From Crocinitomicaceae bacterium (GTDB taxonomy: Bacteria > Bacteroidota > Bacteroidia > Flavobacteriales_D > Crocinitomicaceae), in assembly GCA_017983465.1 (NCBI GenBank), contig JAGOBK010000002.1:310001-374000 (forward strand): 64,000 nt of DNA, read 5' to 3'. A program made the translations under genes and the position numbers. The notes beneath the pieces are model-generated. The model did not search any database, was not told the origin of the DNA, and was given only the letters and a program-made list of their open reading frames with translations. This document shows positions 1-64,000 of this stretch, piece by piece. Position 1 is the first letter of the stretch; every line of letters begins with the position of its first letter.

Positions 1-336
1 CCAAAAAGTGTACGCGTGAAAGTATACCCACATCATGGTGGAGAGCCAGTTGTGACACCGACTGATTCTATTGCATATAAAGCAGCTAGTTTATCGTATG
101 AAAATACATTTGGTAAAAAACCGATTCCAGTTAGAAGCGGAGGAAGTATTCCAATCATTGCGATGTTTGAACAAGAACTTGGATTGAAAACCATGATGAT
201 GGGATTTGGTCTTGATAGCGATGCGATTCACTCTCCAAATGAGCATTTCGGGCTTTTCAATTATTACCGAGGCATAGAAACGATTCCTTATTTCTTTGCC
301 AACTATACTAAATTGATGTTGAATGAAAACGCTTAG
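1..336 (+). CDS. M20 family metallopeptidase (dipeptidase), C-terminal part
   Basis: The reading frame is open from base 1, so only the last 111 residues of the protein are present and the start lies outside the window. M20 enzymes are zinc-dependent exopeptidases of the carnosinase/CNDP type that hydrolyse dipeptides. The visible part holds the motif HSPNE, where the His is the usual C-terminal zinc ligand, and a preceding GGSIPI segment typical of the catalytic domain's second half. Its 3' end overlaps the next gene by 14 bp, so the two are probably co-transcribed. The family is clear; substrate specificity cannot be told from this fragment. Confidence 0.85.
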   Translation, partial: PKSVRVKVYPHHGGEPVVTPTDSIAYKAASLSYENTFGKKPIPVRSGGSIPIIAMFEQELGLKTMMMGFGLDSDAIHSPNEHFGLFNYYRGIETIPYFFANYTKLMLNENA

Positions 337-790
337 TTTTCTTTTCCTTCTTTTCCTTTTTTCTTCCTGTGCTTCATTTGAAGATCCAGTTGAGGTAGTG
401 AGTTACGATATGAAAATGGAAAATATAAATTTGGACGAGGCTACTCTCCGTTTTAACATGACCGTACATAATTATACTTGGACGCCCATCAAAATTAAAC
501 CATCGACACTCGAAATATTTGTCGATGGTGAAAAATTAGGGGATGCATACTTGGATGAAAAAATCCGACTACAATCCAAGAAAGACAATGAAGTCAACAC
601 TCTTGTGCATGTAAATTTTTCCGATGGAATATTGGGGAAACTTATTCGATATCGTTTTAAAGAAACGGTGCAATTGGAATTACGTGGAAAAGTGAAAACA
701 GGACTTTTATTCGTTCCGGTTAAAATACCGGTAAATTATTCAAAGGTGATTTCTCCGAAAACCCTAAATCTTAATCTAGACAATCAATAA
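323..790 (+). CDS. LEA type 2-like lipoprotein
   Basis: A 155-residue predicted lipoprotein. The N-terminus is a short hydrophobic signal ending in a lipobox with Cys16 (LFLFSSC), so it should be processed by signal peptidase II. The rest resembles the LEA2/WHy beta-sandwich fold: a segment rich in alternating hydrophobics (ATLRFNMTVHN), then a KPSTLEIFVDG strand region. In bacteria such proteins are small envelope proteins of unknown role. The start overlaps the M20 gene, and its stop overlaps the polA start as TAATG, indicating translational coupling. The fold assignment comes from pattern recognition only. Confidence 0.65.
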   Translation: MKTLSFLFLLFLFSSCASFEDPVEVVSYDMKMENINLDEATLRFNMTVHNYTWTPIKIKPSTLEIFVDGEKLGDAYLDEKIRLQSKKDNEVNTLVHVNFSDGILGKLIRYRFKETVQLELRGKVKTGLLFVPVKIPVNYSKVISPKTLNLNLDNQ

Positions 791-3615
791 TGCTTTCAGC
801 TGACAAACCAAAAAAACTATTCTTACTAGATGCTTATGCATTGATTTATCGTGCTTATTTTGCCTTTTCGAAAAACCCTAGGGTTAATTCTAAAGGTCAA
901 AATACGTCAGCTGCATTTGGATTTACAAATGTGCTTATTGATGTTATCAAAAACGAAAAACCGACACATTTAGCTGTTGTTTTTGATCCACCCGGTGGAT
1001 CAGCACATCGTCAAGAAGAATTCGCTGCGTATAAAGCACAACGAGAAGAAATGCCCGAGGATATTCGCTCCATGATTCATCCCATAAAACAAATCGTGGA
1101 GGCTTTTAACGTACCCATTTTAGAAGTTCCTGGTTTTGAGGCAGACGATGTGGTTGGCACAGTGGCAAAGGTGGCGGAAAAACATGGTTTCACCACGTAT
1201 ATGATGACGCCAGATAAAGATTATGCGCAACTTGTAAGCGAGAATATTTTTATGTTCAAACCTGGCAGAGGCGGAAATCCACCAGAGATTTTAGGTGTGA
1301 AAGAAGTGTGTGAAAAGTTTGAAGTGGAACGTCCAGAACAAGTCATTGATATTTTAGGACTTTGGGGAGATGCTTCAGATAACATCCCTGGGATTCCTGG
1401 TATCGGTGAAAAAACAGCGAAAACCTTGATTGCAAAATATGGTTCTGTTGAGAATTTGATTGACCATGCACATGAATTAAAGGGAAAACAGCAAGAAAAT
1501 GTGATCAATTTTGCGGACCAAGGAAGGATTTCAAAAATGTTGGCAACGATTATTTGTGATGTCGATGTGGAGTTTAACGAGTCCGAATTGGAAATGTGTG
1601 ATGTCGATGCAGAAAAAGTCTTGCAGATATTCACGGAATTAGAGTTTAGAACCTTGGCTAAACGCGTTATCGGTGAAGAAATTGTGATTACAACCGCAGC
1701 GAGTGGAGGAAGTCCAAAAGAACCCAAAGATGCTTCACAACTCGATTTATTTGGGGTTCAAAGTATGATTGAACCGCAGGAAGCAACACCGACAGCAAAT
1801 TACAAAACCATTGCTACTGAACGTCCTAGTTATCATTTGATTTCTACTGCGGAAGAGCGAAAAGAATTATTGGAAATTCTATTAAAACATTCACAGGTTT
1901 GTTTTGATACGGAAACAACGGACATTGATGCATTGCATGCCGATCTCGTTGGATTCTCCTTTTCCTACAAAGCAAGGGAAGCATTTTATGTTTCCGTTCC
2001 ATCAGATTTTGATGCTGCCAAGAAAATTGTTGAAGAGTTTAAACCATTTTTTGAAGATCCCTCGATTGAGAAGATCGCACATAATATAAAGTATGATTTG
2101 AAAGTATTGCAACGTTATGGTATCGAGGTAGCAGAGCCTATTTTTGATACGATGATTGCGCATTATTTGATCAATCCAGAGGCAAAACAAAGCATGGATT
2201 TCTTGTCCACTTTTTACCTGAATTATCAACCTGTTTCTATTGAAACGTTAATCGGTAAAAAAGGAAAGGGACAAGGAAATATGCGTGATTTAAAGCCGGA
2301 AGAAATCTGTGATTATGCGTGTGAAGATGCGGACATAACGCTTCAATTGAAAAACTTGTTCGAGCCTGAAATTCAGAAACCCCACCTTTCTGAGTTGTTT
2401 TACAAAATGGAAATGCCTTTAGTAAAAGTATTAAAGGACATGGAGTTTGAAGGAATTTCGATAGATGTTCCTGCTTTAATTGATTATTCGAAGGAATTAG
2501 ATCATACATTGATTCGTCTGGACCAAGAAATCAAAGCCGCTGCAGGTGAAGATTTCAATATCGACTCGCCGAAACAATTAGGCGAAGTGCTTTTTGAAAA
2601 ATTAAAAATTTCGAGTAAAGCGAAAAAAACCAAAACAGGTCAATACGCAACGTCGGAGGATATCCTTCAAAAACACGAACATGATCATCCAATTATTCCA
2701 ATGATTTTGGAGTACCGACAATTGCGAAAATTAAAAAGCACCTATGTTGATCCACTTCCAACGATGTGTGATCCTATGGATGGACGAATCCACACGAATT
2801 TTATGCAGACAGTGACTGCAACTGGAAGACTGAGCTCAAACAATCCAAATTTGCAGAACATTCCGATTCGTTCTGCGAAGGGACGTGAAATACGTCGGGC
2901 ATTTGTTCCTAGAAGTTCAGAATTTAAGTTAATGGCCGTGGATTATTCTCAGATTGAATTGAGAATCATTGCTGCCTTAAGCGAGGACCCTAATATGATT
3001 GAGGCCTTTCAAAAAGGGCAAGATATTCACGCGGCTACAGCGGCGAAAGTATTTCATACGCCAATAGAAGAAGTGACACGCGATCAACGAAGTGCAGCAA
3101 AAGCAGTCAATTTCGGTATTATTTACGGACAATCAGCATTTGGACTAGCGCAGAACTTGTCCATTTCTCGAACGGAAGCAAAAGGAATTATTGATGCGTA
3201 TTTTGAAGAGTATAACACCATTAAAAAATACATGGATCAGGTAATTTCTCAAGCGAGAGAGTTGGGCTATGTTGAAACAATAATGAAACGCAGAAGGTAT
3301 CTACCAGATATTAATTCCGCGAATGCAGTTGTTCGTGGTTATGCGGAAAGAAATGCCGTTAATGCGCCCATTCAAGGTTCTGCAGCAGATATTATTAAAA
3401 TGGCTATGATAGCAGTAGATCATGCCATGAAACAGGAAAGCGTACAATCAAAAATGATTTTACAAGTGCACGATGAGCTTGTTTTTGATGTTCATGTCTC
3501 GGAAGAAGAACGCATGCAAAAATTAGTGAAAGAGGCGATGGAAAACGCCATAAAATTGGTGGTGCCAATGGAGGTTGAATGGAAGATCGCACAAAATTGG
3601 CTAGAAGCTCATTAA
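790..3615 (+). CDS. polA: DNA polymerase I
   Basis: A 941-residue full-length DNA polymerase I, the cytoplasmic enzyme for gap filling, Okazaki-fragment maturation and repair. It has three parts: a 5'-3' flap exonuclease domain (about 1-300, with the DASDNIPG helix-hairpin-helix region), a 3'-5' proofreading domain with an intact DxE site (Asp373, Glu375), and a C-terminal family A polymerase domain with motif A VDYSQIELR (Asp718) and motif C HDE (894-896). Both catalytic aspartates and the proofreading site are present, unlike in many Gram-positive enzymes where proofreading is lost. The start is fixed by TAATG coupling to the lipoprotein gene. Confidence 0.98.
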   Translation: MLSADKPKKLFLLDAYALIYRAYFAFSKNPRVNSKGQNTSAAFGFTNVLIDVIKNEKPTHLAVVFDPPGGSAHRQEEFAAYKAQREEMPEDIRSMIHPIKQIVEAFNVPILEVPGFEADDVVGTVAKVAEKHGFTTYMMTPDKDYAQLVSENIFMFKPGRGGNPPEILGVKEVCEKFEVERPEQVIDILGLWGDASDNIPGIPGIGEKTAKTLIAKYGSVENLIDHAHELKGKQQENVINFADQGRISKMLATIICDVDVEFNESELEMCDVDAEKVLQIFTELEFRTLAKRVIGEEIVITTAASGGSPKEPKDASQLDLFGVQSMIEPQEATPTANYKTIATERPSYHLISTAEERKELLEILLKHSQVCFDTETTDIDALHADLVGFSFSYKAREAFYVSVPSDFDAAKKIVEEFKPFFEDPSIEKIAHNIKYDLKVLQRYGIEVAEPIFDTMIAHYLINPEAKQSMDFLSTFYLNYQPVSIETLIGKKGKGQGNMRDLKPEEICDYACEDADITLQLKNLFEPEIQKPHLSELFYKMEMPLVKVLKDMEFEGISIDVPALIDYSKELDHTLIRLDQEIKAAAGEDFNIDSPKQLGEVLFEKLKISSKAKKTKTGQYATSEDILQKHEHDHPIIPMILEYRQLRKLKSTYVDPLPTMCDPMDGRIHTNFMQTVTATGRLSSNNPNLQNIPIRSAKGREIRRAFVPRSSEFKLMAVDYSQIELRIIAALSEDPNMIEAFQKGQDIHAATAAKVFHTPIEEVTRDQRSAAKAVNFGIIYGQSAFGLAQNLSISRTEAKGIIDAYFEEYNTIKKYMDQVISQARELGYVETIMKRRRYLPDINSANAVVRGYAERNAVNAPIQGSAADIIKMAMIAVDHAMKQESVQSKMILQVHDELVFDVHVSEEERMQKLVKEAMENAIKLVVPMEVEWKIAQNWLEAH

Positions 3616-3656
3616 ACTCTACGAATCCTAGTAAAAACTAGGTGTATTATTAAGCG

Positions 3657-3664
3657 TATATTTG
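3657..3664 (+). promoter_or_regulatory. Bacteroidota-type -7 element upstream of rseP
   Basis: TATATTTG is a perfect match to the TAnnTTTG -7 element of Bacteroidota housekeeping promoters and sits 19 bp before the rseP start. A clear -33 TTTG is not seen. Confidence 0.6.
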
Positions 3665-3683
3665 TTATTCATAAAAAAGAAAG

Positions 3684-5084
3684 ATGGATTTTTTGATTAA
3701 AGCAGCACAGTTATTTTTGTCACTAGCGATTTTAGTGACTTTACACGAATTCGGTCATTTTATACCTGCAAGACTATTTAAAACACGTATCGAAAAGTTT
3801 TACTTGTTTTTTAATCCATTCTTCTCTGTTTTTAGAAGAAAAAAAGTAAATGGAGTAACGAAAACAGCTTGGTTTACAAAGGATTCCCCAAAGGAATGGA
3901 AAGAAGATCCAGACTCTACTGAATGGGGATTTGGCTGGCTTCCACTGGGTGGTTATGTGAAAATTGCCGGGATGATTGATGAGTCCATGGACACAGAACA
4001 ACTAAAGCAACCTGCGCAGGAATGGGAGTTCCGTTCTAAAAAAGCATGGCAACGGCTGATCATCATGGTAGGCGGAGTTGTTGTTAACCTAATCCTTGGA
4101 TTCATTATTTACATAGGGGTTGTATTTACTTGGGGTCAAATGGAATTGAAGCCAGTGAATTTGGAACATGGATTAAGTGTTCATCCATACTTAGAAAAAT
4201 ACCACTTGAGTTCAGGAGATAAAGTTTTGACCATTGAAGGAAAAGAAGTCTTGAATTTAGATGAATTGAATAAAGGCATCATGTTCCGTGGTGTACGAAA
4301 TTTGACTGTTCTTCATCCAGATGGAACAAAAGAAGCGATTCGCTTACCCAAAGAAATTGATCGAACATTATTTCAGGTAGGTGCTTTGCCAGCTTTCGGA
4401 TTAAGATCCAGTGCTCATAGTGTTGGCGAAGTTGTGAAAAATTCCCCAGCTAAAGTAGCAGGACTTAAAAAAAACGACGTCATTCTAAGTGTTGGAAATC
4501 AACAAGTGACTTATTTCGATGAACTTTCCAAAGGACTTTATGACGCAAAAGGGAAACGCACCAACCTAACGGTATTGAGAGGAAAAGACACACTTGAACT
4601 AAAAACGAAGGTAAAACAAGATGGAACAATAGGATTTCAAACAAGTGGAAAAATCCTCATTGATTCAAATGCTATTCAAACGAAATACTATGGCATAGGT
4701 CAAAGTATTGCGATTGGAATGAGCTATGGAAAAAATACGCTCTCTGATTATATTTCTCAATTTAAATTTGTCTTTACGAAAAAAGGAGCCACTTCAATCG
4801 GTGGATTTGCATCAATTGGAAATATGTTCCCACCAGTATGGGATTGGGAGTCGTTCTGGTTATCTACAGCGCTATTATCAATCATCTTAGCCTTTATGAA
4901 TATCCTACCAATTCCTGCACTTGATGGTGGACATGTGGTTTTCTTGTTATATGAAATCATCACAGGGAAAGAAGCACCTCAAAAGGTGTTGGAATATGCA
5001 CAAATGGTTGGAATCGTCTTATTATTAACCTTAATGGTTTATGCCAATGGTAATGATCTCATCCGTTGGATAACCTCTTTCTAA
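3684..5084 (+). CDS. rseP: RIP metalloprotease, site-2 protease
   Basis: A 466-residue intramembrane zinc protease of the S2P/RseP family, which cleaves membrane-spanning anti-sigma factors and signal-peptide remnants within the inner membrane. The zinc motif HEFGH is at residues 21-25 in the first membrane helix, and the C-terminal PALDGGH motif supplies the third zinc ligand. One or more PDZ-like domains occupy the middle (about 200-320). The insertion after the first helix, ending in LPLGGYVKIAGM, is usual for Bacteroidota members. Its own promoter precedes it, and the paaZ-like gene follows after 10 bp. Anti-sigma factors elsewhere, perhaps including the one at 26955-27821, are possible substrates (inference). 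Confidence 0.95.
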   Translation: MDFLIKAAQLFLSLAILVTLHEFGHFIPARLFKTRIEKFYLFFNPFFSVFRRKKVNGVTKTAWFTKDSPKEWKEDPDSTEWGFGWLPLGGYVKIAGMIDESMDTEQLKQPAQEWEFRSKKAWQRLIIMVGGVVVNLILGFIIYIGVVFTWGQMELKPVNLEHGLSVHPYLEKYHLSSGDKVLTIEGKEVLNLDELNKGIMFRGVRNLTVLHPDGTKEAIRLPKEIDRTLFQVGALPAFGLRSSAHSVGEVVKNSPAKVAGLKKNDVILSVGNQQVTYFDELSKGLYDAKGKRTNLTVLRGKDTLELKTKVKQDGTIGFQTSGKILIDSNAIQTKYYGIGQSIAIGMSYGKNTLSDYISQFKFVFTKKGATSIGGFASIGNMFPPVWDWESFWLSTALLSIILAFMNILPIPALDGGHVVFLLYEIITGKEAPQKVLEYAQMVGIVLLLTLMVYANGNDLIRWITSF

Positions 5085-5094
5085 CAATACGTTT

Positions 5095-7140
5095 ATGAGT
5101 ACCTTTCAAAATTACATCCTGGGAAATTGGATAACGGGTGATGGAGTAGAAACACACCTTTTTCATGCGGTAACGAACGCAGAAATCGGTTCCGTTTCTA
5201 GCGCAGGAATTGATTACGAGCAAGTCCTAGATTATGGACGAAGAACGGGCGGAAGAGCTTTACGTAAAATGACCTTTCAAGAAAGAGGCCGAATGTTAAA
5301 AGCACTTGCACTTTTTTTAATGGAACGTAAAGACCGTTATTATGAGGTTAGTTCTTGGACAGGAGCAACGAAAGTAGATTCTTGGATCGATATCGAAGGT
5401 GGAATCGGAAATCTATTTGCAAATGCATCCTTGAGAAAACAATTCCCAGATTTACCTTATTATGTGGATGGTACGGCTGCACCACTTTCCAAAAACGGAA
5501 CCTTCATTGGACATCACATTATGGTGCCGAAAGAAGGAGTAGCCATTCATATCAATGCCTTTAATTTCCCAATTTGGGGAATGTTGGAAAAAATAGCAGT
5601 GAATTTAATGGCGGGTGTTCCAGCTTTGGTTAAACCCTCAGAATACACCTGTTATTTAACGGAAGTTGTTGTCCGTGATATCATCGCATCGAAGATTCTT
5701 CCAGAAGGATCCCTACAATTGATTTGTGGATTAGGACGTGGAATTTTAGACCATGTAGATTCTAGAGACATTGTCACTTTTACCGGTAGTGCTGCTACAG
5801 GAAAAATCTTAAAAGGATTACCACGTATTTCTCAAGAAAGTGTTTCTTTTAACTTAGAAGCCGATTCATTAAACGCTACCGTTTTAGGTAAGAAAGCGAC
5901 ACCAGGAACCGTAGAGTTCGATCTATTTATCAAAGAAACAGTAAAGGAAATCACGATAAAAGCTGGACAAAAATGTACTGCTGTCCGAAGAATTTTGGTT
6001 CCAGAAGATTTAATCGATGAGGTTCAATCGGCAATTTCTGCGCGCTTAGCCTCTACGAAAATCGGAAATCCATCGGAGGAAGGTGTTCGTATGGGTCCTT
6101 TGGCAACAACATTACAAGCGGAGCGTGTTCGAGCATCCGTGGAAGAATTAAGCAAATCGCAACTCATTGTCTTTGGTGATTTAGATCATTTTGATATCAT
6201 CGGATCAACAGCAAAAAGAGAGGCGTTTTTCTCTCCGATCTTGTTTAGAAATGATGATCCCTTTGGTAAAACAGCATGTCACGATATTGAAGCGTTTGGT
6301 CCAGTAGCGACGATTATGCCGTATAAGGATTTGGATGATGCTATCGAATTAGCGAAAATGGGTAAAGGGTCTTTAGTCTCTTCCATCGTCACCCCAGATA
6401 ATCAAGAAGCTCGAGAGTATGTAGTTGGTGCCGCAAGTATGCACGGACGTATTCTTGTCTTAAACGAACAATGTGCAAAGGAAAGTACCGGACATGGTTC
6501 GCCAATGCCGTTGTTAACTCATGGTGGTCCTGGTCGTGCAGGAGGCGGAGAAGAAATGGGTGGAAAACGAGGTGTTCTACATTATCTACAGCGCACAGCC
6601 ATTCAAGGTCACCCTACAACCATTACAGCAATCACAGAACAATTCCAAGTAGGAGCAGAGATGCCCGAAGCAAATCCACATGTGTTTAGAAAGCACTTTG
6701 AGGAATTGGTGATTGGAGAAACAGTATTTACTCATAAGCATACGGTGAGTGATGCGGATATTGTCAATTTTGCCAATGTTTCAGGAGACAATTTCTATGC
6801 ACACATGGATGCAACATCCCTGGATGGAACGATTTTCGAACGACGAGTGGCTCATGGATATTTCATTCTTTCCAAAGCAGCAGGATTGTTTGTTGATCCG
6901 AAAAAAGGACCGGTCTTGTTAAATTATGGATTGGAAGAAGCGCGTTTCACGAAGCCAGTTTATCCAGGCGCTACCATTGGAGTTAGATTCACTGTTAAAG
7001 AAAAAATCGATCAAGAAAAGCGCAGTGAGGACGACATTCCGAAGGGAATCGTTAAGTTTTTAGTGGATGTCTACGATGAAACAGGAGAAACGGTAGCATT
7101 AGCAACGATTCTAACAATGGTTAAAAAATTAAACGGATAG
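5095..7140 (+). CDS. paaZ: PaaZ-type bifunctional aldehyde dehydrogenase / enoyl-CoA hydratase
   Basis: A 681-residue fusion, the same length as Escherichia coli PaaZ. The N-terminal aldehyde dehydrogenase domain (about 1-520) has the general base Glu255 (FNLEADSL) and nucleophile Cys294 (GQKCTA). The C-terminal MaoC-like hotdog domain (about 535-680) keeps the Asp565...His570 dyad (SGDNFYAH). In phenylacetate degradation PaaZ opens the oxepin-CoA ring and oxidises the resulting semialdehyde. No other paa gene (paaABCDE, paaG, paaJ, paaK) is in this window, so this is an isolated copy that starts 10 bp after rseP. It could serve a paa cluster elsewhere or another CoA-ester pathway. Confidence 0.9.
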
Positions 7141-7163
7141 TTTACCAAGTTTATATAAAACAA

Positions 7164-7193
7164 AAAAGACAGCTTTAAAGCTGTCTTTTTTTA
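7164..7193. terminator. Bidirectional intrinsic terminator
   Basis: Perfect palindrome GACAGCTTTAAAGCTGTC (7168-7185) flanked by an A-run on the left and a T-run on the right. It serves the paaZ transcript on + and the MMPL transporter gene on -. Confidence 0.85.
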
Positions 7194-7209
7194 TGGGATT
7201 AAGTTTTTT

Positions 7210-9855
7210 TTATCCCTCAATTTCTTTACGGATGCCTTCGATTTCAACTTCTAATTTATCCGTGTCGTAGTCAGTTTCTTCATCGTAGATATCGAAATAT
7301 GGCTCTTCAAAGGATTTCACAAAAGACTTACGTTCAAAGGTCAATAAAAGCGAAGGAAGGATGATTAAGTTAGTTACCATTCCAACTAAAATCGTAATGG
7401 AAACCAATAAACCAAGTCCTTTTGTTCCACCAAATTGTGAGAAGACAAACATGATAAATCCGAAGAATAAAATCACAGAGGTATAGAAAATACCGAGTCC
7501 GGTTTCTCTTAAGGAATGCAAAATGGCATGTTTCACATCCCAAGAATGCGCGCGTAATTCTTGTCGGTATTTGGCCAAGAATAGGATAGCGTTATCTACT
7601 GTGATCCCCAAAGCGATCCCAAAGACTAAAATAGTTGATGGTTTCAATGGGATTTTGAAATAACCCATAATTCCAGCGGTAAATAGTAACGGAATGATAT
7701 TTGGAATCATGGAAACCACAATGATCTTGAACGAACGGAATAAAAACGCCATCAATATAGCGATCGAAATGATGGCAAAAACTAAGCTTTGAAGTAGATT
7801 AACAAACAAGTATTTGGTCCCTTCAGAAACAACCACAGCAGTTCCTGTAAACGTTGAAACATAATATTCTTGGTCAATTGCTGTGCGAAGCACCTTTTTA
7901 AAGTTTGGTTTACTCAAGTATGGACGAAGGTTTTCAGGGTCTAGATCGAAAGACATCTGAACATTGTTATTTCCTTTAGATAGCAATGCAGTAACATTGT
8001 TATAAATACTTGAATAGTTGTATACCAAAGAATCAGCGGCGCTTTTATTTCCTTTGATGTATTTCGTGTACAAACGTTCAAAATCTTTCTTCTCTGGATT
8101 CAAGATGCTGTCAACCTTCAGTCTCAACAAATCTACCTTATCCGATACTTTATACGATCCTAGTTCGCGCATCTGCATGCGAATGCGCAAGGTTGTGTTG
8201 CTTGTATCGATGAGGTTTTTCAGGGAAATATTTCCACCATTCAAACTACTCACGTCGAATTTATCGAAATAACGTTTCAATCGTAATTTATCTCTGTTGG
8301 AAATTAAACGGTAAAATTCCGGGTTGTTTCCATGGTAACTCATGTTGATCGATTTCAAGAAGTCTACGTACGAGAGGCTTTTCGAGAACAATGTATCTTG
8401 ACTGAACGTTTGTTGTATCTCTTCGACCTTTTCTAAAGTTTTTTGAGAAAATAAACGTGCCTTTTGTTTGTAATCAACCGTAACTTCAAATGGAATGGAT
8501 CCACCAAAGTTTTTCTCAATGAATTTCAAATCGATGAGAATTTGATCGTCATTTGGAATGTCACCGGTTATGTTTCCAGTCGCAATGATTTTCGTCATTC
8601 CATAAAGACCAATCACGACCAATCCTACTGAAGCGACATATACCCACGTTCGGTATTTACTCACAATAATTATGATGTATTCTAAGAATCCTTTTGAATA
8701 AACGCGGTATAAGTGTTGTAAATGTCTAGGTTTTGGCGGTTTCGAATAAGAAGCAATAATTGGAATAATACACAAGGATAGAATGAACACTACCATGATG
8801 TTGATACTGGAAATAATTCCGAATTGTGCCAACTTCTCTGAACTGGTAAATGTAACGAATCCAACAGCGGTAGTTAAGTTCGTTAGGAATGTAACAGACC
8901 CAATGCGACGAATCATAATGTACAACGCTTTGGTTTTCATGTTCGTGCGAACATATTCTTGATGGTATCTTGTGATAAGGAATACACAGTTTGGCACACC
9001 AATGACAATCAATAGCGGTGGAATAAGTGCCATCATAATGGATAATTTGAATCCAAATAACGCAATGCTTCCAAGAGCCCATATCACGGAAACAAATACC
9101 ACGATATTACATTGAATGACCACCCGAACAGAGCGGAAGAACAAATAGAGTAGTAAGGACGATGCAATAACGGACAGCGCAAGGAAAATATACATTTCGC
9201 TGACAATTCGTTTACCCATTACCACACGAATATGTGGAAGTCCGGCGAAGTATGTTTTTCCAAAATAAGGCGAGTATGATTCAGCTAACTTTTCAATTTC
9301 AAAGACAACTTTTGATTTCTTTGGATTGGAAAGACATTTTTCATTCATACTTATGAGCAACAAAGAAACATTCGTTGAATCATTATAAAGCATCCCTCTG
9401 TAAATGGGATTATGTCTAATCTCTTTTTTCAGTGAGTCGATGCTTTTTTCTTGAAACGCTGTTTTTGGATCTCCGAAAATCTGATAAGGATCAAATTTTT
9501 GTTCTTTCAAGTTGTTTTTTAGTCCCCAAAGAGTAGCCTCTGAAATGACATTCTCAACGCCGTCGTACTTTAGAATTTTGTAGGACAACTCTCTCCATTT
9601 GGTAAAGTTGCGTTTCGTGTAAAGAGAATCAGTTTGAATCGCAACAACAATCGTTGATCCATCTTCACCAAATTCAAGTTTGAATTTTTCGAAGTCCATT
9701 TGAACCGGACTATCCTTTGGAAGTGTATTTCCTACTCGGTTATCAACCTTAAGCGAAGTAAAGGCAAAGTAACCAAAGAAAACAGTCAACAAAGCAATAA
9801 TCGCTAAGATATACAGTCGGTTCCTTAATATGATGCTTGCAAATTTACCCCACAT
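7210..9855 (-). CDS. MMPL/RND family transporter (HAE3-like)
   Basis: An 881-residue inner-membrane protein with the duplicated RND layout: an N-terminal helix, a large extracytoplasmic loop, a block of helices with an SSD/MMPL-type segment, a second membrane-proximal helix and loop, and a second block of helices. This gives about 12 membrane spans. Family members export lipids or hydrophobic compounds such as hopanoids, polyketides and glycolipids, driven by proton flow. The C-terminal tail is acidic (YDEETDYDTDKLEVE). No membrane-fusion or outer-membrane factor gene is adjacent, which fits the single-component HAE3/MMPL type better than a tripartite efflux pump. The substrate is unknown. 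Confidence 0.88.
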   Translation of the reverse strand: MWGKFASIILRNRLYILAIIALLTVFFGYFAFTSLKVDNRVGNTLPKDSPVQMDFEKFKLEFGEDGSTIVVAIQTDSLYTKRNFTKWRELSYKILKYDGVENVISEATLWGLKNNLKEQKFDPYQIFGDPKTAFQEKSIDSLKKEIRHNPIYRGMLYNDSTNVSLLLISMNEKCLSNPKKSKVVFEIEKLAESYSPYFGKTYFAGLPHIRVVMGKRIVSEMYIFLALSVIASSLLLYLFFRSVRVVIQCNIVVFVSVIWALGSIALFGFKLSIMMALIPPLLIVIGVPNCVFLITRYHQEYVRTNMKTKALYIMIRRIGSVTFLTNLTTAVGFVTFTSSEKLAQFGIISSINIMVVFILSLCIIPIIASYSKPPKPRHLQHLYRVYSKGFLEYIIIIVSKYRTWVYVASVGLVVIGLYGMTKIIATGNITGDIPNDDQILIDLKFIEKNFGGSIPFEVTVDYKQKARLFSQKTLEKVEEIQQTFSQDTLFSKSLSYVDFLKSINMSYHGNNPEFYRLISNRDKLRLKRYFDKFDVSSLNGGNISLKNLIDTSNTTLRIRMQMRELGSYKVSDKVDLLRLKVDSILNPEKKDFERLYTKYIKGNKSAADSLVYNYSSIYNNVTALLSKGNNNVQMSFDLDPENLRPYLSKPNFKKVLRTAIDQEYYVSTFTGTAVVVSEGTKYLFVNLLQSLVFAIISIAILMAFLFRSFKIIVVSMIPNIIPLLFTAGIMGYFKIPLKPSTILVFGIALGITVDNAILFLAKYRQELRAHSWDVKHAILHSLRETGLGIFYTSVILFFGFIMFVFSQFGGTKGLGLLVSITILVGMVTNLIILPSLLLTFERKSFVKSFEEPYFDIYDEETDYDTDKLEVEIEGIRKEIEG

Positions 9856-10046
9856 AGATAGTTTCTATAAAAATCAAGGGGTGAAGTTAAGAAATATTTA
9901 GGAGAAACGCAGAAAACCATTAGTTGCTTGTGTCTAAATGACACGAAACGGCAAACTAAAGCAGTGCAAAAGTGTTATCCTTGTATATAAATGTGAAAGA
10001 TAATCAAGTGAGCAAAAACCTATTTAGTCATTTAACGGACAGACCA

Positions 10047-10640
10047 ATGCTTTTTGAAAAGCATTTTATCCAGGATGGTGAATATTGGTTCATGCCAAAT
10101 TTTTTAAGTGAAGATCAGGCGGTTCAACAAGAGATATTGTTACTGAACACCATTGATTGGAAACAAGAAGAAGTCTACGTGTATGGTAAAAAACACAAGG
10201 AGCCAAGAAAAACTGCTTGGTATGGAAACAAAGAGTGCATTTATAGTTATGCCGGTAAAACGAATCACCCAAACCCATGGACAGAAGCTTTACTCCAGTT
10301 AAAAACCGATATTGAAGCACTCATTCCTGGCGTTAGTTTTAATAGTGTGCTTTTAAATCAATACCGAGACGGAAATGATAAAATGGGTTGGCATTCGGAC
10401 AACGAAAAAGAACTTGGAAAGAATCCACTTATCGCGTCACTTAGCCTCGGAGCCACAAGGTTTTTCGATTTAAAACACAAGCGAGTAAAGTCACTTAAAA
10501 AACGCTTGGAACTTCCCGCAGGTTCCCTATTAATCATGTGTGGTTCCACGCAAGAAAACTGGCTTCATCAAATCCCCCAACAAAAAACAGTCAAAGAACC
10601 ACGAATTAATTTGACTTTTCGACAAGTGATTTCGTATTAA
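10047..10640 (+). CDS. AlkB-like 2-oxoglutarate/Fe(II) dioxygenase
   Basis: A 197-residue AlkB-family enzyme, expected to repair N-alkylated DNA or RNA bases by oxidative demethylation. The iron-binding HxD (GWHSDNE), the distal His (NWLHQIP) and the 2-oxoglutarate-binding RINLTFR pair of arginines are all visible. I place the start at ATG 10047 (MLFEKHF), which matches the usual family N-terminus. A longer frame beginning at GTG 9972 adds 25 residues without family character. The gene stands alone between the divergent transporter gene and the tRNA operon on the opposite strand. Confidence 0.88.
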   Translation: MLFEKHFIQDGEYWFMPNFLSEDQAVQQEILLLNTIDWKQEEVYVYGKKHKEPRKTAWYGNKECIYSYAGKTNHPNPWTEALLQLKTDIEALIPGVSFNSVLLNQYRDGNDKMGWHSDNEKELGKNPLIASLSLGATRFFDLKHKRVKSLKKRLELPAGSLLIMCGSTQENWLHQIPQQKTVKEPRINLTFRQVISY

Positions 10641-10646
10641 AACGAA

Positions 10647-10678
10647 AAATCCCAAACAACCGAAGTCATCTGGGATTT
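10647..10678 (+). terminator. Possible alkB terminator
   Basis: Inverted repeat AAATCCCA...TGGGATTT with a 16-nt loop, starting 6 bp after the AlkB-like stop codon. The U-run after it is poor, so this is a weak candidate. Confidence 0.45.
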
Positions 10679-10726
10679 AACTTTCTCGTGAAAGGTGGAA
10701 GCCCATTCACAAGGTTTTAAAAAACA

Positions 10727-10755
10727 AAAAACCCTGACGTTGAAGTCAGGGTTTT
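10727..10755 (-). terminator. Terminator of the tRNA operon
   Basis: Stem ACCCTGAC / GTCAGGGT with a 6-nt loop, followed on the minus strand by a long T-rich run. It lies immediately downstream of tRNA-Leu. Confidence 0.8.
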
Positions 10756-10756
10756 G

Positions 10757-10840
10757 TACTCGAGGCGGGACTTGAACCCGCACGCCCAAAAGAGCACAGG
10801 ATTTTAAGTCCGGCGTGTCTACCGATTCCACCACTCGAGC
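10757..10840 (-). tRNA. tRNA-Leu (UAA anticodon)
   Basis: An 84-nt class II tRNA with a 7-bp acceptor stem (GCTCGAG with CTCGAGT), a long variable arm, a T-loop TTCAAGT and an anticodon loop CTTAAAA giving anticodon UAA. Discriminator base A, CCA not encoded. The second anticodon-stem pair is C28 opposite U42, a mismatch. It lies 7 bp after tRNA-Gly, apparently in one transcript. Confidence 0.95.
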
Positions 10841-10847
10841 ATAGACG

Positions 10848-10920
<73 letters not shown>

Positions 10921-10990
10921 TTATGTATTCCTAGAAAACCGCTGTTTTCTTCCAACGCTAAAATCATTTCTGAAATCCTGCTTGGGGTGG

Positions 10991-11021
10991 CAAATTTAAA
11001 GATTTTTTTCGTCTTACAAAA
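10991..11021 (-). promoter_or_regulatory. Promoter of the tRNA-Gly/tRNA-Leu operon
   Basis: On the minus strand TTTTG (11017-11021) is followed after 18 bp by TAAATTTG (10991-10998), a good match to the Bacteroidota TTTG / TAnnTTTG promoter. It lies about 70 bp before tRNA-Gly. Confidence 0.7.
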
Positions 11022-11044
11022 CACTTCACGAAAAAAAGAACGGA

Positions 11045-11752
11045 TTATAGCTCCTTTCGGCGAAAGATGTTAAATAACCAGGCCAAAGGTAGCAACAGGT
11101 CATAATTGTAAAACAAATCTTCAAAGGGAATGGTTCCCATCCGCCAACCAATGATGTGTTGTTCTGAATACCATACGATTGGAGCATCTGTAATGGAACC
11201 CGTTAGGATCCCATTGACGATAAAAAATGGAATTAAACAGACTAAATAGGAAAGGACAAAGTCTCCAAACCATGCTTTTTTGTGAGCCAATAGTGTCAAT
11301 ACAAAACTAAAAAATGCAGCCGAAATGGTGTAGTAATTGTAGGTGTCTAACGTTGAAAAAAAGAATTGTCCACCTCCATAAAATAGCACCATCAACAAAG
11401 AACTCAATCCAATCATCCATTTGAAAAAATTACGGACAATTTTGGATTTGATCCCAGGAAAATAGGTTTTTAGCACTAAATAAATAAATATGAAATTATA
11501 AGGAACAACTAGAAAGAATAACACTTCTTCAAGTGGCAGATGTCCCAGGTAAATTCCAGCAAGGTACTTTGGAGTAAATCCCCAAACGCCAATCTGCGTG
11601 AAGAATTCATCCCAAATTAAAAATAAAACACCTACAATAAGGATACTCGGGAAAAGATACTTCCACGAACGGAAAAAGGCTACTTTCTTATCAAAACTGA
11701 GAAGAAATGGACCGATAAAAGAACAAAGTATGACCCATCCGTATGCACTCAT
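11045..11752 (-). CDS. Lycopene cyclase, fused CrtYcd-type
   Basis: A 235-residue polytopic membrane protein with about seven helices. It carries two copies of the lycopene-cyclase-domain motif: HLPLEEVLFF in the first half and TIPFEDLFYN in the second. This is the fused version of the heterodimeric CrtYc/CrtYd cyclase and differs from the FAD-dependent CrtY/CrtL type. It forms beta-ionone rings on lycopene-type carotenoids in the membrane. Its start overlaps the crtZ stop by one base, so the two are co-translated. Whether it cyclises one or both ends is not visible in the sequence. Confidence 0.9.
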   Translation of the reverse strand: MSAYGWVILCSFIGPFLLSFDKKVAFFRSWKYLFPSILIVGVLFLIWDEFFTQIGVWGFTPKYLAGIYLGHLPLEEVLFFLVVPYNFIFIYLVLKTYFPGIKSKIVRNFFKWMIGLSSLLMVLFYGGGQFFFSTLDTYNYYTISAAFFSFVLTLLAHKKAWFGDFVLSYLVCLIPFFIVNGILTGSITDAPIVWYSEQHIIGWRMGTIPFEDLFYNYDLLLPLAWLFNIFRRKEL

Positions 11753-12228
11753 CAGTTTCCTTTTTTACGGTAAAATGCGGTACGTGCGTCTTGGTAGAAT
11801 TTTGGAGAAACGAAGAGCATCCCGAAACTTTCACTGTGTTCTTTTCCTAAATGTTTATGGTGGACTTTATGCGCTTTTCGAATGGCATAAAAGTATGGAT
11901 GATCAATGTCTCTCAACCATTTGAAACGTCGATGAATATATACATCGTGAATTAAAAAATAACTCAATCCGTACGCCGCGATACCGTAACCAATCCAAAC
12001 AGGTACATAGGCATCATTCATCATCCCCAACATGATACACAACCAAGATGGAATAGCATAAATCAAGAAAAACACATCATTTCTCTCGAAAAAACCAGGT
12101 TCTTCTTGGTGATGATCTTTGTGGAAGTACCACATGAATCCATGCATGACAAACTTGTGCGTTGCCCAAGCCATAAACTCCATGCCCATGAAACTAGCAA
12201 ATAATACAAACGGTCCCCACCAATACAT
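11752..12228 (-). CDS. crtZ: Beta-carotene 3-hydroxylase
   Basis: A 158-residue membrane di-iron hydroxylase of the fatty-acid-hydroxylase superfamily, which adds the 3-hydroxyl group to beta-rings (zeaxanthin-type end groups). All His boxes are seen: HKFVMH, HKDHH, HDVYIH and HKVHHKH. About four hydrophobic helices flank them. It sits between the CruF-like gene (2 bp gap) and the lycopene cyclase (1 bp overlap) in one operon. Confidence 0.93.
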   Translation of the reverse strand: MYWWGPFVLFASFMGMEFMAWATHKFVMHGFMWYFHKDHHQEEPGFFERNDVFFLIYAIPSWLCIMLGMMNDAYVPVWIGYGIAAYGLSYFLIHDVYIHRRFKWLRDIDHPYFYAIRKAHKVHHKHLGKEHSESFGMLFVSPKFYQDARTAFYRKKGN

Positions 12229-12230
12229 GA

Positions 12231-12851
12231 TTACAACATTAAAAGAGTAAAAAATATGAACATCATTAAGAACAAGGATTCAGCAACTTTGTTCACTTCA
12301 GCTAATTTCATCCGTTTGTAAATCAATTGAAGTAAATAGGAAACACCCATCCAACAAATGAAATTGTAAACAGGAATTTGACCTTCTGTCCAATGCCAAT
12401 AATCAAGTTTGATAGCCACTGGTTCCAATATGTAATCAAATAACACCATTAAAATAGCAGCTAAAATAGCCTCTACGTGTTTATTCAATTGAAAACGATG
12501 GATGATTGCTGAGCTAGTTACAGTCAAAATTCCCCAATTCAAACCAATAATAAGTGGTACACCGTACCATTTCCATCCTAAACTGTTTCCGTAAAAATAC
12601 GATCCAAATAAATAAGAGGTATGCACGCCAATTAATTCTACGCTTATTCCAATGACGAAGGCAATGGATAAAAACACGACGAAAGTTAATGGTTTCGCTT
12701 TTCTACTCAGAATTAACGCCCCGAAGGAAATAGCCAAGTTTAAGGCAGATAGTTGAACAAACCAAGTCCTTGTTGATGGCATGAGCATTCCTACTGCGCC
12801 TACAACGTAGAGTATTAAGAGAATAATTCTAATCCAGCGTTCACTCATCAT
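12231..12851 (-). CDS. Carotenoid biosynthesis protein, CruF-like
   Basis: A 206-residue protein with about six to seven hydrophobic helices that resembles the carotenoid 1,2-hydratase CruF family (PF04240 type). Supporting segments are GVHTSYLFGSYFYG and the acidic FDYILEPVAIK followed by YWHW. CruF adds water to the psi-end of carotenoids. The start may be Met1 or Met2. It overlaps the upstream SDR gene by 4 bp (ATGA) and lies 2 bp from crtZ, so a carotenoid role is well supported by context. The exact reaction (hydratase or other) is inference. Confidence 0.78.
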   Translation of the reverse strand: MMSERWIRIILLILYVVGAVGMLMPSTRTWFVQLSALNLAISFGALILSRKAKPLTFVVFLSIAFVIGISVELIGVHTSYLFGSYFYGNSLGWKWYGVPLIIGLNWGILTVTSSAIIHRFQLNKHVEAILAAILMVLFDYILEPVAIKLDYWHWTEGQIPVYNFICWMGVSYLLQLIYKRMKLAEVNKVAESLFLMMFIFFTLLML

Positions 12852-13867
12852 ATTGTTCGTTTTTTCACGAAATCACTTCCCTTTAAGACATTTTCAATCG
12901 TTTCTTCCAATGTATGAAAGTGAATAGAAAGAGCCTTTTCGATTTTTGAACGATCATAAGAGATTGTCTTATATCCAGAATGAACGGATTCAATACTGAT
13001 TCCACTACTTTTTCCTGTGATGTGTCCAAGAAGTTCATTTATCAAGGCATAAAACAACGCGATGAATTTCGGAGAAGAATAACGAGGTGCTTTTTTACCC
13101 AAACGTTCACTTAGTTTGCTAAATAATTCTTTGAAGCTCAAATTTGGACCAACACATAAAAAGCGTTCTTTTGAAATGTTTGAATTCATTAATTGAAACA
13201 TTGCATTAGCAACATCCCTTGCGTCAACAATGGCATTGGATCCGGGTGGATAAAAGGGCATTCCTTTTTTAGCGGCTTTAAAAATAGCCAATGAACTACT
13301 ATTCCAATCTCCTGGACCAAAAATCACACACGGATTTATAATGACTGCATTCAATCCTTCTTCTATTCCGCGCCAAACTTCTTTTTCAGCTAAAAATTTA
13401 GATACTGAGTAGCCGCTTACTTCTGACCCTGGCTCCCACTTGTTCGCCTCCGTACTTTCCCCCTTTGCATTGACGCCAACCGCTGCGGTTGAACTGACAT
13501 AACAAAGTTTTTCAACCTTATTTCTCAGAGAGAAGTTTACCACATTTGCCGTTGCAATGCGGTTATGTTGAATACATGCTTCAAAGTCTGCTTTAAAAAA
13601 TGAGACTAGTGCAGCACAATGGTACACATGGCTTATTTCGGACATCGCTGTTTCCACTAATGAAATGTCTAATAAATCGCAATAAACCCATTCAATGGAA
13701 CTCCATTTCTCTTCTGCTCTTTCTTGAAAATAATAGTGAAAAAGCCCACGCACGTCTTCGATTTTAGTCTTATTTCGATAAAGGGCTCGACAAGTTTCTC
13801 CTTGCTCCGTCATCTGAATTAACAAGTGACTTCCCAACAATCCTGTGGCTCCTGTGACTAAAATCAT
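12848..13867 (-). CDS. NAD-dependent epimerase/dehydratase family (extended SDR)
   Basis: A 339-residue extended short-chain dehydrogenase. The N-terminal Rossmann motif is TGATGLLGSHL and the catalytic YSVSK is near residue 154 (GYSVSKFLAE). The typical middle segment INPCVIFGPGDW is also present. The substrate could be a nucleotide sugar, a sterol-like alcohol or a carotenoid intermediate; the sequence does not decide. It is the first gene of the carotenoid operon, 26 bp after hemL and overlapping the CruF-like gene by 4 bp, so a part in pigment modification is possible but unproven. Confidence 0.8.
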   Translation of the reverse strand: MILVTGATGLLGSHLLIQMTEQGETCRALYRNKTKIEDVRGLFHYYFQERAEEKWSSIEWVYCDLLDISLVETAMSEISHVYHCAALVSFFKADFEACIQHNRIATANVVNFSLRNKVEKLCYVSSTAAVGVNAKGESTEANKWEPGSEVSGYSVSKFLAEKEVWRGIEEGLNAVIINPCVIFGPGDWNSSSLAIFKAAKKGMPFYPPGSNAIVDARDVANAMFQLMNSNISKERFLCVGPNLSFKELFSKLSERLGKKAPRYSSPKFIALFYALINELLGHITGKSSGISIESVHSGYKTISYDRSKIEKALSIHFHTLEETIENVLKGSDFVKKRTI

Positions 13868-13893
13868 GCGGTAAAGCTAGGCATTAAACTCTA

Positions 13894-15201
13894 TTATTGG
13901 TAAATGGCTTTTAACCCTTCTTTGATTTGTTCTGCTGAAAATGCTAACTGTTCAGTAGTATGTGCGCTTGAAATAAACCCAACCTCATATCCAGATGGAC
14001 CAAAGTAAACACCTCTATTCAATAAGAAGTGATGTAGTTTGTTAAAAGAAGTCATGTCAGCATCGATTTGATCTGCCGCCGCAATGCGTTTTTTACCGTT
14101 GAAGGAGAACCAAAAAATGGACCCGATGCTCACTAATTCAACTGGTAATTCATGCGTATTTGCAAAGTTGTTGATGTCCTCAACAAATGTTGTTGTCTTC
14201 TTTTCTAGTTCTTCATAGAAATTTTCTTGCGCACAAAGCGATAATTGTGCGAGTCCAGCGGCCATGGCAACTGGATTTCCTGAAAGTGTCCCAGCTTGAT
14301 AAACCGGACCATCTGGAGAAACGAAGGACATAATCTCACGTTTTGCTCCATATGCTCCAACAGGAAGTCCTCCACCCATGATTTTACCGTAGGTAACAAT
14401 GTCCGGAGTAATCTTATAATATTCAGAAGCACCACCAAACGCCACACGGAATCCAGAGATAACTTCATCAAAAATCAACAAAATCCCATATTCAGTGCAC
14501 AACGCGCGTAACGCGGTTAAAAAACTTAAGTCTTGTAATAGCAATCCGTTGTTTGCAGGAATTGGTTCGATAATCACACACGCAATTTCGTTGGAAAGTG
14601 CCTCGAAACACGATTTTAGTGCGTCTAGGTCATTCAACGGAAGAACAATTGTTTCATTGGCAAATGCTTCAGGAACACCTGCGCTGGATGAGGTTCCAAA
14701 TGTCACAAGCCCACTTCCGGCCTTTACTAAAAGTGCGTCAACGTGTCCATGGTAACAACCATCGAATTTCACAATTTTCGTTTTATTCGTATATCCTCGA
14801 GCTAAGCGTATAGCAGACATCACTGCTTCTGTTCCTGAACTGAGGAAGCGCAGTTTATCAATAAATGGAATTCGATCCAAAATGAATTTTGCTAATTCAC
14901 TTTCTTTTCGTGTTGGCGCCCCAAAACTTGCTCCGTTTTGTAGGGTTTCTACAACAGATTGAAAGATGTGTGGGTGATTATGCCCATTAATTAATGGACC
15001 CCAACTTCCACAAAAATCAATAAATTGGTTCCCATCTTCATCCCATATTTCTGCCCCATTTCCTTTGGCAATAAAAAGGGGTGTGCCCCCAACCGACTTA
15101 AAAGCACGAACTGGAGAATTTACACCTCCAGGAAAAAATGTTTGAGATTCCTGAAATAGTTTTTCAGATGTGCTTCGGTTAATGGAATGATCGATCTTCA
15201 T
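13894..15201 (-). CDS. hemL: Glutamate-1-semialdehyde 2,1-aminomutase
   Basis: A 435-residue PLP enzyme (class III aminotransferase fold) that makes 5-aminolevulinate from glutamate semialdehyde, the C5 route to haem. The N-terminal FFPGGVNSPVRAF signature, the HGHVDALL segment, the IFDEVISGFR motif and the Schiff-base Lys in YGKIMGGGLPVGA are all present. Length and both ends match the family. It faces kynU across 42 bp, with the two promoters overlapping head-on. With hemD at 55133 it shows a complete-type tetrapyrrole pathway. Confidence 0.97.
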   Translation of the reverse strand: MKIDHSINRSTSEKLFQESQTFFPGGVNSPVRAFKSVGGTPLFIAKGNGAEIWDEDGNQFIDFCGSWGPLINGHNHPHIFQSVVETLQNGASFGAPTRKESELAKFILDRIPFIDKLRFLSSGTEAVMSAIRLARGYTNKTKIVKFDGCYHGHVDALLVKAGSGLVTFGTSSSAGVPEAFANETIVLPLNDLDALKSCFEALSNEIACVIIEPIPANNGLLLQDLSFLTALRALCTEYGILLIFDEVISGFRVAFGGASEYYKITPDIVTYGKIMGGGLPVGAYGAKREIMSFVSPDGPVYQAGTLSGNPVAMAAGLAQLSLCAQENFYEELEKKTTTFVEDINNFANTHELPVELVSIGSIFWFSFNGKKRIAAADQIDADMTSFNKLHHFLLNRGVYFGPSGYEVGFISSAHTTEQLAFSAEQIKEGLKAIYQ

Positions 15202-15209
15202 TTCTTGCG

Positions 15210-15217
15210 TATATTTG
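15210..15217 (+). promoter_or_regulatory. -7 element for kynU
   Basis: TATATTTG, a perfect TAnnTTTG, lies 26 bp before the kynU ATG. It faces the hemL promoter element at 15226-15233, so the two start sites would lie within a few bases of each other. Confidence 0.65.
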
Positions 15218-15225
15218 TCGTGCTA

Positions 15226-15233
15226 CAAAAGTA
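15226..15233 (-). promoter_or_regulatory. -7 element for hemL
   Basis: TACTTTTG on the minus strand, 24 bp before the hemL ATG, matches TAnnTTTG. It points against the kynU promoter. Confidence 0.6.
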
Positions 15234-15243
15234 ACAATAAAGG

Positions 15244-16524
15244 ATGGAAATGGTTTTTAACAACAGCTTGGATTTTGCACGAAAAATGGATCAACAAGAT
15301 CCATTACGACGTTTTCGAAATGAATTTTTATTTCCCACATTTCATAGTGAGAACCCTATTTACTTCACTGGGAACTCACTTGGACTGCAGCCAAAAAAAG
15401 CGGCGGTTTATCTTCAAGAAGAATTGGCTGATTGGGCTAAGTTTGGAGTTGAAGGGCACTTCCTATCAAGAAGACCATGGTTTTCATACCATGAGCAATT
15501 AACGGAAATGGCTGCAAAAATTGTTGGTGCATTACCGATTGAAGTGGTTGTTACGCATTCCTTGACAACGAACTTGCATTTGCTGATGGCCAGTTTTTAC
15601 CGTCCACAAGGCAAAAGAACCAAAATACTTTGTGAAGCAAAAGCGTTTCCTAGTGATCAATATGCTTTAGAATCTCAACTAAAAATGCATGGGCTCAGCA
15701 TGGATCACCTCGTTGAAATTTTCCCTAGAGAGGGAGAACAACTGATTCATGAAGATGACATCTGCGCTAAAATTTTGGAAGTGGGGGATGAATTAGCGTT
15801 GGTGATGATTGGTGGAGTTAACTATTACACTGGACAGTATTTTGATTTAGCGCGCATTACAGATGCTGGACATCAAGTTGGTGCCTATGTTGGATTTGAC
15901 TTAGCACATGCTGCTGGAAACATTAATCTTCAGTTGCACGACTGGAATGTTGATTTTGCAGCTTGGTGCGGATACAAATACCTGAACTCGTCTCCTGGAG
16001 GAGTTTCCGGAATGTTTGTTCACGAAACACATGCTCACAATAAAGATCTTCCACGTTTTGCTGGTTGGTGGGGACATAATAAAGAAGAACGATTTTTAAT
16101 GAAACCCGGATTTGACCCACTTCCAGGTGCAGAAGGTTGGCAATTAAGCAACGCTCCTGTAATGGGAATGGCTGTTCATTTAGCGTCCTTAGAATTGTTT
16201 AACGAAGCAGGAATGGATCAAATTGGCACGAAAAGAGACCTAATGACCGCATACTTGGAATTCGTGATAAAAGAAATATCTGAACGTAATTCAGAAAAAT
16301 GCACCTTTGAAATCATCACACCAAGTGAAATTCACAGAAGAGGAGCACAATTATCGATTATGGCTCTTGGACAAGGACGCAAACTTTTCGATGCATTATC
16401 AGATCTTGGAGTTATCGCTGATTGGCGCGAACCGAATGTGATTCGAATTGCACCAGCACCGTTATATAATTCTTTTGAGGATTGTTATTGGTTTGGTGTG
16501 CATTTAGAGAATGCTATCCAGTAG
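15244..16524 (+). CDS. kynU: Kynureninase
   Basis: A 426-residue PLP-dependent kynureninase, which cleaves kynurenine or 3-hydroxykynurenine to (3-hydroxy)anthranilate and alanine in tryptophan breakdown and de novo NAD synthesis. Family features include YFTGNSLGLQP near the N-terminus, the GFDLAHAAGN segment and the PLP lysine in CGYKYLNSSPG. The C-terminal region IADWREPNVIRIAPAPLYN is characteristic. No other kynurenine-pathway gene is nearby. Its 3' end overlaps purN tail-to-tail by 21 bp. Confidence 0.96.
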   Translation: MEMVFNNSLDFARKMDQQDPLRRFRNEFLFPTFHSENPIYFTGNSLGLQPKKAAVYLQEELADWAKFGVEGHFLSRRPWFSYHEQLTEMAAKIVGALPIEVVVTHSLTTNLHLLMASFYRPQGKRTKILCEAKAFPSDQYALESQLKMHGLSMDHLVEIFPREGEQLIHEDDICAKILEVGDELALVMIGGVNYYTGQYFDLARITDAGHQVGAYVGFDLAHAAGNINLQLHDWNVDFAAWCGYKYLNSSPGGVSGMFVHETHAHNKDLPRFAGWWGHNKEERFLMKPGFDPLPGAEGWQLSNAPVMGMAVHLASLELFNEAGMDQIGTKRDLMTAYLEFVIKEISERNSEKCTFEIITPSEIHRRGAQLSIMALGQGRKLFDALSDLGVIADWREPNVIRIAPAPLYNSFEDCYWFGVHLENAIQ

Positions 16525-17076
16525 TACTGATTCAATTACAGAGGGAAAGTGGGCGATTTCGAGCTCTCGAACTTGACTTTCGATTTCCAAGGAAGAAGCA
16601 GGATTTGCAAGGGCAACCGCGAATTGTGCCAATATTTTTCCTTTGTCAAACTCCTCATTGACTAAATGAATGGTAATTCCTGAAAAACGGCTTGAGCTTT
16701 TTGAAACGGCTTCATGAACGTGCTTTCCATACATTCCTTTTCCACCAAAATTCGGGAGTAGTGCAGGATGAATATTTAAAATACGATCTGGAAAAGCGTT
16801 GATAAAGTCACTTGGTATCTTTTTTAAAAAACCAGCTAGAATTACCCAATCGATTTCTTGATCCTGACACAATTTTAAATAAGCATCTCCTTCTATTCCC
16901 GAAGGCTGAGCAAAGAATATCGATTGCTCAGAACAAAACTTGTCCATGAGCTCATTTTTTGCCGAGGATAGCACAAGTGATACGCCAATTTGTGCGTGAT
17001 TATCGAAATACTTGATGATATTTCGAGCATTACTCCCGTTTCCAGATATAAATAGTGCGATTCGTTTACGTTTCAT
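16504..17076 (-). CDS. purN: Phosphoribosylglycinamide formyltransferase
   Basis: A 190-residue GART enzyme, the third step of purine synthesis, using 10-formyltetrahydrofolate. The N-terminal IALFISGNGSNA phosphate-binding loop and the catalytic Asn-His in LNIHPALLPNFGGKGM are present, and the third residue is the Asp of EEFDKGKIL. I start it at ATG 17076 (MKRKRIALF), because a longer frame to 17121 adds 15 residues unlike the family. It overlaps the end of kynU and is divergent from acpP. Confidence 0.95.
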   Translation of the reverse strand: MKRKRIALFISGNGSNARNIIKYFDNHAQIGVSLVLSSAKNELMDKFCSEQSIFFAQPSGIEGDAYLKLCQDQEIDWVILAGFLKKIPSDFINAFPDRILNIHPALLPNFGGKGMYGKHVHEAVSKSSSRFSGITIHLVNEEFDKGKILAQFAVALANPASSLEIESQVRELEIAHFPSVIESVLLDSIL

Positions 17077-17153
17077 TCTAAGCGCAAAGTTAAACATCTG
17101 TTGGGATTCACGTGTAATCAAAACTTTTAAGTTGATAAATATTACAGATTTAG

Positions 17154-17185
17154 TTTTGTTAATTGGATGTTTGTTTTTTTCTTTG
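17154..17185 (+). promoter_or_regulatory. acpP promoter
   Basis: TTTTG (17154-17158), then 19 bp, then TTTCTTTG (17178-17185), one mismatch from TAnnTTTG. The spacing fits the Bacteroidota promoter exactly. The expected transcript would begin about 25 bases before the acpP ATG. Confidence 0.65.
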
Positions 17186-17213
17186 CAGGCTGAAACCTTT
17201 TAAATTAAGTAAT

Positions 17214-17450
17214 ATGTCTGAAATCAAAGCTAAAGTTATCGCGATCATCGTTGATAAACTGAATGTTGAAGAAAGTGAAGTAACTAACGAAGCGAGCTTC
17301 ACAAATGACTTAGGTGCCGATTCATTGGATACCGTTGAGTTAATCATGGAATTCGAGAAGCAATTCAATATATCCATTCCAGACGATAAAGCTGAGGGAA
17401 TCCAAACTGTTGGAGACGCTGTTGCTTACATCGAAAGCAATGTGAATTAA
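17214..17450 (+). CDS. acpP: Acyl carrier protein
   Basis: A 78-residue acidic carrier protein for fatty acid synthesis. Ser37 in [10 protein letters not shown] is the 4'-phosphopantetheine attachment site. I take ATG 17214 (MSEIKAKV), which gives the standard length; an upstream in-frame ATG at 17163 lies before the promoter element and would add a non-family extension. It is followed by fabF after 27 bp and then rnc, the common Bacteroidota order acpP-fabF-rnc. Confidence 0.97.
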
Positions 17451-17477
17451 TTTTTACTGAATCCAATTTAAATAGGC

Positions 17478-18731
17478 ATGCAATTAAAACGAGTTGTCGT
17501 AACTGGACTTGGTGCGTTGACACCAATCGGTAATAATTTGCAAGAATATTGGGATGGATTGCTTGCTGGAAAAAGCGGTGCTGCACCCATCCAGCAATTT
17601 GATGCATCTTTATTCAAAACTCAGTTTGCCTGTGAGTTGAAGGGATTCAATGTAGAAGATCACATTGATAAAAAAGAAGCCCGTAAACTCGATCAATTTT
17701 CGCAGTATGCCATAGTTACCGCTACGGAAGCTATGGCAGACTCTGCTTTGATGGAGTCTAATCCAAATTGTGACCGAATTGGCGTGATTTGGGGTTCGGG
17801 AGTCGGTGGACTTAAAACATTTCAAGAAGAAGCCCGCGAATATTTCGCTGGTGATGGAACTCCTCGATTTAATCCGTTTTTCATTCCTAAAATGATTGCA
17901 GATATCGCTGCAGGACATATTTCCATCAAATTTGGATTGCGTGGACCGAATTACGTTTGTGTTTCGGCTTGTGCATCTGCAACAAATGCCATTATTGACG
18001 CCTTTAACTTAATTCGTTTAGGAAAAGCAGATGCCATCGTAACTGGTGGTTCAGAAGCTGGAGTGAACGAGATGGGTATGGGTGGATTTAATGCATTAAA
18101 AGCATTATCAACTAGAAACGATTCTCCAGAAACAGCTTCTCGTCCTTTCGATTTAGATCGTGATGGATTCGTTTTAGGTGAAGGTTCCGGAGCACTTATT
18201 TTAGAAGAGTACGAGCATGCAATCAAACGCGGCGCTAAAATCTATGCGGAGGTCATTGGTGGTGGTATGTCTGGTGATGCTTATCACATGACTGCTCCTC
18301 ATCCAGATGGAATCGGTGCTAGAAATACGATGTTGGCGGCATTAGAAGATGCTGAAATTACACCAGAACAAATTGATTATGTAAACGTTCACGGGACATC
18401 TACACCGTTAGGTGACATCGCTGAAGTAAAGGCGATTCAAGCGGTCTTCGGAGAACACGCATACAATATGAACATTAGTTCAACAAAGTCCATGACAGGT
18501 CACCTTTTAGGTGCTGCTGGAGCAATTGAGGCTGTTGCTTGTGTGATGTCTGTGATGAATGACATCGTACCTCCGACAATCAATCACTTTACAGATGATC
18601 CAGGACTAGATCCAAAATTGAATTTTACGTTCAATACTCCACAAAAACGTACCGTGAATATAGCACTGTCCAATACATTTGGATTCGGTGGACATAACAC
18701 GAGTATCATTGTCAAAAAATTTAATTCTTAA
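17478..18731 (+). CDS. fabF: 3-oxoacyl-[ACP] synthase II
   Basis: A 417-residue condensing enzyme that elongates acyl-ACP with malonyl-ACP. The nucleophile Cys165 is in VCVSACASATN, and the two catalytic histidines are in VNVHGTSTPLGD and TGHLLGAAG. The thiolase fold is complete, ending in SNTFGFGGHNTS. It lies between acpP and rnc on one transcript. Confidence 0.97.
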   Translation: MQLKRVVVTGLGALTPIGNNLQEYWDGLLAGKSGAAPIQQFDASLFKTQFACELKGFNVEDHIDKKEARKLDQFSQYAIVTATEAMADSALMESNPNCDRIGVIWGSGVGGLKTFQEEAREYFAGDGTPRFNPFFIPKMIADIAAGHISIKFGLRGPNYVCVSACASATNAIIDAFNLIRLGKADAIVTGGSEAGVNEMGMGGFNALKALSTRNDSPETASRPFDLDRDGFVLGEGSGALILEEYEHAIKRGAKIYAEVIGGGMSGDAYHMTAPHPDGIGARNTMLAALEDAEITPEQIDYVNVHGTSTPLGDIAEVKAIQAVFGEHAYNMNISSTKSMTGHLLGAAGAIEAVACVMSVMNDIVPPTINHFTDDPGLDPKLNFTFNTPQKRTVNIALSNTFGFGGHNTSIIVKKFNS

Positions 18732-18748
18732 GAGCTCTGAAACTTCCT

Positions 18749-19453
18749 TTGTTTTCAACCAAAAGAACAGAGGATGAGTTGAAAGTCATTCGGTTCATTC
18801 TCAAACAATTTGGGTATAAACCGGTGAATGTCTCTTTTTTCACTCGTGCATTGACACATAAGTCGTACTTGCCAGAAGAAAAATTAGATTTTGCGAATGA
18901 GCGGTTAGAGTTCTTGGGCGATGCTATTTTAGATGCTGTAGTAGCAGAATTTCTATATTCAAAATATCCTGACGACGACGAAGGGTACTTGACCAAATTA
19001 AAATCCCGTATTGTCAATAGAAAATCCCTTGCCGCTATCGGTGAAAAAATGGAAATTCGTACAATGCTTATTTACAATCAAGCAAGGAGTATTAATCTCG
19101 CAACACTGGAGGGAAATGCGTTTGAAGCCATCATTGGTGCCATTTATTTAGATGGTGGATTTGAAAAAGCAAAAGCGGTTTTAATCAAACATGTCTTCAG
19201 AAATCATTTGAATTTCAGTCAATTATTGGCTGAAGAACTCGACTTTAAGTCGAAGTTATTTATTTGGTGTCAGAAGAAAAAATTGACATTAGAGTTTGAT
19301 TTAATGCAAGAAACTCACGTTAATGGACAATGGAATTATGAGATGGCTGTTTTTGTGAACCGCACGGAATATGGACGAGGAAAAGGCTTCTCCAAGAAGG
19401 AAGCGGAGCAAGCAGCGGCAAGAGAAACCTTGCAATTAATGGGAGAAATTTAA
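18749..19453 (+). CDS. rnc: Ribonuclease III
   Basis: A 234-residue RNase III that cleaves double-stranded RNA in rRNA processing and mRNA turnover. The signature NERLEFLGDAILD and the second acidic cluster LEGNAFEAIIGAIYLDGG are in the nuclease domain (about 10-150). A dsRNA-binding domain follows, ending GKGFSKKEAEQAAARETLQ. The frame is closed by a stop at 18722-18724 and has no ATG before the nuclease domain, so TTG 18749 is the most likely start. It follows fabF after 17 bp. Confidence 0.93.
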   Translation: MFSTKRTEDELKVIRFILKQFGYKPVNVSFFTRALTHKSYLPEEKLDFANERLEFLGDAILDAVVAEFLYSKYPDDDEGYLTKLKSRIVNRKSLAAIGEKMEIRTMLIYNQARSINLATLEGNAFEAIIGAIYLDGGFEKAKAVLIKHVFRNHLNFSQLLAEELDFKSKLFIWCQKKKLTLEFDLMQETHVNGQWNYEMAVFVNRTEYGRGKGFSKKEAEQAAARETLQLMGEI

Positions 19454-19484
19454 TCAGACGCTAGCTTTGCGTTGATTTTTATTA

Positions 19485-19492
19485 TACTTTTG
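19485..19492 (+). promoter_or_regulatory. -7 element for the 19512 gene
   Basis: TACTTTTG matches TAnnTTTG and lies 19 bp before the small membrane protein gene. A convincing -33 element at the usual spacing is not seen. Confidence 0.5.
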
Positions 19493-19511
19493 TTTCACAA
19501 AGTTCAAGATC

Positions 19512-19739
19512 ATGACAACAACAGAAATTATTTATGCAATTGGCGACCTTTTTCAATGGTCATTTGGTTTCTTCGAATTCGTAGGAAATTACTTTAATAC
19601 AATGGTTATCCTATTAGGATTCTTCGGTTTTGGATATTGGATGAATGCGCAGCGTAAAATGAGCGCTAAAGCAAATGTACCAGTAGACGTGAAGGATAAT
19701 GTGGGATGGTACAAAAAAGAAAATCAAAAATTGAAATAA
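19512..19739 (+). CDS. Small single-pass membrane protein, unknown function
   Basis: A 75-residue protein with a hydrophobic helix at about 28-45 (MVILLGFFGFGYWM) and a basic C-terminal tail rich in Lys. The N-terminal third is aromatic (DLFQWSFGFFEFVGNYF) and may be a second, amphipathic or membrane segment. I do not recognise the family. The gene is real on the evidence of its own promoter element, codon use like its neighbours and a strong terminator right after it. Confidence 0.7.
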   Translation: MTTTEIIYAIGDLFQWSFGFFEFVGNYFNTMVILLGFFGFGYWMNAQRKMSAKANVPVDVKDNVGWYKKENQKLK

Positions 19740-19760
19740 TAGTTCAATTCAAAATATAAA

Positions 19761-19789
19761 AATGTCCGCATAACGCGGACATTTTTTTT
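19761..19789 (+). terminator. Intrinsic terminator after the small membrane protein gene
   Basis: Stem AATGTCCGC / GCGGACATT, 5-nt loop, then a run of eight T. Confidence 0.88.
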
Positions 19790-19810
19790 GCCTTAAAAAT
19801 ACGTTCAAAA

Positions 19811-19839
19811 AAAAAGCAGACTCAATAAGTCTGCTTTTT
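19811..19839. terminator. Bidirectional terminator at the end of sdhB
   Basis: Stem AGCAGACT / AGTCTGCT with A-run and T-run on either side, 22 bp past the sdhB stop. It ends the sdhCAB operon on - and backs up the + terminator at 19761. Confidence 0.85.
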
Positions 19840-19860
19840 TATATGTTATTTAAAAGTTTT

Positions 19861-20625
19861 CTATGCTTTAGTTAAAGCACCTTTTAAAAATTCTCTATTC
19901 ATTCGTGCAATGTTTTCAATCGAGATTCCTTTTGGACATTCGATTTCACAAGCTCCAGTATTCGTACAATTCCCGAAACCTTCTTCGTCCATTTGACGCA
20001 CCATATTCAATACACGATCGGTAGCTTCTACTTTCCCTTGTGGTAATAAAGCATACTGGGAAACCTTTGCCCCAACAAATAACATCGCAGAACCATTTTT
20101 ACAGGAAGCTACACAAGCTCCACATCCAATACAAGCTGCTGCTTCAAATGCTTTGTCTGCATCAGCCTTTGGAATTGGAATAGCATTCGCATCCATCGTG
20201 CGACCAGATGTGTTAACAGAAACAAATCCACCTGCTTGTTGAATACGGTCAAAGGCACTACGATCAACCATCAAATCCTTGATGATTGGGAATGCGCGTG
20301 ATCTCCATGGTTCTACATAAATGGTATCTCCATCTTTAAACATACGCATGTGCAATTGACATGTTGTGATTCCTGAATCTGGTCCATGTGCGCGACCGTT
20401 GATGTACAAGGAACACATTCCACAGATTCCTTCGCGACAATCGTGATCGAAAGCAATCGGTGATTGTTTCTCATTAATCAATTGTTCATTCAACTGATCC
20501 AACATCTCCAAGAAAGAGCTATCTGTAGAAACGCTATTCAATGTATACGTTTCTAATGCGCCTTTCGCTTTTGAATTTTTCTGTCTCCAGATTTTCAATG
20601 TGATATTAATGAACTTAGAAGCCAT
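19861..20625 (-). CDS. sdhB: Succinate dehydrogenase/fumarate reductase iron-sulfur subunit
   Basis: A 254-residue subunit carrying electrons from the flavoprotein to the membrane cytochrome. The [2Fe-2S] ligands are in the CREGICGMC stretch and a following Cys. The C-terminal domain has [11 protein letters not shown] and the [13 protein letters not shown] region, which supply the [4Fe-4S] and [3Fe-4S] ligands. It is the last gene of sdhC-sdhA-sdhB and lies 14 bp after sdhA. Confidence 0.96.
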
Positions 20626-20639
20626 AATCTCTTTCTTAA

Positions 20640-22652
20640 TTATTTGTAATTTCTTGCTGCTATCTTAATAAACTCGTAATTCAAATCTTCTTTGTGAAGC
20701 GTTGATTGTTTTGAGTCTGAACCGTTGTATTCCCACGCGCCAACATACTTGAATTTTTCATCGTCACGCAATGTTTCACCTTCTGAATCTTGGTGTTCCT
20801 CACGGAAGTGTCCACCACATGATTCTTCGCGGTGTAATGCATCCACAGCCATCAATTGACCCAATTCAATAAGATCCGCTACACGCATCACTTTTTCTAA
20901 TTCAGGATTCATTTCATCGGAGCTACCAGGAACATAAACTTCTTTGTAAAACTCTTCGCGTAATAGTCCGATTTCTTCAATGGCTTGTTTTAAACCTTGT
21001 TCACTACGAGCCATTCCAACCTTGTTCCACATGATTAATCCCAATCGTTTGTGGAAGTGGTCAACTGATTTAGAACCGTTGTTATTCAAGAAACGATCAA
21101 TCGCCTCTTTTACTTCGTTTTCTGCCGCATCAAATTCAGGAGAATCAGTAGCGATTTTTCCAGTACGAATTTCATTTGCTAGGTAATCAGAAACAGTATA
21201 CGGTAAAACAAAGTAACCATCAGCTAATCCTTGCATCAATGCCGATGCACCAAGTCGATTTGCTCCGTGGTCAGAGAAGTTAGCCTCACCGGTCACAAAA
21301 CAACCTTCAATGGTACTTTGTAAATTATAATCAACCCAAACACCGCCCATTGTATAGTGAACAGCTGGATAAATTTTCATTGGTGTTTCGTAAGGGTTTT
21401 CATCAGTGATCTTTTGATACATCTGGAACAAGTTCCCGTATTTCTCTTCAATCCATTTTTTCCCTAATTCGATCATGCGCTCTTCAGAAGGATTATGATC
21501 TCCTAATGCATATGCTGCTTGTTTACCTTTGCTTTTAATTTCAGAAGCGAAATCTAGGTAAACACCTTCATTTGTGTCATTTGCTTCGATTCCATATCCT
21601 GCGTCACAACGCTCTTTTGCTGCACGAGAAGCTACGTCGCGAGGAACCAAGTTACCGAAAGCAGGATAACGTCTCTCTAAGTAGTAATCTCTATCTTCTT
21701 CAGCGATTTGAGTTGGTTTTAATTTACCCGCTCTAATTGCTTCTGCATCTTCTATTTTCTTTGGAACCCAAATGCGTCCTGAATTTCTTAATGATTCAGA
21801 CATTAAGGTTAATTTGGATTGATTTGTTCCGTGAACTGGAACACATGTAGGGTGAATTTGAACATAACAAGGGTTAGCAAATAACGCTCCTCTTTTGTGA
21901 ACTTTCCACGCTGCAGAAACATTACTTCCCATGGCATTCGTTGAAAGGAAGTAAACATTTCCGTATCCTCCTGACGCAATCACCACTGCATGTGCAGAAT
22001 GACGCTCTAATTCACCAGTAACCAAGTTACGTGCAATAATTCCACGTGCTTTTCCGTCGATTTTCACGAGGTCCATCATTTCATGACGGTGGTACATTTT
22101 CACACGACCTAATCCAATTTGACGTGATAACGCCGAATAAGCACCTAACAATAATTGTTGTCCGGTTTGTCCAGCTGCGTAAAATGTACGTTGAACTTGC
22201 GTCCCACCAAACGAACGGTTATCAAGTAATCCACCGTATTCACGTGCAAAAGGAACACCTTGAGCAACACATTGATCGATGATGTTACCAGAAACTTCCG
22301 CTAAACGATGCACATTTGCTTCTCTTGCGCGGTAATCTCCACCTTTGATGGTATCATAAAACAATCGGTAAACAGAGTCACCATCGTTTTGGTAATTTTT
22401 CGCTGCATTGATTCCACCTTGTGCGGCAATGGAATGCGCACGACGTGGAGAATCTTGAAAACAAAATGCTTTTACATTATATCCCATCTCTCCTAGAGAT
22501 GCAGCAGCCGATGCTCCGGCTAATCCTGTTCCAACAACAATAACGTCAATTTTTGGACGATTGTTAGGAGCAACCAATTTCATGTGATTTTTGTGGTTTG
22601 TCCACTTTTCAGCAATCGGTCCTTCTGGAATTCTTGAGTTTAATTTTGACAT
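20640..22652 (-). CDS. sdhA: Succinate dehydrogenase/fumarate reductase flavoprotein subunit
   Basis: A 670-residue FAD subunit that oxidises succinate to fumarate. The dinucleotide-binding motif [12 protein letters not shown] is near the N-terminus, the FAD-linking His is in [11 protein letters not shown], and the active-site segments QIHPTCVP and [11 protein letters not shown] are present. Its length and the sdhC-A-B order match the Bacteroidota/epsilonproteobacterial type (class B/E-like) rather than the mitochondrial type. Confidence 0.97.
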
Positions 22653-22665
22653 AATCCTGTTTTTC

Positions 22666-23571
22666 CTAATGGTTCATGTAAATAATAACGGGAATAATTG
22701 CGAATAAGAAAGGCACAACAATGCTGAAAGCCATTCCTATTTTCTTAATGATAGGCATGTACAATGGATGATTCAATCCTAAAGATTGAAACGCAGATGC
22801 AAATCCATGCCATAAGTGATATCCCAAAACCAACATGGAAATCACGTAAAAAATAACACCGAACAATGCACTGGAATTTTCTTTACTGAAGAAAGTCATC
22901 ACAACTGTGTGCAAATCTTTGTACCCATCTCCAATTTTTACATGAGAGGTAAGATCGTAGAATTCATGTTTATTTTTAATCTCGAACAATTTTTGTTCTT
23001 GTCCAGTACTTGGATCTTTTACCTTGAATTGTTGGTACGTTCCATTCGTATTAAGGTAATGTGTTACTTCAATCGGTTTCGTGATCATTTCTCCCGTTGC
23101 TGGATTTTGCCCAACTGGGTAATCAACTGTTTTTACCAATGAATGCAAAGGAATCTCTTCAGTAATTTTTGCTTTCCACCAGAAATTAGCCATGTGCGTA
23201 GCTAGGAAAACCAAAATCAAGGTTCCTAAAATCGCCATGTTTCTTGATGCCGTTCCAGAATTTGCTTTCGGATTATTATACGCATATTTAACCGGACGGG
23301 CATTTTTGTTTTGAATCGTCAACATAATACCATCAACTGCATGAACAATCAATGCAATGTACGTAGTATAGGACAAAACTTTAATGAACAGATTATGCCC
23401 CATGAAGTAAGCATATTCATTAAAGGCACGTCGTCCTTCTTCGCCGGTTTTGAAAATAAGTTGAAGGTTACCGAGTAGGTGACCAACAAGGAATGTACAT
23501 AAGAACAGTCCCGTCAAAGCCATGAAGTACTTCTTGGCGATGGATGATTTAAATAATACTGAGTTACTCAT
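22666..23571 (-). CDS. sdhC: Succinate dehydrogenase cytochrome b subunit with a long periplasmic loop
   Basis: A 301-residue single membrane anchor with five helices, the Bacteroidota di-haem type. Probable axial His ligands are His31, His77, His126 and His252. Relatives are usually about 220-230 residues. Here an extra stretch of roughly 75 residues (about 137-213) lies between helices 3 and 4, which should be periplasmic if the N-terminus is inside. The insertion includes a polar beta-like segment ([13 protein letters not shown]). First gene of the operon, with promoter element CAAATTTA (minus strand TAAATTTG) upstream. Confidence 0.93.
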
Positions 23572-23594
23572 AATTGTTAACCATTAATGTGATG

Positions 23595-23602
23595 CAAATT
23601 TA
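23595..23602 (-). promoter_or_regulatory. -7 element of the sdhCAB operon
   Basis: TAAATTTG on the minus strand, a perfect TAnnTTTG, 23 bp before the sdhC ATG. Confidence 0.6.
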
Positions 23603-23639
23603 CTTTTAACTAACAACAAAACGGAAGTTTTGTTTCTAT

Positions 23640-24554
23640 TTAGAATGAATTTAGATAAGCCAGTTCTACGCGTTTTTCATCAACCCTCAAATGTACCTTT
23701 GCCCCAACGATAACGGAACGATTATCGGCAAAGTGTCCAATCGGAAAATCATAACAAATTGGAATTTTTGAGTAGGTGAAATGATGGGACACTATTTCTT
23801 CAATTGTTAATCCCGTAGGATTGTCAGTATCCTCTAAATCAGTCATTCCGCCAATAATTAAACCCTTAATTTTTCCTAATGCACCCGTTTTTTTCAAGGC
23901 AAAAAACATCCGGTCCAAATGGTATAATTGTTCGGCTAAGTCTTCTAAAAATAAAATACCACCATCGAAATTCAAGGAATCATCGGTACCTAACAGACTA
24001 AAGACAATGCTCAAATTTCCTCCGATAAGTGTGCCATCTGCCTCACCCAGTTTATTCGATTGATTTGCCTTACATGTAATCACGGGATATCCACCGCCTA
24101 AAATTTCGAGCATCGTGTCCAATGCTTCTGTAGAATTGGACTCAAAATTAAGGGGCATCGAACCATGAATACTTTTTACACCAAGCTTCATCAAACGATG
24201 ATGGAAAACGGTAATATCACTAAAACCAATGATCCATTTGGGTTCGCGCAACATATTCGCCCAATTAATTTCATCAACGATGCGCACACAACCATAGCCT
24301 CCTCGTGCGCACAAAATTGCTTTTACCTCAGGATGGTCGATGCCAAATTGCATGTCCGCTGTTCTTTCCGCATCCGTTCCAGAAAAATAACGATGGGAAC
24401 CAAGACAATGTTCACTTAATAAGACACGAAAACCTTTTTGTTCCAAAAAGTTTTTGGTGAATAAAACGGAATTTGAATCCGTTGCTTTGGCTGGCGCGGT
24501 GATGTAAATTAAATCACCTTCTTTTAATGTGGGTGGTGTGATCATTTCGCTCAT
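23640..24554 (-). CDS. LD-carboxypeptidase, S66 family
   Basis: A 304-residue serine peptidase of the LdcA/MccF family. LdcA enzymes trim the terminal D-Ala from murein tetrapeptides during peptidoglycan recycling in the cytoplasm. The nucleophile elbow GFSDIT, the ARGGYGC turn, the FLEDLAEQLYHLD segment with the catalytic Glu, and the His in FPIGHFADN are all visible. It overlaps ispD by 4 bp (ATGA). An antibiotic-resistance role as in MccF is possible, but nothing here points to it. Confidence 0.9.
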   Translation of the reverse strand: MSEMITPPTLKEGDLIYITAPAKATDSNSVLFTKNFLEQKGFRVLLSEHCLGSHRYFSGTDAERTADMQFGIDHPEVKAILCARGGYGCVRIVDEINWANMLREPKWIIGFSDITVFHHRLMKLGVKSIHGSMPLNFESNSTEALDTMLEILGGGYPVITCKANQSNKLGEADGTLIGGNLSIVFSLLGTDDSLNFDGGILFLEDLAEQLYHLDRMFFALKKTGALGKIKGLIIGGMTDLEDTDNPTGLTIEEIVSHHFTYSKIPICYDFPIGHFADNRSVIVGAKVHLRVDEKRVELAYLNSF

Positions 24555-25216
24555 GAAAATGGAAGAAGTGCCGTTGCTATGGCAAGGTCACCTGAGGTGG
24601 TGATTTTTATATTTTCTTCGTTACTTAAAACTAAAAAGGGTTCTGTTCCTATTAATCCTACTACGCTTGCGTCGTCTGTCATTCCTTCATGAAAACTTGT
24701 TTGATAGGCTTTCTTTAGTAACTCCGACTTGAAACATTGAGGTGTGTGTACTAGTTTATAGGCGTTACGATCGACCATTTCAGAACCATCTTTCGTAAGA
24801 ACGCGCAAGGAATCTTTCACTGAAAGAACAGGAATAACACTGTCTGATTGTGCGAGTCCTTCGATGCAGCGTTGAATGGTTTCATGGCTGACTAATGGAC
24901 GAACGCCATCGTGGACCATAATGAAATCACCTGAACAATGACTTAAAGCGAATTGTATGGAGTGGAAGCGTTCTTGTCCACCAGCACTCACGCGATGTGG
25001 AATTTCACAATCAAAAGTCTTTAGTAACTCTGTCCAGTAGGAAATCCAGTCTTCTGGCAAGGTGATGATGATTTCAAAAGTTGGATCAAATGAATGAAAT
25101 TTTTCCAAACAATGAAGTAGAATAGGCTTGCCTTGAATTTCTAAAAATTGTTTGGGTAAATCAGTTCCCATTCGCTTTCCTATTCCACCAGCAGTAATGA
25201 TTACAGATCCTTTCAT
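24551..25216 (-). CDS. ispD: 2-C-methyl-D-erythritol 4-phosphate cytidylyltransferase
   Basis: A 221-residue nucleotidyltransferase that forms CDP-methylerythritol from MEP and CTP. The CTP-binding N-terminus AGGIGKRMGTDLPKQF and the VHDGVRPLVS segment are diagnostic, with DDASVVG further on. It proves the non-mevalonate isoprenoid route together with ispG at 59206. Coupled to the LD-carboxypeptidase gene by a 4-bp overlap. Its -7 element lies only 7 bp from the ATG. Confidence 0.95.
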   Translation of the reverse strand: MKGSVIITAGGIGKRMGTDLPKQFLEIQGKPILLHCLEKFHSFDPTFEIIITLPEDWISYWTELLKTFDCEIPHRVSAGGQERFHSIQFALSHCSGDFIMVHDGVRPLVSHETIQRCIEGLAQSDSVIPVLSVKDSLRVLTKDGSEMVDRNAYKLVHTPQCFKSELLKKAYQTSFHEGMTDDASVVGLIGTEPFLVLSNEENIKITTSGDLAIATALLPFS

Positions 25217-25223
25217 AACCCTT

Positions 25224-25231
25224 CAAAAATA
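25224..25231 (-). promoter_or_regulatory. -7 element very close to the ispD start
   Basis: TATTTTTG on the minus strand, a perfect TAnnTTTG, with only 7 bp before the ispD ATG, suggesting a leaderless or nearly leaderless mRNA. Confidence 0.55.
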
Positions 25232-25246
25232 CGCATTGCCAAGGAA

Positions 25247-26143
25247 TTAATAAGAAAGAATTTTCAATCTTCGGGGAATGATAGAGATTTCGAAGGATTT
25301 CCCGTGAATGTATTCACCGTCAGTTTCGGCGTGTAATTCTTCTGAATCACTTGTTAAGGTCAGTGTATTACTTTCAAAGTAATGCGCTTCAGGATGTTTG
25401 ATGCGCTTGCCTCGTTTCACTTTCACCACATTTAGTAAATAATCCAGCAGTGATACTTTCGCTAAAATGGTCATGTTTAATTTTCCGTCTGAAATGGATG
25501 CACCAGGATGTATGTGAAGTCCGTTTCCAAATATGGAACCATTACAAGCAGCAGCTAAAAGTAATTCTCCGTTATAGGTAAAATTACCTGCGCTTAGGGA
25601 TATATGTGGTCGCTTAAATCCAATGAATGTTTTCAAAATCGCTAAGCCATATGAAAATCGAGGTCCAAATTTTTGACGGAATTCTGTTAACGACAGGACA
25701 ACTGCTCCACCAAAACCGATATCCGCTATATTCATAAAATAGCGTGTTTCTTTATCAGTGACCATTTTTCCAATATCAGAAAGGACAAAGGTAGGATGGG
25801 TCAATGCATCGATGAATAGATCAAAATGAAATTTCTGAAAAAATGTACTCTGGTAAAAATCATTCCCCGTCCCGAAAGGTATGATGGCTAAAATAGGCAG
25901 TTCAGGACTTTCGGATTCAAGTAATCCATTTAAAATTTCATTTAGGGTGCCGTCACCACCAATGGCTACAATCATTTGTACTTTAGCGGCATGTATTTTT
26001 GCAATATCAACCAATTCTTTTCCTTGATTAGAGGCGATGAAGTGATACTGATCACCTAGAATATGTGAGCAAGTATCTAGAAAATGCTGAAGAGATTTAC
26101 TCACTTCTTTACTCCCATTCATTAAAAAAAGTGTTTTTCGCAT
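25247..26143 (-). CDS. Diacylglycerol/sphingolipid kinase-family lipid kinase
   Basis: A 298-residue YegS/BmrU/DgkB-type kinase. The catalytic-domain loop AIGGDGTLNEILNGL is near residue 80, and IPFGTGNDF follows at about 110. Such enzymes phosphorylate lipids like diacylglycerol at the cytoplasmic face of the membrane; the substrate cannot be read from sequence. It precedes ispD on the same strand, with a 30-bp gap and a separate promoter for each. Confidence 0.88.
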   Translation of the reverse strand: MRKTLFLMNGSKEVSKSLQHFLDTCSHILGDQYHFIASNQGKELVDIAKIHAAKVQMIVAIGGDGTLNEILNGLLESESPELPILAIIPFGTGNDFYQSTFFQKFHFDLFIDALTHPTFVLSDIGKMVTDKETRYFMNIADIGFGGAVVLSLTEFRQKFGPRFSYGLAILKTFIGFKRPHISLSAGNFTYNGELLLAAACNGSIFGNGLHIHPGASISDGKLNMTILAKVSLLDYLLNVVKVKRGKRIKHPEAHYFESNTLTLTSDSEELHAETDGEYIHGKSFEISIIPRRLKILSY

Positions 26144-26147
26144 CTTT

Positions 26148-26155
26148 CAAAGATA
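26148..26155 (-). promoter_or_regulatory. -7 element 4 bp before the lipid kinase ATG
   Basis: TATCTTTG on the minus strand, a perfect TAnnTTTG. With only 4 bp to the ATG, transcription would start at or near the first codon. Confidence 0.55.
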
Positions 26156-26236
26156 ATTGAATATCGCTTTAAACTAAATATGTTAAAATCATAATTCACA
26201 AACAAATGAATGTAAAAAAGTAAATTTTCAAATGAT

Positions 26237-26244
26237 TATCTTTG
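26237..26244 (+). promoter_or_regulatory. -7 element 4 bp before the 26249 ATG
   Basis: TATCTTTG, a perfect TAnnTTTG, 4 bp from ATG 26249. Either the mRNA is leaderless or translation starts at Met10 (ATG 26276). Confidence 0.5.
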
Positions 26245-26248
26245 TCGC

Positions 26249-26977
26249 ATGATTATTGGTGCAGATTATGAGAAGATGATTTGGAAATTTGGTGAATTCA
26301 CGTTGATGGAACCAAATACCCTCATTACAGATACCCTTATGTCTGCTATTTGTTTCTACCTGACATATAAACTTTGGAAAGAGCAACATAGAAATCCATT
26401 CGTCAATTGGTTTATGGCTTTTTTCTTTATGTTAGGGATGAGCACATTTGTTGGAGGATTAGGTCATGGCTTTTATTTTTATTGGGGAACGATGGGAAAA
26501 ATCCCTGGTTGGATTACGGCAATTTTAGCTGTTTTTTGCATCGAACAGGCGATGATTTCATTCGTTTACAATAAAACACTTCAAAAAATATATAAAGGAT
26601 TGTCTATACTCAAAATGCTAGTAGTTTTGGGAGTTTTCCTACGCATTTGTTTAAATAGTCAAGTATTTGAAAAGCCAGAATTAGGATTTTTACCAATTGC
26701 AATCAATACCATCCTAGGAACAATATTAAGTGCAGGTATTTTAGGTGTGGTATTTTACAGGAAGCATCAAGCGCCTTTTCATTATTTTTCGTTGGGTGTA
26801 CTTGCAATGTTACCCGCAGCATTCGTTTTTCTGATGAAAATAAATTTACATCCATGGATGGATAAAAATGATGTTTCCCATATCTTATTATCGATAGGAA
26901 ACGTATTCTTTTATGTAGGTATTATAAAAGTTACGCCTGAATTAACATCTAAATTTAATACTGAATTCGAAGGGTAG
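26249..26977 (+). CDS. Multipass membrane protein, unknown function
   Basis: A 242-residue protein with about seven hydrophobic helices. The N-terminal part reads LITDTLMSAICFYLTYKLW, followed by helices containing GLGHGFYFYWG and others. It resembles a Bacteroidota membrane-protein family of unknown function (possibly DUF6962-like, low confidence). A His in the GLGHG turn and another in HPWMDKNDVSHILL could be functional. The start may be ATG 26249 or 26276. Its 3' end overlaps the CHU_C gene tail-to-tail by 23 bp. Confidence 0.7.
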   Translation: MIIGADYEKMIWKFGEFTLMEPNTLITDTLMSAICFYLTYKLWKEQHRNPFVNWFMAFFFMLGMSTFVGGLGHGFYFYWGTMGKIPGWITAILAVFCIEQAMISFVYNKTLQKIYKGLSILKMLVVLGVFLRICLNSQVFEKPELGFLPIAINTILGTILSAGILGVVFYRKHQAPFHYFSLGVLAMLPAAFVFLMKINLHPWMDKNDVSHILLSIGNVFFYVGIIKVTPELTSKFNTEFEG

Positions 26978-27821
26978 AATACTTCGAGATGGTTTTACCA
27001 GAAACTGTTTTCCCCGTTAAGTAGTAGATATAAGTTCCAGCAGGACAAACATCACCATCTACTTTTTTTCCATTCCAATTTTCTTGCGGATTATTGCTCT
27101 TAAAAACGAGTTGATTCTTCATGTCTAGTATGACTAAACTAAAATCAGTGAATTCATAGGAGCTTAAGTCAATGCTAAACTCATCGTTTTTACCATCACC
27201 GTTAGGAGTAAAGATATTCGGCAATACAATGATTTCTTCTTGAACAATAGAAGCTGTCTCTGGTTCATGTGTCACAGGTAGATTTCCGATTGGAAGTTGT
27301 GAAATTGCAGTACTGTTTTGATTGGACACAATCGCTTGGATTGGAAGTGCAGGAATCACTTCAGGATCTTTGTTCGTTAAAGAAATGAAAGGACCGCATG
27401 AGGCACTACCATTGCCACTGTGTAAGGTTCCTGGGCCAAAGCTAGGGCCATTGTTATCTTGAGGGATTTCTGGAATCAAGAATACGTGTTCATAGATTTT
27501 AGCTGGCTTTGATATTGATTTTATTGCAGCTTTTTGATCATTGGATTTGGTTTGAATCGATGTTTTGTCGATTTCTTTAGAGTTCTCCGTTTTTGTGGAT
27601 GATGTTGTTTGATGTGTCAACATCCAGACACCACCAATAACCGTAGCAGCACTTAATCCACCTATAATGGATTTTGTTAAAAGAGATAAACCACTACCTA
27701 CGGCAGTTGTTCCTGAAGTAATGGAAGAAGAAACGGAAGCCCATAATTCTGGACTTACTGGCGACTGATGTTGTGCCAATTTCTCTTGAAACAATTCTTT
27801 TATGAAATCTTTTTCTTCCAT
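26955..27821 (-). CDS. Membrane-anchored CHU_C-domain protein, putative partner of the adjacent ECF sigma factor
   Basis: A 288-residue protein in three parts. The N-terminal 50 residues are cytoplasmic in type and resemble the short segment of Bacteroidota anti-sigma-like proteins (FIKELFQEKL, PELWASVSSSI). One membrane helix follows at about 51-69. After a low-complexity Ser/Thr/Asn region comes a gliding-associated C-terminal (CHU_C, T9SS type B) domain at about 201-288, with FTPNGDGKNDEF, NWNGK and CPAGTYIYYL. There is no cleavable signal peptide. The gene is 1 bp after the sigma factor gene, so co-transcription is nearly certain; anti-sigma function is inference. Confidence 0.8.
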   Translation of the reverse strand: MEEKDFIKELFQEKLAQHQSPVSPELWASVSSSITSGTTAVGSGLSLLTKSIIGGLSAATVIGGVWMLTHQTTSSTKTENSKEIDKTSIQTKSNDQKAAIKSISKPAKIYEHVFLIPEIPQDNNGPSFGPGTLHSGNGSASCGPFISLTNKDPEVIPALPIQAIVSNQNSTAISQLPIGNLPVTHEPETASIVQEEIIVLPNIFTPNGDGKNDEFSIDLSSYEFTDFSLVILDMKNQLVFKSNNPQENWNGKKVDGDVCPAGTYIYYLTGKTVSGKTISKYSTLRIQY

Positions 27822-27822
27822 G

Positions 27823-28347
27823 TTATCTTTTTTCTATACGGTCTTTCAAGTATGCCCTTGCTCTCAAATACTGTGATTTTGAGGTGCTTTCTGTAATTCC
27901 TAGTGTTGTTGCAATTTCTTGATGAGAAAATCCTTCGATGGCAAACATATTAAATACAACGCGGTATCCATCTGGCATTGATTGTACCAATTTCATCAAA
28001 TCATCCGCCATTAATTTCTCTGCAATGAATTCATGTTGTTCAATGCGGTAAGACACCTCTTCCACTTGAATTTCTTTGAGAAGTTTTTTGTCCTTTCGCA
28101 ATTGATCCAAGCAGGTGTTCACCACAATGCGTCGAATCCATCCTTCAAATACTCCTTCGAATTTATATTCGGGAAGTTTTGAATAGACTTTTACCAAAGC
28201 GTCTTGGAGAACATCCTCTGCGCGCATTTTGTCTTTGACATATCGAAGACAAACGGAATACATTTTAGGGGCAAACATTTCAAACAACGCTTTTTGAGCC
28301 TTTGGATTCCCTTCAATACACTGTTTAATTAATGCAATTTCCTCCAT
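27823..28347 (-). CDS. ECF-type RNA polymerase sigma factor
   Basis: A 174-residue group 4 sigma factor. Region 2 (about 10-90) contains the FAPKMYSVCLRYVKD and RAEDVLQDALVKVY segments that bind core polymerase and the -10 element. Region 4 (about 115-170) has the helix-turn-helix HQEIATTLGITESTSKSQ. I start it at ATG 28347 (MEEIALIKQ); a frame to 28398 adds 17 residues without family character. It is followed 1 bp later by the membrane-anchored CHU_C gene and is divergent from a TlpA-domain gene. Confidence 0.93.
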   Translation of the reverse strand: MEEIALIKQCIEGNPKAQKALFEMFAPKMYSVCLRYVKDKMRAEDVLQDALVKVYSKLPEYKFEGVFEGWIRRIVVNTCLDQLRKDKKLLKEIQVEEVSYRIEQHEFIAEKLMADDLMKLVQSMPDGYRVVFNMFAIEGFSHQEIATTLGITESTSKSQYLRARAYLKDRIEKR

Positions 28348-28437
28348 GCTCGATTTGTTTGACTGCGTTTCGTTTAAAAAAGTTGCATGCCGCAGCAAAA
28401 TTCATACGAATTAACGTATTTTCGTTTGCTTAAACAA

Positions 28438-29664
28438 ATGAATATGAAATCCTTTTTATCTATAATTTTCATGCTGTTGTCTCTTGTTTCTTTTGCAAAG
28501 GTGAATATGAAAACCGGTATGTGGCAAGGCGAATTAGCAATGAATGATCGACTTTCCATCCCTTTCCAATTAAAAGTAGAAAAGCAAGGAAATAAGATCT
28601 TTGTAGTGAATAATCTAGAAGAAATATTGATGATTAGTCACGCTAAAAAGGACAGTACTTATTTACAATTCCCCATTCAAGACGCTGAAGTCATTTTCAA
28701 ATTGGAACAAAATGGTGAGTCAGCACGAGGATATTGGATTAATTACAATAAAAAGGTGCAACAAAAAATTCCCTTGACCTTGACATGGAATGTTATACAA
28801 AGATTCCCTCAAATGCATCCAACCAGACCTGTTCAATCACTTTTCGATGGTACCTGGGAAGTAACTTTCCAACCAGGAACGAAAGATGAGGAGATAGCAA
28901 TTGGTATTTTCAATGCGGGCAAGGACACGGAAATAGCGGGTACTTTTTTAACCGAAACGGGAGATTATCGTTTTTTAGCGGGAAATCGGTCTGGACAAAG
29001 TTTTTCTATGTCCACCTTTAATGGTTCGTGGGCAATGATGTTCGAAGCAGAATTACAATCAGACACCTTAAAAGGAAAATTTTATAGTGGAGTTTCGTAT
29101 GTTTCAGATTGGATAGCGGTTCGTAATCCAGAAGCAAAGTTGAGAAATGAAGCCTCGTTGACTTACGTCGTAAATGACCAAAAAGTCAAGACTTCTGACA
29201 TGGTTCAATTAAATGGAAAATCCTTTTCGCTTAAACCAAACGAAGGGAAGGTTATTGTTTTACAAATCATGGGTACGTGGTGTCCGAATTGTTTGGATGA
29301 GGTTCAATTCATGAATCAATTGCACAAAGGTTATGAGCAATTTGGACTTGAAATCATCGCCTTGGCTTATGAAGTGGGAACAGATGGAAAACAAACGCGT
29401 AAAAAATTAAAGGCGTTCAAGAAAAAAATTGGAATGGAATATGATTTGGTATTGGCTGGAAAGTCTTCGAAAGAGGTGGCTTCTTATCAATTTCCTATGT
29501 TAAATGGCATCATGAGTTTTCCAACGACTGTAATAATTGGTAAAGATGGAAAAGTACTGCATGTTCACACAGGTTACAGTGGTCCGGCAACAGGAAGCGC
29601 CCACAAAGAACTCACTGATAAAATCCAATTGGAAATCGAAATGGCATTGGATATTTTAAAGTAA
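28438..29664 (+). CDS. Secreted protein with C-terminal TlpA-like thioredoxin domain
   Basis: A 408-residue periplasmic protein. A signal peptide (FMLLSLVSFAK) is followed by a beta-rich region of about 250 residues without a family I recognise, then a TlpA/ResA-like thioredoxin domain with the active-site WCPNC (Cys282, Cys285) and a later cis-Pro segment FPTTVIIG. Such proteins reduce disulfides in the periplasm, for example in cytochrome c maturation. The start is ATG 28438 or 28444. The gene is divergent from the sigma factor gene and ends at a bidirectional terminator shared with mreB. Confidence 0.85.
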   Translation: MNMKSFLSIIFMLLSLVSFAKVNMKTGMWQGELAMNDRLSIPFQLKVEKQGNKIFVVNNLEEILMISHAKKDSTYLQFPIQDAEVIFKLEQNGESARGYWINYNKKVQQKIPLTLTWNVIQRFPQMHPTRPVQSLFDGTWEVTFQPGTKDEEIAIGIFNAGKDTEIAGTFLTETGDYRFLAGNRSGQSFSMSTFNGSWAMMFEAELQSDTLKGKFYSGVSYVSDWIAVRNPEAKLRNEASLTYVVNDQKVKTSDMVQLNGKSFSLKPNEGKVIVLQIMGTWCPNCLDEVQFMNQLHKGYEQFGLEIIALAYEVGTDGKQTRKKLKAFKKKIGMEYDLVLAGKSSKEVASYQFPMLNGIMSFPTTVIIGKDGKVLHVHTGYSGPATGSAHKELTDKIQLEIEMALDILK

Positions 29665-29678
29665 ATCTGACTGGAAAT

Positions 29679-29709
29679 AAAAAAGGGCTGTGATAACAGC
29701 CCTTTTTTA
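29679..29709. terminator. Bidirectional terminator between the TlpA gene and mreB
   Basis: Stem AAAAGGGCTGT / ACAGCCCTTTT with a GATA loop and T-runs on both strands. Confidence 0.88.
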
Positions 29710-29725
29710 TTTCTTAATGTTCTAA

Positions 29726-30751
29726 TTAGTCTCTAATCAAGAACTGGTATTTATCGATGTTTTTCAAAGCGATACTTGTTCCTCTCGCAACAGCGCGAAG
29801 TGGATCTTCAGCAATGTGTACTGGCAATTTTGTTTTCGCAGAAATACGTTTGTCTAATCCTCTTAACATGGAACCACCACCGGCTAAATAAATACCTGTT
29901 TTGTAGATATCTGCAGAAAGTTCAGGTGGAGTTAACTCCAATGCACTTAAAATCGCTTCTTCTATTTTAGATATTGTTTTGTCTAATGCATGCGCTACTT
30001 CCACATAAGAAACCATGATTTCTTTTGGAATACCCGTCATCAAATCTCGTCCGCGAACAGCGAAATCTGCTGGTGGATTATCAAGTTCAGGCAAAGCTGC
30101 TCCAACTTCAATTTTAATTTGTTCTGCTGTACGCTCTCCAACAAGAATGTTGTGTTGGCGACGCATGTACTCTTCAATGTCACTTGTAAAGTCATCTCCG
30201 GCGATACGGATGGATTTATCACAAACAATTCCACCTAAAGCAATGACAGCAATTTCGGATGTACCACCACCGATATCGATGATCATATTTCCCATTGGTT
30301 CTTCTACGTCGATTCCGATTCCAATGGCTGCTGCCATCGGTTCGTGAATGAGGTACACTTCTTTTGCACCAGCATGCTCTGCTGAGTCACGAACAGCGCG
30401 TTTTTCAACTTCTGTAATTCCAGATGGAATACAGATAACCATTCGCAATGTTGGATTGAAAAGGCTTTTCCCTGGATTGATCATTTTGATCATACCCCGA
30501 ATCATTTGTTCGGCACTTTGGAAATCGGCGATTACTCCATCTTTCAATGGACGTACCGTTTCGATTAACTTATGAGTCTTACCGTGCATCTGTTGCGCCT
30601 TTCGTCCAATAGCAACTACCTTGCCTGTTTGAATGTCTTTAGCTACAATGGACGGCTCGTCAACCACGACTTTATCATTCCAGATGATAAGTGTGTTTGC
30701 TGTCCCTAAGTCAATCGCAATTTCTTGCGTTAAAAAACTAAAAAATGCCAT
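29726..30751 (-). CDS. mreB: Rod shape-determining actin homologue
   Basis: A 341-residue bacterial actin that organises the elongation machinery of the cell wall under the inner membrane. The actin-type nucleotide-binding segments IDLGTANTLI, MIDIGGGTSEIAVI and LAGGGSMLRGL are intact. It follows purH on the same strand, as is common in the phylum, but mreC, mreD and pbp2 do not follow it. Instead a terminator and a convergent gene come after. Confidence 0.96.
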   Translation of the reverse strand: MAFFSFLTQEIAIDLGTANTLIIWNDKVVVDEPSIVAKDIQTGKVVAIGRKAQQMHGKTHKLIETVRPLKDGVIADFQSAEQMIRGMIKMINPGKSLFNPTLRMVICIPSGITEVEKRAVRDSAEHAGAKEVYLIHEPMAAAIGIGIDVEEPMGNMIIDIGGGTSEIAVIALGGIVCDKSIRIAGDDFTSDIEEYMRRQHNILVGERTAEQIKIEVGAALPELDNPPADFAVRGRDLMTGIPKEIMVSYVEVAHALDKTISKIEEAILSALELTPPELSADIYKTGIYLAGGGSMLRGLDKRISAKTKLPVHIAEDPLRAVARGTSIALKNIDKYQFLIRD

Positions 30752-30834
30752 GTTGAATCCAACTAGTGATTAAGTTGTTCCTTTTTCGAGAGATTCGAAG
30801 AAAAGGTTACAATTTAATGTAAATATATGTAAAG

Positions 30835-32364
30835 TTAATGTTTAAAGTGGCGTACTCCTGTAAATACCATGCGCATTCCGTGTTTATTGCAATAATCGAT
30901 GGAAAGATCATCCTTCACGGATCCTCCAGGTTGAATAACGGCATCGATTCCCTCTAAATGTGCAATTTCTACGCAATCTGGGAATGGGAAAAATGCATCA
31001 CTCGCCATGGCTGCACCGTTTAAATCAAAGCCAAATGTTTTTGCTTTATGAATCGCTTGATTTAAGGCATCAACTCGCGATGTTTGTCCAGTACCACTCG
31101 CTAATAATTGCCCGTTTTTTGCCAAGATAATGGTATTCGATTTCGTATGTTTTACCAGTTTATTGGCAAACAATAAATCAGCGATTTCTTGTTCACTAGG
31201 TGCGTTTGTTGTTTTGACAACCAAATCTTCCTTCGTTTCTGATTTCGCATCTCTGTCTTGAACAAGAACACCGTTTAAAATAGATCGAACTTGTTGTTGA
31301 GGAAGCGCCGTTTCTTTTTGAACAAGAATGATACGGTTCTTTTTACTTTTTAGTAATTCCAATGCATCCTCGTCATAGCTAGGGGCGATCAGCACCTCAC
31401 AAAACAACTCATTGATGAGCGTTGCTGTTTCTATGTTAATGGGTTGGTTGGAAATTAAAATTCCACCAAATGCACTAACAGGGTCTGCTGCTAAAGCAAC
31501 TTCGTATGCTTCTTTTAGTGTAGGACGTGTGGCAATTCCACATGCATTATTATGTTTCAAAATCCCGAAAGTAGGACCATCATTTTTGAATTCTTGAAGT
31601 AAATTAACGGCCGCATCAACATCCAACAAATTGTTGTAAGAAAGTTCCTTTCCGTGTAATTTATCAAATAGTGCATCTAAATCTCCGAAGAATTGTCCTT
31701 TTTGATGTGGATTTTCTCCGTAGCGTAGTGCTTCACTTTTTTCCACGCTTAATTTCAAGTATGGACCATCATTTTGAACGAAATACTGATGAATCATGGT
31801 GTCATAATGCGATGAAACATGAAATGCCTCACCTGCAAAATGCTGTCTTTGTGCGAGACTTGTCGCTCCGTTTTGAGAACGAAGTATGTCTAAAAAGGAC
31901 GCGTAGTGATTCACAGATGGAATGATCACTACATCTTGGAAATTTTTCGCTGCCGCTCGGATTAATGAAATTCCACCGATGTCAATTTTTTCAATGATGT
32001 CTTCTGCACTCGCTCCTGATGCCACTGTTTCCTCGAATGGATATAAGTCTACAATGACTAAATCGATAGAAGGAATGCCATGTTTGGCAATCGCATCTTG
32101 ATCTTCTTGTAAAGCACGACGATTTAAAATTCCACCAAAAACTGTTGGGTGTAAGGTTTTAACTCTTCCACCAAGGATTTCGGGAAAACCGGTAAGGTCT
32201 TCAACTGCAATGACTGGTATGCCTAAATTTTGAATAAAGGCTAATGTCCCTCCCGTTGAGTAAATGGTTACTTGATGTTTGTGTAATTCACGAACAATTT
32301 CGTCTAGCCCATCTTTGTAATAGACTGAAATTAAGGCGCTTTGGATGTTTTTTAAATCTGTCAT
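30835..32364 (-). CDS. purH: Bifunctional AICAR transformylase / IMP cyclohydrolase
   Basis: A 509-residue cytoplasmic enzyme for the last two steps of IMP synthesis. The N-terminal MGS-like cyclohydrolase domain has STGGTL and GGRVKTLHPTVFGGIL. The C-terminal transformylase domain has ENPHQKGQF, the catalytic Lys-His in LKHNNACGIA, and the end segment KHGMRMVFTGVRHFKH. ATG 32364 (MTDLKNIQSALISVY) is chosen because the -7 element at 32383-32390 would begin transcription downstream of the alternative start at 32385. It probably forms an operon with mreB. Confidence 0.97.
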   Translation of the reverse strand: MTDLKNIQSALISVYYKDGLDEIVRELHKHQVTIYSTGGTLAFIQNLGIPVIAVEDLTGFPEILGGRVKTLHPTVFGGILNRRALQEDQDAIAKHGIPSIDLVIVDLYPFEETVASGASAEDIIEKIDIGGISLIRAAAKNFQDVVIIPSVNHYASFLDILRSQNGATSLAQRQHFAGEAFHVSSHYDTMIHQYFVQNDGPYLKLSVEKSEALRYGENPHQKGQFFGDLDALFDKLHGKELSYNNLLDVDAAVNLLQEFKNDGPTFGILKHNNACGIATRPTLKEAYEVALAADPVSAFGGILISNQPINIETATLINELFCEVLIAPSYDEDALELLKSKKNRIILVQKETALPQQQVRSILNGVLVQDRDAKSETKEDLVVKTTNAPSEQEIADLLFANKLVKHTKSNTIILAKNGQLLASGTGQTSRVDALNQAIHKAKTFGFDLNGAAMASDAFFPFPDCVEIAHLEGIDAVIQPGGSVKDDLSIDYCNKHGMRMVFTGVRHFKH

Positions 32365-32382
32365 GAGGTGTAAAAGAAAGCG

Positions 32383-32390
32383 CAAAATTA
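32383..32390 (-). promoter_or_regulatory. purH -7 element
   Basis: TAATTTTG on the minus strand, a perfect TAnnTTTG, 18 bp before ATG 32364. It excludes the longer purH frame. Confidence 0.6.
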
Positions 32391-32457
32391 GTGTATTTTT
32401 TTCGATAAATGCTTTTTATCTCTTGTTCATTTCAGCAATCCGTCTAATTTTTTTGAA

Positions 32458-32485
32458 TAAAAAAACCCTCGCAAAGCGAGGGTTG
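32458..32485 (-). terminator. Terminator of the nrdBA operon
   Basis: Stem AACCCTCGC / GCGAGGGTT with an AAA loop, followed on the minus strand by a run of T. It lies 56 bp after the nrdA stop. Confidence 0.85.
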
Positions 32486-32540
32486 TCAGTAAATATGATA
32501 AATCGAAATGATTTCTGTCTATAACCGACTTACGTCGCTT

Positions 32541-34901
32541 CTACCCAGAACACATTTCACAACTATCTGGGTTGTCAAGTGAGCATGCAATTGCGGCTGC
32601 TTGTTCTTCCAAAGATTTAGCTGTAGGCTCTTCAACAACTGTTTTTTCTACTGTAAACTTAATAGCATCTGTAGCTGCTTTCGTTCGAAGGTAGTACATT
32701 CCAGTTTTTAATCCTTTCTCCCAACCGTAGAAGTGCATAGATGTTAACTTACCAAAGTTTGCATTTTCCATGAAGATATTCAAGGATTGACTTTGACAAA
32801 TGTATGCTCCACGATCGGCCGCTTGGTCAATAATTGCTTTCTGAGAAATCTCCCAAGCCGTTTTGTAAAGATCTTTTAAACGTTGTGGAACTTCGTTAAT
32901 GTTTTGAACGGACCCATTCGCTGTCATGATTTTTTGACGCATGTCTTTATTCCATAATCCTTCACGAACTAAGTCCTTCAATAAGTGCTTATTTACAATG
33001 ATGAACTCACCAGAAAGAACGCGACGAGTATAAATGTTTGACGTGTATGGCTCGAAACATTCGTTGTTACCAAGTATTTGTGCAGTAGATGCTGTTGGCA
33101 TAGGTGCTAACAACAAAGAGTTACGCACACCGTGTTTTTTAACTTCTTCCTTCAAGATGTCCCATTCCCAACGATTAGTTGGAGTAACACCCCACATATC
33201 AAACTGGAAGATTCCTTTTGATACAGGAGAACCTTTAATCGTTTCGTATGGACCTTCTACCTTCGCAAGGTCTTTTGAAGCCGTCATGGAAGCAAAGTAA
33301 ATCGTCTCGAATACTTCACGGTTTAATGCGCGAGCTTCTTCGGATTCAAATGGCAATCCCATCATAATGAAGGCATCAGCTAATCCTTGAACACCAAGTC
33401 CAATTGGACGATGACGAAGGTTTGAATTTCTCGCCTCTTCTACTGGATAGAAATTTTCATCGATGATACGGTTCAAATTCAATGTAGCTTGATAAGTTAC
33501 TTCGAATAACTTATCGTGATCAAATTGCCCTTCCTCCGTAACGTATTTAGGAAGCGCCAATGAAGCTAGGTTACATACAGCAATCTCATCTGGTGCTGTA
33601 TATTCAATAATCTCTGTACAAAGATTAGAAGATTTGATAGTTCCTAAATTTTGTTGATTCGATTTAGCATTTGCCGCATCTTTGTACAACATATATGGAG
33701 TTCCTGTTTCTATTTGAGATTCAAGGATTTTGAACCAAAGATCTTGAGCTTTGATTGTTTTTCTTCCTTTACCTTCTTTTTCGTACTTCGTGTACAATGC
33801 TTCAAATTCAGCGCTGTGTGTGTCAGAAAGACCAGGACATTCGTGCGGACACATCAATGTCCAATCGCCATTTTCTTTTACGCGTTGCATGAATAAATCC
33901 GGAATCCATAATGCGTAGAATAAATCACGTGCACGTTGTTCTTCTTTTCCATGATTCTTTTTCAAATCTAAGAAGTCGAATACATCCGCATGCCAAGGCT
34001 CGATATACATGGCAAAAGATCCTTTTCTTTTTCCACCACCTTGATCCACGTAACGTGCTGTATCGTTGAATACGCGTAGCATTGGAACGATACCATTTGA
34101 TGTTCCGTTTGTTCCTTTAATGTAAGAACCAGTTGCACGAATATCATGTAGAGCTAACCCAATTCCACCTGCAGATTGTGAAATTTGCGCACATGATTTC
34201 AATGTGTCGTAAATCCCTTCAATACTATCTGATTTCATCGTAAGCAAGAAGCAAGAGGACATTTGAGGCTTAGGGGTTCCTGCGTTAAACAACGTTGGAG
34301 TCGCATGTGTAAACCAACCTTCTGACATCAAGTTATATGTTTTGATTGCAGATGCCACATCTTTCTTGTGAATACCAATGGCAACGCGCATCAACATTTG
34401 TTGTGGACGCTCAGCAATTTTACCATTTAAACGCATCAAGTAAGAGCGAGACAATGTTTTAAAACCAAAATAATCGTAGCGGAAGTCACGATCATAAATG
34501 ATACTAGAGTCAAATACTTCTTTGTTTTCTTGAATAATTGCGTATACATCATCTGCAACCAACGAAGCATTTTGATTCGTTTTTGGATCGATGTAGTGGT
34601 GTAAATCGTCGATTACTTCAGAGAACGTTTTTTTCGTCTCTTTATGCAAGTTAGAAACGGCAATACGAGAAGCCAACAACGCGTAATCTGGGTGATCAAT
34701 TGTTTTTGCAGCTGCAACTTCTGCAGCAAGGTTATCCAAATCTGAAGTGGATACCCCATCATAGATTCCTTCAATCACCTTCATCGCTACTGCTTCTGGT
34801 GAAACCAATGGATCTAATCCGTAACACATTTTAATAATTCGCGCTGTGATTTTATCAAACTTCACAGTTTCTTTTCTTCCGTCTCTTTTTACTACGTACA
34901 T
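32541..34901 (-). CDS. nrdA: Ribonucleoside-diphosphate reductase, alpha subunit
   Basis: A 786-residue class Ia catalytic subunit that reduces ribonucleotides to deoxyribonucleotides. The N-terminal ATP-cone regulatory domain ([16 protein letters not shown]) is intact, so allosteric dATP inhibition is expected. Active-site cysteines appear in [17 protein letters not shown] and EIAVCNLAS, and the C-terminal thiol-exchange pair is in DSCEMCSG. It follows nrdB after 21 bp on the same strand. Confidence 0.97.
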
Positions 34902-34922
34902 CCTATTACCGCAATTAAATAA

Positions 34923-35903
34923 TTAAAATTCTTCATTCATGCTGAATTCTTTGTTCGCATCTCCTGCCAACACTCCAGCTTTTTGGTATTCACCAACTCG
35001 TTTTTCAAAGAAATTTGTTTTTCCTTGAATGGAAATCATTTCCATGAAGTCAAATGGATTCGAAGTGTTGTATACACGTTCGTTACCTAATTCAACTAAA
35101 AGACGATCCGCAACAAATTCAATGTATTGTTGCATTAGATCGCTGTTCATTCCAATAAGTTTTACAGGAATAGCATCTGTGACAAATTCTTTTTCAATTT
35201 CGACAGCGTCCATGATGATCTCACGAACTTTGTCTTTAGAAAGTTTATTTACCAAGTGGTTGTTGTATAACAAACAAGCGAAGTCACAGTGTAAACCTTC
35301 GTCACGTGAAATCAACTCATTGGAAAACGATAATCCAGGCATCAAACCACGTTTTTTCAACCAGAAAATAGAGCAAAACGAACCGGAGAAGAAAATCCCT
35401 TCTACCGCTGCAAATGCAACCAATCGTTCTGCAAAGTCTCCTTTGTCGATCCATCGAAGTGCCCATTCTGCTTTTTTCTTCACACAGTCAAGCGTATCGA
35501 TAGCATTGAACAAATGATTTTTTTCAGCAGAATCCTTGATGTATGTATCAATCAAAAGCGAATACGTTTCTGAGTGAATATTTTCCATCGCTACTTGATT
35601 CCCGTAAAAGAATTTTGCCTCAGTGTATTGTACCTCAGACAAAAAGTTTTCTGCAAGGTTCTCGTTTACGATTCCGTCGGAAGCCGCGAAAAAAGCAAGA
35701 ATATGCTTGATGAAATGACGTTCGTCGTCGTTTAATTTGTTCTCCCAGTCAATTTGATCGGGTGATAAATCGATTTCTTCTGCTGTCCAAAAACTCGCCT
35801 CGGCTTTTTTATAAAAACTCCAAATATCATCGTGTTGAATTGGGAATAATACAAAACGGCTTTTGTTTTCTTCAAGAATCGGTTCGCGTAAAGATGTTGT
35901 CAT
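34923..35903 (-). CDS. nrdB: Ribonucleoside-diphosphate reductase, beta subunit
   Basis: A 326-residue class Ia radical-generating subunit. The di-iron and radical motif ENIHSETY gives Glu107, His110 and the radical Tyr114; a second E-x-x-H (RDEGLHCDF) gives later ligands. The radical tyrosine is present, so this is a conventional NrdB and not an R2lox or metal-only variant. It is the first gene of the nrdBA operon and lies below the 445-bp region at 35904-36348. Confidence 0.95.
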
Positions 35904-36001
35904 AAGCTGCTAAATAATTTTTAAACTAAAATGGACGTAGAAATACACTACTTCTAAACCCCTATTTCGCTAAATTGTTTTTGTATCACTCAATCAACTT
36001 G

Positions 36002-36030
36002 AACGTTCGCTTTTGAAAACAAAACGTTCG
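36002..36030. repeat. Two AACGTTCG direct repeats, 21 bp apart
   Basis: AACGTTCG at 36002-36009 and 36023-36030. The 21-bp period equals two DNA helical turns, and AACGTT is itself palindromic, as expected for an operator for a dimeric regulator. About 100 bp upstream of nrdB. Confidence 0.5.
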
Positions 36031-36102
36031 TAAAATTTGAGACTACAAAAATTGTCAAAAAACATTCTTAAATCAATTAAAGAAATTAACATTAACGCGA
36101 TG

Positions 36103-36111
36103 TTATCAACA
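36103..36111 (+). promoter_or_regulatory. DnaA-box-like site
   Basis: TTATCAACA differs from the DnaA box TTATCCACA at one base. Near nrdB it could be regulatory, but a single site proves nothing. Confidence 0.3.
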
Positions 36112-36180
36112 CCGAAAATCGCAATCCTTTCACCAATAAACCCTTCAGCAATTTTCAACACTAAATGGAAAGATATTCAC

Positions 36181-36197
36181 ATCAACAATATGTTGAT
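36181..36197. repeat. Inverted repeat ATCAACA-ATA-TGTTGAT
   Basis: Perfect 7-bp arms with a 3-bp spacer, sharing the ATCAACA core with the site at 36103-36111. Confidence 0.5.
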
Positions 36198-36313
36198 TTT
36201 AATAACTATTCCTTCAAACATACTCCAATAAGTCAAATTAATTTCTTATGTGAATTAGGACATTAAAATTATGGCGGAAATTTATTTTTACCTAAAAACA
36301 ATCAATGAGTTTT

Positions 36314-36331
36314 TGAACACGTTATTGTTCA
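36314..36331. repeat. Inverted repeat TGAACA-N6-TGTTCA before the ComF-like gene
   Basis: Perfect 6-bp arms, 6-bp spacer, 17 bp before ATG 36349. A possible operator for the ComF-like gene. Confidence 0.4.
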
Positions 36332-36348
36332 TACTAACACAAAGATAG

Positions 36349-37074
36349 ATGGGCTTAAAAAACACCATAATTACTGCGTCTTTTGACCGCTATTTTGAGG
36401 GGCTCCAGCACCTTATTTTTCCAAATGTTTGCTTGCAATGTTCCTATGAATTGTCGCGATTTGAAAAACATATTTGTGCCTTTTGTTGGGATAAGTTGCA
36501 ACGAACGTATTTTGAAGCGTACGAAGTTCCAAGTGGAATGGACCAGCTCTTTTGGGGAAGAATAGCATTAAGTGAAACATTTGCCTTGTACTTTTTTGAA
36601 AAGGAAAAACCAATTCAAGATATCCTTCATGCCCTGAAGTATCAATTTAAAGCTCCTTTGGGAAGATATTTCGGCGAGGTAATGGGAAAAACGATTTATA
36701 GCAGCAACAGATACAAAACGATTGAAGCATTGATTCCTGTTCCCATTCACCCTCAAAAACGATTCTTGCGAGGATATAATCAAAGTGAGTTATTAGCTGA
36801 AGGTATAGCGACGATTTTAGAAATCCCCATCTTAACAGATGTCGTTCTTAAAAAAGCGAATAATTCTAGTCAGACCAGAAAAAATAGGTTTCTACGATGG
36901 GACAATGCAAGTGAACAATTTTGTTTAGGAAAAAAGGAGATTCCTTACCGACATATTGCCATCGTTGATGATGTCATTACTACGGGATCTACACTAGAGG
37001 CAATGGCTCAATTATTACGTACGCATTATCCGGATCTTCAAATAACTTTGCTTAGTTTCGCCATAGCAAAGTAA
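36349..37074 (+). CDS. ComF family phosphoribosyltransferase-like protein
   Basis: A 241-residue protein of the ComF/GntX family. The N-terminal zinc-finger-like region has CLQC and CAFC (about 22-55), and the C-terminal phosphoribosyltransferase domain has the PRPP loop IAIVDDVITTGSTLEAM. ComF is needed for uptake of transforming DNA in competent bacteria; whether this organism is competent is not known from the window. It is followed by an FAD oxidoreductase gene after 2 bp. Confidence 0.9.
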   Translation: MGLKNTIITASFDRYFEGLQHLIFPNVCLQCSYELSRFEKHICAFCWDKLQRTYFEAYEVPSGMDQLFWGRIALSETFALYFFEKEKPIQDILHALKYQFKAPLGRYFGEVMGKTIYSSNRYKTIEALIPVPIHPQKRFLRGYNQSELLAEGIATILEIPILTDVVLKKANNSSQTRKNRFLRWDNASEQFCLGKKEIPYRHIAIVDDVITTGSTLEAMAQLLRTHYPDLQITLLSFAIAK

Positions 37075-37076
37075 GG

Positions 37077-38132
37077 ATGGAATCTCAACATGTATTAATT
37101 ATTGGAGCTGGACTCGCAGGCACGAGCCTAGCGCATCAACTCTTAGCAAAAGGCCACCGCGTTCAACTGATTGATCGAGGCACAAATCATTCTACTGCTG
37201 TTGCCGCCGGAATGGTGAATCCAATGGTTTTTAGAAGAATGAATAAGTCTTGGCGTTTGGATGAGTTCATTTCAGAGGCAAGGAATTTTTACCTTCAACT
37301 AGAGCAGACTGTTCAAGATAAATTGTTTCATCCGATTGTTATCCGTCGTATGCTCTCATCTGAACAAGAACGTAATTACTGGTTGGAACGACAAAAATCA
37401 CCTGAATTTACGGATTATTTGGCGGAAATTAATTCGGAAGATGAAAGCTATTCACTTGCTCAAAATCACTTCGGAAGCGGACGATTAAAATCCTCCTTTT
37501 GGGTGGATGCAAAACGCTATTACGACCTAAATATTGGGTATTTTGAACGAAAAGGGAGCTTGTTAAAAGAAGATTTCGATTCTTCAAGTTTTGATGAAAA
37601 CCCCCTCATTTATAAAGGAATTTCATACGATAAAGTTGTTTTTTCGGTCGGATATCATCAAATAGACACGCCTTTTTTTAAAGAGTTACCTATTCAACAG
37701 ACAAAAGGACAAACCATCCGCATCCGTTCAGAAGAAGTTCCCGAAAATGAATCCCTAAACCGCAAGTGTTTTGTTCTTCCATTAGGCAATCATGTTTTTC
37801 GAATCGGTGCAACCTACGAATGGGATAATCCAGACTTGAACCCAACGGAAGAAGCAAAACAAGAATTAATTGGACACCTCAATGTGTTAGGTGATTTTTC
37901 CTATGACATCCTTGATCAACAAGTTGGAGTGCGTCCAACAGTTCTAGATCGCCGCCCAATTCTTGGAGCGCACCGTTCTATAAAAAACGTGTTTTTATTC
38001 AATGGACTAGGGACGAAAGGATATTTAATGGCGCCAACTTTGGCCAGGGAATTAGCTGATTTTATGTTCGAAGGAAAACCACTTGACAAGGAAATATCGA
38101 TCGAACGATTTTACAAGAAATTGAATTTGTGA
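37077..38132 (+). CDS. FAD-dependent oxidoreductase, DAO family
   Basis: A 351-residue flavoprotein of the D-amino-acid oxidase superfamily. The N-terminal GxGxxG motif is IGAGLAGTSLAHQLLAKG, and the FAD-contacting C-terminus is NGLGTKGYLMAPTLA, similar to glycine oxidase ThiO and to MnmC's C-terminal domain. The substrate is unknown. It lies 2 bp after the ComF-like gene, so the two are probably one transcript; no functional link is obvious. Confidence 0.85.
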   Translation: MESQHVLIIGAGLAGTSLAHQLLAKGHRVQLIDRGTNHSTAVAAGMVNPMVFRRMNKSWRLDEFISEARNFYLQLEQTVQDKLFHPIVIRRMLSSEQERNYWLERQKSPEFTDYLAEINSEDESYSLAQNHFGSGRLKSSFWVDAKRYYDLNIGYFERKGSLLKEDFDSSSFDENPLIYKGISYDKVVFSVGYHQIDTPFFKELPIQQTKGQTIRIRSEEVPENESLNRKCFVLPLGNHVFRIGATYEWDNPDLNPTEEAKQELIGHLNVLGDFSYDILDQQVGVRPTVLDRRPILGAHRSIKNVFLFNGLGTKGYLMAPTLARELADFMFEGKPLDKEISIERFYKKLNL

Positions 38133-38169
38133 AAAAAATCCTATTTTTAGGTGAACTAAAACTAAAAAC

Positions 38170-38601
38170 ATGGAAACAGAATCAACTAGTACGCAGTCAT
38201 TAAAATTAACGGATAATAGCCTAATTTTCATGATGGAAATTGTCAAATGGGCTAAATTTTTAGCTATTTGTTCTTTTGTTGGAATTGGAATCATGGCCTT
38301 AGTGGGAGTAGGAATGATCATCCTTCAATTTGAAGGCCAAGCGAAAGGATTTTCTCCTGTAATCATGGGTCTTTTATACATGTTAATGTCAGTGATTTAT
38401 TTTTTTCCTGCGATGTATTTGTATCGGTTTGCAACGGCAAGTGGAGATGCTATTGAAAAATTAAATGATGACATTCTTGAAGAAGGCCTAGAAAATTTAA
38501 AATCACTTTTTCGATTTACAGGAATATCGATGATTATAATGCTTTCGTTGTATGCGGTAGGTATTATTGCCGTCATAGCAGCATTTGTTATTAAGATGTA
38601 A
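38170..38601 (+). CDS. Four-helix membrane protein, DUF5362-like
   Basis: A 143-residue protein with about four hydrophobic helices (LAICSFVGIGIMALVGVGMI, LYMLMSVIYFFPAMYLY, a helix near the C-terminus) and a conserved-looking acidic segment DAIEKLNDDILEEGLENLK before the last helix. It resembles the Bacteroidota DUF5362 family, whose function is unknown. Independent of the upstream operon, with a 37-bp gap. Confidence 0.72.
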   Translation: METESTSTQSLKLTDNSLIFMMEIVKWAKFLAICSFVGIGIMALVGVGMIILQFEGQAKGFSPVIMGLLYMLMSVIYFFPAMYLYRFATASGDAIEKLNDDILEEGLENLKSLFRFTGISMIIMLSLYAVGIIAVIAAFVIKM

Positions 38602-38642
38602 TATAGTCGGGACATTACAACTCAATTCAGCGGGAAAAATCG

Positions 38643-38650
38643 TATTTTTG
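38643..38650 (+). promoter_or_regulatory. lepA -7 element
   Basis: TATTTTTG, a perfect TAnnTTTG, 8 bp before the lepA ATG, so the mRNA leader would be a few bases at most. Confidence 0.55.
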
Positions 38651-38658
38651 TTACCGCT

Positions 38659-40455
38659 ATGAATCACATTCGAAATTTCTGCATTATTGCACACATCGAT
38701 CACGGTAAAAGTACCCTCGCAGATCGCTTACTACAAACTACTGGAACGATATCCGACCGAAACATGCAGGCTCAGGCCTTGGATGACATGGACTTGGAGC
38801 GTGAACGTGGAATCACTATTAAAAGTCATGCCATTCAAATGAGTTATAAGTTTGAAGGGAACGATTATATTTTGAACTTAATTGACACGCCAGGACACGT
38901 TGATTTCTCTTACGAAGTTTCGCGTTCAATTGCAGCCTGTGAAGGAGCCTTGTTAATCGTGGATGCATCTCAAGGAATTGAGGCTCAAACGATTTCAAAT
39001 TTATATTTGGCATTAGAGCACGATTTAGAAATTATTCCGATCCTCAATAAAATGGACTTACCTGGTGCAATGCCGGAGGAAGTATCTGATCAAATTGTGG
39101 AGTTAATCGGTTGTGATTATGAAGACATTATTCAAGCGTCCGGAAAAACGGGACTTGGAGTAGAAGCTATTTTATCTGCTGTTGTTAACCGTATTCCTCC
39201 GCCAAAAGGAGATGAGTCAGCGCCGTTACAAGCCATGATTTTTGACTCCGTTTTTAATCCTTTTAGAGGAATTATCGCGTATTACAGAATTAAAAATGGA
39301 GTATTGAGAAAGGGACAAAAAGTTCGTTTTCTAAATACAGGAAGAGATTATAACGCCGATGAAATCGGAATTTTAAAAATGGATCTTTCGCCACGAAACG
39401 AGGTGAGAGCAGGCGATGTAGGTTATATCATTTCAGGAATCAAGCAAGCCAACGAAGTGAAAGTTGGTGATACCATTACGGACACAGAAAACCCATGTGA
39501 AGTTCCAATCAAAGGATTTGAAGATGTTAAACCGATGGTCTTTGCTGGAATTTATCCAGTAGACAATGAAGATTATGAGGAGTTGCGTTATTCCATGGAA
39601 AAATTGCAACTGAATGACTCATCATTAGTCTTCGAACCGGAATCTTCAGCGGCACTTGGATTCGGTTTCCGTTGTGGATTCCTAGGAATGCTACACATGG
39701 AAATCATTCAAGAGCGTTTGGAACGTGAGTTTAACATGACTGTCATTACAACGGTTCCCAATGTTTCGTATAAGGCTTACATGAAAAAAGATCCAGAGGA
39801 TGCGTTGATTGTTAATAATCCATCTGAACTTCCAGATCCATCTGGAATGGAACGAATAGAAGAACCATACATTAAAGCGCAAGTCATCACGAAAACCGAA
39901 TATGTTGGTGCGATTATGACTTTGTGTATTGAAAAACGTGGCGAATTGCAGAATCAAGTGTATTTGACACAAGACCGAGTGGAAATTACCTTTGAAATGC
40001 CATTGGCAGAGATTGTCTTCGATTTTTATGACCGTTTGAAATCCGTTTCTCGTGGTTACGCTTCGTTTGACTATCATCCAATTGGGTACAAAGAGTCAGA
40101 TTTGATTAAAATGGACTTACTGCTTAATGGTGAACAAGTGGATGCATTGTCGGCATTGGTTCACAGAAGTAATGCTTTTGATCTAGGAAAACGAATTTGT
40201 GTCAAATTGCGCGAATTAATCCCAAGACAACAATTTGAGATTCCGATTCAAGCAGCCATCGGTGCGAAAGTAATTGCGCGCGAAACCATCAAGGCCCTGA
40301 GAAAAGATGTAACGGCAAAATGTTACGGTGGAGATATTTCGCGTAAACGTAAATTGTTAGAGAAACAAAAAGCTGGTAAAAAACGTATGCGCCAAGTGGG
40401 ACGAGTAGAAGTTCCGCAAGAAGCATTTTTAGCGGTATTGAAATTAAACGACTAA
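38659..40455 (+). CDS. lepA: Elongation factor 4 (back-translocating GTPase)
   Basis: A 598-residue translational GTPase that promotes back-translocation and helps ribosomes under stress. G1 [13 protein letters not shown], the switch-[10 protein letters not shown] and the NKMD motif (LNKMDLPGA) are at the N-terminus. The LepA-specific C-terminal domain ends in [20 protein letters not shown]. Length and motifs are standard. The cytochrome b-like gene follows after 10 bp. Confidence 0.97.
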
Positions 40456-40465
40456 ACTTAAACAT

Positions 40466-40900
40466 ATGAATTCTATTTTAACACACGCTCATTCTGGCTT
40501 ACGTTGGGTAGCCATAATTCTTTTATTACTTGCGATTATTAATGCGTTCACATCAAAGAAGTTTGAAAAGAAGCACAAAATGATCAACTTATTTACCATG
40601 ATTACTTTGCATACCCAATTAATTATTGGGTTGGTTCAATATTTTATCACCTCTGGCAAAGTGAAATTTTTTGATGGTTGGATGAAAGAGGCAGCATTTC
40701 GTTTTTACGGAATGGAACACTTAATGGGGATGTTGATTGCTATTGTTTTGATCACGGTGGGATACAGCAAATCCAAAAGAGGCACAACTGATTCTGAGAA
40801 ATTTAAACCGATTAAATTATTCTATCTGATTGGATTCATTTTGATTATGGCTTCAATTCCTTGGCCATTCCGAACAGCACTTGGTGGATCATGGTTCTAA
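40466..40900 (+). CDS. Four-helix membrane protein, cytochrome b-like
   Basis: A 144-residue protein with four membrane helices. Histidines in THAHSGLRW (helix 1), LHTQLIIG (helix 2) and GMEHLMGM (helix 3) could bind haem, and the family in Flavobacteriales is often named cytochrome B on this basis. It overlaps a cytochrome c lipoprotein gene by 10 bp (start within ATGGTTCTAA), which supports a shared redox role. Haem binding is inferred from sequence and context, not proven. Confidence 0.7.
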   Translation: MNSILTHAHSGLRWVAIILLLLAIINAFTSKKFEKKHKMINLFTMITLHTQLIIGLVQYFITSGKVKFFDGWMKEAAFRFYGMEHLMGMLIAIVLITVGYSKSKRGTTDSEKFKPIKLFYLIGFILIMASIPWPFRTALGGSWF

Positions 40901-41226
40901 CACGCATACTCTTTATTCTGTTTTTGGCAGGACTAACTTCCTGTGGTAGCGATAAAGCTTCAGGTAACAACGAAACTTTACCGATTGAAACGCCTGCTGA
41001 AAAAGGCGCCTCATTGTATACAGTAAACTGTACAAGTTGTCATGGTGAAGATGGGAAAATGGGAGCATCGGGAGCGAAAGACTTGTCCGAATCACATTTA
41101 AGTGACAAGCAAATTAAAAAAATACTACAAAAGGGTAAAAATGCCATGCCTCCCATGTCCGCGATTTTGGAGAATGAGGAAAATATGGATCTAGTTATCC
41201 AGCACATTAAAACGTTGAGAAAGTAA
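40891..41226 (+). CDS. Cytochrome c lipoprotein
   Basis: A 111-residue small cytochrome c. A lipoprotein signal ends at a lipobox Cys (LAGLTSC) and a single haem-binding CTSCH motif follows, with a likely axial Met in the AMPPMS segment near the C-terminal third. I start it at ATG 40891 (MVLTRILF), giving a normal signal peptide; an upstream in-frame ATG at 40861 is inside the cytochrome b-like gene. Its stop overlaps the hflX start as TAATG. Confidence 0.9.
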   Translation: MVLTRILFILFLAGLTSCGSDKASGNNETLPIETPAEKGASLYTVNCTSCHGEDGKMGASGAKDLSESHLSDKQIKKILQKGKNAMPPMSAILENEENMDLVIQHIKTLRK

Positions 41227-42416
41227 TGCAAGAAGGCCACGTAACAGTAGATGCAGTAGAGGAATCTTGTATTTTAGTAGGCGTAATTACATCAGAAATC
41301 GATGAGGTAATTGCCAATGAACATTTGGATGAATTGGAGTTTTTAGCAGAAACCGCCGGGGCAATTACACACACAAAATTCTTACAGAAGTTACCTTATC
41401 CGAATCCAAGAACCTATGTTGGATCCGGAAAACTGGAAGAGATCAAACAGTACATGAAGGCAATGGATATCGACATGGTCATTTTCGATGATGAGTTGTC
41501 CCCTTCACAATTACGAAATATAGAACGCGAGTTGGAATGTAAAGTCCTGGATCGTACCATTCTTATTTTGGATATTTTCGCTAGCCGAGCGCGAACTTTT
41601 CATGCAAAAACACAAGTAGAACTCGCTCAACTTCAGTACATGCTTCCGCGCTTAACACGCATGTGGACCCACCTTGAACGTCAAAAAGGAGGAATTGGAC
41701 TACGTGGTCCGGGAGAATCTCAGATTGAAACAGACCGCCGAATTATTCAAATGCGCATTTCCTTAATGAAGGAAAGATTAAAAGATATTGATAAACAAAT
41801 GACGATTCAACGCAGTAACCGAGGACAACTTGTCCGTGTTGCTCTTGTTGGATATACGAATGTGGGTAAAAGCACTTTGATGAATTTACTCTCCAAATCT
41901 GATGTGTTTGCTGAAAATAAATTGTTTGCAACGCTGGATACCACCGTACGAAAAGTGGTGATTGACAACATGCCCATGCTTTTAACAGATACGGTTGGAT
42001 TTATTCGAAAACTTCCTCAACAATTGATGGAATCGTTTAAGTCGACATTAGACGAGGTTCGCGAAGCTGATTTACTCATTCACGTGTTGGATATTTCTCA
42101 TCCAAATTTTGAAGATCAATTTAATGTGGTTAATGAAACATTGAACGAAATTGATAAAACGGAGAAACCAACTATTGTTGTATTCAATAAAATTGATGCG
42201 TATCAACCTATTCTGAATGAAATGAATGAAGAGGAGGAGGATGTTACCACCTTGGAATCACTCAAAAAATCATGGATGGCAAAAATGAACAAAACAAAAT
42301 GTGTGTTTATTTCTGCTCAAAATAAAGAGAATGTAGAAGAATTGAAGGAAGTTCTTTACGAAGAGGTGAAAACCATCTTTCGTGTGCGCTATCCTTACAA
42401 TAATTTCTTGTATTAA
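41226..42416 (+). CDS. hflX: GTPase HflX
   Basis: A 396-residue ribosome-associated GTPase that splits stalled ribosomes under stress. The N-terminal HflX domain has the glycine-rich GSGKLEEIK segment and LTRMWTHLERQKGGIGLRG. The G domain has the P-loop GYTNVGKST (209-217), DTVGFIRKLP and FNKID. Its start is coupled to the cytochrome c stop. Its end overlaps the rnr stop tail-to-tail by 4 bp. Confidence 0.96.
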   Translation: MQEGHVTVDAVEESCILVGVITSEIDEVIANEHLDELEFLAETAGAITHTKFLQKLPYPNPRTYVGSGKLEEIKQYMKAMDIDMVIFDDELSPSQLRNIERELECKVLDRTILILDIFASRARTFHAKTQVELAQLQYMLPRLTRMWTHLERQKGGIGLRGPGESQIETDRRIIQMRISLMKERLKDIDKQMTIQRSNRGQLVRVALVGYTNVGKSTLMNLLSKSDVFAENKLFATLDTTVRKVVIDNMPMLLTDTVGFIRKLPQQLMESFKSTLDEVREADLLIHVLDISHPNFEDQFNVVNETLNEIDKTEKPTIVVFNKIDAYQPILNEMNEEEEDVTTLESLKKSWMAKMNKTKCVFISAQNKENVEELKEVLYEEVKTIFRVRYPYNNFLY

Positions 42417-44554
42417 TCGACCACCAATTCTAGGTCAATCTGACGTTTTTTAGGATTTACTTTCGCGATTTTTACACGCACCCTATCTCCAAAATTAAAG
42501 ACTTTTCTGTAGCGTGCTCCTGTAATTTTAAAGTTGTCCTGATCGAAATAATAGCGGTCTCCTGGGATTTCTGACATCGGTACCATTCCTTCACAATGAT
42601 TTTCGTCCATGCGAACAAACATTCCATGTTCGGCAATTCCCGATATCGTTCCCTCAAAGACTTCTCCCAAGTGATCCATCACGAATAAGGTTTGGAAATA
42701 TTTCGTGGATTCTCTCTCTGCTTCGGAAGCCTTGCGTTCATTTTTGGAAATACGTGTACAGATGGCTTTTAACTCACCACCATATTTATGCTGCTTGCTC
42801 GTTAGTTCTTCTTGTAAAATACGGTGAACCACTAAATCGGCATAGCGTCGAATTGGTGAAGTAAAATGGCTATAATGTTTAAAAGCTAATCCATAATGAC
42901 CAATGTTCTCTGTTTCATAAGAGGCTTTGGCCATAGAACGAATGGCCATTGATTGAACAAGTGAAAACTCATTTTCCTCACGAATTTCCTCAAATAAGGC
43001 ATTTAAATTTTTAGCGATGGATTGCGTATCGTGTAAATCAATTTTATGTCCGAATTTCTCAATGAACACAGAGAAAACATCCATTTTTCCTGGGTCAGGA
43101 GAATCGTGAACACGATAAATCATCGGGAATGGGTCTCTGCCTTTTTCAGGTTTCGACAAGAACGTAGCTACTTTTCGGTTCGCCAGCAACATAAATTCTT
43201 CAATTAATTTATGCGCGTCTTTGGAGGTTTTGATTACCACTTCGGATGGATTCCCAACATCGTTTAAGCGAAAACGCATTTCTTCGGACTCGATGCTTAG
43301 CGCTCCATCCTTTAATCGCTGTTTTCTTAAAATATGCGCTACTGAATTCAGTTTACGAATGACAACTTCGTGGTCTCCATCTTTTCCTTCGATGATTTCC
43401 TGTGCTTCTTCATATGTAAATCGGCGATCAGAATGAATGACTCCTTTTCCATACCATTCTTTATAGACTTTTCCTTTGTCATCCATTTCAAAGACTGCGG
43501 AGAAGGTATACTTGTCTTCGTGCGGTCGCAGGGAGCAAGCAATGTTCGATAATTGTTCGGGTAGCATTGGAATAACGCGATCGACCAGGTAAACGGAGTT
43601 CGATCGAAGTAAGGCTTCAGCATCCATTGCCGTACCAGGACGAACATAATGACTAACATCAGCTATGTGAACACCAAGTTCGTAATGTCCATTTTCTAAT
43701 TCATGGTAAGAAATGGCATCATCAAAATCACGTGCGTCAAAGGGATCAATCGTAAAGGTAAGGGTACTTCTAAAATCACGACGGTTTAAAATTTCTTTAT
43801 CGTCTAGTTCTACAGAGACACGTTCCGCTTCATCTAATACGGCATCTGGAAAAATGGGGTTTATCCCTTGGTTGTATAGAATGGAAAGCATTTCCGTGTC
43901 ATTACTTCCGGGCATTCCTAAAATGGCAACAACTTCTCCAAACGGTTTCGCGGCTGATTTTGGCCAAACGGTAATCTTCACCAGTACTTTTTCTCCATCC
44001 CTTGCTCCATTCAGATTTTCTTTTGGAACGCGAATTTCTAATCCACTGCGATTATTATCTGGAATGAGCAATGCTGTTTTATCACCGAATTGGATCGTTC
44101 CAACAAATTGTACACGTTCCCTTTCCTTGATTTCTACAACTGCACCTTCGTCTCTGTTGGGCCCTGATTTGAATATGCGAACTTTTACTTTGTCCCCATT
44201 GAGTGCTTGTCCAATATTTTGAGGCGCAATAAATACATCTTTTTCTTTGCCTTCCACGACAACGAATCCAGCTCCACGTTGTGTCAACTGAATCACGCCT
44301 TCTACTAAATTCGACTCATCGCTAAGGCAATACGTAAAATGATTGATTCGTTTGATGGCATTTTTGCTTGCTAAGGCATTTAAGCCTTCGAAAACAACCT
44401 GACGACTCATGGGGTCACGAGCCTCAACCAGTGAACAGATTTGTTGGTGTGTTAATTCAACACCCGGGTGTTTCTCGAATAAGCGAATTAATATCGCGTT
44501 GATACCCGATTTTTTTTTGCCGGGAGATGGTTTTGAATACCTTTTTTTGGACAT
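42413..44554 (-). CDS. rnr: Ribonuclease R
   Basis: A 713-residue 3'-5' exoribonuclease of the RNB family that degrades structured RNA, including rRNA and mRNA decay intermediates. A winged-helix N-terminus and cold-shock domains precede the RNB domain with the catalytic Asp cluster FTIDPFDARDFDDAIS. The S1 domain ends in the basic ...KVNPKKRQIDLELVVD. Length and order are standard. The N-terminus is Lys/Ser-rich. Confidence 0.96.
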   Translation of the reverse strand: MSKKRYSKPSPGKKKSGINAILIRLFEKHPGVELTHQQICSLVEARDPMSRQVVFEGLNALASKNAIKRINHFTYCLSDESNLVEGVIQLTQRGAGFVVVEGKEKDVFIAPQNIGQALNGDKVKVRIFKSGPNRDEGAVVEIKERERVQFVGTIQFGDKTALLIPDNNRSGLEIRVPKENLNGARDGEKVLVKITVWPKSAAKPFGEVVAILGMPGSNDTEMLSILYNQGINPIFPDAVLDEAERVSVELDDKEILNRRDFRSTLTFTIDPFDARDFDDAISYHELENGHYELGVHIADVSHYVRPGTAMDAEALLRSNSVYLVDRVIPMLPEQLSNIACSLRPHEDKYTFSAVFEMDDKGKVYKEWYGKGVIHSDRRFTYEEAQEIIEGKDGDHEVVIRKLNSVAHILRKQRLKDGALSIESEEMRFRLNDVGNPSEVVIKTSKDAHKLIEEFMLLANRKVATFLSKPEKGRDPFPMIYRVHDSPDPGKMDVFSVFIEKFGHKIDLHDTQSIAKNLNALFEEIREENEFSLVQSMAIRSMAKASYETENIGHYGLAFKHYSHFTSPIRRYADLVVHRILQEELTSKQHKYGGELKAICTRISKNERKASEAERESTKYFQTLFVMDHLGEVFEGTISGIAEHGMFVRMDENHCEGMVPMSEIPGDRYYFDQDNFKITGARYRKVFNFGDRVRVKIAKVNPKKRQIDLELVVD

Positions 44555-44612
44555 AGTACGAAATTAGACAATAATCTTGTCTAAAGTGTTCGAAAAGATT
44601 GAAAGTAACAAT

Positions 44613-45365
44613 TTAGTGACGAACCACTAATTTTTTGGTAATGGATTTACCTGTTGACGTCTCAAAAATAAGGAAGTAGATTCCATTACTGAAATCACCT
44701 ACATTGATTTTCTTACTTCCGTGAATCGTCTCTTTCATGATGACGTTTCCAACAGCATCCATCAATTTAAACGTAGATTGATCCATACCAGCTAGTTGAA
44801 TGGAAACATACTCAGATGTTGGATTTGGGTAAATACTCACACCAACTTCTTCTTTCACTGGTTTTACTGCAGCTAAGTAATCTACCACCACATCAACAGA
44901 GTCTGCGAAAGAAAGTCCATTTGTCGAAATGTAATAACGGTAATGAGCTGTTCCATAAACACCATCTGCAGGATCTACAGAAGCTTTCAATTTACCATAT
45001 TCTCCGTCGTTTATTGTGAAAAGTACAGATTGAGATCCGGGTGATGTCCATGGGTTTGTGTTCATTTGTCCAGATGAATAACACGTTCCACCAAATGGAT
45101 CTGTAGCATGACCCCAACACAAAGCATCGGTCCAACCTGCCGGGGCGTCAATGCGTAAACGAGTTACACGCCAAGCATGTGCTGACCCAGTGTTATTTTC
45201 TACATCAAGAGCAATATCAAAAGAAGCGTTGGATGGCGCAACAACGGTATGCGTTGCACCTGAAATGTCTGTTGTTTGTCCATCCACATGAATGACAATA
45301 CCATCTTGAGCGTAAGAGAAAACACTCAAACCAAGTGTGAAAAGGAGAAATAAGGACTTCATCAT
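44613..45365 (-). CDS. T9SS type A sorting-domain secreted protein
   Basis: A 250-residue exported protein. A signal peptide (LGLSVFSYAQ) precedes a beta-rich domain of about 140 residues containing two Cys (ALCWGHATD and GGTCYSSGQ) that may form a disulfide. The C-terminal 75 residues are a T9SS type A sorting domain: VSIYPNPTSEYVSIQL and a terminal KKLVVRH. It should be secreted across both membranes and probably anchored or released at the surface. I do not recognise the central domain. It is divergent from the TlpA gene at 45501. Confidence 0.85.
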   Translation of the reverse strand: MMKSLFLLFTLGLSVFSYAQDGIVIHVDGQTTDISGATHTVVAPSNASFDIALDVENNTGSAHAWRVTRLRIDAPAGWTDALCWGHATDPFGGTCYSSGQMNTNPWTSPGSQSVLFTINDGEYGKLKASVDPADGVYGTAHYRYYISTNGLSFADSVDVVVDYLAAVKPVKEEVGVSIYPNPTSEYVSIQLAGMDQSTFKLMDAVGNVIMKETIHGSKKINVGDFSNGIYFLIFETSTGKSITKKLVVRH

Positions 45366-45446
45366 GGAGTATCAGTTTGTTCAAAAATACAGAAAATTCA
45401 TTAATTTTCAAAATTGCTGAAAGTTTTTCAGGTCTTGGTTTTTTTA

Positions 45447-45454
45447 TACCTTTG
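45447..45454 (+). promoter_or_regulatory. -7 element of the TlpA/DUF6029/Omp28 operon
   Basis: TACCTTTG matches TAnnTTTG and lies 46 bp before the TlpA ATG at 45501. Confidence 0.55.
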
Positions 45455-45500
45455 AGTTCGGCAAGGTTTTTGAATTGTCGTGCCAAAAAATGATTAAATT

Positions 45501-46016
45501 ATGAAAACACTTTTTACACTAGCCTTCGTATTTTTTACTGGAATTTCCGCTTTCTCACAGGATGCTCATGTCACAGAAAGTCAACTGAAACAACTTCCTT
45601 CTGTTAACCTTAAGGATATGAATGGTAAATCCGTAAACACGGGTGCAATTGGTGTAGAGGGTCCTATCATTATTAGTTTTTGGGCAACATGGTGTGCGCC
45701 GTGTAAGAAGGAATTAAACACCATACATGAATTATACGAAGATTGGCAGGCGGAAACCGGTGTTACCTTGGTGGCTGTGTCAATTGATGACGAAAAAACA
45801 AAAAGCCAAGTTCCAGTTTATGTGAATGGAAAAGCTTGGGATTACATGGTATTAATGGATCCTAATGGAGACTTTAAACGCGCAATGGGTGTAAACAACG
45901 TGCCTCATACATTTTTAGTGGATAAAGATGGTAACATTGTCTATTCACACAATAATTACGCGCCAGGGGATGAAGAAAAATTATACAAAGAATTGCTTCA
46001 CCTAAGCGGAAAATAA
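45501..46016 (+). CDS. Periplasmic TlpA-like thioredoxin
   Basis: A 171-residue protein with a signal peptide (FTGISAFSQ) and a single TlpA/ResA-type thioredoxin domain. The active site is WCAPC (Cys65, Cys68), and the cis-Pro segment is NVPHTFLVD. Such proteins keep periplasmic thiols reduced. It is the first gene of a three-gene set with an outer-membrane barrel-like protein (5 bp gap) and an Omp28-type lipoprotein. Confidence 0.92.
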   Translation: MKTLFTLAFVFFTGISAFSQDAHVTESQLKQLPSVNLKDMNGKSVNTGAIGVEGPIIISFWATWCAPCKKELNTIHELYEDWQAETGVTLVAVSIDDEKTKSQVPVYVNGKAWDYMVLMDPNGDFKRAMGVNNVPHTFLVDKDGNIVYSHNNYAPGDEEKLYKELLHLSGK

Positions 46017-46021
46017 ATCAA

Positions 46022-47686
46022 ATGAACAAACTTCTACTCGCTACATCTGGCCTGTTTATTACTTTTTTAAGTTTCGCTCAAGGCTCCTTAACCGGTAATA
46101 TCGAAAGTACTTTTCAGTACCTAAATGCGGATTCCATTATTGACGCAAAACAGCCAGCAGAAAAAGGCCTTTTAAACTCCTACATGAATGTGTTCTATAC
46201 ACAAGGCAACTTCAAAGCGGGGATGAGGTTGGAATCATATTTGCCTAGAATTCAGGGATACCCAAATCGTTTTGATGGAACGGGAATAGGTATGCGATAC
46301 ATTGGGTATTCAAATGGATTTGTCGATGTTACATTAGGGTCATTTTATGAGCAGTTTGGTTCAGGACTTTCGTTTAGAGCTTATGAAGATCGTGCTTTGG
46401 GCTATGACAATATGATGGACGGTGCTCGAATCATTGTGCGTCCAACAAGTGGATTAGTAATCAAAGGAGTTTATGGCTATCAACGCCTTTCTTTTCAAGG
46501 AGGAAATATCATCCATGGTGATGGAATCGTTCGTGGAATAGACGGTGAATTTCACCTGAATGAAGGATTGAAAAAAATGAAGGATTTTCCATTGGATGTT
46601 GTTCTAGGAGCTTCTTTCGTGAGCAAATACCAAGAGGACAATAATCCAGATTTGATCTTGCCACAAAACGTGGGTACCTATGGCGGACGAATGAAATTGC
46701 GTTATAAAAACTTTTACGGCGATGTCGAATATGTTCAAAAAGAACAGGATCCCTCAAGTGACAATAATTACATTTATAACTACGGACATGCTTCGGTTTT
46801 CAATGTAAGTTATACCCGAAAAGGATTAGGGATTCTTGTTTCAGGAAAATCTGTGGATAACATGAGCTACCGTTCGGACCGAACAAAGGATTTGCAAGAC
46901 GTTTTCGTGAACTATTTGCCTTCGTTAAATAAAACGCATACGTACAACCTTGTGGCTACCTTGTATCCATATGCGACACAACCATTAGGAGAAGTTGCTT
47001 ATCAAACTGATGTTCTTTACACATTTAAAAAGGGAACAAAATTGGGAGGAAAGTACGGAACGACGATTGGTGGTAATTTCTCTACAACGTATCAGCCAAC
47101 TCATAGTACAAATGGAATTAATCCTTTGGACTCTACTGGAGTGACGTATGTTTGTCGTCCATTCCAAGCAAGCGACAGTATGTACTGGCAAGATATCAAC
47201 TTCAATATCACGAAGAAATTCAACAAGAAATTCAGTACAATCTTGAGTTTTTATTCCATTAAAATCAATAACGATGTGGTAAAAATATCCAATGACGCAT
47301 CAGGAATTATCCATGCAAATATTGGAGTGGGAGAGTTTTCTTATAAATTCAACTCAAAACATTCACTTCGTGCCGAAATCCAAGGGTTATTCGTTCAAAA
47401 AGAAGCAGGAGAAATCAAGGATAAAGGAAATTGGGCAACGTTATTATTGGAGTATTCCATTTCTCCAGGATGGTTTTTCAGTTTTATGAATCAATACAAC
47501 TATGGAAATCCCGAAGTGGAGAAACGCGTGAATTATCCAATATTAACCTGCGGATATATCCGTGATGCCACACGATTCACTGTTTCCTATGGTCGTCAAC
47601 GAGCTGGATTATTTTGTGTAGGTGGAGTTTGTCGATTCGTTCCAGCTTCTAATGGTTTAACACTTAGCTTTACTCAAAGTTTTTAG
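46022..47686 (+). CDS. DUF6029-like outer-membrane protein
   Basis: A 554-residue protein with a signal peptide (ITFLSFAQ) and a long series of short beta strands with alternating aromatic residues, ending in Phe (GLTLSFTQSF), as in outer-membrane beta-barrels. It resembles the Bacteroidota DUF6029 family. Four cysteines (378, 510, 532, 537) are unusual in a barrel, and Cys532 and Cys537 form a CVGGVC motif. Between a periplasmic thioredoxin gene and an Omp28-type lipoprotein gene (2 bp gap), it may have a redox-linked assembly or transport role. Barrel topology is inference. Confidence 0.8.
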   Translation: MNKLLLATSGLFITFLSFAQGSLTGNIESTFQYLNADSIIDAKQPAEKGLLNSYMNVFYTQGNFKAGMRLESYLPRIQGYPNRFDGTGIGMRYIGYSNGFVDVTLGSFYEQFGSGLSFRAYEDRALGYDNMMDGARIIVRPTSGLVIKGVYGYQRLSFQGGNIIHGDGIVRGIDGEFHLNEGLKKMKDFPLDVVLGASFVSKYQEDNNPDLILPQNVGTYGGRMKLRYKNFYGDVEYVQKEQDPSSDNNYIYNYGHASVFNVSYTRKGLGILVSGKSVDNMSYRSDRTKDLQDVFVNYLPSLNKTHTYNLVATLYPYATQPLGEVAYQTDVLYTFKKGTKLGGKYGTTIGGNFSTTYQPTHSTNGINPLDSTGVTYVCRPFQASDSMYWQDINFNITKKFNKKFSTILSFYSIKINNDVVKISNDASGIIHANIGVGEFSYKFNSKHSLRAEIQGLFVQKEAGEIKDKGNWATLLLEYSISPGWFFSFMNQYNYGNPEVEKRVNYPILTCGYIRDATRFTVSYGRQRAGLFCVGGVCRFVPASNGLTLSFTQSF

Positions 47687-47687
47687 T

Positions 47688-48629
47688 ATGAAAAAGTTTT
47701 CTCTTTTGTTTCTTCTTGCTTGGTCCATGTATCTTTATACATCTTGTGATCGCATAACGAATCCATACCCTCCTCAAGTTGTTTTAGAACTTGACACCAC
47801 ATTATACCCAGGCAATTGGGTTGATTATGTTGCCAATGAATGGCCAACATTTACGGCAAACACGAACATTGACCGAAATATTCTCATCGAAGATTATACG
47901 GGACATAAATGTATTTTTTGTCCGGCAGCAGCAGACTTGGCGCATCAATTGGAGTTAACCCACGAAGGAAGAGTATTCGTTTCTTCGATGCATGTTGGAC
48001 CACTTGGAATTGGAGATTTCCAAACCGTGAGTGCACCAGAATATCCAATAGATTTCACCAATCCACAAGGTGTTGAAATTGGAACTTATTTTGGAACGAA
48101 TGACGGCGGATTTAGTGGTAATCCACGTGGAACAATCAATCGTTTTCTTTCGGGAGGAAATATTTTCCAGAGTCCAAATGCATGGACCAGCATGGTGAAT
48201 ACAATGCTTGCTGAAAACACGTTAAAGGTGAATATGCAATCTGCTTTGAATTATTATCCACAAACGCATGGTGCTTTCCTTCACGTTGAAGTAGATAAAT
48301 TGGATGCTACATTGACCAACGAATTAGGAATCGTTGCGTATATTTTGGAGGATTCTTTAGTTGGCGATCAAAAGATGAGTGATAACTCACACAATACGAG
48401 TTACATTCACCGCGATATCCACCGTGGAAATTTGAACGCTCAAGCGTTTGGGAGAGTCCTAGAAGCCGCAGATATGCAAAACGGAAAATACTACGTAAAC
48501 TATAGTTTTGTTGTTCCAGATCAATTAGACGATGCGTTTAATGCGGACAATATGCATGTATTAATTTATGTATACGACCGAAGTACTTGGGAGATTTACC
48601 AAGTGATTCGTCAGAATATCATCCCTTAA
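47688..48629 (+). CDS. Omp28-related lipoprotein with thioredoxin-like motif
   Basis: A 313-residue lipoprotein. The lipobox Cys is residue 20 (LYTSC). A CxxC motif at residues 75-78 (HKCIFCPAA) lies in a thioredoxin-like segment, as in Omp28-related proteins of Bacteroidota. The rest is beta-rich and contains the SNNTSYIHRD-like region near the C-terminus (actual sequence DNSHNTSYIHRD). It follows the barrel-like gene after 1 bp. Function in the family is unknown; a role in disulfide exchange is inferred from the CxxC and the upstream TlpA gene. Confidence 0.82.
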   Translation: MKKFSLLFLLAWSMYLYTSCDRITNPYPPQVVLELDTTLYPGNWVDYVANEWPTFTANTNIDRNILIEDYTGHKCIFCPAAADLAHQLELTHEGRVFVSSMHVGPLGIGDFQTVSAPEYPIDFTNPQGVEIGTYFGTNDGGFSGNPRGTINRFLSGGNIFQSPNAWTSMVNTMLAENTLKVNMQSALNYYPQTHGAFLHVEVDKLDATLTNELGIVAYILEDSLVGDQKMSDNSHNTSYIHRDIHRGNLNAQAFGRVLEAADMQNGKYYVNYSFVVPDQLDDAFNADNMHVLIYVYDRSTWEIYQVIRQNIIP

Positions 48630-48651
48630 TTCGTATTTTTCGAAATTCCAA

Positions 48652-50094
48652 ATGGCGCTAAGACAACACCTTGCACAAAAACTGGAACAGCGACTTTCAC
48701 CTCAACAGATCCAGTTGATGAAATTGCTTCAGGTTCCAACCATGGAATTAGATCAGCGTATCAAACAGGAATTGGAGGAAAATCCAGCTTTGGAAGAAGG
48801 TGCAGATGACTTCGAAGACGAATTTGAACAAGAAGAAGAATTTGATGATGCAGATGGCGAAGATGAATTCGACCTGTCCGATTATTTAGATGATGACGTT
48901 GCCGATTATAAAACCCAAGCGAATAATCATTCAAAGGATGATGAAGAACGGGTGATTCCACTATCGGGAGAACAATCCTTTCAAGAAAAATTAACCGAAC
49001 AACTTCATTTATTGTATTTGGAGGATGAACAATTTACCATCGCGGATGTCATCATTGGAAACCTTGATGAATCTGGTTATTTGAACCGAAGCATCGATGC
49101 AATTGTCGATGATTTGGCCTTTTCGATGAATGTTGACGTGAGCGAAAAGGCGGTGATGGACATTCTACATTTAGTGCAGGAATTAGATCCTGCTGGAGTT
49201 GGTGCTCGGAATTTACAAGAATGTCTTTTGATTCAGATAAAAAGAAAACAAGATGGGGATATTTCTAGGTACACCGCTAAAAAAATCCTTGAAAATCACT
49301 TTGAAGAATTTACAAAAAAACATTACGATAAGATTGCAAAAAAACTCGAAATCGACGACCATGATCTGAAGGATGCAATCGATGAAATTTTAAAATTAAA
49401 TCCAAAACCGGGAGGTTCGATGCGTGAATCCGCGAAGAATTACCAGCAAATTATTCCGGATTTTACACTTTTTGAAAGCGAAGGACGCTTAGAACTCGGA
49501 CTCAACGGCAGAAATGCACCGGAATTAAAAGTGAGTCGAGAATATGAAACAATGCTACGGTCTTATGCAGAAGGAGCAAAGTCCTCGAAATCAGATAAAG
49601 ATGCTTTGTCATTCGTTCGTCAAAAATTAGATGGTGCAAAATGGTTCATTGATGCGATTAAACAGCGACAACAAACGTTGTTATTGACAATGGGCGCAAT
49701 AATGGATTATCAAGAAGCGTATTTCTTGTCAGGAGATGAAACCAAACTTCGTCCAATGATTTTAAAAGACATTGCCGATGTTATTGGTTTGGATATTTCA
49801 ACGATTTCTAGGGTAGCGAATTCTAAATTTGTTCAAACAAATTATGGGATTTTCCCGTTAAAGTACTTCTTCTCCGAATCCTTGTCAACAGATAGCGGCG
49901 AGGAAGTATCGACTCGTGAGGTGAAAAAGATATTATCGGATGCCATCGAAGCAGAGGATAAACATAACCCACTTACGGATGAAAAATTGATGGACTTACT
50001 GAACGAGAAAGGGTATAATATCGCCCGAAGAACAGTAGCGAAATATAGAGAGCAATTGAATATTCCAGTTGCTAGAATGCGAAAAGAACTATAG
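48652..50094 (+). CDS. rpoN: RNA polymerase sigma-54 factor
   Basis: A 480-residue sigma-54. Region I at the N-terminus is Gln-rich (LSPQQIQLMKLLQVPTMEL). A long acidic stretch at about 43-80 (Asp/Glu runs between ALEEGADDFED and DLSDYLDDD) fits the acidic region II. The DNA-binding domain ends with the RpoN box ARRTVAKYREQLNIP. Sigma-54 needs ATP-driven activators; none is in this window except a possible NtrY-like kinase at 61837. The start follows the Omp28-type gene by 22 bp. Confidence 0.95.
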   Translation: MALRQHLAQKLEQRLSPQQIQLMKLLQVPTMELDQRIKQELEENPALEEGADDFEDEFEQEEEFDDADGEDEFDLSDYLDDDVADYKTQANNHSKDDEERVIPLSGEQSFQEKLTEQLHLLYLEDEQFTIADVIIGNLDESGYLNRSIDAIVDDLAFSMNVDVSEKAVMDILHLVQELDPAGVGARNLQECLLIQIKRKQDGDISRYTAKKILENHFEEFTKKHYDKIAKKLEIDDHDLKDAIDEILKLNPKPGGSMRESAKNYQQIIPDFTLFESEGRLELGLNGRNAPELKVSREYETMLRSYAEGAKSSKSDKDALSFVRQKLDGAKWFIDAIKQRQQTLLLTMGAIMDYQEAYFLSGDETKLRPMILKDIADVIGLDISTISRVANSKFVQTNYGIFPLKYFFSESLSTDSGEEVSTREVKKILSDAIEAEDKHNPLTDEKLMDLLNEKGYNIARRTVAKYREQLNIPVARMRKEL

Positions 50095-50096
50095 AG

Positions 50097-50753
50097 ATGA
50101 AAGGAATACTAGCTCATTTATTTTCCTGGGTGTTTTTGCCCCTATTTATGCCAACGTATGGGATACTATTGGCCATGTATATTCCTTCCACACCCAATGA
50201 CCTAAGCCAAGTTTCTATGTACTTGCTTTTGCCCGAAATGAAGACGAGGTTATTTCTACTTTTCTTCTTGTTTAGCGCAGTGGCTCCTGGATTATCCTTC
50301 CTGGCATTGCACCAAAAGAAAGTAATCAGCACCATCGACATTGAAAATCAACGAGAAAGAAATATTCCCTTGTTGGTAATGATGGCTTATTCTTTAGTGC
50401 TTTTTTTATTGTTTTTTGTCAAAGCACCTGATGCAGCCCTTCCAATAGCTTTTTATGCACTTCCGCTCTCTGGATTAATCGTGACGGCAGTTTTCATGGG
50501 CATTAATAGGTGGATAAAAATCTCTTTGCACGCAGGAGGCGCCGGTATTTTGGTGGGATTCCTTTTTGCCTTTTATTTAGAACAACAAAGTTTCGCGAGT
50601 TGGATTTTACCTGTGGCAATTGTTGCTTCCGGATTGACGATTTCTGCTCGCTTATATTTAAATAAACACCGTCCAATAGAGGTTTATACTGGTTGGACAC
50701 TAGCTGTACTTATTACCTTTTTCACTCATTATTTTTACTTACAATGTGTATAA
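50097..50753 (+). CDS. Multipass membrane protein, unknown function
   Basis: A 218-residue protein with about six hydrophobic helices and a short charged loop (EIQRERN-like, actual ENQRERNIP). It vaguely resembles PAP2-like membrane proteins of Bacteroidota, but I see no complete PAP2 phosphatase motif. It starts 2 bp after rpoN and overlaps the next lipoprotein gene by 10 bp, so co-transcription is likely. Confidence 0.65.
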   Translation: MKGILAHLFSWVFLPLFMPTYGILLAMYIPSTPNDLSQVSMYLLLPEMKTRLFLLFFLFSAVAPGLSFLALHQKKVISTIDIENQRERNIPLLVMMAYSLVLFLLFFVKAPDAALPIAFYALPLSGLIVTAVFMGINRWIKISLHAGGAGILVGFLFAFYLEQQSFASWILPVAIVASGLTISARLYLNKHRPIEVYTGWTLAVLITFFTHYFYLQCV

Positions 50754-51307
50754 AGCGCTCCATCACTTTTCTCCTTTCCTTGAGTATTCTTGTTGTATCC
50801 TGCTCCGACTTAAAAAAGGATGAACAATTAAAACGCATCTCTAAATTAGAGAAAGGACTTGCTCTGATTGAAAAACAGCGTTTAAAAAATGAGATAGACA
50901 CACTAACGGCGCTGAAAATTGCCACCAATGCCGTAGAAATACGCATTAAAAACTATCTCGTATTAGACACGATCGATTTGGTTTTAGGAAAAAAAATGGA
51001 TGCTTATAAAATAATGAGAAGAAGCCTCAAACCATTGGGTAAACAAAATGTACAGTTGAAACAAGCACTTCGTGAGGAGCAAAAATCCTTAAAGAACTTG
51101 AAAACGGATATTGAAAATGGATCTGGTAGCCGCGATAAGTATGAGTCTTATATTTTGTTCGAAAAAAATAAAATAAACCAACTTCAAACATTACTCGATG
51201 AGTACCTCAGACAGAAGCAAGAAACGTTTGCTACTTATCGAGAATTACATCCTGAATTGAATCAACTTTCCTTAGATTTAGTAAGAAAATACAACTTGAC
51301 TCATTAA
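50744..51307 (+). CDS. Coiled-coil lipoprotein, unknown function
   Basis: A 187-residue predicted lipoprotein. The signal ends at a lipobox Cys (SILVVSC), and the mature protein is Lys/Glu/Leu-rich with a long heptad-like region (about 25-155), suggesting an extended coiled coil. ATG 50744 (MCIKRSI) gives a normal signal peptide; an in-frame ATG at 50693 lies inside the previous gene. Its stop overlaps the start of the TPR gene as TAATG, so they probably work together. No known family is recognised. Confidence 0.7.
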   Translation: MCIKRSITFLLSLSILVVSCSDLKKDEQLKRISKLEKGLALIEKQRLKNEIDTLTALKIATNAVEIRIKNYLVLDTIDLVLGKKMDAYKIMRRSLKPLGKQNVQLKQALREEQKSLKNLKTDIENGSGSRDKYESYILFEKNKINQLQTLLDEYLRQKQETFATYRELHPELNQLSLDLVRKYNLTH

Positions 51308-53142
51308 TGAAGTTTACAGTCCTTTTCTTGGTTTTATTCTTTACGAACAGTGTGTTTTGTCAAACAGAGACAGATATTCAACTCGCTCAATATTATTATA
51401 CCAATGGTGAATTCGAAAAGGCAACAACGTATTATGAAAAGATTTATGCCAATGATCAATCTAAAGTTGTCTTCACCCGCTATTACGAGTGTTTATTGGA
51501 AATAAAAGATACCAAGACGGCCGAAAAGATTTTAAAAAAACAAGTTAACTTAAATCGAGGAGACCTAGAACTTCGGGTGACATTTGCACAGTTTTACGAA
51601 GAAATAAATGAAGAGTCAAAATCGCGGAAGATTTACGATGAATTACTGGAAGAAGTAAATAACAATCCTGGTTTGACTATTCAAATCTATCAGGCTCTTG
51701 TCGCAAGAGGAAAATTTGATTTAGCGAAAGCGTGTTTAGATAAAGGAAGGAAACTAGCCCCTAGTTATCCCTTTCATTTTCAGTATGCAGATTATTACGC
51801 ATTAATTGGAAACAAGACGGAAATGATGCGGGAATACATTGAGTACCTCGAGATTCAACCAAACATGAAGGAGTCGATACAGCTCGCAATTAATAGCCGG
51901 GTTGACTTGAGCAATAGCGATGCTCTAGACTTTATGTCACTGAAAGAATTATTAATCACAAAAACTCAAAAACCAAACGCTCCGTTGATTTATTCCGAAA
52001 TGCTGATTTGGTTGTTTGTCCAGAATCAAAATTTCAATGGCGCATTCATTCAAGCTCAAGCATTGGATAAAAGAGTTCAAGGTGATGGTTCACGTGTTTT
52101 TGAACTGGGATTAATTTGCGTTGAAAATAAATCGTACGAAATTGCTCGCAAATGTTTTGATTATGTCATCTCACTTGGATCGAGTCAACCCTTGTATTTT
52201 GAGGCACAAAAAACCTTATTGAATACTCGTTTTATTGAAATTACCACAAACCGATCCTATTCAGTTAGCGAGATCGAGGCAACGATTCAAGATTACAATG
52301 ATGCATTAAACCGCTTAGGTAAATCTAGATTTACATTTCAAATCATCCTAGAATTGGCGCATATTAAAGCGTTTTATGCCGAACAAGTTTTAGAGTCATT
52401 GGAACTACTGAATAATTTGTTGGTCACTCCCGGATTAACGGACATGCAAAGAGCACAGGTTAAAATGAAGTTAGCTGACGTGCAAGTTTTGGGAGGCGAT
52501 ATTTGGGAGGCTTCCTTGCTATATATGCAGGTGGATAATGACTTTAAGTTCGAGCAAATCGGGAATGAAGCAAAATATAAAAATGCACGTGTTTTTTATT
52601 TTGATGGAGAATTTGATTTTGCGCAAGGACAATTAAATGTATTGAAAGAATCAACTTCAAAAATGATTGCTAATGATGCGCTTCAACTATCTGTTATGAT
52701 TACGGATAATTATGGTTTAGACAGCAATTATCAAGCGATGTTGTGGTTTGCCACTGCGGAACGTCTTATTGAGCAACATCGTTATGATTCTGCGTTTGTG
52801 TTGTTCGATAGCATTCAAATTAATTTCCCTATGCATTCATTGGCCGATGAAATTTTGTTCCGCAAGGGGAAGGCGATGGAGCAACAAGGAAAATGGTCTG
52901 CCGCGAAGGATTATTATACTGATTTATTGAAATTCCATTCTGATGATATTCTAGGCGATGACGCCCTTTTTCGTCTAGCCGATATGGAAGAAAACCAATT
53001 TCAAAACAAAGAAAAAGCGCTTGAGTATTACAAGCGCTTAATTATTGAGTTTAAAGGAAGCTTATTTTCAACCGAAGCTCGAGCACGTATCCGCTTTTTA
53101 CGCGGGGATGCAAATATCGAACTTGATTCCGAACAACTTTAA
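51307..53142 (+). CDS. Tetratricopeptide-repeat periplasmic protein
   Basis: A 611-residue exported protein. A signal peptide (LFFTNSVFCQ) precedes repeated helical pairs of the TPR type across most of the length, for example AQYYYTNGEFEKATTYYEKIY at the N-terminus and an end segment with YYTDLLKFHSDD and EKALEYYKRLI. TPR proteins are protein-protein interaction scaffolds. Coupling to the coiled-coil lipoprotein gene suggests an envelope complex. Ends 1 bp before the convergent gcdH-like gene, with no terminator between. Confidence 0.85.
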   Translation: MKFTVLFLVLFFTNSVFCQTETDIQLAQYYYTNGEFEKATTYYEKIYANDQSKVVFTRYYECLLEIKDTKTAEKILKKQVNLNRGDLELRVTFAQFYEEINEESKSRKIYDELLEEVNNNPGLTIQIYQALVARGKFDLAKACLDKGRKLAPSYPFHFQYADYYALIGNKTEMMREYIEYLEIQPNMKESIQLAINSRVDLSNSDALDFMSLKELLITKTQKPNAPLIYSEMLIWLFVQNQNFNGAFIQAQALDKRVQGDGSRVFELGLICVENKSYEIARKCFDYVISLGSSQPLYFEAQKTLLNTRFIEITTNRSYSVSEIEATIQDYNDALNRLGKSRFTFQIILELAHIKAFYAEQVLESLELLNNLLVTPGLTDMQRAQVKMKLADVQVLGGDIWEASLLYMQVDNDFKFEQIGNEAKYKNARVFYFDGEFDFAQGQLNVLKESTSKMIANDALQLSVMITDNYGLDSNYQAMLWFATAERLIEQHRYDSAFVLFDSIQINFPMHSLADEILFRKGKAMEQQGKWSAAKDYYTDLLKFHSDDILGDDALFRLADMEENQFQNKEKALEYYKRLIIEFKGSLFSTEARARIRFLRGDANIELDSEQL

Positions 53143-54342
53143 TTAATTCAAATCTGGCATTTCACGTGTGAATGCTGGAATTCCAGTTACGTCCATCCCG
53201 GTAATTAATAAGTGAATGTCATGTGTTCCTTCGTAAGTAACAACTGACTCTAGATTTGCCATGTGACGCATCATGGAGTATTCACTCGTAATTCCCATTC
53301 CGCCGTGAATTTGACGAGCCTCACGTGCAATGTTCAATGCGATTTCAACATTGTTACGTTTAGCCATGGAAATTTGTGCCGACGTTGCACGACCTTCATT
53401 GCGCAGTTGTCCTAATCGGAATGTCAGTAATTGAGCTTTCGTGATTTCTGTAATCATTTCAGCTAATTTTTTCTGAATCAATTGGAATGCACCAATAGGA
53501 ACATTAAATTGTGTACGTTCTTTCGAGTAACGCAAAGCTTGATCATAGCAATCCATAGCTGCTCCAATAGCACCCCATGCAATTCCAAATCGTGCTGAAT
53601 CCAAACAACTTAAAGGAGCACCAAGTCCAGATCTTCCTGGAAGAATATTTGACTTAGGAACCTTTACGTTATCAAAAATGAGTTCTCCTGTAGCCGAAGC
53701 ACGAAGAGATAGTTTCCCGTGCATTTCTGGTGTGGAAAATCCTTCCATTCCTCGTTCGACGATAATCCCATGAATTCTACCTGTTTCATCTTTTGCCCAA
53801 ACAACCGCGATGTCTGCGAAAGGGGCATTGGAAATCCACATTTTTGCACCATTCAAAATAACGTGGTCTCCAGCATCTTTGAAGTTGGTAATCATTCCAC
53901 CTGGATTTGAACCATGATCCGGCTCAGTTAAGCCGAAACAACCCATCATTTCTCCAGTAGAAAGCTTTGGTAAATATTTTTGTTTGTGTTCTTCTGAACC
54001 ATATTTCCAGATAGGATACATTACTAAAGACGATTGAACAGATGCTGTTGAACGCAATCCTGAATCACAACGCTCTAATTCTTGCATAATTAAACCATAA
54101 GAAATATGATCTAATCCAGGACCACCATATTCCTCAGGGATATATGGACCAAATGCACCGATTTCTCCCAAACCTTTCAAAATATGCATTGGGAAAGTCG
54201 CATTTTCGTAATGCTCATCGATAATTGGCGAAACTTCTTTTTTAACCCAAGCTCTTGCAGCATCACGAACTAATTTGTGCTCATCTGAAAGTAGGTCATC
54301 CATTCCGTAGTAGTCAGGATGTGTAAATAAATCTGTTTTCAT
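53143..54342 (-). CDS. Acyl-CoA dehydrogenase, glutaryl-CoA dehydrogenase type
   Basis: A 399-residue acyl-CoA dehydrogenase with FAD. The segment CDSGLRSTASVQSSLVMYPI closely resembles glutaryl-CoA dehydrogenase, where an Arg binds the distal carboxylate. The active-site Glu lies in TYEGTHDIH near the C-terminus, and FGLTEPDHGSNPGGM is the usual FAD/substrate loop. It would catalyse oxidative decarboxylation of glutaryl-CoA to crotonyl-CoA in lysine and tryptophan breakdown. With kynU this suggests amino-acid catabolism. Its own promoter element is TACTTTTG upstream. Confidence 0.92.
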   Translation of the reverse strand: MKTDLFTHPDYYGMDDLLSDEHKLVRDAARAWVKKEVSPIIDEHYENATFPMHILKGLGEIGAFGPYIPEEYGGPGLDHISYGLIMQELERCDSGLRSTASVQSSLVMYPIWKYGSEEHKQKYLPKLSTGEMMGCFGLTEPDHGSNPGGMITNFKDAGDHVILNGAKMWISNAPFADIAVVWAKDETGRIHGIIVERGMEGFSTPEMHGKLSLRASATGELIFDNVKVPKSNILPGRSGLGAPLSCLDSARFGIAWGAIGAAMDCYDQALRYSKERTQFNVPIGAFQLIQKKLAEMITEITKAQLLTFRLGQLRNEGRATSAQISMAKRNNVEIALNIAREARQIHGGMGITSEYSMMRHMANLESVVTYEGTHDIHLLITGMDVTGIPAFTREMPDLN

Positions 54343-54362
54343 AATTTACCTTTATTTGATTG

Positions 54363-54370
54363 CAAAAGTA
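54363..54370 (-). promoter_or_regulatory. -7 element of the glutaryl-CoA-type dehydrogenase
   Basis: TACTTTTG on the minus strand, a perfect TAnnTTTG, 20 bp before the ATG at 54342. Confidence 0.55.
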
Positions 54371-54383
54371 AGTAATAATTAAA

Positions 54384-55106
54384 ATGTCCACCCCATACAT
54401 TTTTGAATTAATTTTGTCTGCGATGATATATACCTTACTTAGCTCATTCGAACTGATCGAACGCAATACTCAAATGAATAGTTACCTGCTCGTAATTATC
54501 TTGCTGTGTTTTGCGTTTGTTGGAGTAGCACGTGTCGCTCAGCCGGATTTAATTGCACAGACTTTCACAGGATTTTTTAAAGTGAAACGGCCGGACAGCA
54601 ATGGATTCGAAGGATCGAAACTGCAACCTAGCATGACTGCGCTCATCGTTCTTAATTATATTATCTCCTTTTCAACGTGTGTTTTTCTCTTACTGTATGA
54701 GCAAACAAATTTGCTAGACACAGTTTGGTTGACCATAAAAATAGTTTTCGCTCTAACTTTTTTGCAGCTAATCAATTTTCGCATAGTGTTTTTATTGACT
54801 GGGGAGCGAGCGATACTAGATTCCATGAGCGCTCTGAATAAACAGATTTGGTCTTTCGGAGGATTTATATTAACCTGCCTGGCCCTTCTTTGGATATTAA
54901 ATCAGGAAATGCAACATGTTTTTGAGCAATTATTTTTCATCGTCTTTTCGTTGTTGATTGTTTGGCGCATTGTAAAAGGCCTAATGCTTGCCGCACAATT
55001 AAGATACAAATGGTATTATTTAATTTTGTATCTTTGCACCCTAGAAATTTTACCCTTGCTTATTTTATCCAAATTAGCATTGCACAATTTCTCGGCAGTA
55101 ATATGA
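54384..55106 (+). CDS. DUF4271-like membrane protein
   Basis: A 240-residue protein with about six hydrophobic helices. It resembles the DUF4271 family of Bacteroidota, which commonly sits directly upstream of uroporphyrinogen-III synthase, as here. The function is unknown. An internal -7 element near its 3' end (55029-55036) may drive the next gene. Confidence 0.8.
   Translation: MSTPYIFELILSAMIYTLLSSFELIERNTQMNSYLLVIILLCFAFVGVARVAQPDLIAQTFTGFFKVKRPDSNGFEGSKLQPSMTALIVLNYIISFSTCVFLLLYEQTNLLDTVWLTIKIVFALTFLQLINFRIVFLLTGERAILDSMSALNKQIWSFGGFILTCLALLWILNQEMQHVFEQLFFIVFSLLIVWRIVKGLMLAAQLRYKWYYLILYLCTLEILPLLILSKLALHNFSAVI
55029..55036 (+). promoter_or_regulatory. Possible hemD promoter within the DUF4271 gene
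   Basis: TATCTTTG, a perfect TAnnTTTG, inside the 3' end of the DUF4271 gene. It would give a leader of roughly 90 bases before hemD. Confidence 0.45.
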
Positions 55107-55132
55107 TTTTATACCTTTAAAAACAACGAAAC

Positions 55133-55882
55133 TTGGCCATCAAGACAATTTTAGTTTCGCAGCCTAAGCCAGAGGGTGATAAGTCACCTTATTACGACTT
55201 GGCTGAAAAGTATAAATTGAAAATAGACTTTCGTCCATTTATCAAAGTAGAAGGCGTGGACCCCAAAGAATTTAGGGCTCAGCGTGTAAATCTTGCTGAA
55301 CATACAGCCATCATCTTAACTTCTAAAGTTGCGGTTGATCACTTTTTCCGTATTGCGGAAGCCACACGATTCGAAGTTCCGGACACCACTAAATATTTTT
55401 GTATTACGGAAGCAGTTGCACTGTATCTTCAAAAATATGTGACTTATAGAAAACGTAAAATCTTCTTTGGTAAACAAACCATCGACGAATTAGCGGAATT
55501 AATGAAGAAGCATAAAAATGAGAAGTTCTTACTTCCATGTACAGATATTCTTCGCGATAATATTCCCCTTACCTTAGAACAGCAAAACATTCCATTTACG
55601 AAAGTTATTCTATACAGAACAGTCGCTTCTGATTTGTCTGATCTAGAAGATGTTTACTACGATATGTTGGTGTTTTTTAGTCCGGGTGGAATCGAATCTT
55701 TGTTTAAAAACTTCCCTGATTTCAAGCAAAACGAAACGGCAATCGCCGCTTTTGGACCAACAACTGCCAACGCGGTAATTAAGAACAATTTGCGATTAGA
55801 TGTTCATGCACCTCATCCCAAAGCCCCTTCTATGGTAGGAGCGATTGAATTGTTTATCAAGGAACATTCGAAAAAGAAATAA
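55133..55882 (+). CDS. hemD: Uroporphyrinogen-III synthase
   Basis: A 249-residue HemD-like protein that closes the tetrapyrrole ring in haem synthesis. It is a weakly conserved family; the best features are the N-terminal ILVSQPKPEGDKSPYYDLA, the LTSKVAVDHFF strand-turn and the FFSPGGIESLF and AAFGPTTANAV segments. The start is a TTG at 55133, since no ATG is in frame before the family N-terminus. Adjacency to DUF4271 is typical in the phylum and supports the call. Confidence 0.85.
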   Translation: MAIKTILVSQPKPEGDKSPYYDLAEKYKLKIDFRPFIKVEGVDPKEFRAQRVNLAEHTAIILTSKVAVDHFFRIAEATRFEVPDTTKYFCITEAVALYLQKYVTYRKRKIFFGKQTIDELAELMKKHKNEKFLLPCTDILRDNIPLTLEQQNIPFTKVILYRTVASDLSDLEDVYYDMLVFFSPGGIESLFKNFPDFKQNETAIAAFGPTTANAVIKNNLRLDVHAPHPKAPSMVGAIELFIKEHSKKK

Positions 55883-55965
55883 TTTTTCTTTAGAATTTTC
55901 TTTTCTAGCCCTTTTTTTACTTCGTGGATTCTTATTATATTTACCCAAACTTAAAATTTTAATTC

Positions 55966-57489
55966 ATGAAAAAACTATTATTCTCAGCTTTATTGCTAGT
56001 GTCAGGAGTAAGTGCTAATGCACAGTTGGCACCGGGAAGTGTAGCTCCAAACTTCACAGTTTCTGCTTACCAACCATGGTTGGCTGCTGCAGGAATGACG
56101 AACAACGGTTCATTTACACTTTATGATTATTTAGATCAAGGTTACACCGTAATTCTTGATGTATCTGCAACTTGGTGTGGTCCATGTTGGAACTACCACC
56201 TTACAGGAGCGTTAGAAGATCTTTACACTGCACATGGTCCTGCTGGAGCACCTGGAGTTTCTGCATCGACTACTGATGACGTTATGGTTATTTGGATCGA
56301 AGGTGACGGAACAACTGCTGACGCAACTATGTTAGATGGAAATGGAGCAATTGGAAACTGGATCGAGCCTGCTGCAGGAACTCAAATTCAATTCCCTATG
56401 GCAAACCCTGCATCTGCATCTGCAACTCAAATCAATAACGATTACAACATCGCTTATTTCCCAACAATCTACAGAATTTGTCCAAACAGAATCATTACTG
56501 AGATCGGTCAAGCAACTGCAGCGAACATTTACAGCGCTATCGGTGACTGTCCTGCACCAGCTTCTCAAGCAACAGACGTTGCTGCTTTAGGTTACACTGG
56601 AGCTTTGGTACACTGTGAAGGTTCTTACACACCATCTGTTCAAATCCAAAATAACGGTACAACTGCATTAACGAGTGCAACTGTTACAATTACAATGGGT
56701 GGAACAACAGTTTCTACAGGTACATACTCTGGAAATTTAGCTACTTACGGTGTTGCTAACGTAACATGTTCTCCAATTGCTTCATTTAATGGTGGTGCAA
56801 TGGCAGTGACAGTTACAACAAACGGTGATGCTTCTGCAGCAAACAATACTACATCTGCAACAATTGCTCTTGCATCAAATGCAGTTTCTCAATTTGTTGT
56901 AGTGAACATTACAACAGATTACTATGCTTCTGAGACATCTTGGAACATCAAAAACAGCACAGGTGCAGTAGTTGCACAAGGTGGTGGTAGCTGGGCAGAT
57001 ATGACTACAGGTGCAGCTGGACAAACAGTTCAAGCACCAGTATTAGTTACGTTAACTCCTTCTCAATGTTACACATTCGAAATCTTGGATGAATACGGTG
57101 ACGGTATCTGTTGTTCATACGGAAACGGAGCTTATTCTGTAACTGACGCTTTAGGTGCAGTTGTATGTTCAGGTTCTGAATTCGCTGCAAGTGAGCAAAA
57201 AGCATTTAAAACAGGTGTTTTAGGATTGAATGAAATGGAAACAATCGCATTGAATGTTTACCCTAATCCAGCTTCAGGTTTATTGAATGTTTCTTTCGAA
57301 GCAAACAATGCTGATTTCGTAATCACTTTAACAGACCTTCAAGGACGTGTAATTTCTTCTAAAGAAATGGCTAACTTGAACGGTACGCAATTGGTTACTT
57401 TCTCAACTGAAAACGTAGCTTCTGGAAGTTACATCGTTACTGTTGCATCTAACGGTACAAAAACAACTAAAAACGTAGTGGTTAGATAA
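55966..57489 (+). CDS. T9SS-exported thioredoxin-like protein
   Basis: A 507-residue protein with a signal peptide (GVSANAQ). An N-terminal redoxin domain has the active-site WCGPC (Cys71, Cys74). A middle beta-rich region is Ala/Thr/Asn-rich. Residues about 375-388 carry the DEYGDGICCSYGNGAY motif seen in a set of secreted T9SS and related proteins. The C-terminus is a T9SS type A sorting domain (VYPNPASGLLNVSF ... TKNVVVR). Ala/Thr-biased composition suggests high expression. It should act outside the cell, and the reduced or oxidised state of its CxxC there is unknown. Confidence 0.88.
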   Translation: MKKLLFSALLLVSGVSANAQLAPGSVAPNFTVSAYQPWLAAAGMTNNGSFTLYDYLDQGYTVILDVSATWCGPCWNYHLTGALEDLYTAHGPAGAPGVSASTTDDVMVIWIEGDGTTADATMLDGNGAIGNWIEPAAGTQIQFPMANPASASATQINNDYNIAYFPTIYRICPNRIITEIGQATAANIYSAIGDCPAPASQATDVAALGYTGALVHCEGSYTPSVQIQNNGTTALTSATVTITMGGTTVSTGTYSGNLATYGVANVTCSPIASFNGGAMAVTVTTNGDASAANNTTSATIALASNAVSQFVVVNITTDYYASETSWNIKNSTGAVVAQGGGSWADMTTGAAGQTVQAPVLVTLTPSQCYTFEILDEYGDGICCSYGNGAYSVTDALGAVVCSGSEFAASEQKAFKTGVLGLNEMETIALNVYPNPASGLLNVSFEANNADFVITLTDLQGRVISSKEMANLNGTQLVTFSTENVASGSYIVTVASNGTKTTKNVVVR

Positions 57490-57506
57490 TCACTCTCACG
57501 ATTTGG

Positions 57507-57535
57507 AAACGCCCTCATTGAGGGCGTTTTTTTTT
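57507..57535 (+). terminator. Intrinsic terminator after the T9SS thioredoxin gene
   Basis: Stem AAACGCCCT / AGGGCGTTT with a 5-nt loop and a nine-base T-run. Confidence 0.88.
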
Positions 57536-57546
57536 GACTATACTTT

Positions 57547-59205
57547 ATGTTTATTCCTTTCCAAGATGGTATTCCTATTGAACTGCCAGACAAATTCACC
57601 TTTCCCTTCTATTATTCACCTCATCCCATTGCACTTGAAGCAGTGGAACTCCTACAAGAACGCTTGAAAACCAAAAACTTTCATCATGATTTTGGAATAG
57701 GGAATACACAAAGAAATGGAGCTATCGGCAAAATGTTCGGTGTGCTGGTTGTGGAAAATCAAATTGGACAATTAGGATACATTGCCGCGTTCTCGGGAAA
57801 ATTAGGAAACTCAAACCATCATGAAGGATTCGTTCCTCCCGTTTATGATCTTCTGGATCCATCTGGTTTTTTTAGAAAGGAAGAAATCGAGGTCAATGAT
57901 TTAACACTGGAACTTCATCGCTTGGAACAAAATCAGGCATACGTGAAATTGAAAAACGAGGTTGAAGCTTTTCGGAATTCATTTTCCAAATGGATTGAAG
58001 TTGAAAAAGCACAGTTGAAAAAGCATAAAAAACAACGTCAAGAAAAACGAGACGCCGCCAATCAACAAGATAGTTTAGCTTATCATCGCCTTATTGAGGA
58101 CTTGAAAGAGGAGAGTATTCGCCAGCAAATTCAATTCAAACAACAGCAATACGCAAAAAAGTTGGCGCTTGATCAATTGGAAGAATCATTGCGTCAATTT
58201 GACAATCAATTGGTCGAATTACGCGAAAAAAGAGCAGCTATGTCTGCCGACATACAGCGACGCATCTTTGAATCATATACCTTTTTGAATGCTGCACAGG
58301 AAACAAAAAGTTTATTAGCCATTTTTAAGGAAACACCTTTTCAAACTCCGCCAGCCGGCGCGGGAGAATGTGCCGCACCTAAATTGTTGCAATATGCATT
58401 TTTACATCAGCTCAAGCCAATTGCTTTAGCCGAATTTTGGTGGGGTATGTCGCCCGAATCTGAAGTGAAAATCCACCAAGAATTTTATCCGGCTTGTCGA
58501 GGAAAATGTGAACCCATCCTTTCTCATATGTTAAATGGGATTGAACTAGACGTCAACCCAATGAGCATAAATCCAGCGGAAGGAAAAGAATTGGAAATTT
58601 TATTTGAAGACGAATACCTTTTACTTGTCAATAAACCCGCAGAATTTTTATCGGTTCCTGGAAAATCAATTGACGATTCTGTTCAAACAAGAATACAGCA
58701 TCTCTATCCATACGCCACGGGGCCATTACTCGTTCATCGACTTGATATGTCCACATCCGGAATCATACTCATTGCTAAAAAGAAGGATATTCATGAGTCA
58801 CTGCAAAAACAATTTCTAAAACGAAGTGTAGAGAAACGTTATGTTGCCTTGTTGCAAGGGTATGTGAAATCATCTCAAGGAGAAATTGAACTTCCACTTC
58901 GCGTAGACTTAGAAGACCGTCCTAGACAATTAGTTTGTTATGAACACGGAAAGCATGCATTGACTAAATACGAGGTCTTAGAGCGCACGAAAGGACACAC
59001 ACGCGTCTATTTCTATCCACATACCGGAAGAACACATCAATTACGTGTCCATGCTGCACATGCAAGCGGATTAAACGCTCCAATCATTGGGGATGATTTA
59101 TATGGACAGAAATCAGATCGCTTGTATCTCCACGCCGAATACTTTAGTTTTTGGCACCCAATCACGAAAGAACGTGTCGAAATCACGTGTCCAGCACCAT
59201 TCTAA
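57547..59205 (+). CDS. Pseudouridine synthase, RluA family, with long N-terminal extension
   Basis: A 552-residue protein. The C-terminal 200 residues form the RluA-type catalytic domain with HRLDMSTSGI (catalytic Asp400) and the segment TGRTHQLRVH. The N-terminal about 340 residues are an extension typical of the Bacteroidota/Vibrio long RluA group, including a Lys/Gln/Glu-rich coiled-coil stretch (about 110-250) and a region with CAAPKLLQYAF. It should modify uridines in rRNA or tRNA. Ends directly against ispG (no gap) in convergent orientation. Confidence 0.9.
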   Translation: MFIPFQDGIPIELPDKFTFPFYYSPHPIALEAVELLQERLKTKNFHHDFGIGNTQRNGAIGKMFGVLVVENQIGQLGYIAAFSGKLGNSNHHEGFVPPVYDLLDPSGFFRKEEIEVNDLTLELHRLEQNQAYVKLKNEVEAFRNSFSKWIEVEKAQLKKHKKQRQEKRDAANQQDSLAYHRLIEDLKEESIRQQIQFKQQQYAKKLALDQLEESLRQFDNQLVELREKRAAMSADIQRRIFESYTFLNAAQETKSLLAIFKETPFQTPPAGAGECAAPKLLQYAFLHQLKPIALAEFWWGMSPESEVKIHQEFYPACRGKCEPILSHMLNGIELDVNPMSINPAEGKELEILFEDEYLLLVNKPAEFLSVPGKSIDDSVQTRIQHLYPYATGPLLVHRLDMSTSGIILIAKKKDIHESLQKQFLKRSVEKRYVALLQGYVKSSQGEIELPLRVDLEDRPRQLVCYEHGKHALTKYEVLERTKGHTRVYFYPHTGRTHQLRVHAAHASGLNAPIIGDDLYGQKSDRLYLHAEYFSFWHPITKERVEITCPAPF

Positions 59206-61116
59206 CTAGGATCGTTCTACCCAATCGCCGTGCTCTTTGATCAAATCAATCAAGGAATCAACAGCTTCTTCGGCAGCGACATTTTTGCGGACCACAGTTT
59301 TCTCTTTGTATAAATTGATTTTACCCGGACCTGTTCCAACGTATCCATAATCAGCATCGGCCATTTCTCCTGGACCGTTGACAATACAACCCATGATGCC
59401 AATTTTAATTCCTTTGAGATGTGAAGTGCGTTCACGGATTTTAGCCGTTGTTTCTTGTAAATCAAACAAGGTTCGACCACATGAAGGACAAGAGATATAT
59501 TCAGTTTTTGAAATACGAGTTCTAGTTGCTTGAAGAATACCAAAGGCTGTAGAATTAATCAAGGTATTCGGTTGATCTCCACTTATCCAAATCCCATCAC
59601 CGTATCCATCGATGAATAAAGATCCAGCATCACTGGAAACATTTAATTGGAATTTCTCCACATCGCCTTCCTTCGAATCTATTTTGATGATCACCGGAAA
59701 GTCGAGTGTTTGTTCAGCTAACTGGCTGAAAAAGTGCCTAAACAACTGTGTTTTATTGTCGTATTTTGTGGAAACAATTAGTGACAAATTTGCATATTCA
59801 GCAAGTATCGTTGGAAGTCCTTCTTCTGCTGTCAAGCTTAAAAACGCACGTTGGTCTTTCGGAAGTTCAGTTAGTTGGTCTACGTTAATTAATGGATAGA
59901 ATCCAATACGTTCAGAATACTGTACTTTCCATGACTTGAAATCACAAATAACACCAAGTGTTCCAGGAACTTCAAAATTCAAGGAATTTGAACCAATATA
60001 AACGTAATCGGCGGCGAGATCTTGAAGGTTCCATTTATCTAAAGTAACGGAATAATTGTAGCCAAATCCGTAGAAATTAGCTGGAATAAGTTCTGATTTA
60101 TCGGACATATCTGCCACCACAACAGGCACGTGTTTTCCGCCTATGTTGTGAATTTCACGACTGATTCTTCGAGAATATTCGAAGGGATTGTGCGAAAGTT
60201 TCGAAGCATCTAGTGTGAGTGGATAAACGGATTGATTTTGGTATTTTTCTGCCAATTTTCGTGCTACTGGAATTTCGAATTCTGGTTCTTCGGTTAAGGA
60301 AACACGGATGGTATCTCCAATCCCATCTTCCAATAAAGCCCCAATCCCAACCGCAGATTTAATGCGTCCGTCTTCGCCGTCACCCGCTTCTGTAACACCT
60401 AAATGTAAGGGATAACAACGTCCATTTTGCAACATACGATGCACCAATAAACGATATGCTTGCACCATTACGAGTGTGTTACTAGCTTTCATGGAAATCA
60501 CCAGTTCATGGAAATCGTTTTTTTCACAAATTTGGATGAATTCCATCGCAGATTCTACCATTCCTTCTGGTGTATCACCATAACGACTTAAAATGCGGTC
60601 TGATAAGGAACCATGATTCGTTCCAATCCGCATAGCTGTTCCATATTCTTTACAGAGGTTCACTAAAGGCGTGAACTTCGTTTCAATGCGAATAAGTTCC
60701 GCCTGATAACTTTCGTCGGTGTAATCTATCTCTTCAAACTTCTTTTTATCGGCATAGTTTCCGGGATTTACACGTACTTTTTCAATCAATTTTGCCGCAA
60801 TTTCTGCTGCATTCGGTGTAAAGTGAATATCGGCAACTAATGGAACATGGTATCCAAGTTCTGCTAGTTTTGTGTGAATGATACCCAAGTTCTCTGCTTC
60901 GTTTTTACTTGGCGCGGTTAAACGAACCAATTCACATCCAGCATCGATCATTCGGATACTTTGCGCGACAGAACCTTCTGTATCCATCGTATCTGTTGTT
61001 GTCATCGATTGTAGTCGAATGGGATGCTCTCCACCTAAAGTTAATTGACCGATACGCACCTCCATCGTTGGAAGTCGTTTTCGGTTAAATGGATCAATGC
61101 AATAAGTTGAATTCAT
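59206..61116 (-). CDS. ispG: 4-hydroxy-3-methylbut-2-en-1-yl diphosphate synthase (long form)
   Basis: A 636-residue IspG/GcpE, the [4Fe-4S] enzyme of the sixth MEP-pathway step. The catalytic N-terminus has IRLQSMTTTDT and VPLVADIHF. The Fe-S ligands at the C-terminus are Cys543 and Cys546 (SCPSCGRTLFD) and Cys577 (GCIVNGPGEM). A central insertion of roughly 250 residues gives the long form typical of Bacteroidota, Chlamydiae and plants. A -7 element (TACTTTTG on the minus strand, 61142-61149) lies upstream. Confidence 0.95.
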   Translation of the reverse strand: MNSTYCIDPFNRKRLPTMEVRIGQLTLGGEHPIRLQSMTTTDTMDTEGSVAQSIRMIDAGCELVRLTAPSKNEAENLGIIHTKLAELGYHVPLVADIHFTPNAAEIAAKLIEKVRVNPGNYADKKKFEEIDYTDESYQAELIRIETKFTPLVNLCKEYGTAMRIGTNHGSLSDRILSRYGDTPEGMVESAMEFIQICEKNDFHELVISMKASNTLVMVQAYRLLVHRMLQNGRCYPLHLGVTEAGDGEDGRIKSAVGIGALLEDGIGDTIRVSLTEEPEFEIPVARKLAEKYQNQSVYPLTLDASKLSHNPFEYSRRISREIHNIGGKHVPVVVADMSDKSELIPANFYGFGYNYSVTLDKWNLQDLAADYVYIGSNSLNFEVPGTLGVICDFKSWKVQYSERIGFYPLINVDQLTELPKDQRAFLSLTAEEGLPTILAEYANLSLIVSTKYDNKTQLFRHFFSQLAEQTLDFPVIIKIDSKEGDVEKFQLNVSSDAGSLFIDGYGDGIWISGDQPNTLINSTAFGILQATRTRISKTEYISCPSCGRTLFDLQETTAKIRERTSHLKGIKIGIMGCIVNGPGEMADADYGYVGTGPGKINLYKEKTVVRKNVAAEEAVDSLIDLIKEHGDWVERS

Positions 61117-61141
61117 GAACGAGATGTGTAAGTAAGCATAA

Positions 61142-61149
61142 CAAAAGTA
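61142..61149 (-). promoter_or_regulatory. ispG -7 element
   Basis: TACTTTTG on the minus strand, a perfect TAnnTTTG, 25 bp before the ispG ATG. Confidence 0.55.
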
Positions 61150-61216
61150 CGGATAGTTTGTTTTTTAAATTGGGAATTTGGTGTGATATTTGTTTCGTCG
61201 AAAATTAAAAAGATCA

Positions 61217-61840
61217 ATGAGTATTTTAAAAGGACTTTTACCCGTATTCATTTTGTTTTTATTCGTGTCCTGTGAACATGATGAAAAGAAATCCTCACCG
61301 AAGAAGATTCTAGCGAAAGCGGTGATTCAGCAGACACCTAAAGTGCACAAGTCCCCAAAGACGGAGAAGCAAACGCGACGAATCATACCAGAAAAAATTC
61401 CAATGGTGTTCATTGATCCGCACCCACCCGGACCGGAACCCGACCCGCTTCCGTATGATCCGGGAGAACCACCTGTTGTTTATCCAACAGGTGATCCAGT
61501 CGTGATAAAAGCGGATACTATTTATGATTTTCCTCCGTACATGCCTGAATTTCCAGGTGGTCAACAAGCATTAATCGATTACCTTCAAAAAAATTTAGTT
61601 TATCCCGAAGATGCAAAAGAACAAGGAATTGAAGGCAAAGTATATGTGAGCTTCGTTGTTTTTGAGGATGGAAGTATTCAACAAGTAACTATCCTTCGCG
61701 GGATTAAGGGAAATAATTCTTGTGAAAAGGAAGTGCTTCGTTTGATTAAACGTATGCCAAATTGGATTCCAGGTAAAGATAATGTTGGAAACGAGTTAAA
61801 GGCACGAGTAAAAATACCCGTAGTTTTCAACTTGGATTAG
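61217..61840 (+). CDS. TonB C-terminal-domain lipoprotein
   Basis: A 207-residue predicted lipoprotein (lipobox LFLFVSC) with a Pro/Lys-rich linker of about 70 residues (repeated Pro-containing segments) and a C-terminal TonB domain (about 110-207) with PEFPGGQQALIDYLQKN and the GKVYVSFVVFEDG segment. It lacks the N-terminal membrane helix of a classical TonB. It may be a sensing or structural variant rather than an energy transducer. ATG 61217 is chosen because a weak promoter-like element (GATATTTG, 61185-61192) overlaps an upstream TTG start at 61190. Confidence 0.82.
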   Translation: MSILKGLLPVFILFLFVSCEHDEKKSSPKKILAKAVIQQTPKVHKSPKTEKQTRRIIPEKIPMVFIDPHPPGPEPDPLPYDPGEPPVVYPTGDPVVIKADTIYDFPPYMPEFPGGQQALIDYLQKNLVYPEDAKEQGIEGKVYVSFVVFEDGSIQQVTILRGIKGNNSCEKEVLRLIKRMPNWIPGKDNVGNELKARVKIPVVFNLD

Positions 61841-64000
61841 TCAACGGTTGGCAAGTCTAGACGGAAGGTTGTTCCAATATTTACTTTAGATTCAAAAGAA
61901 ATCGTTCCCCCATGTTTTTCTACGATTTGTTTCACCAAGGAAAGTCCGATGCCACTGCCTGATGACTTGGTAGTGAAATGTGGGGTGAAAATACGCTCGG
62001 ACTCTTCGTCTGAAATACCACAGCCATTATCACTGACTTCCATCAAACACTGATGATCAACAACAGAAATGCTGACGCGTATTTTTCCTAGTTCGATACC
62101 GATTAAAGCCTGCTGTGAATTTTGCAGTAAATTAACCATCACCTGTGTCCACAAATTACGGTCTACATTGACGAAAATGGCTTGAGTTGGTTTGTCAAAC
62201 TCAAAGGTGATTTGCCCTTCATTTTCGTATAAATGCACCACCTTTTCAATCATTTCCACCATGTTTTCTCGTTGGAAAATGGGTTCAGGCATTTTAGCGA
62301 AATCCGAGAATTCATTTGCAATTCGTGCTAAGCCATCAATCTGTTCGATGATGGAATGAAGGACACGATTCAAGTGTTTTTCGCCTTCTTCATCCTTTGG
62401 ATCGTAACTTCTCAATAGATGCTGAATACTTAACTTCATCGGTGTCAATGGATTCTTGATTTCATGAGCAATTTGCTGTGCCATTTCACGCCATGCGGAT
62501 TCTCGTTCGGTTGAAGCTAATTTTTGAGCGGCAATTTTGAGTTCGTCTAATTTGTCGTTGTAAGCTTGAACGATGGTGCCAATTTCATCTTTTTGTTGGT
62601 AGTTGATATGCTTGTTTTCTTTTCCAAACTGAATATTGGACATGTGTTTTTTCAAAATGTTCAATGGTTCTATTAACCAATTTGAAACCATGAGTCCGAT
62701 GATGACAGAAAGAGCAAGTAACAGAATAAACACATTGATAATAGAGGTAACAAAGGTTTCTATTTGATTTTCATATTCTTGCTGCTGTCCAAAATGCTGT
62801 AAATTCACATACCCAATTTCTTTTCTGTTTTCGTTATAAATAGGAAGGTAGGAGGAAATAAAAGAAAGTTTGCCGATCTCTTCGGAATGCGAGAAGGAAC
62901 TCTTGTTTTTTAACTGAAGTTCGGCGAGTGCTAACGGATTCATTTGTTCACTGATTAATCCTAAATCGAAGATTTTAGGTCTCGAGCTTGCTACGAGTAG
63001 TCCATGTTTGTCATAGACATTTAAATCGGTATGGAAAATGGATGAGATTTTCCGAAGGGTATTTTGTAAATGTGTTCGATCCTTTAGGACGGTCAACGAA
63101 GCGTTTTTTGCCACTTTAGAACGCAACTCTTCTTGGATCGAACTTAACTTATCTTGAATATTCGATCGTGTAAAATCTTCATATTGTTTACCCACAAAAA
63201 TTCCACTTCCTACGCCGTATAACAACAATGAAAGTACCAATACAAGGATAAACGCAATTTGGATTTTAAACGCAAAGGATAGATCAATTCCACTTATGAC
63301 AGCCCTTCCATTAATCATGTAAATGATGACCATCAATAACCCCCAAAAACAGAAAATATAAGCGAAAGAGGTAATGTAGTCAAACCAACTTTTAGACATG
63401 ATGGATATCACGATGGCATTTTGGTTTGACTTTCGATAGTAGTAGTGATGGTAACCTTCCTGCTTAAACGAGCCTTCAATTTTGTTTGTCGGGAGAAAGG
63501 AAAAAATGGAAACAGGGTAGTTAAATGAACCTGATTGATGAATTAAATGCCCCTCCGTATATTTCGCAATGGAGTATTCTTCCAAATCACGAATGACATT
63601 GGCTTCGTCAGAAATGAGTAACCTTGGAAAGCCAATTTCTTCTGGAATTCTTTTGGACTTTAGTCGAACATATAGAAAAATGAATTTTTCTCCTAGCGTG
63701 ATTTTCTGCAAAATCACATAGGTTAATCCTTCCTCCTCATGAGGCATGAAATACATCGAAGGATCAATATCTGAGGAACTTCCGTGTCGGTGAATTAGCT
63801 CATTGATTTGCTCGAAAGAAGTTGAATCCTTAGAGAAAAACGAGACTCCTTTGTCAGTGAATACATCAAGAGATAAGTCGTAGCCGTCCCAGATTCCATG
63901 AAAGTACCTTTTTTCCAGAATAGCGCTTAAGGTCCCAACTTCAATGGACATTGACATGTCTGCGGAAAATTGATGGAATATACGATCAGAAGTTAGTTTT
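61837..64000 (-). CDS. Sensor histidine kinase, NtrY-like, incomplete at the window edge
   Basis: The frame is open through base 64000, so the N-terminus is missing; the Met at 63957 is internal, since coding-like residues (FHQFSAD) continue before it. From there 706 residues remain. They include an extracytoplasmic sensor region, three membrane segments, a HAMP domain (about 425-480) and the phosphoacceptor His498 (counted from that Met) in IAHEIKNPLTPMKLS. The HATPase domain has DNGCGISDEESERIF and SSGSGIGLSLVKQIVEKHGG. It resembles NtrY-type kinases. No response regulator is in the window. The 3' end overlaps the TonB-domain gene tail-to-tail by 4 bp. Confidence 0.88.
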   Translation of the reverse strand, partial: KLTSDRIFHQFSADMSMSIEVGTLSAILEKRYFHGIWDGYDLSLDVFTDKGVSFFSKDSTSFEQINELIHRHGSSSDIDPSMYFMPHEEEGLTYVILQKITLGEKFIFLYVRLKSKRIPEEIGFPRLLISDEANVIRDLEEYSIAKYTEGHLIHQSGSFNYPVSIFSFLPTNKIEGSFKQEGYHHYYYRKSNQNAIVISIMSKSWFDYITSFAYIFCFWGLLMVIIYMINGRAVISGIDLSFAFKIQIAFILVLVLSLLLYGVGSGIFVGKQYEDFTRSNIQDKLSSIQEELRSKVAKNASLTVLKDRTHLQNTLRKISSIFHTDLNVYDKHGLLVASSRPKIFDLGLISEQMNPLALAELQLKNKSSFSHSEEIGKLSFISSYLPIYNENRKEIGYVNLQHFGQQQEYENQIETFVTSIINVFILLLALSVIIGLMVSNWLIEPLNILKKHMSNIQFGKENKHINYQQKDEIGTIVQAYNDKLDELKIAAQKLASTERESAWREMAQQIAHEIKNPLTPMKLSIQHLLRSYDPKDEEGEKHLNRVLHSIIEQIDGLARIANEFSDFAKMPEPIFQRENMVEMIEKVVHLYENEGQITFEFDKPTQAIFVNVDRNLWTQVMVNLLQNSQQALIGIELGKIRVSISVVDHQCLMEVSDNGCGISDEESERIFTPHFTTKSSGSGIGLSLVKQIVEKHGGTISFESKVNIGTTFRLDLPTVD

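Follow-up and report, generated by a model that had tools for sequence, protein, structure and literature searches.

Why does a protein that ends in a T9SS sorting domain lie directly behind an ECF sigma factor and carry a membrane helix of its own? The question touches on a wider one, namely how most Bacteroidota match T9SS cargo output to secretion capacity. The gene pair lies on the minus strand of a stretch of 64,000 nucleotides (the window) from a Crocinitomicaceae bacterium with a genome of 2.56 Mb and a completeness of 99.97%. The first gene (27823..28347, minus strand) encodes 174 aa from an ATG start. Its product was assigned to the ECF sigma factors, as region 2 and region 4 were the only regions found, in this order: Sigma70_r2 at residues 21-87 (E=1e-15) and Sigma70_r4_2 at residues 116-166 (E=1e-14), both above the Pfam cut-off. 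The second gene (26955..27821, minus strand) follows after 1 bp and encodes a membrane-tethered, anti-sigma-like protein of 288 aa with a T9SS type-B sorting domain. The ORF check and Pfam showed that the coordinates and the 1-bp spacing given in the preliminary description were correct. A longer ORF of the sigma gene, which starts with a TTG at 28398, overlaps the promoter, and the ATG is the likely start.

The sorting domain occupies the very C-terminus of the 288-aa protein (residues 200-288; 26958..27224, minus strand). It was matched as CHU_C by PF13585 (residues 200-276 of 288, E=8e-17, 61.6 bits against a cut-off of 27) and as a T9SS type-B C-terminal domain (CTD) by TIGR04131 (37.2 bits against a cut-off of 35). 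Together with the hydropathy profile, these matches bore out the CHU_C domain and the membrane helix at residues 51-69 that had been described earlier. The protein ranked 8th among the 34 CHU_C matches in the genome, and the domain is therefore not degenerate. AF2 predicted a beta-sandwich with pLDDT mostly >90. SprA, the T9SS translocon, is present in the genome. The Foldseek matches of the domain were mainly generic Ig-like folds, PorZ of the T9SS among them, and a sequence search of solved structures gave no match. The generic folds would suit an explanation in which the Ig-like module senses a periplasmic or surface ligand without contact to the T9SS, and in which the cargo genes described below form an adhesin regulon; the domain nevertheless keeps the sequence motifs of cargo as well as the C-terminal position.

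A single membrane helix was placed at residues 51-69 (27615..27671, minus strand), the top 19-residue hydropathy window of the protein, with a score of 1.55 that is only moderate; the same helix scored about 1.5-2.6 in relatives. Between the helix and the sorting domain lies a disordered tether of about 130 residues (70-199; 27225..27614, minus strand), for which the pLDDT of AF2 was mostly about 40-60. With an assumed 0.35 nm per residue, the 130 residues reach about 45 nm, which is enough to span the periplasm. The tether comprises 117-155 residues in most relatives, and up to 247 where a PKD-like domain is added. In the alignment of relatives the head, the helix and the C-terminal domain were conserved, while the tether was variable.

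The head (residues 1-49; 27675..27821, minus strand) is the predicted sigma-binding segment according to the alignment, AF2 and a head profile. It carries the motif IKELFxxKLxxHQxPVxPELWxSVSSSI, with W27 invariant among the relatives, and two helices were predicted by AF2 at residues 6-16 and 24-35. No Pfam anti-sigma model matched the head of the 288-aa protein, and within the same sigma clade the profile of the CTD-type head matched the head segments of barrel-type partners. The head was regarded as anti-sigma in nature because of the conserved gene pairing and of its homology with the heads of these beta-barrel partners, which have the Dma layout discussed below. We infer that it binds the adjacent sigma. 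CHU_C is normally a cargo domain, and the second gene might thus encode a regular cargo of the T9SS, or a surface protein, whose N-terminus is unusual and which shares an operon with the sigma gene by chance. By hydropathy alone, the N-terminus differs from the cleavable signal peptide of cargo, the hydrophobic stretch beginning at residue 51 behind the conserved hydrophilic head. The conservation of 49 residues ahead of the helix, the homologous heads in barrel-type partners and the association with this sigma throughout the phylum make a chance operon highly improbable.

A full-length homologue of the 288-aa protein was found in most of the genus genomes searched. In all retrieved genus loci with complete context the same sigma gene lay immediately upstream, at a spacing of about -22 to +6 bp, and the genus sigma orthologues, 57-97% identical, were each followed by the same partner. 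Other families of the order (L031-L034, L039, L040) showed the same arrangement, as did named genomes (L051-L076, L102, L107, L119), whose orthologue contigs were mostly from Crocinitomicaceae, e.g., Fluviicola and Crocinitomix, with the Fluviicola chungangensis orthologue at L058. No such sigma accompanied the CHU_C proteins with a usual N-terminal signal peptide that were retrieved as a by-product. Nearly all of the best 80 sigma relatives across Bacteroidota had a downstream partner that combined a related head with a helix. The C-terminal end of this partner varied with the lineage: Flavobacteriales have a CTD, Bacteroidales and some other lineages a beta-barrel (with OMP_b-brl_2 matches in the barrel-type partners of Bacteroidales), and Sphingobacteriaceae and Cytophagales a short tail. 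The domain order seen in the window is kept in the genus, in other Crocinitomicaceae and in other Flavobacteriales, and elsewhere the C-terminal end differs. A position that holds barrels or short tails in the same clade accepts various sensors, which again speaks for a ligand sensor. On the sigma tree the CTD type clustered, with five state changes needed and moderate support. SprA was present in 25/25 tested genomes with a CTD-type anti-sigma, compared to 31/37 with another type (p=0.04 against all other types and 0.009 against the barrel type); this co-occurrence, weak and confounded by phylogeny, agrees with a T9SS link.

The closest known architecture is that of the Dma (dual membrane-spanning anti-sigma) family, which is defined by a head, a helix, a disordered tether and a C-terminal barrel (PMC13088901). 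Dma proteins share with the window protein the N-terminal head, the one helix, the long disordered tether, a C-terminal domain aimed at the outer membrane and a cognate ECF sigma next to it. They end, however, in an outer-membrane beta-barrel, whereas the window protein ends in a CHU_C domain and has a predicted regulon of T9SS cargo. The Dma definition also places the cognate sigma in ECF21. Within the clade of the window sigma, the Dma layout was found in the barrel-type partners, with a homologous head. Judged from its sequence, the window protein is a variant with an exchanged outer end rather than a Dma member; the preliminary description had missed this match to the Dma architecture with the C-terminal barrel exchanged. 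This suggests that the Dma scaffold is broader than the barrel family, the outer end being exchangeable while the head, the helix, the sigma and the promoter stay. A literature search found no publication on a CTD-bearing anti-sigma, and the first Dma paper (PNAS 2024) may mention such variants.

Ahead of the sigma gene, 13 nt from its ATG, a conserved ECF-type promoter TGCAACTT-N16-GTC was found (28361..28387, minus strand). The intergenic space of this promoter also holds the start region of a divergent gene (28387-29664) for a TlpA/ResA-like thioredoxin with a signal peptide. Exact or near-exact copies of the promoter were present at the same place in the genus orthologues with upstream sequence, and the form TGCAAC[C/T]T..[G/A]TC preceded the sigma gene across much of the sigma clade. 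The pattern was absent ahead of the other ECF genes of the genome. The sigma gene is therefore likely to be autoregulated through this promoter, although the motif could be common to another sigma. The genome contained four exact copies, compared to two of the reversed-pattern control, and genus-wide the pattern was clearly commoner than the reversed control. One of the four copies precedes the sigma gene, one lies within glyA, and two lie ahead of T9SS type-B cargo genes, namely a gene for a NIDO-CHU_C protein and an operon for a secreted protein of 133 aa and a Reelin/SprB-repeat CHU_C protein.

In 11 genus genomes, 40 promoter copies other than those at the sigma gene were examined, 23 intergenic and 17 coding; two copies of genome G021 were left out of this count. 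A CHU_C gene was the first or second gene behind 14 of the 23 intergenic copies and behind none of the 17 coding ones, and a 15th intergenic copy (L184) was cut by the contig end. With a random expectation of 2% per site, p is about 5e-14 over all 40 sites, a value that is indicative only, as the sites are related by descent, fall into about four target gene families and so are not independent, and come from genomes that were partly chosen after some of the sites had been seen. A cleaner replicate is the set of 12 genomes from other genera, which held 16 copies, nine at the sigma gene and seven elsewhere. A CHU_C gene lies behind three of the seven, and behind a fourth lies an orthologue of one of these genes, truncated by the contig end. 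An operon of a 124-aa secreted protein and a CHU_C protein of 820-970 aa keeps the promoter in both genome sets, with cargo proteins 43% identical. The targets outside type B were type-A CTD proteins, a LuxR-type HTH protein, CreD and small RNAs; the last three do not belong to the cargo, which speaks against a regulon of cargo genes alone. The promoter copy of the LuxR-type (GerE) HTH protein, which is conserved and 214 aa long, lies about 100 bp ahead of its gene in several genus genomes (L187-L190, L204, L237), and the sigma may thus feed a second regulator.

In genomes with barrel or short-tail partners, no CHU_C gene lay behind any of 13 intergenic promoter-like sites, a contrast that is partly trivial, with several of these genomes lacking the T9SS. 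In Bacteroidales with a barrel-type anti-sigma (L324, L325, L318, L321), promoter-like sites precede genes for secreted 214-aa proteins and M6-type peptidases, not CTD cargo. These 214-aa proteins end in GVRF/GYRF and are barrel-like, with no Pfam match. It is as if the regulon and the anti-sigma end matched the export route in these relatives.

The recurrence of the sigma promoter before T9SS cargo genes strengthened the T9SS link that had been proposed for this regulator. The proposed regulator is supported by the sequence at the level of the gene pair, the predicted topology, the intact sorting domain, the promoter and the target genes. We consider it probable, with good confidence, that the two genes form an autoregulated sigma/anti-sigma pair in which a T9SS-linked anti-sigma controls T9SS cargo genes. 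The earlier view of a transmembrane regulator of the adjacent sigma with a T9SS-type domain held for the pair and for each of its segments, which are conserved; the sensing of the secretion system is still a matter of interpretation. That the targets carry the same domain as the proposed sensor speaks against a ligand-sensor arrangement, which we regard as unlikely.

Further elements under the same promoter were putative small-RNA arrays. An RNA model built on their units found copies in eight genus genomes, usually as tandem arrays of 4-6 short units, each consisting of a TGCAACTT-N16-GTC promoter, a stretch of about 60-80 nt and an intrinsic terminator. Located at L191-L196 (e.g., L192:2444-2806 and L193:390-962; genomes G026, G030, G032, G018, G058 and G025) and also in G016 and G051, the arrays adjoin genes for OmpR-type response regulators and contain recurring ACTCTTATC or TTTTAACTC stretches. 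No Rfam family matched the units, which are probably sigma-controlled small RNAs, and the RNA model found no copies in the window's own genome.

The arrays recall the small RNAs of sigmaE, and with them an envelope-stress explanation has to be weighed. The sorting domain would then be a T9SS-related sensor, and a failure of export, with an accumulation of CTD proteins left behind in the periplasm, would free the sigma, much as DegS/RseP are triggered by misfolded OMP C-termini in the sigmaE pathway. The parts would be the same as in the pair proposed above, and RseP is present. Its gene was confirmed near position 3684 as previously placed (3684-5084; TIGR00054, 195 bits against a cut-off of 147.6); this is a housekeeping gene, however, and lies 23 kb from the sigma pair. 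RseP would be a generic candidate for the releasing protease. The predicted targets are mostly cargo genes, not chaperones or T9SS parts, and further cargo synthesis would be counter-productive while export is blocked. We consider the stress explanation, the main rival of the proposed direction of signalling, improbable.

For the autoregulated pair controlling cargo genes, the following mechanism is proposed. The anti-sigma head would hold the sigma at the inner membrane, and the protein would cross this membrane once, its tether of about 130 residues reaching through the periplasm to the sorting domain. This domain would act as a mock cargo on a tether, docking on PorV/SprA of the T9SS machinery. 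Engagement of the mock cargo by a free translocon would make the head release the sigma, by pulling or by proteolysis, and the released sigma would transcribe a group of T9SS cargo genes as well as the operon it belongs to. Real cargo filling the translocon would displace the mock cargo and leave the sigma held. Full export of a membrane-anchored protein would require its cleavage, which speaks against this mechanism. That the sorting domain is physically engaged by the T9SS has, in our estimate, an even chance. The same balance between acceptance and doubt applies to a mock-cargo switch in which a Dma-like anti-sigma with a cargo-type sorting domain couples the T9SS state to cargo transcription. 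The signalling direction, from a free translocon to a released sigma, is rather doubtful. Only tentatively do we suggest the most general form, in which translocon availability directly gates the transcription of T9SS cargo genes as a T9SS counterpart of the FlgM logic, and in which one anti-sigma scaffold of Bacteroidota has its C-terminal export module exchanged to match the monitored route, a beta-barrel for the barrel-assembly route and a CTD for the T9SS. The proposed sensor and its targets share one sorting domain, which makes the circuit simple and testable.

Several known systems share parts of this logic. In FlgM-sigma28 (PMC3861889), an anti-sigma with an export signal likewise makes the transcription of late substrates depend on the state of a secretion apparatus; FlgM, however, is soluble and exported whole by type III export, and has no homology with the window protein. 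RseA of the RseA-sigmaE system (PMC3861889) is also an anti-sigma that crosses the membrane once and has a sigma-binding head in the cytoplasm, but it carries no sorting domain, and the release by DegS/RseP that is known there is only possible in the window pair. The T9SS regulators known so far work through PorXY-SigP. PorA of Porphyromonas gingivalis, a surface CTD protein with a signal peptide, acts upstream of PorXY-SigP (PMC7712824), and in the proposed pair, too, a T9SS-CTD protein would act upstream of a T9SS-linked ECF sigma. PorA acts via a two-component system on T9SS component genes, whereas in the window the membrane anti-sigma itself bears the CTD, and cargo genes are the predicted targets. 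In the SM6 promoter regulon of Flavobacterium psychrophilum (PMC9723704), ECF-type promoters are likewise tied to T9SS genes, and an ECF/anti-sigma pair is present along with a putative regulatory RNA; its targets are T9SS components, in contrast to the cargo predicted for the window pair.

Other sigma loci were also observed in the genome. At L135 (contig C3, near 92727), a second sigma is accompanied by a single-helix protein of 417 aa, whose CHU_C match is weak (14.8 bits, below the cut-off), and no recognisable promoter copy was found at this locus. The ECF sigma genes at L141 and L142 (contigs C1 and C2) are followed by genes for single-helix proteins of 423-424 aa with barrel-like C-termini, and are possibly true Dma-type pairs in the same genome. 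At L136 (contig C12, near 126472), an ECF sigma gene lies about 3.4 kb after a SprA_N match, without a same-strand partner gene, and is a possible counterpart of SigP. Elsewhere in the window, two neighbouring tRNA genes were found on the minus strand at 10757-10920 (Rfam RF00005).
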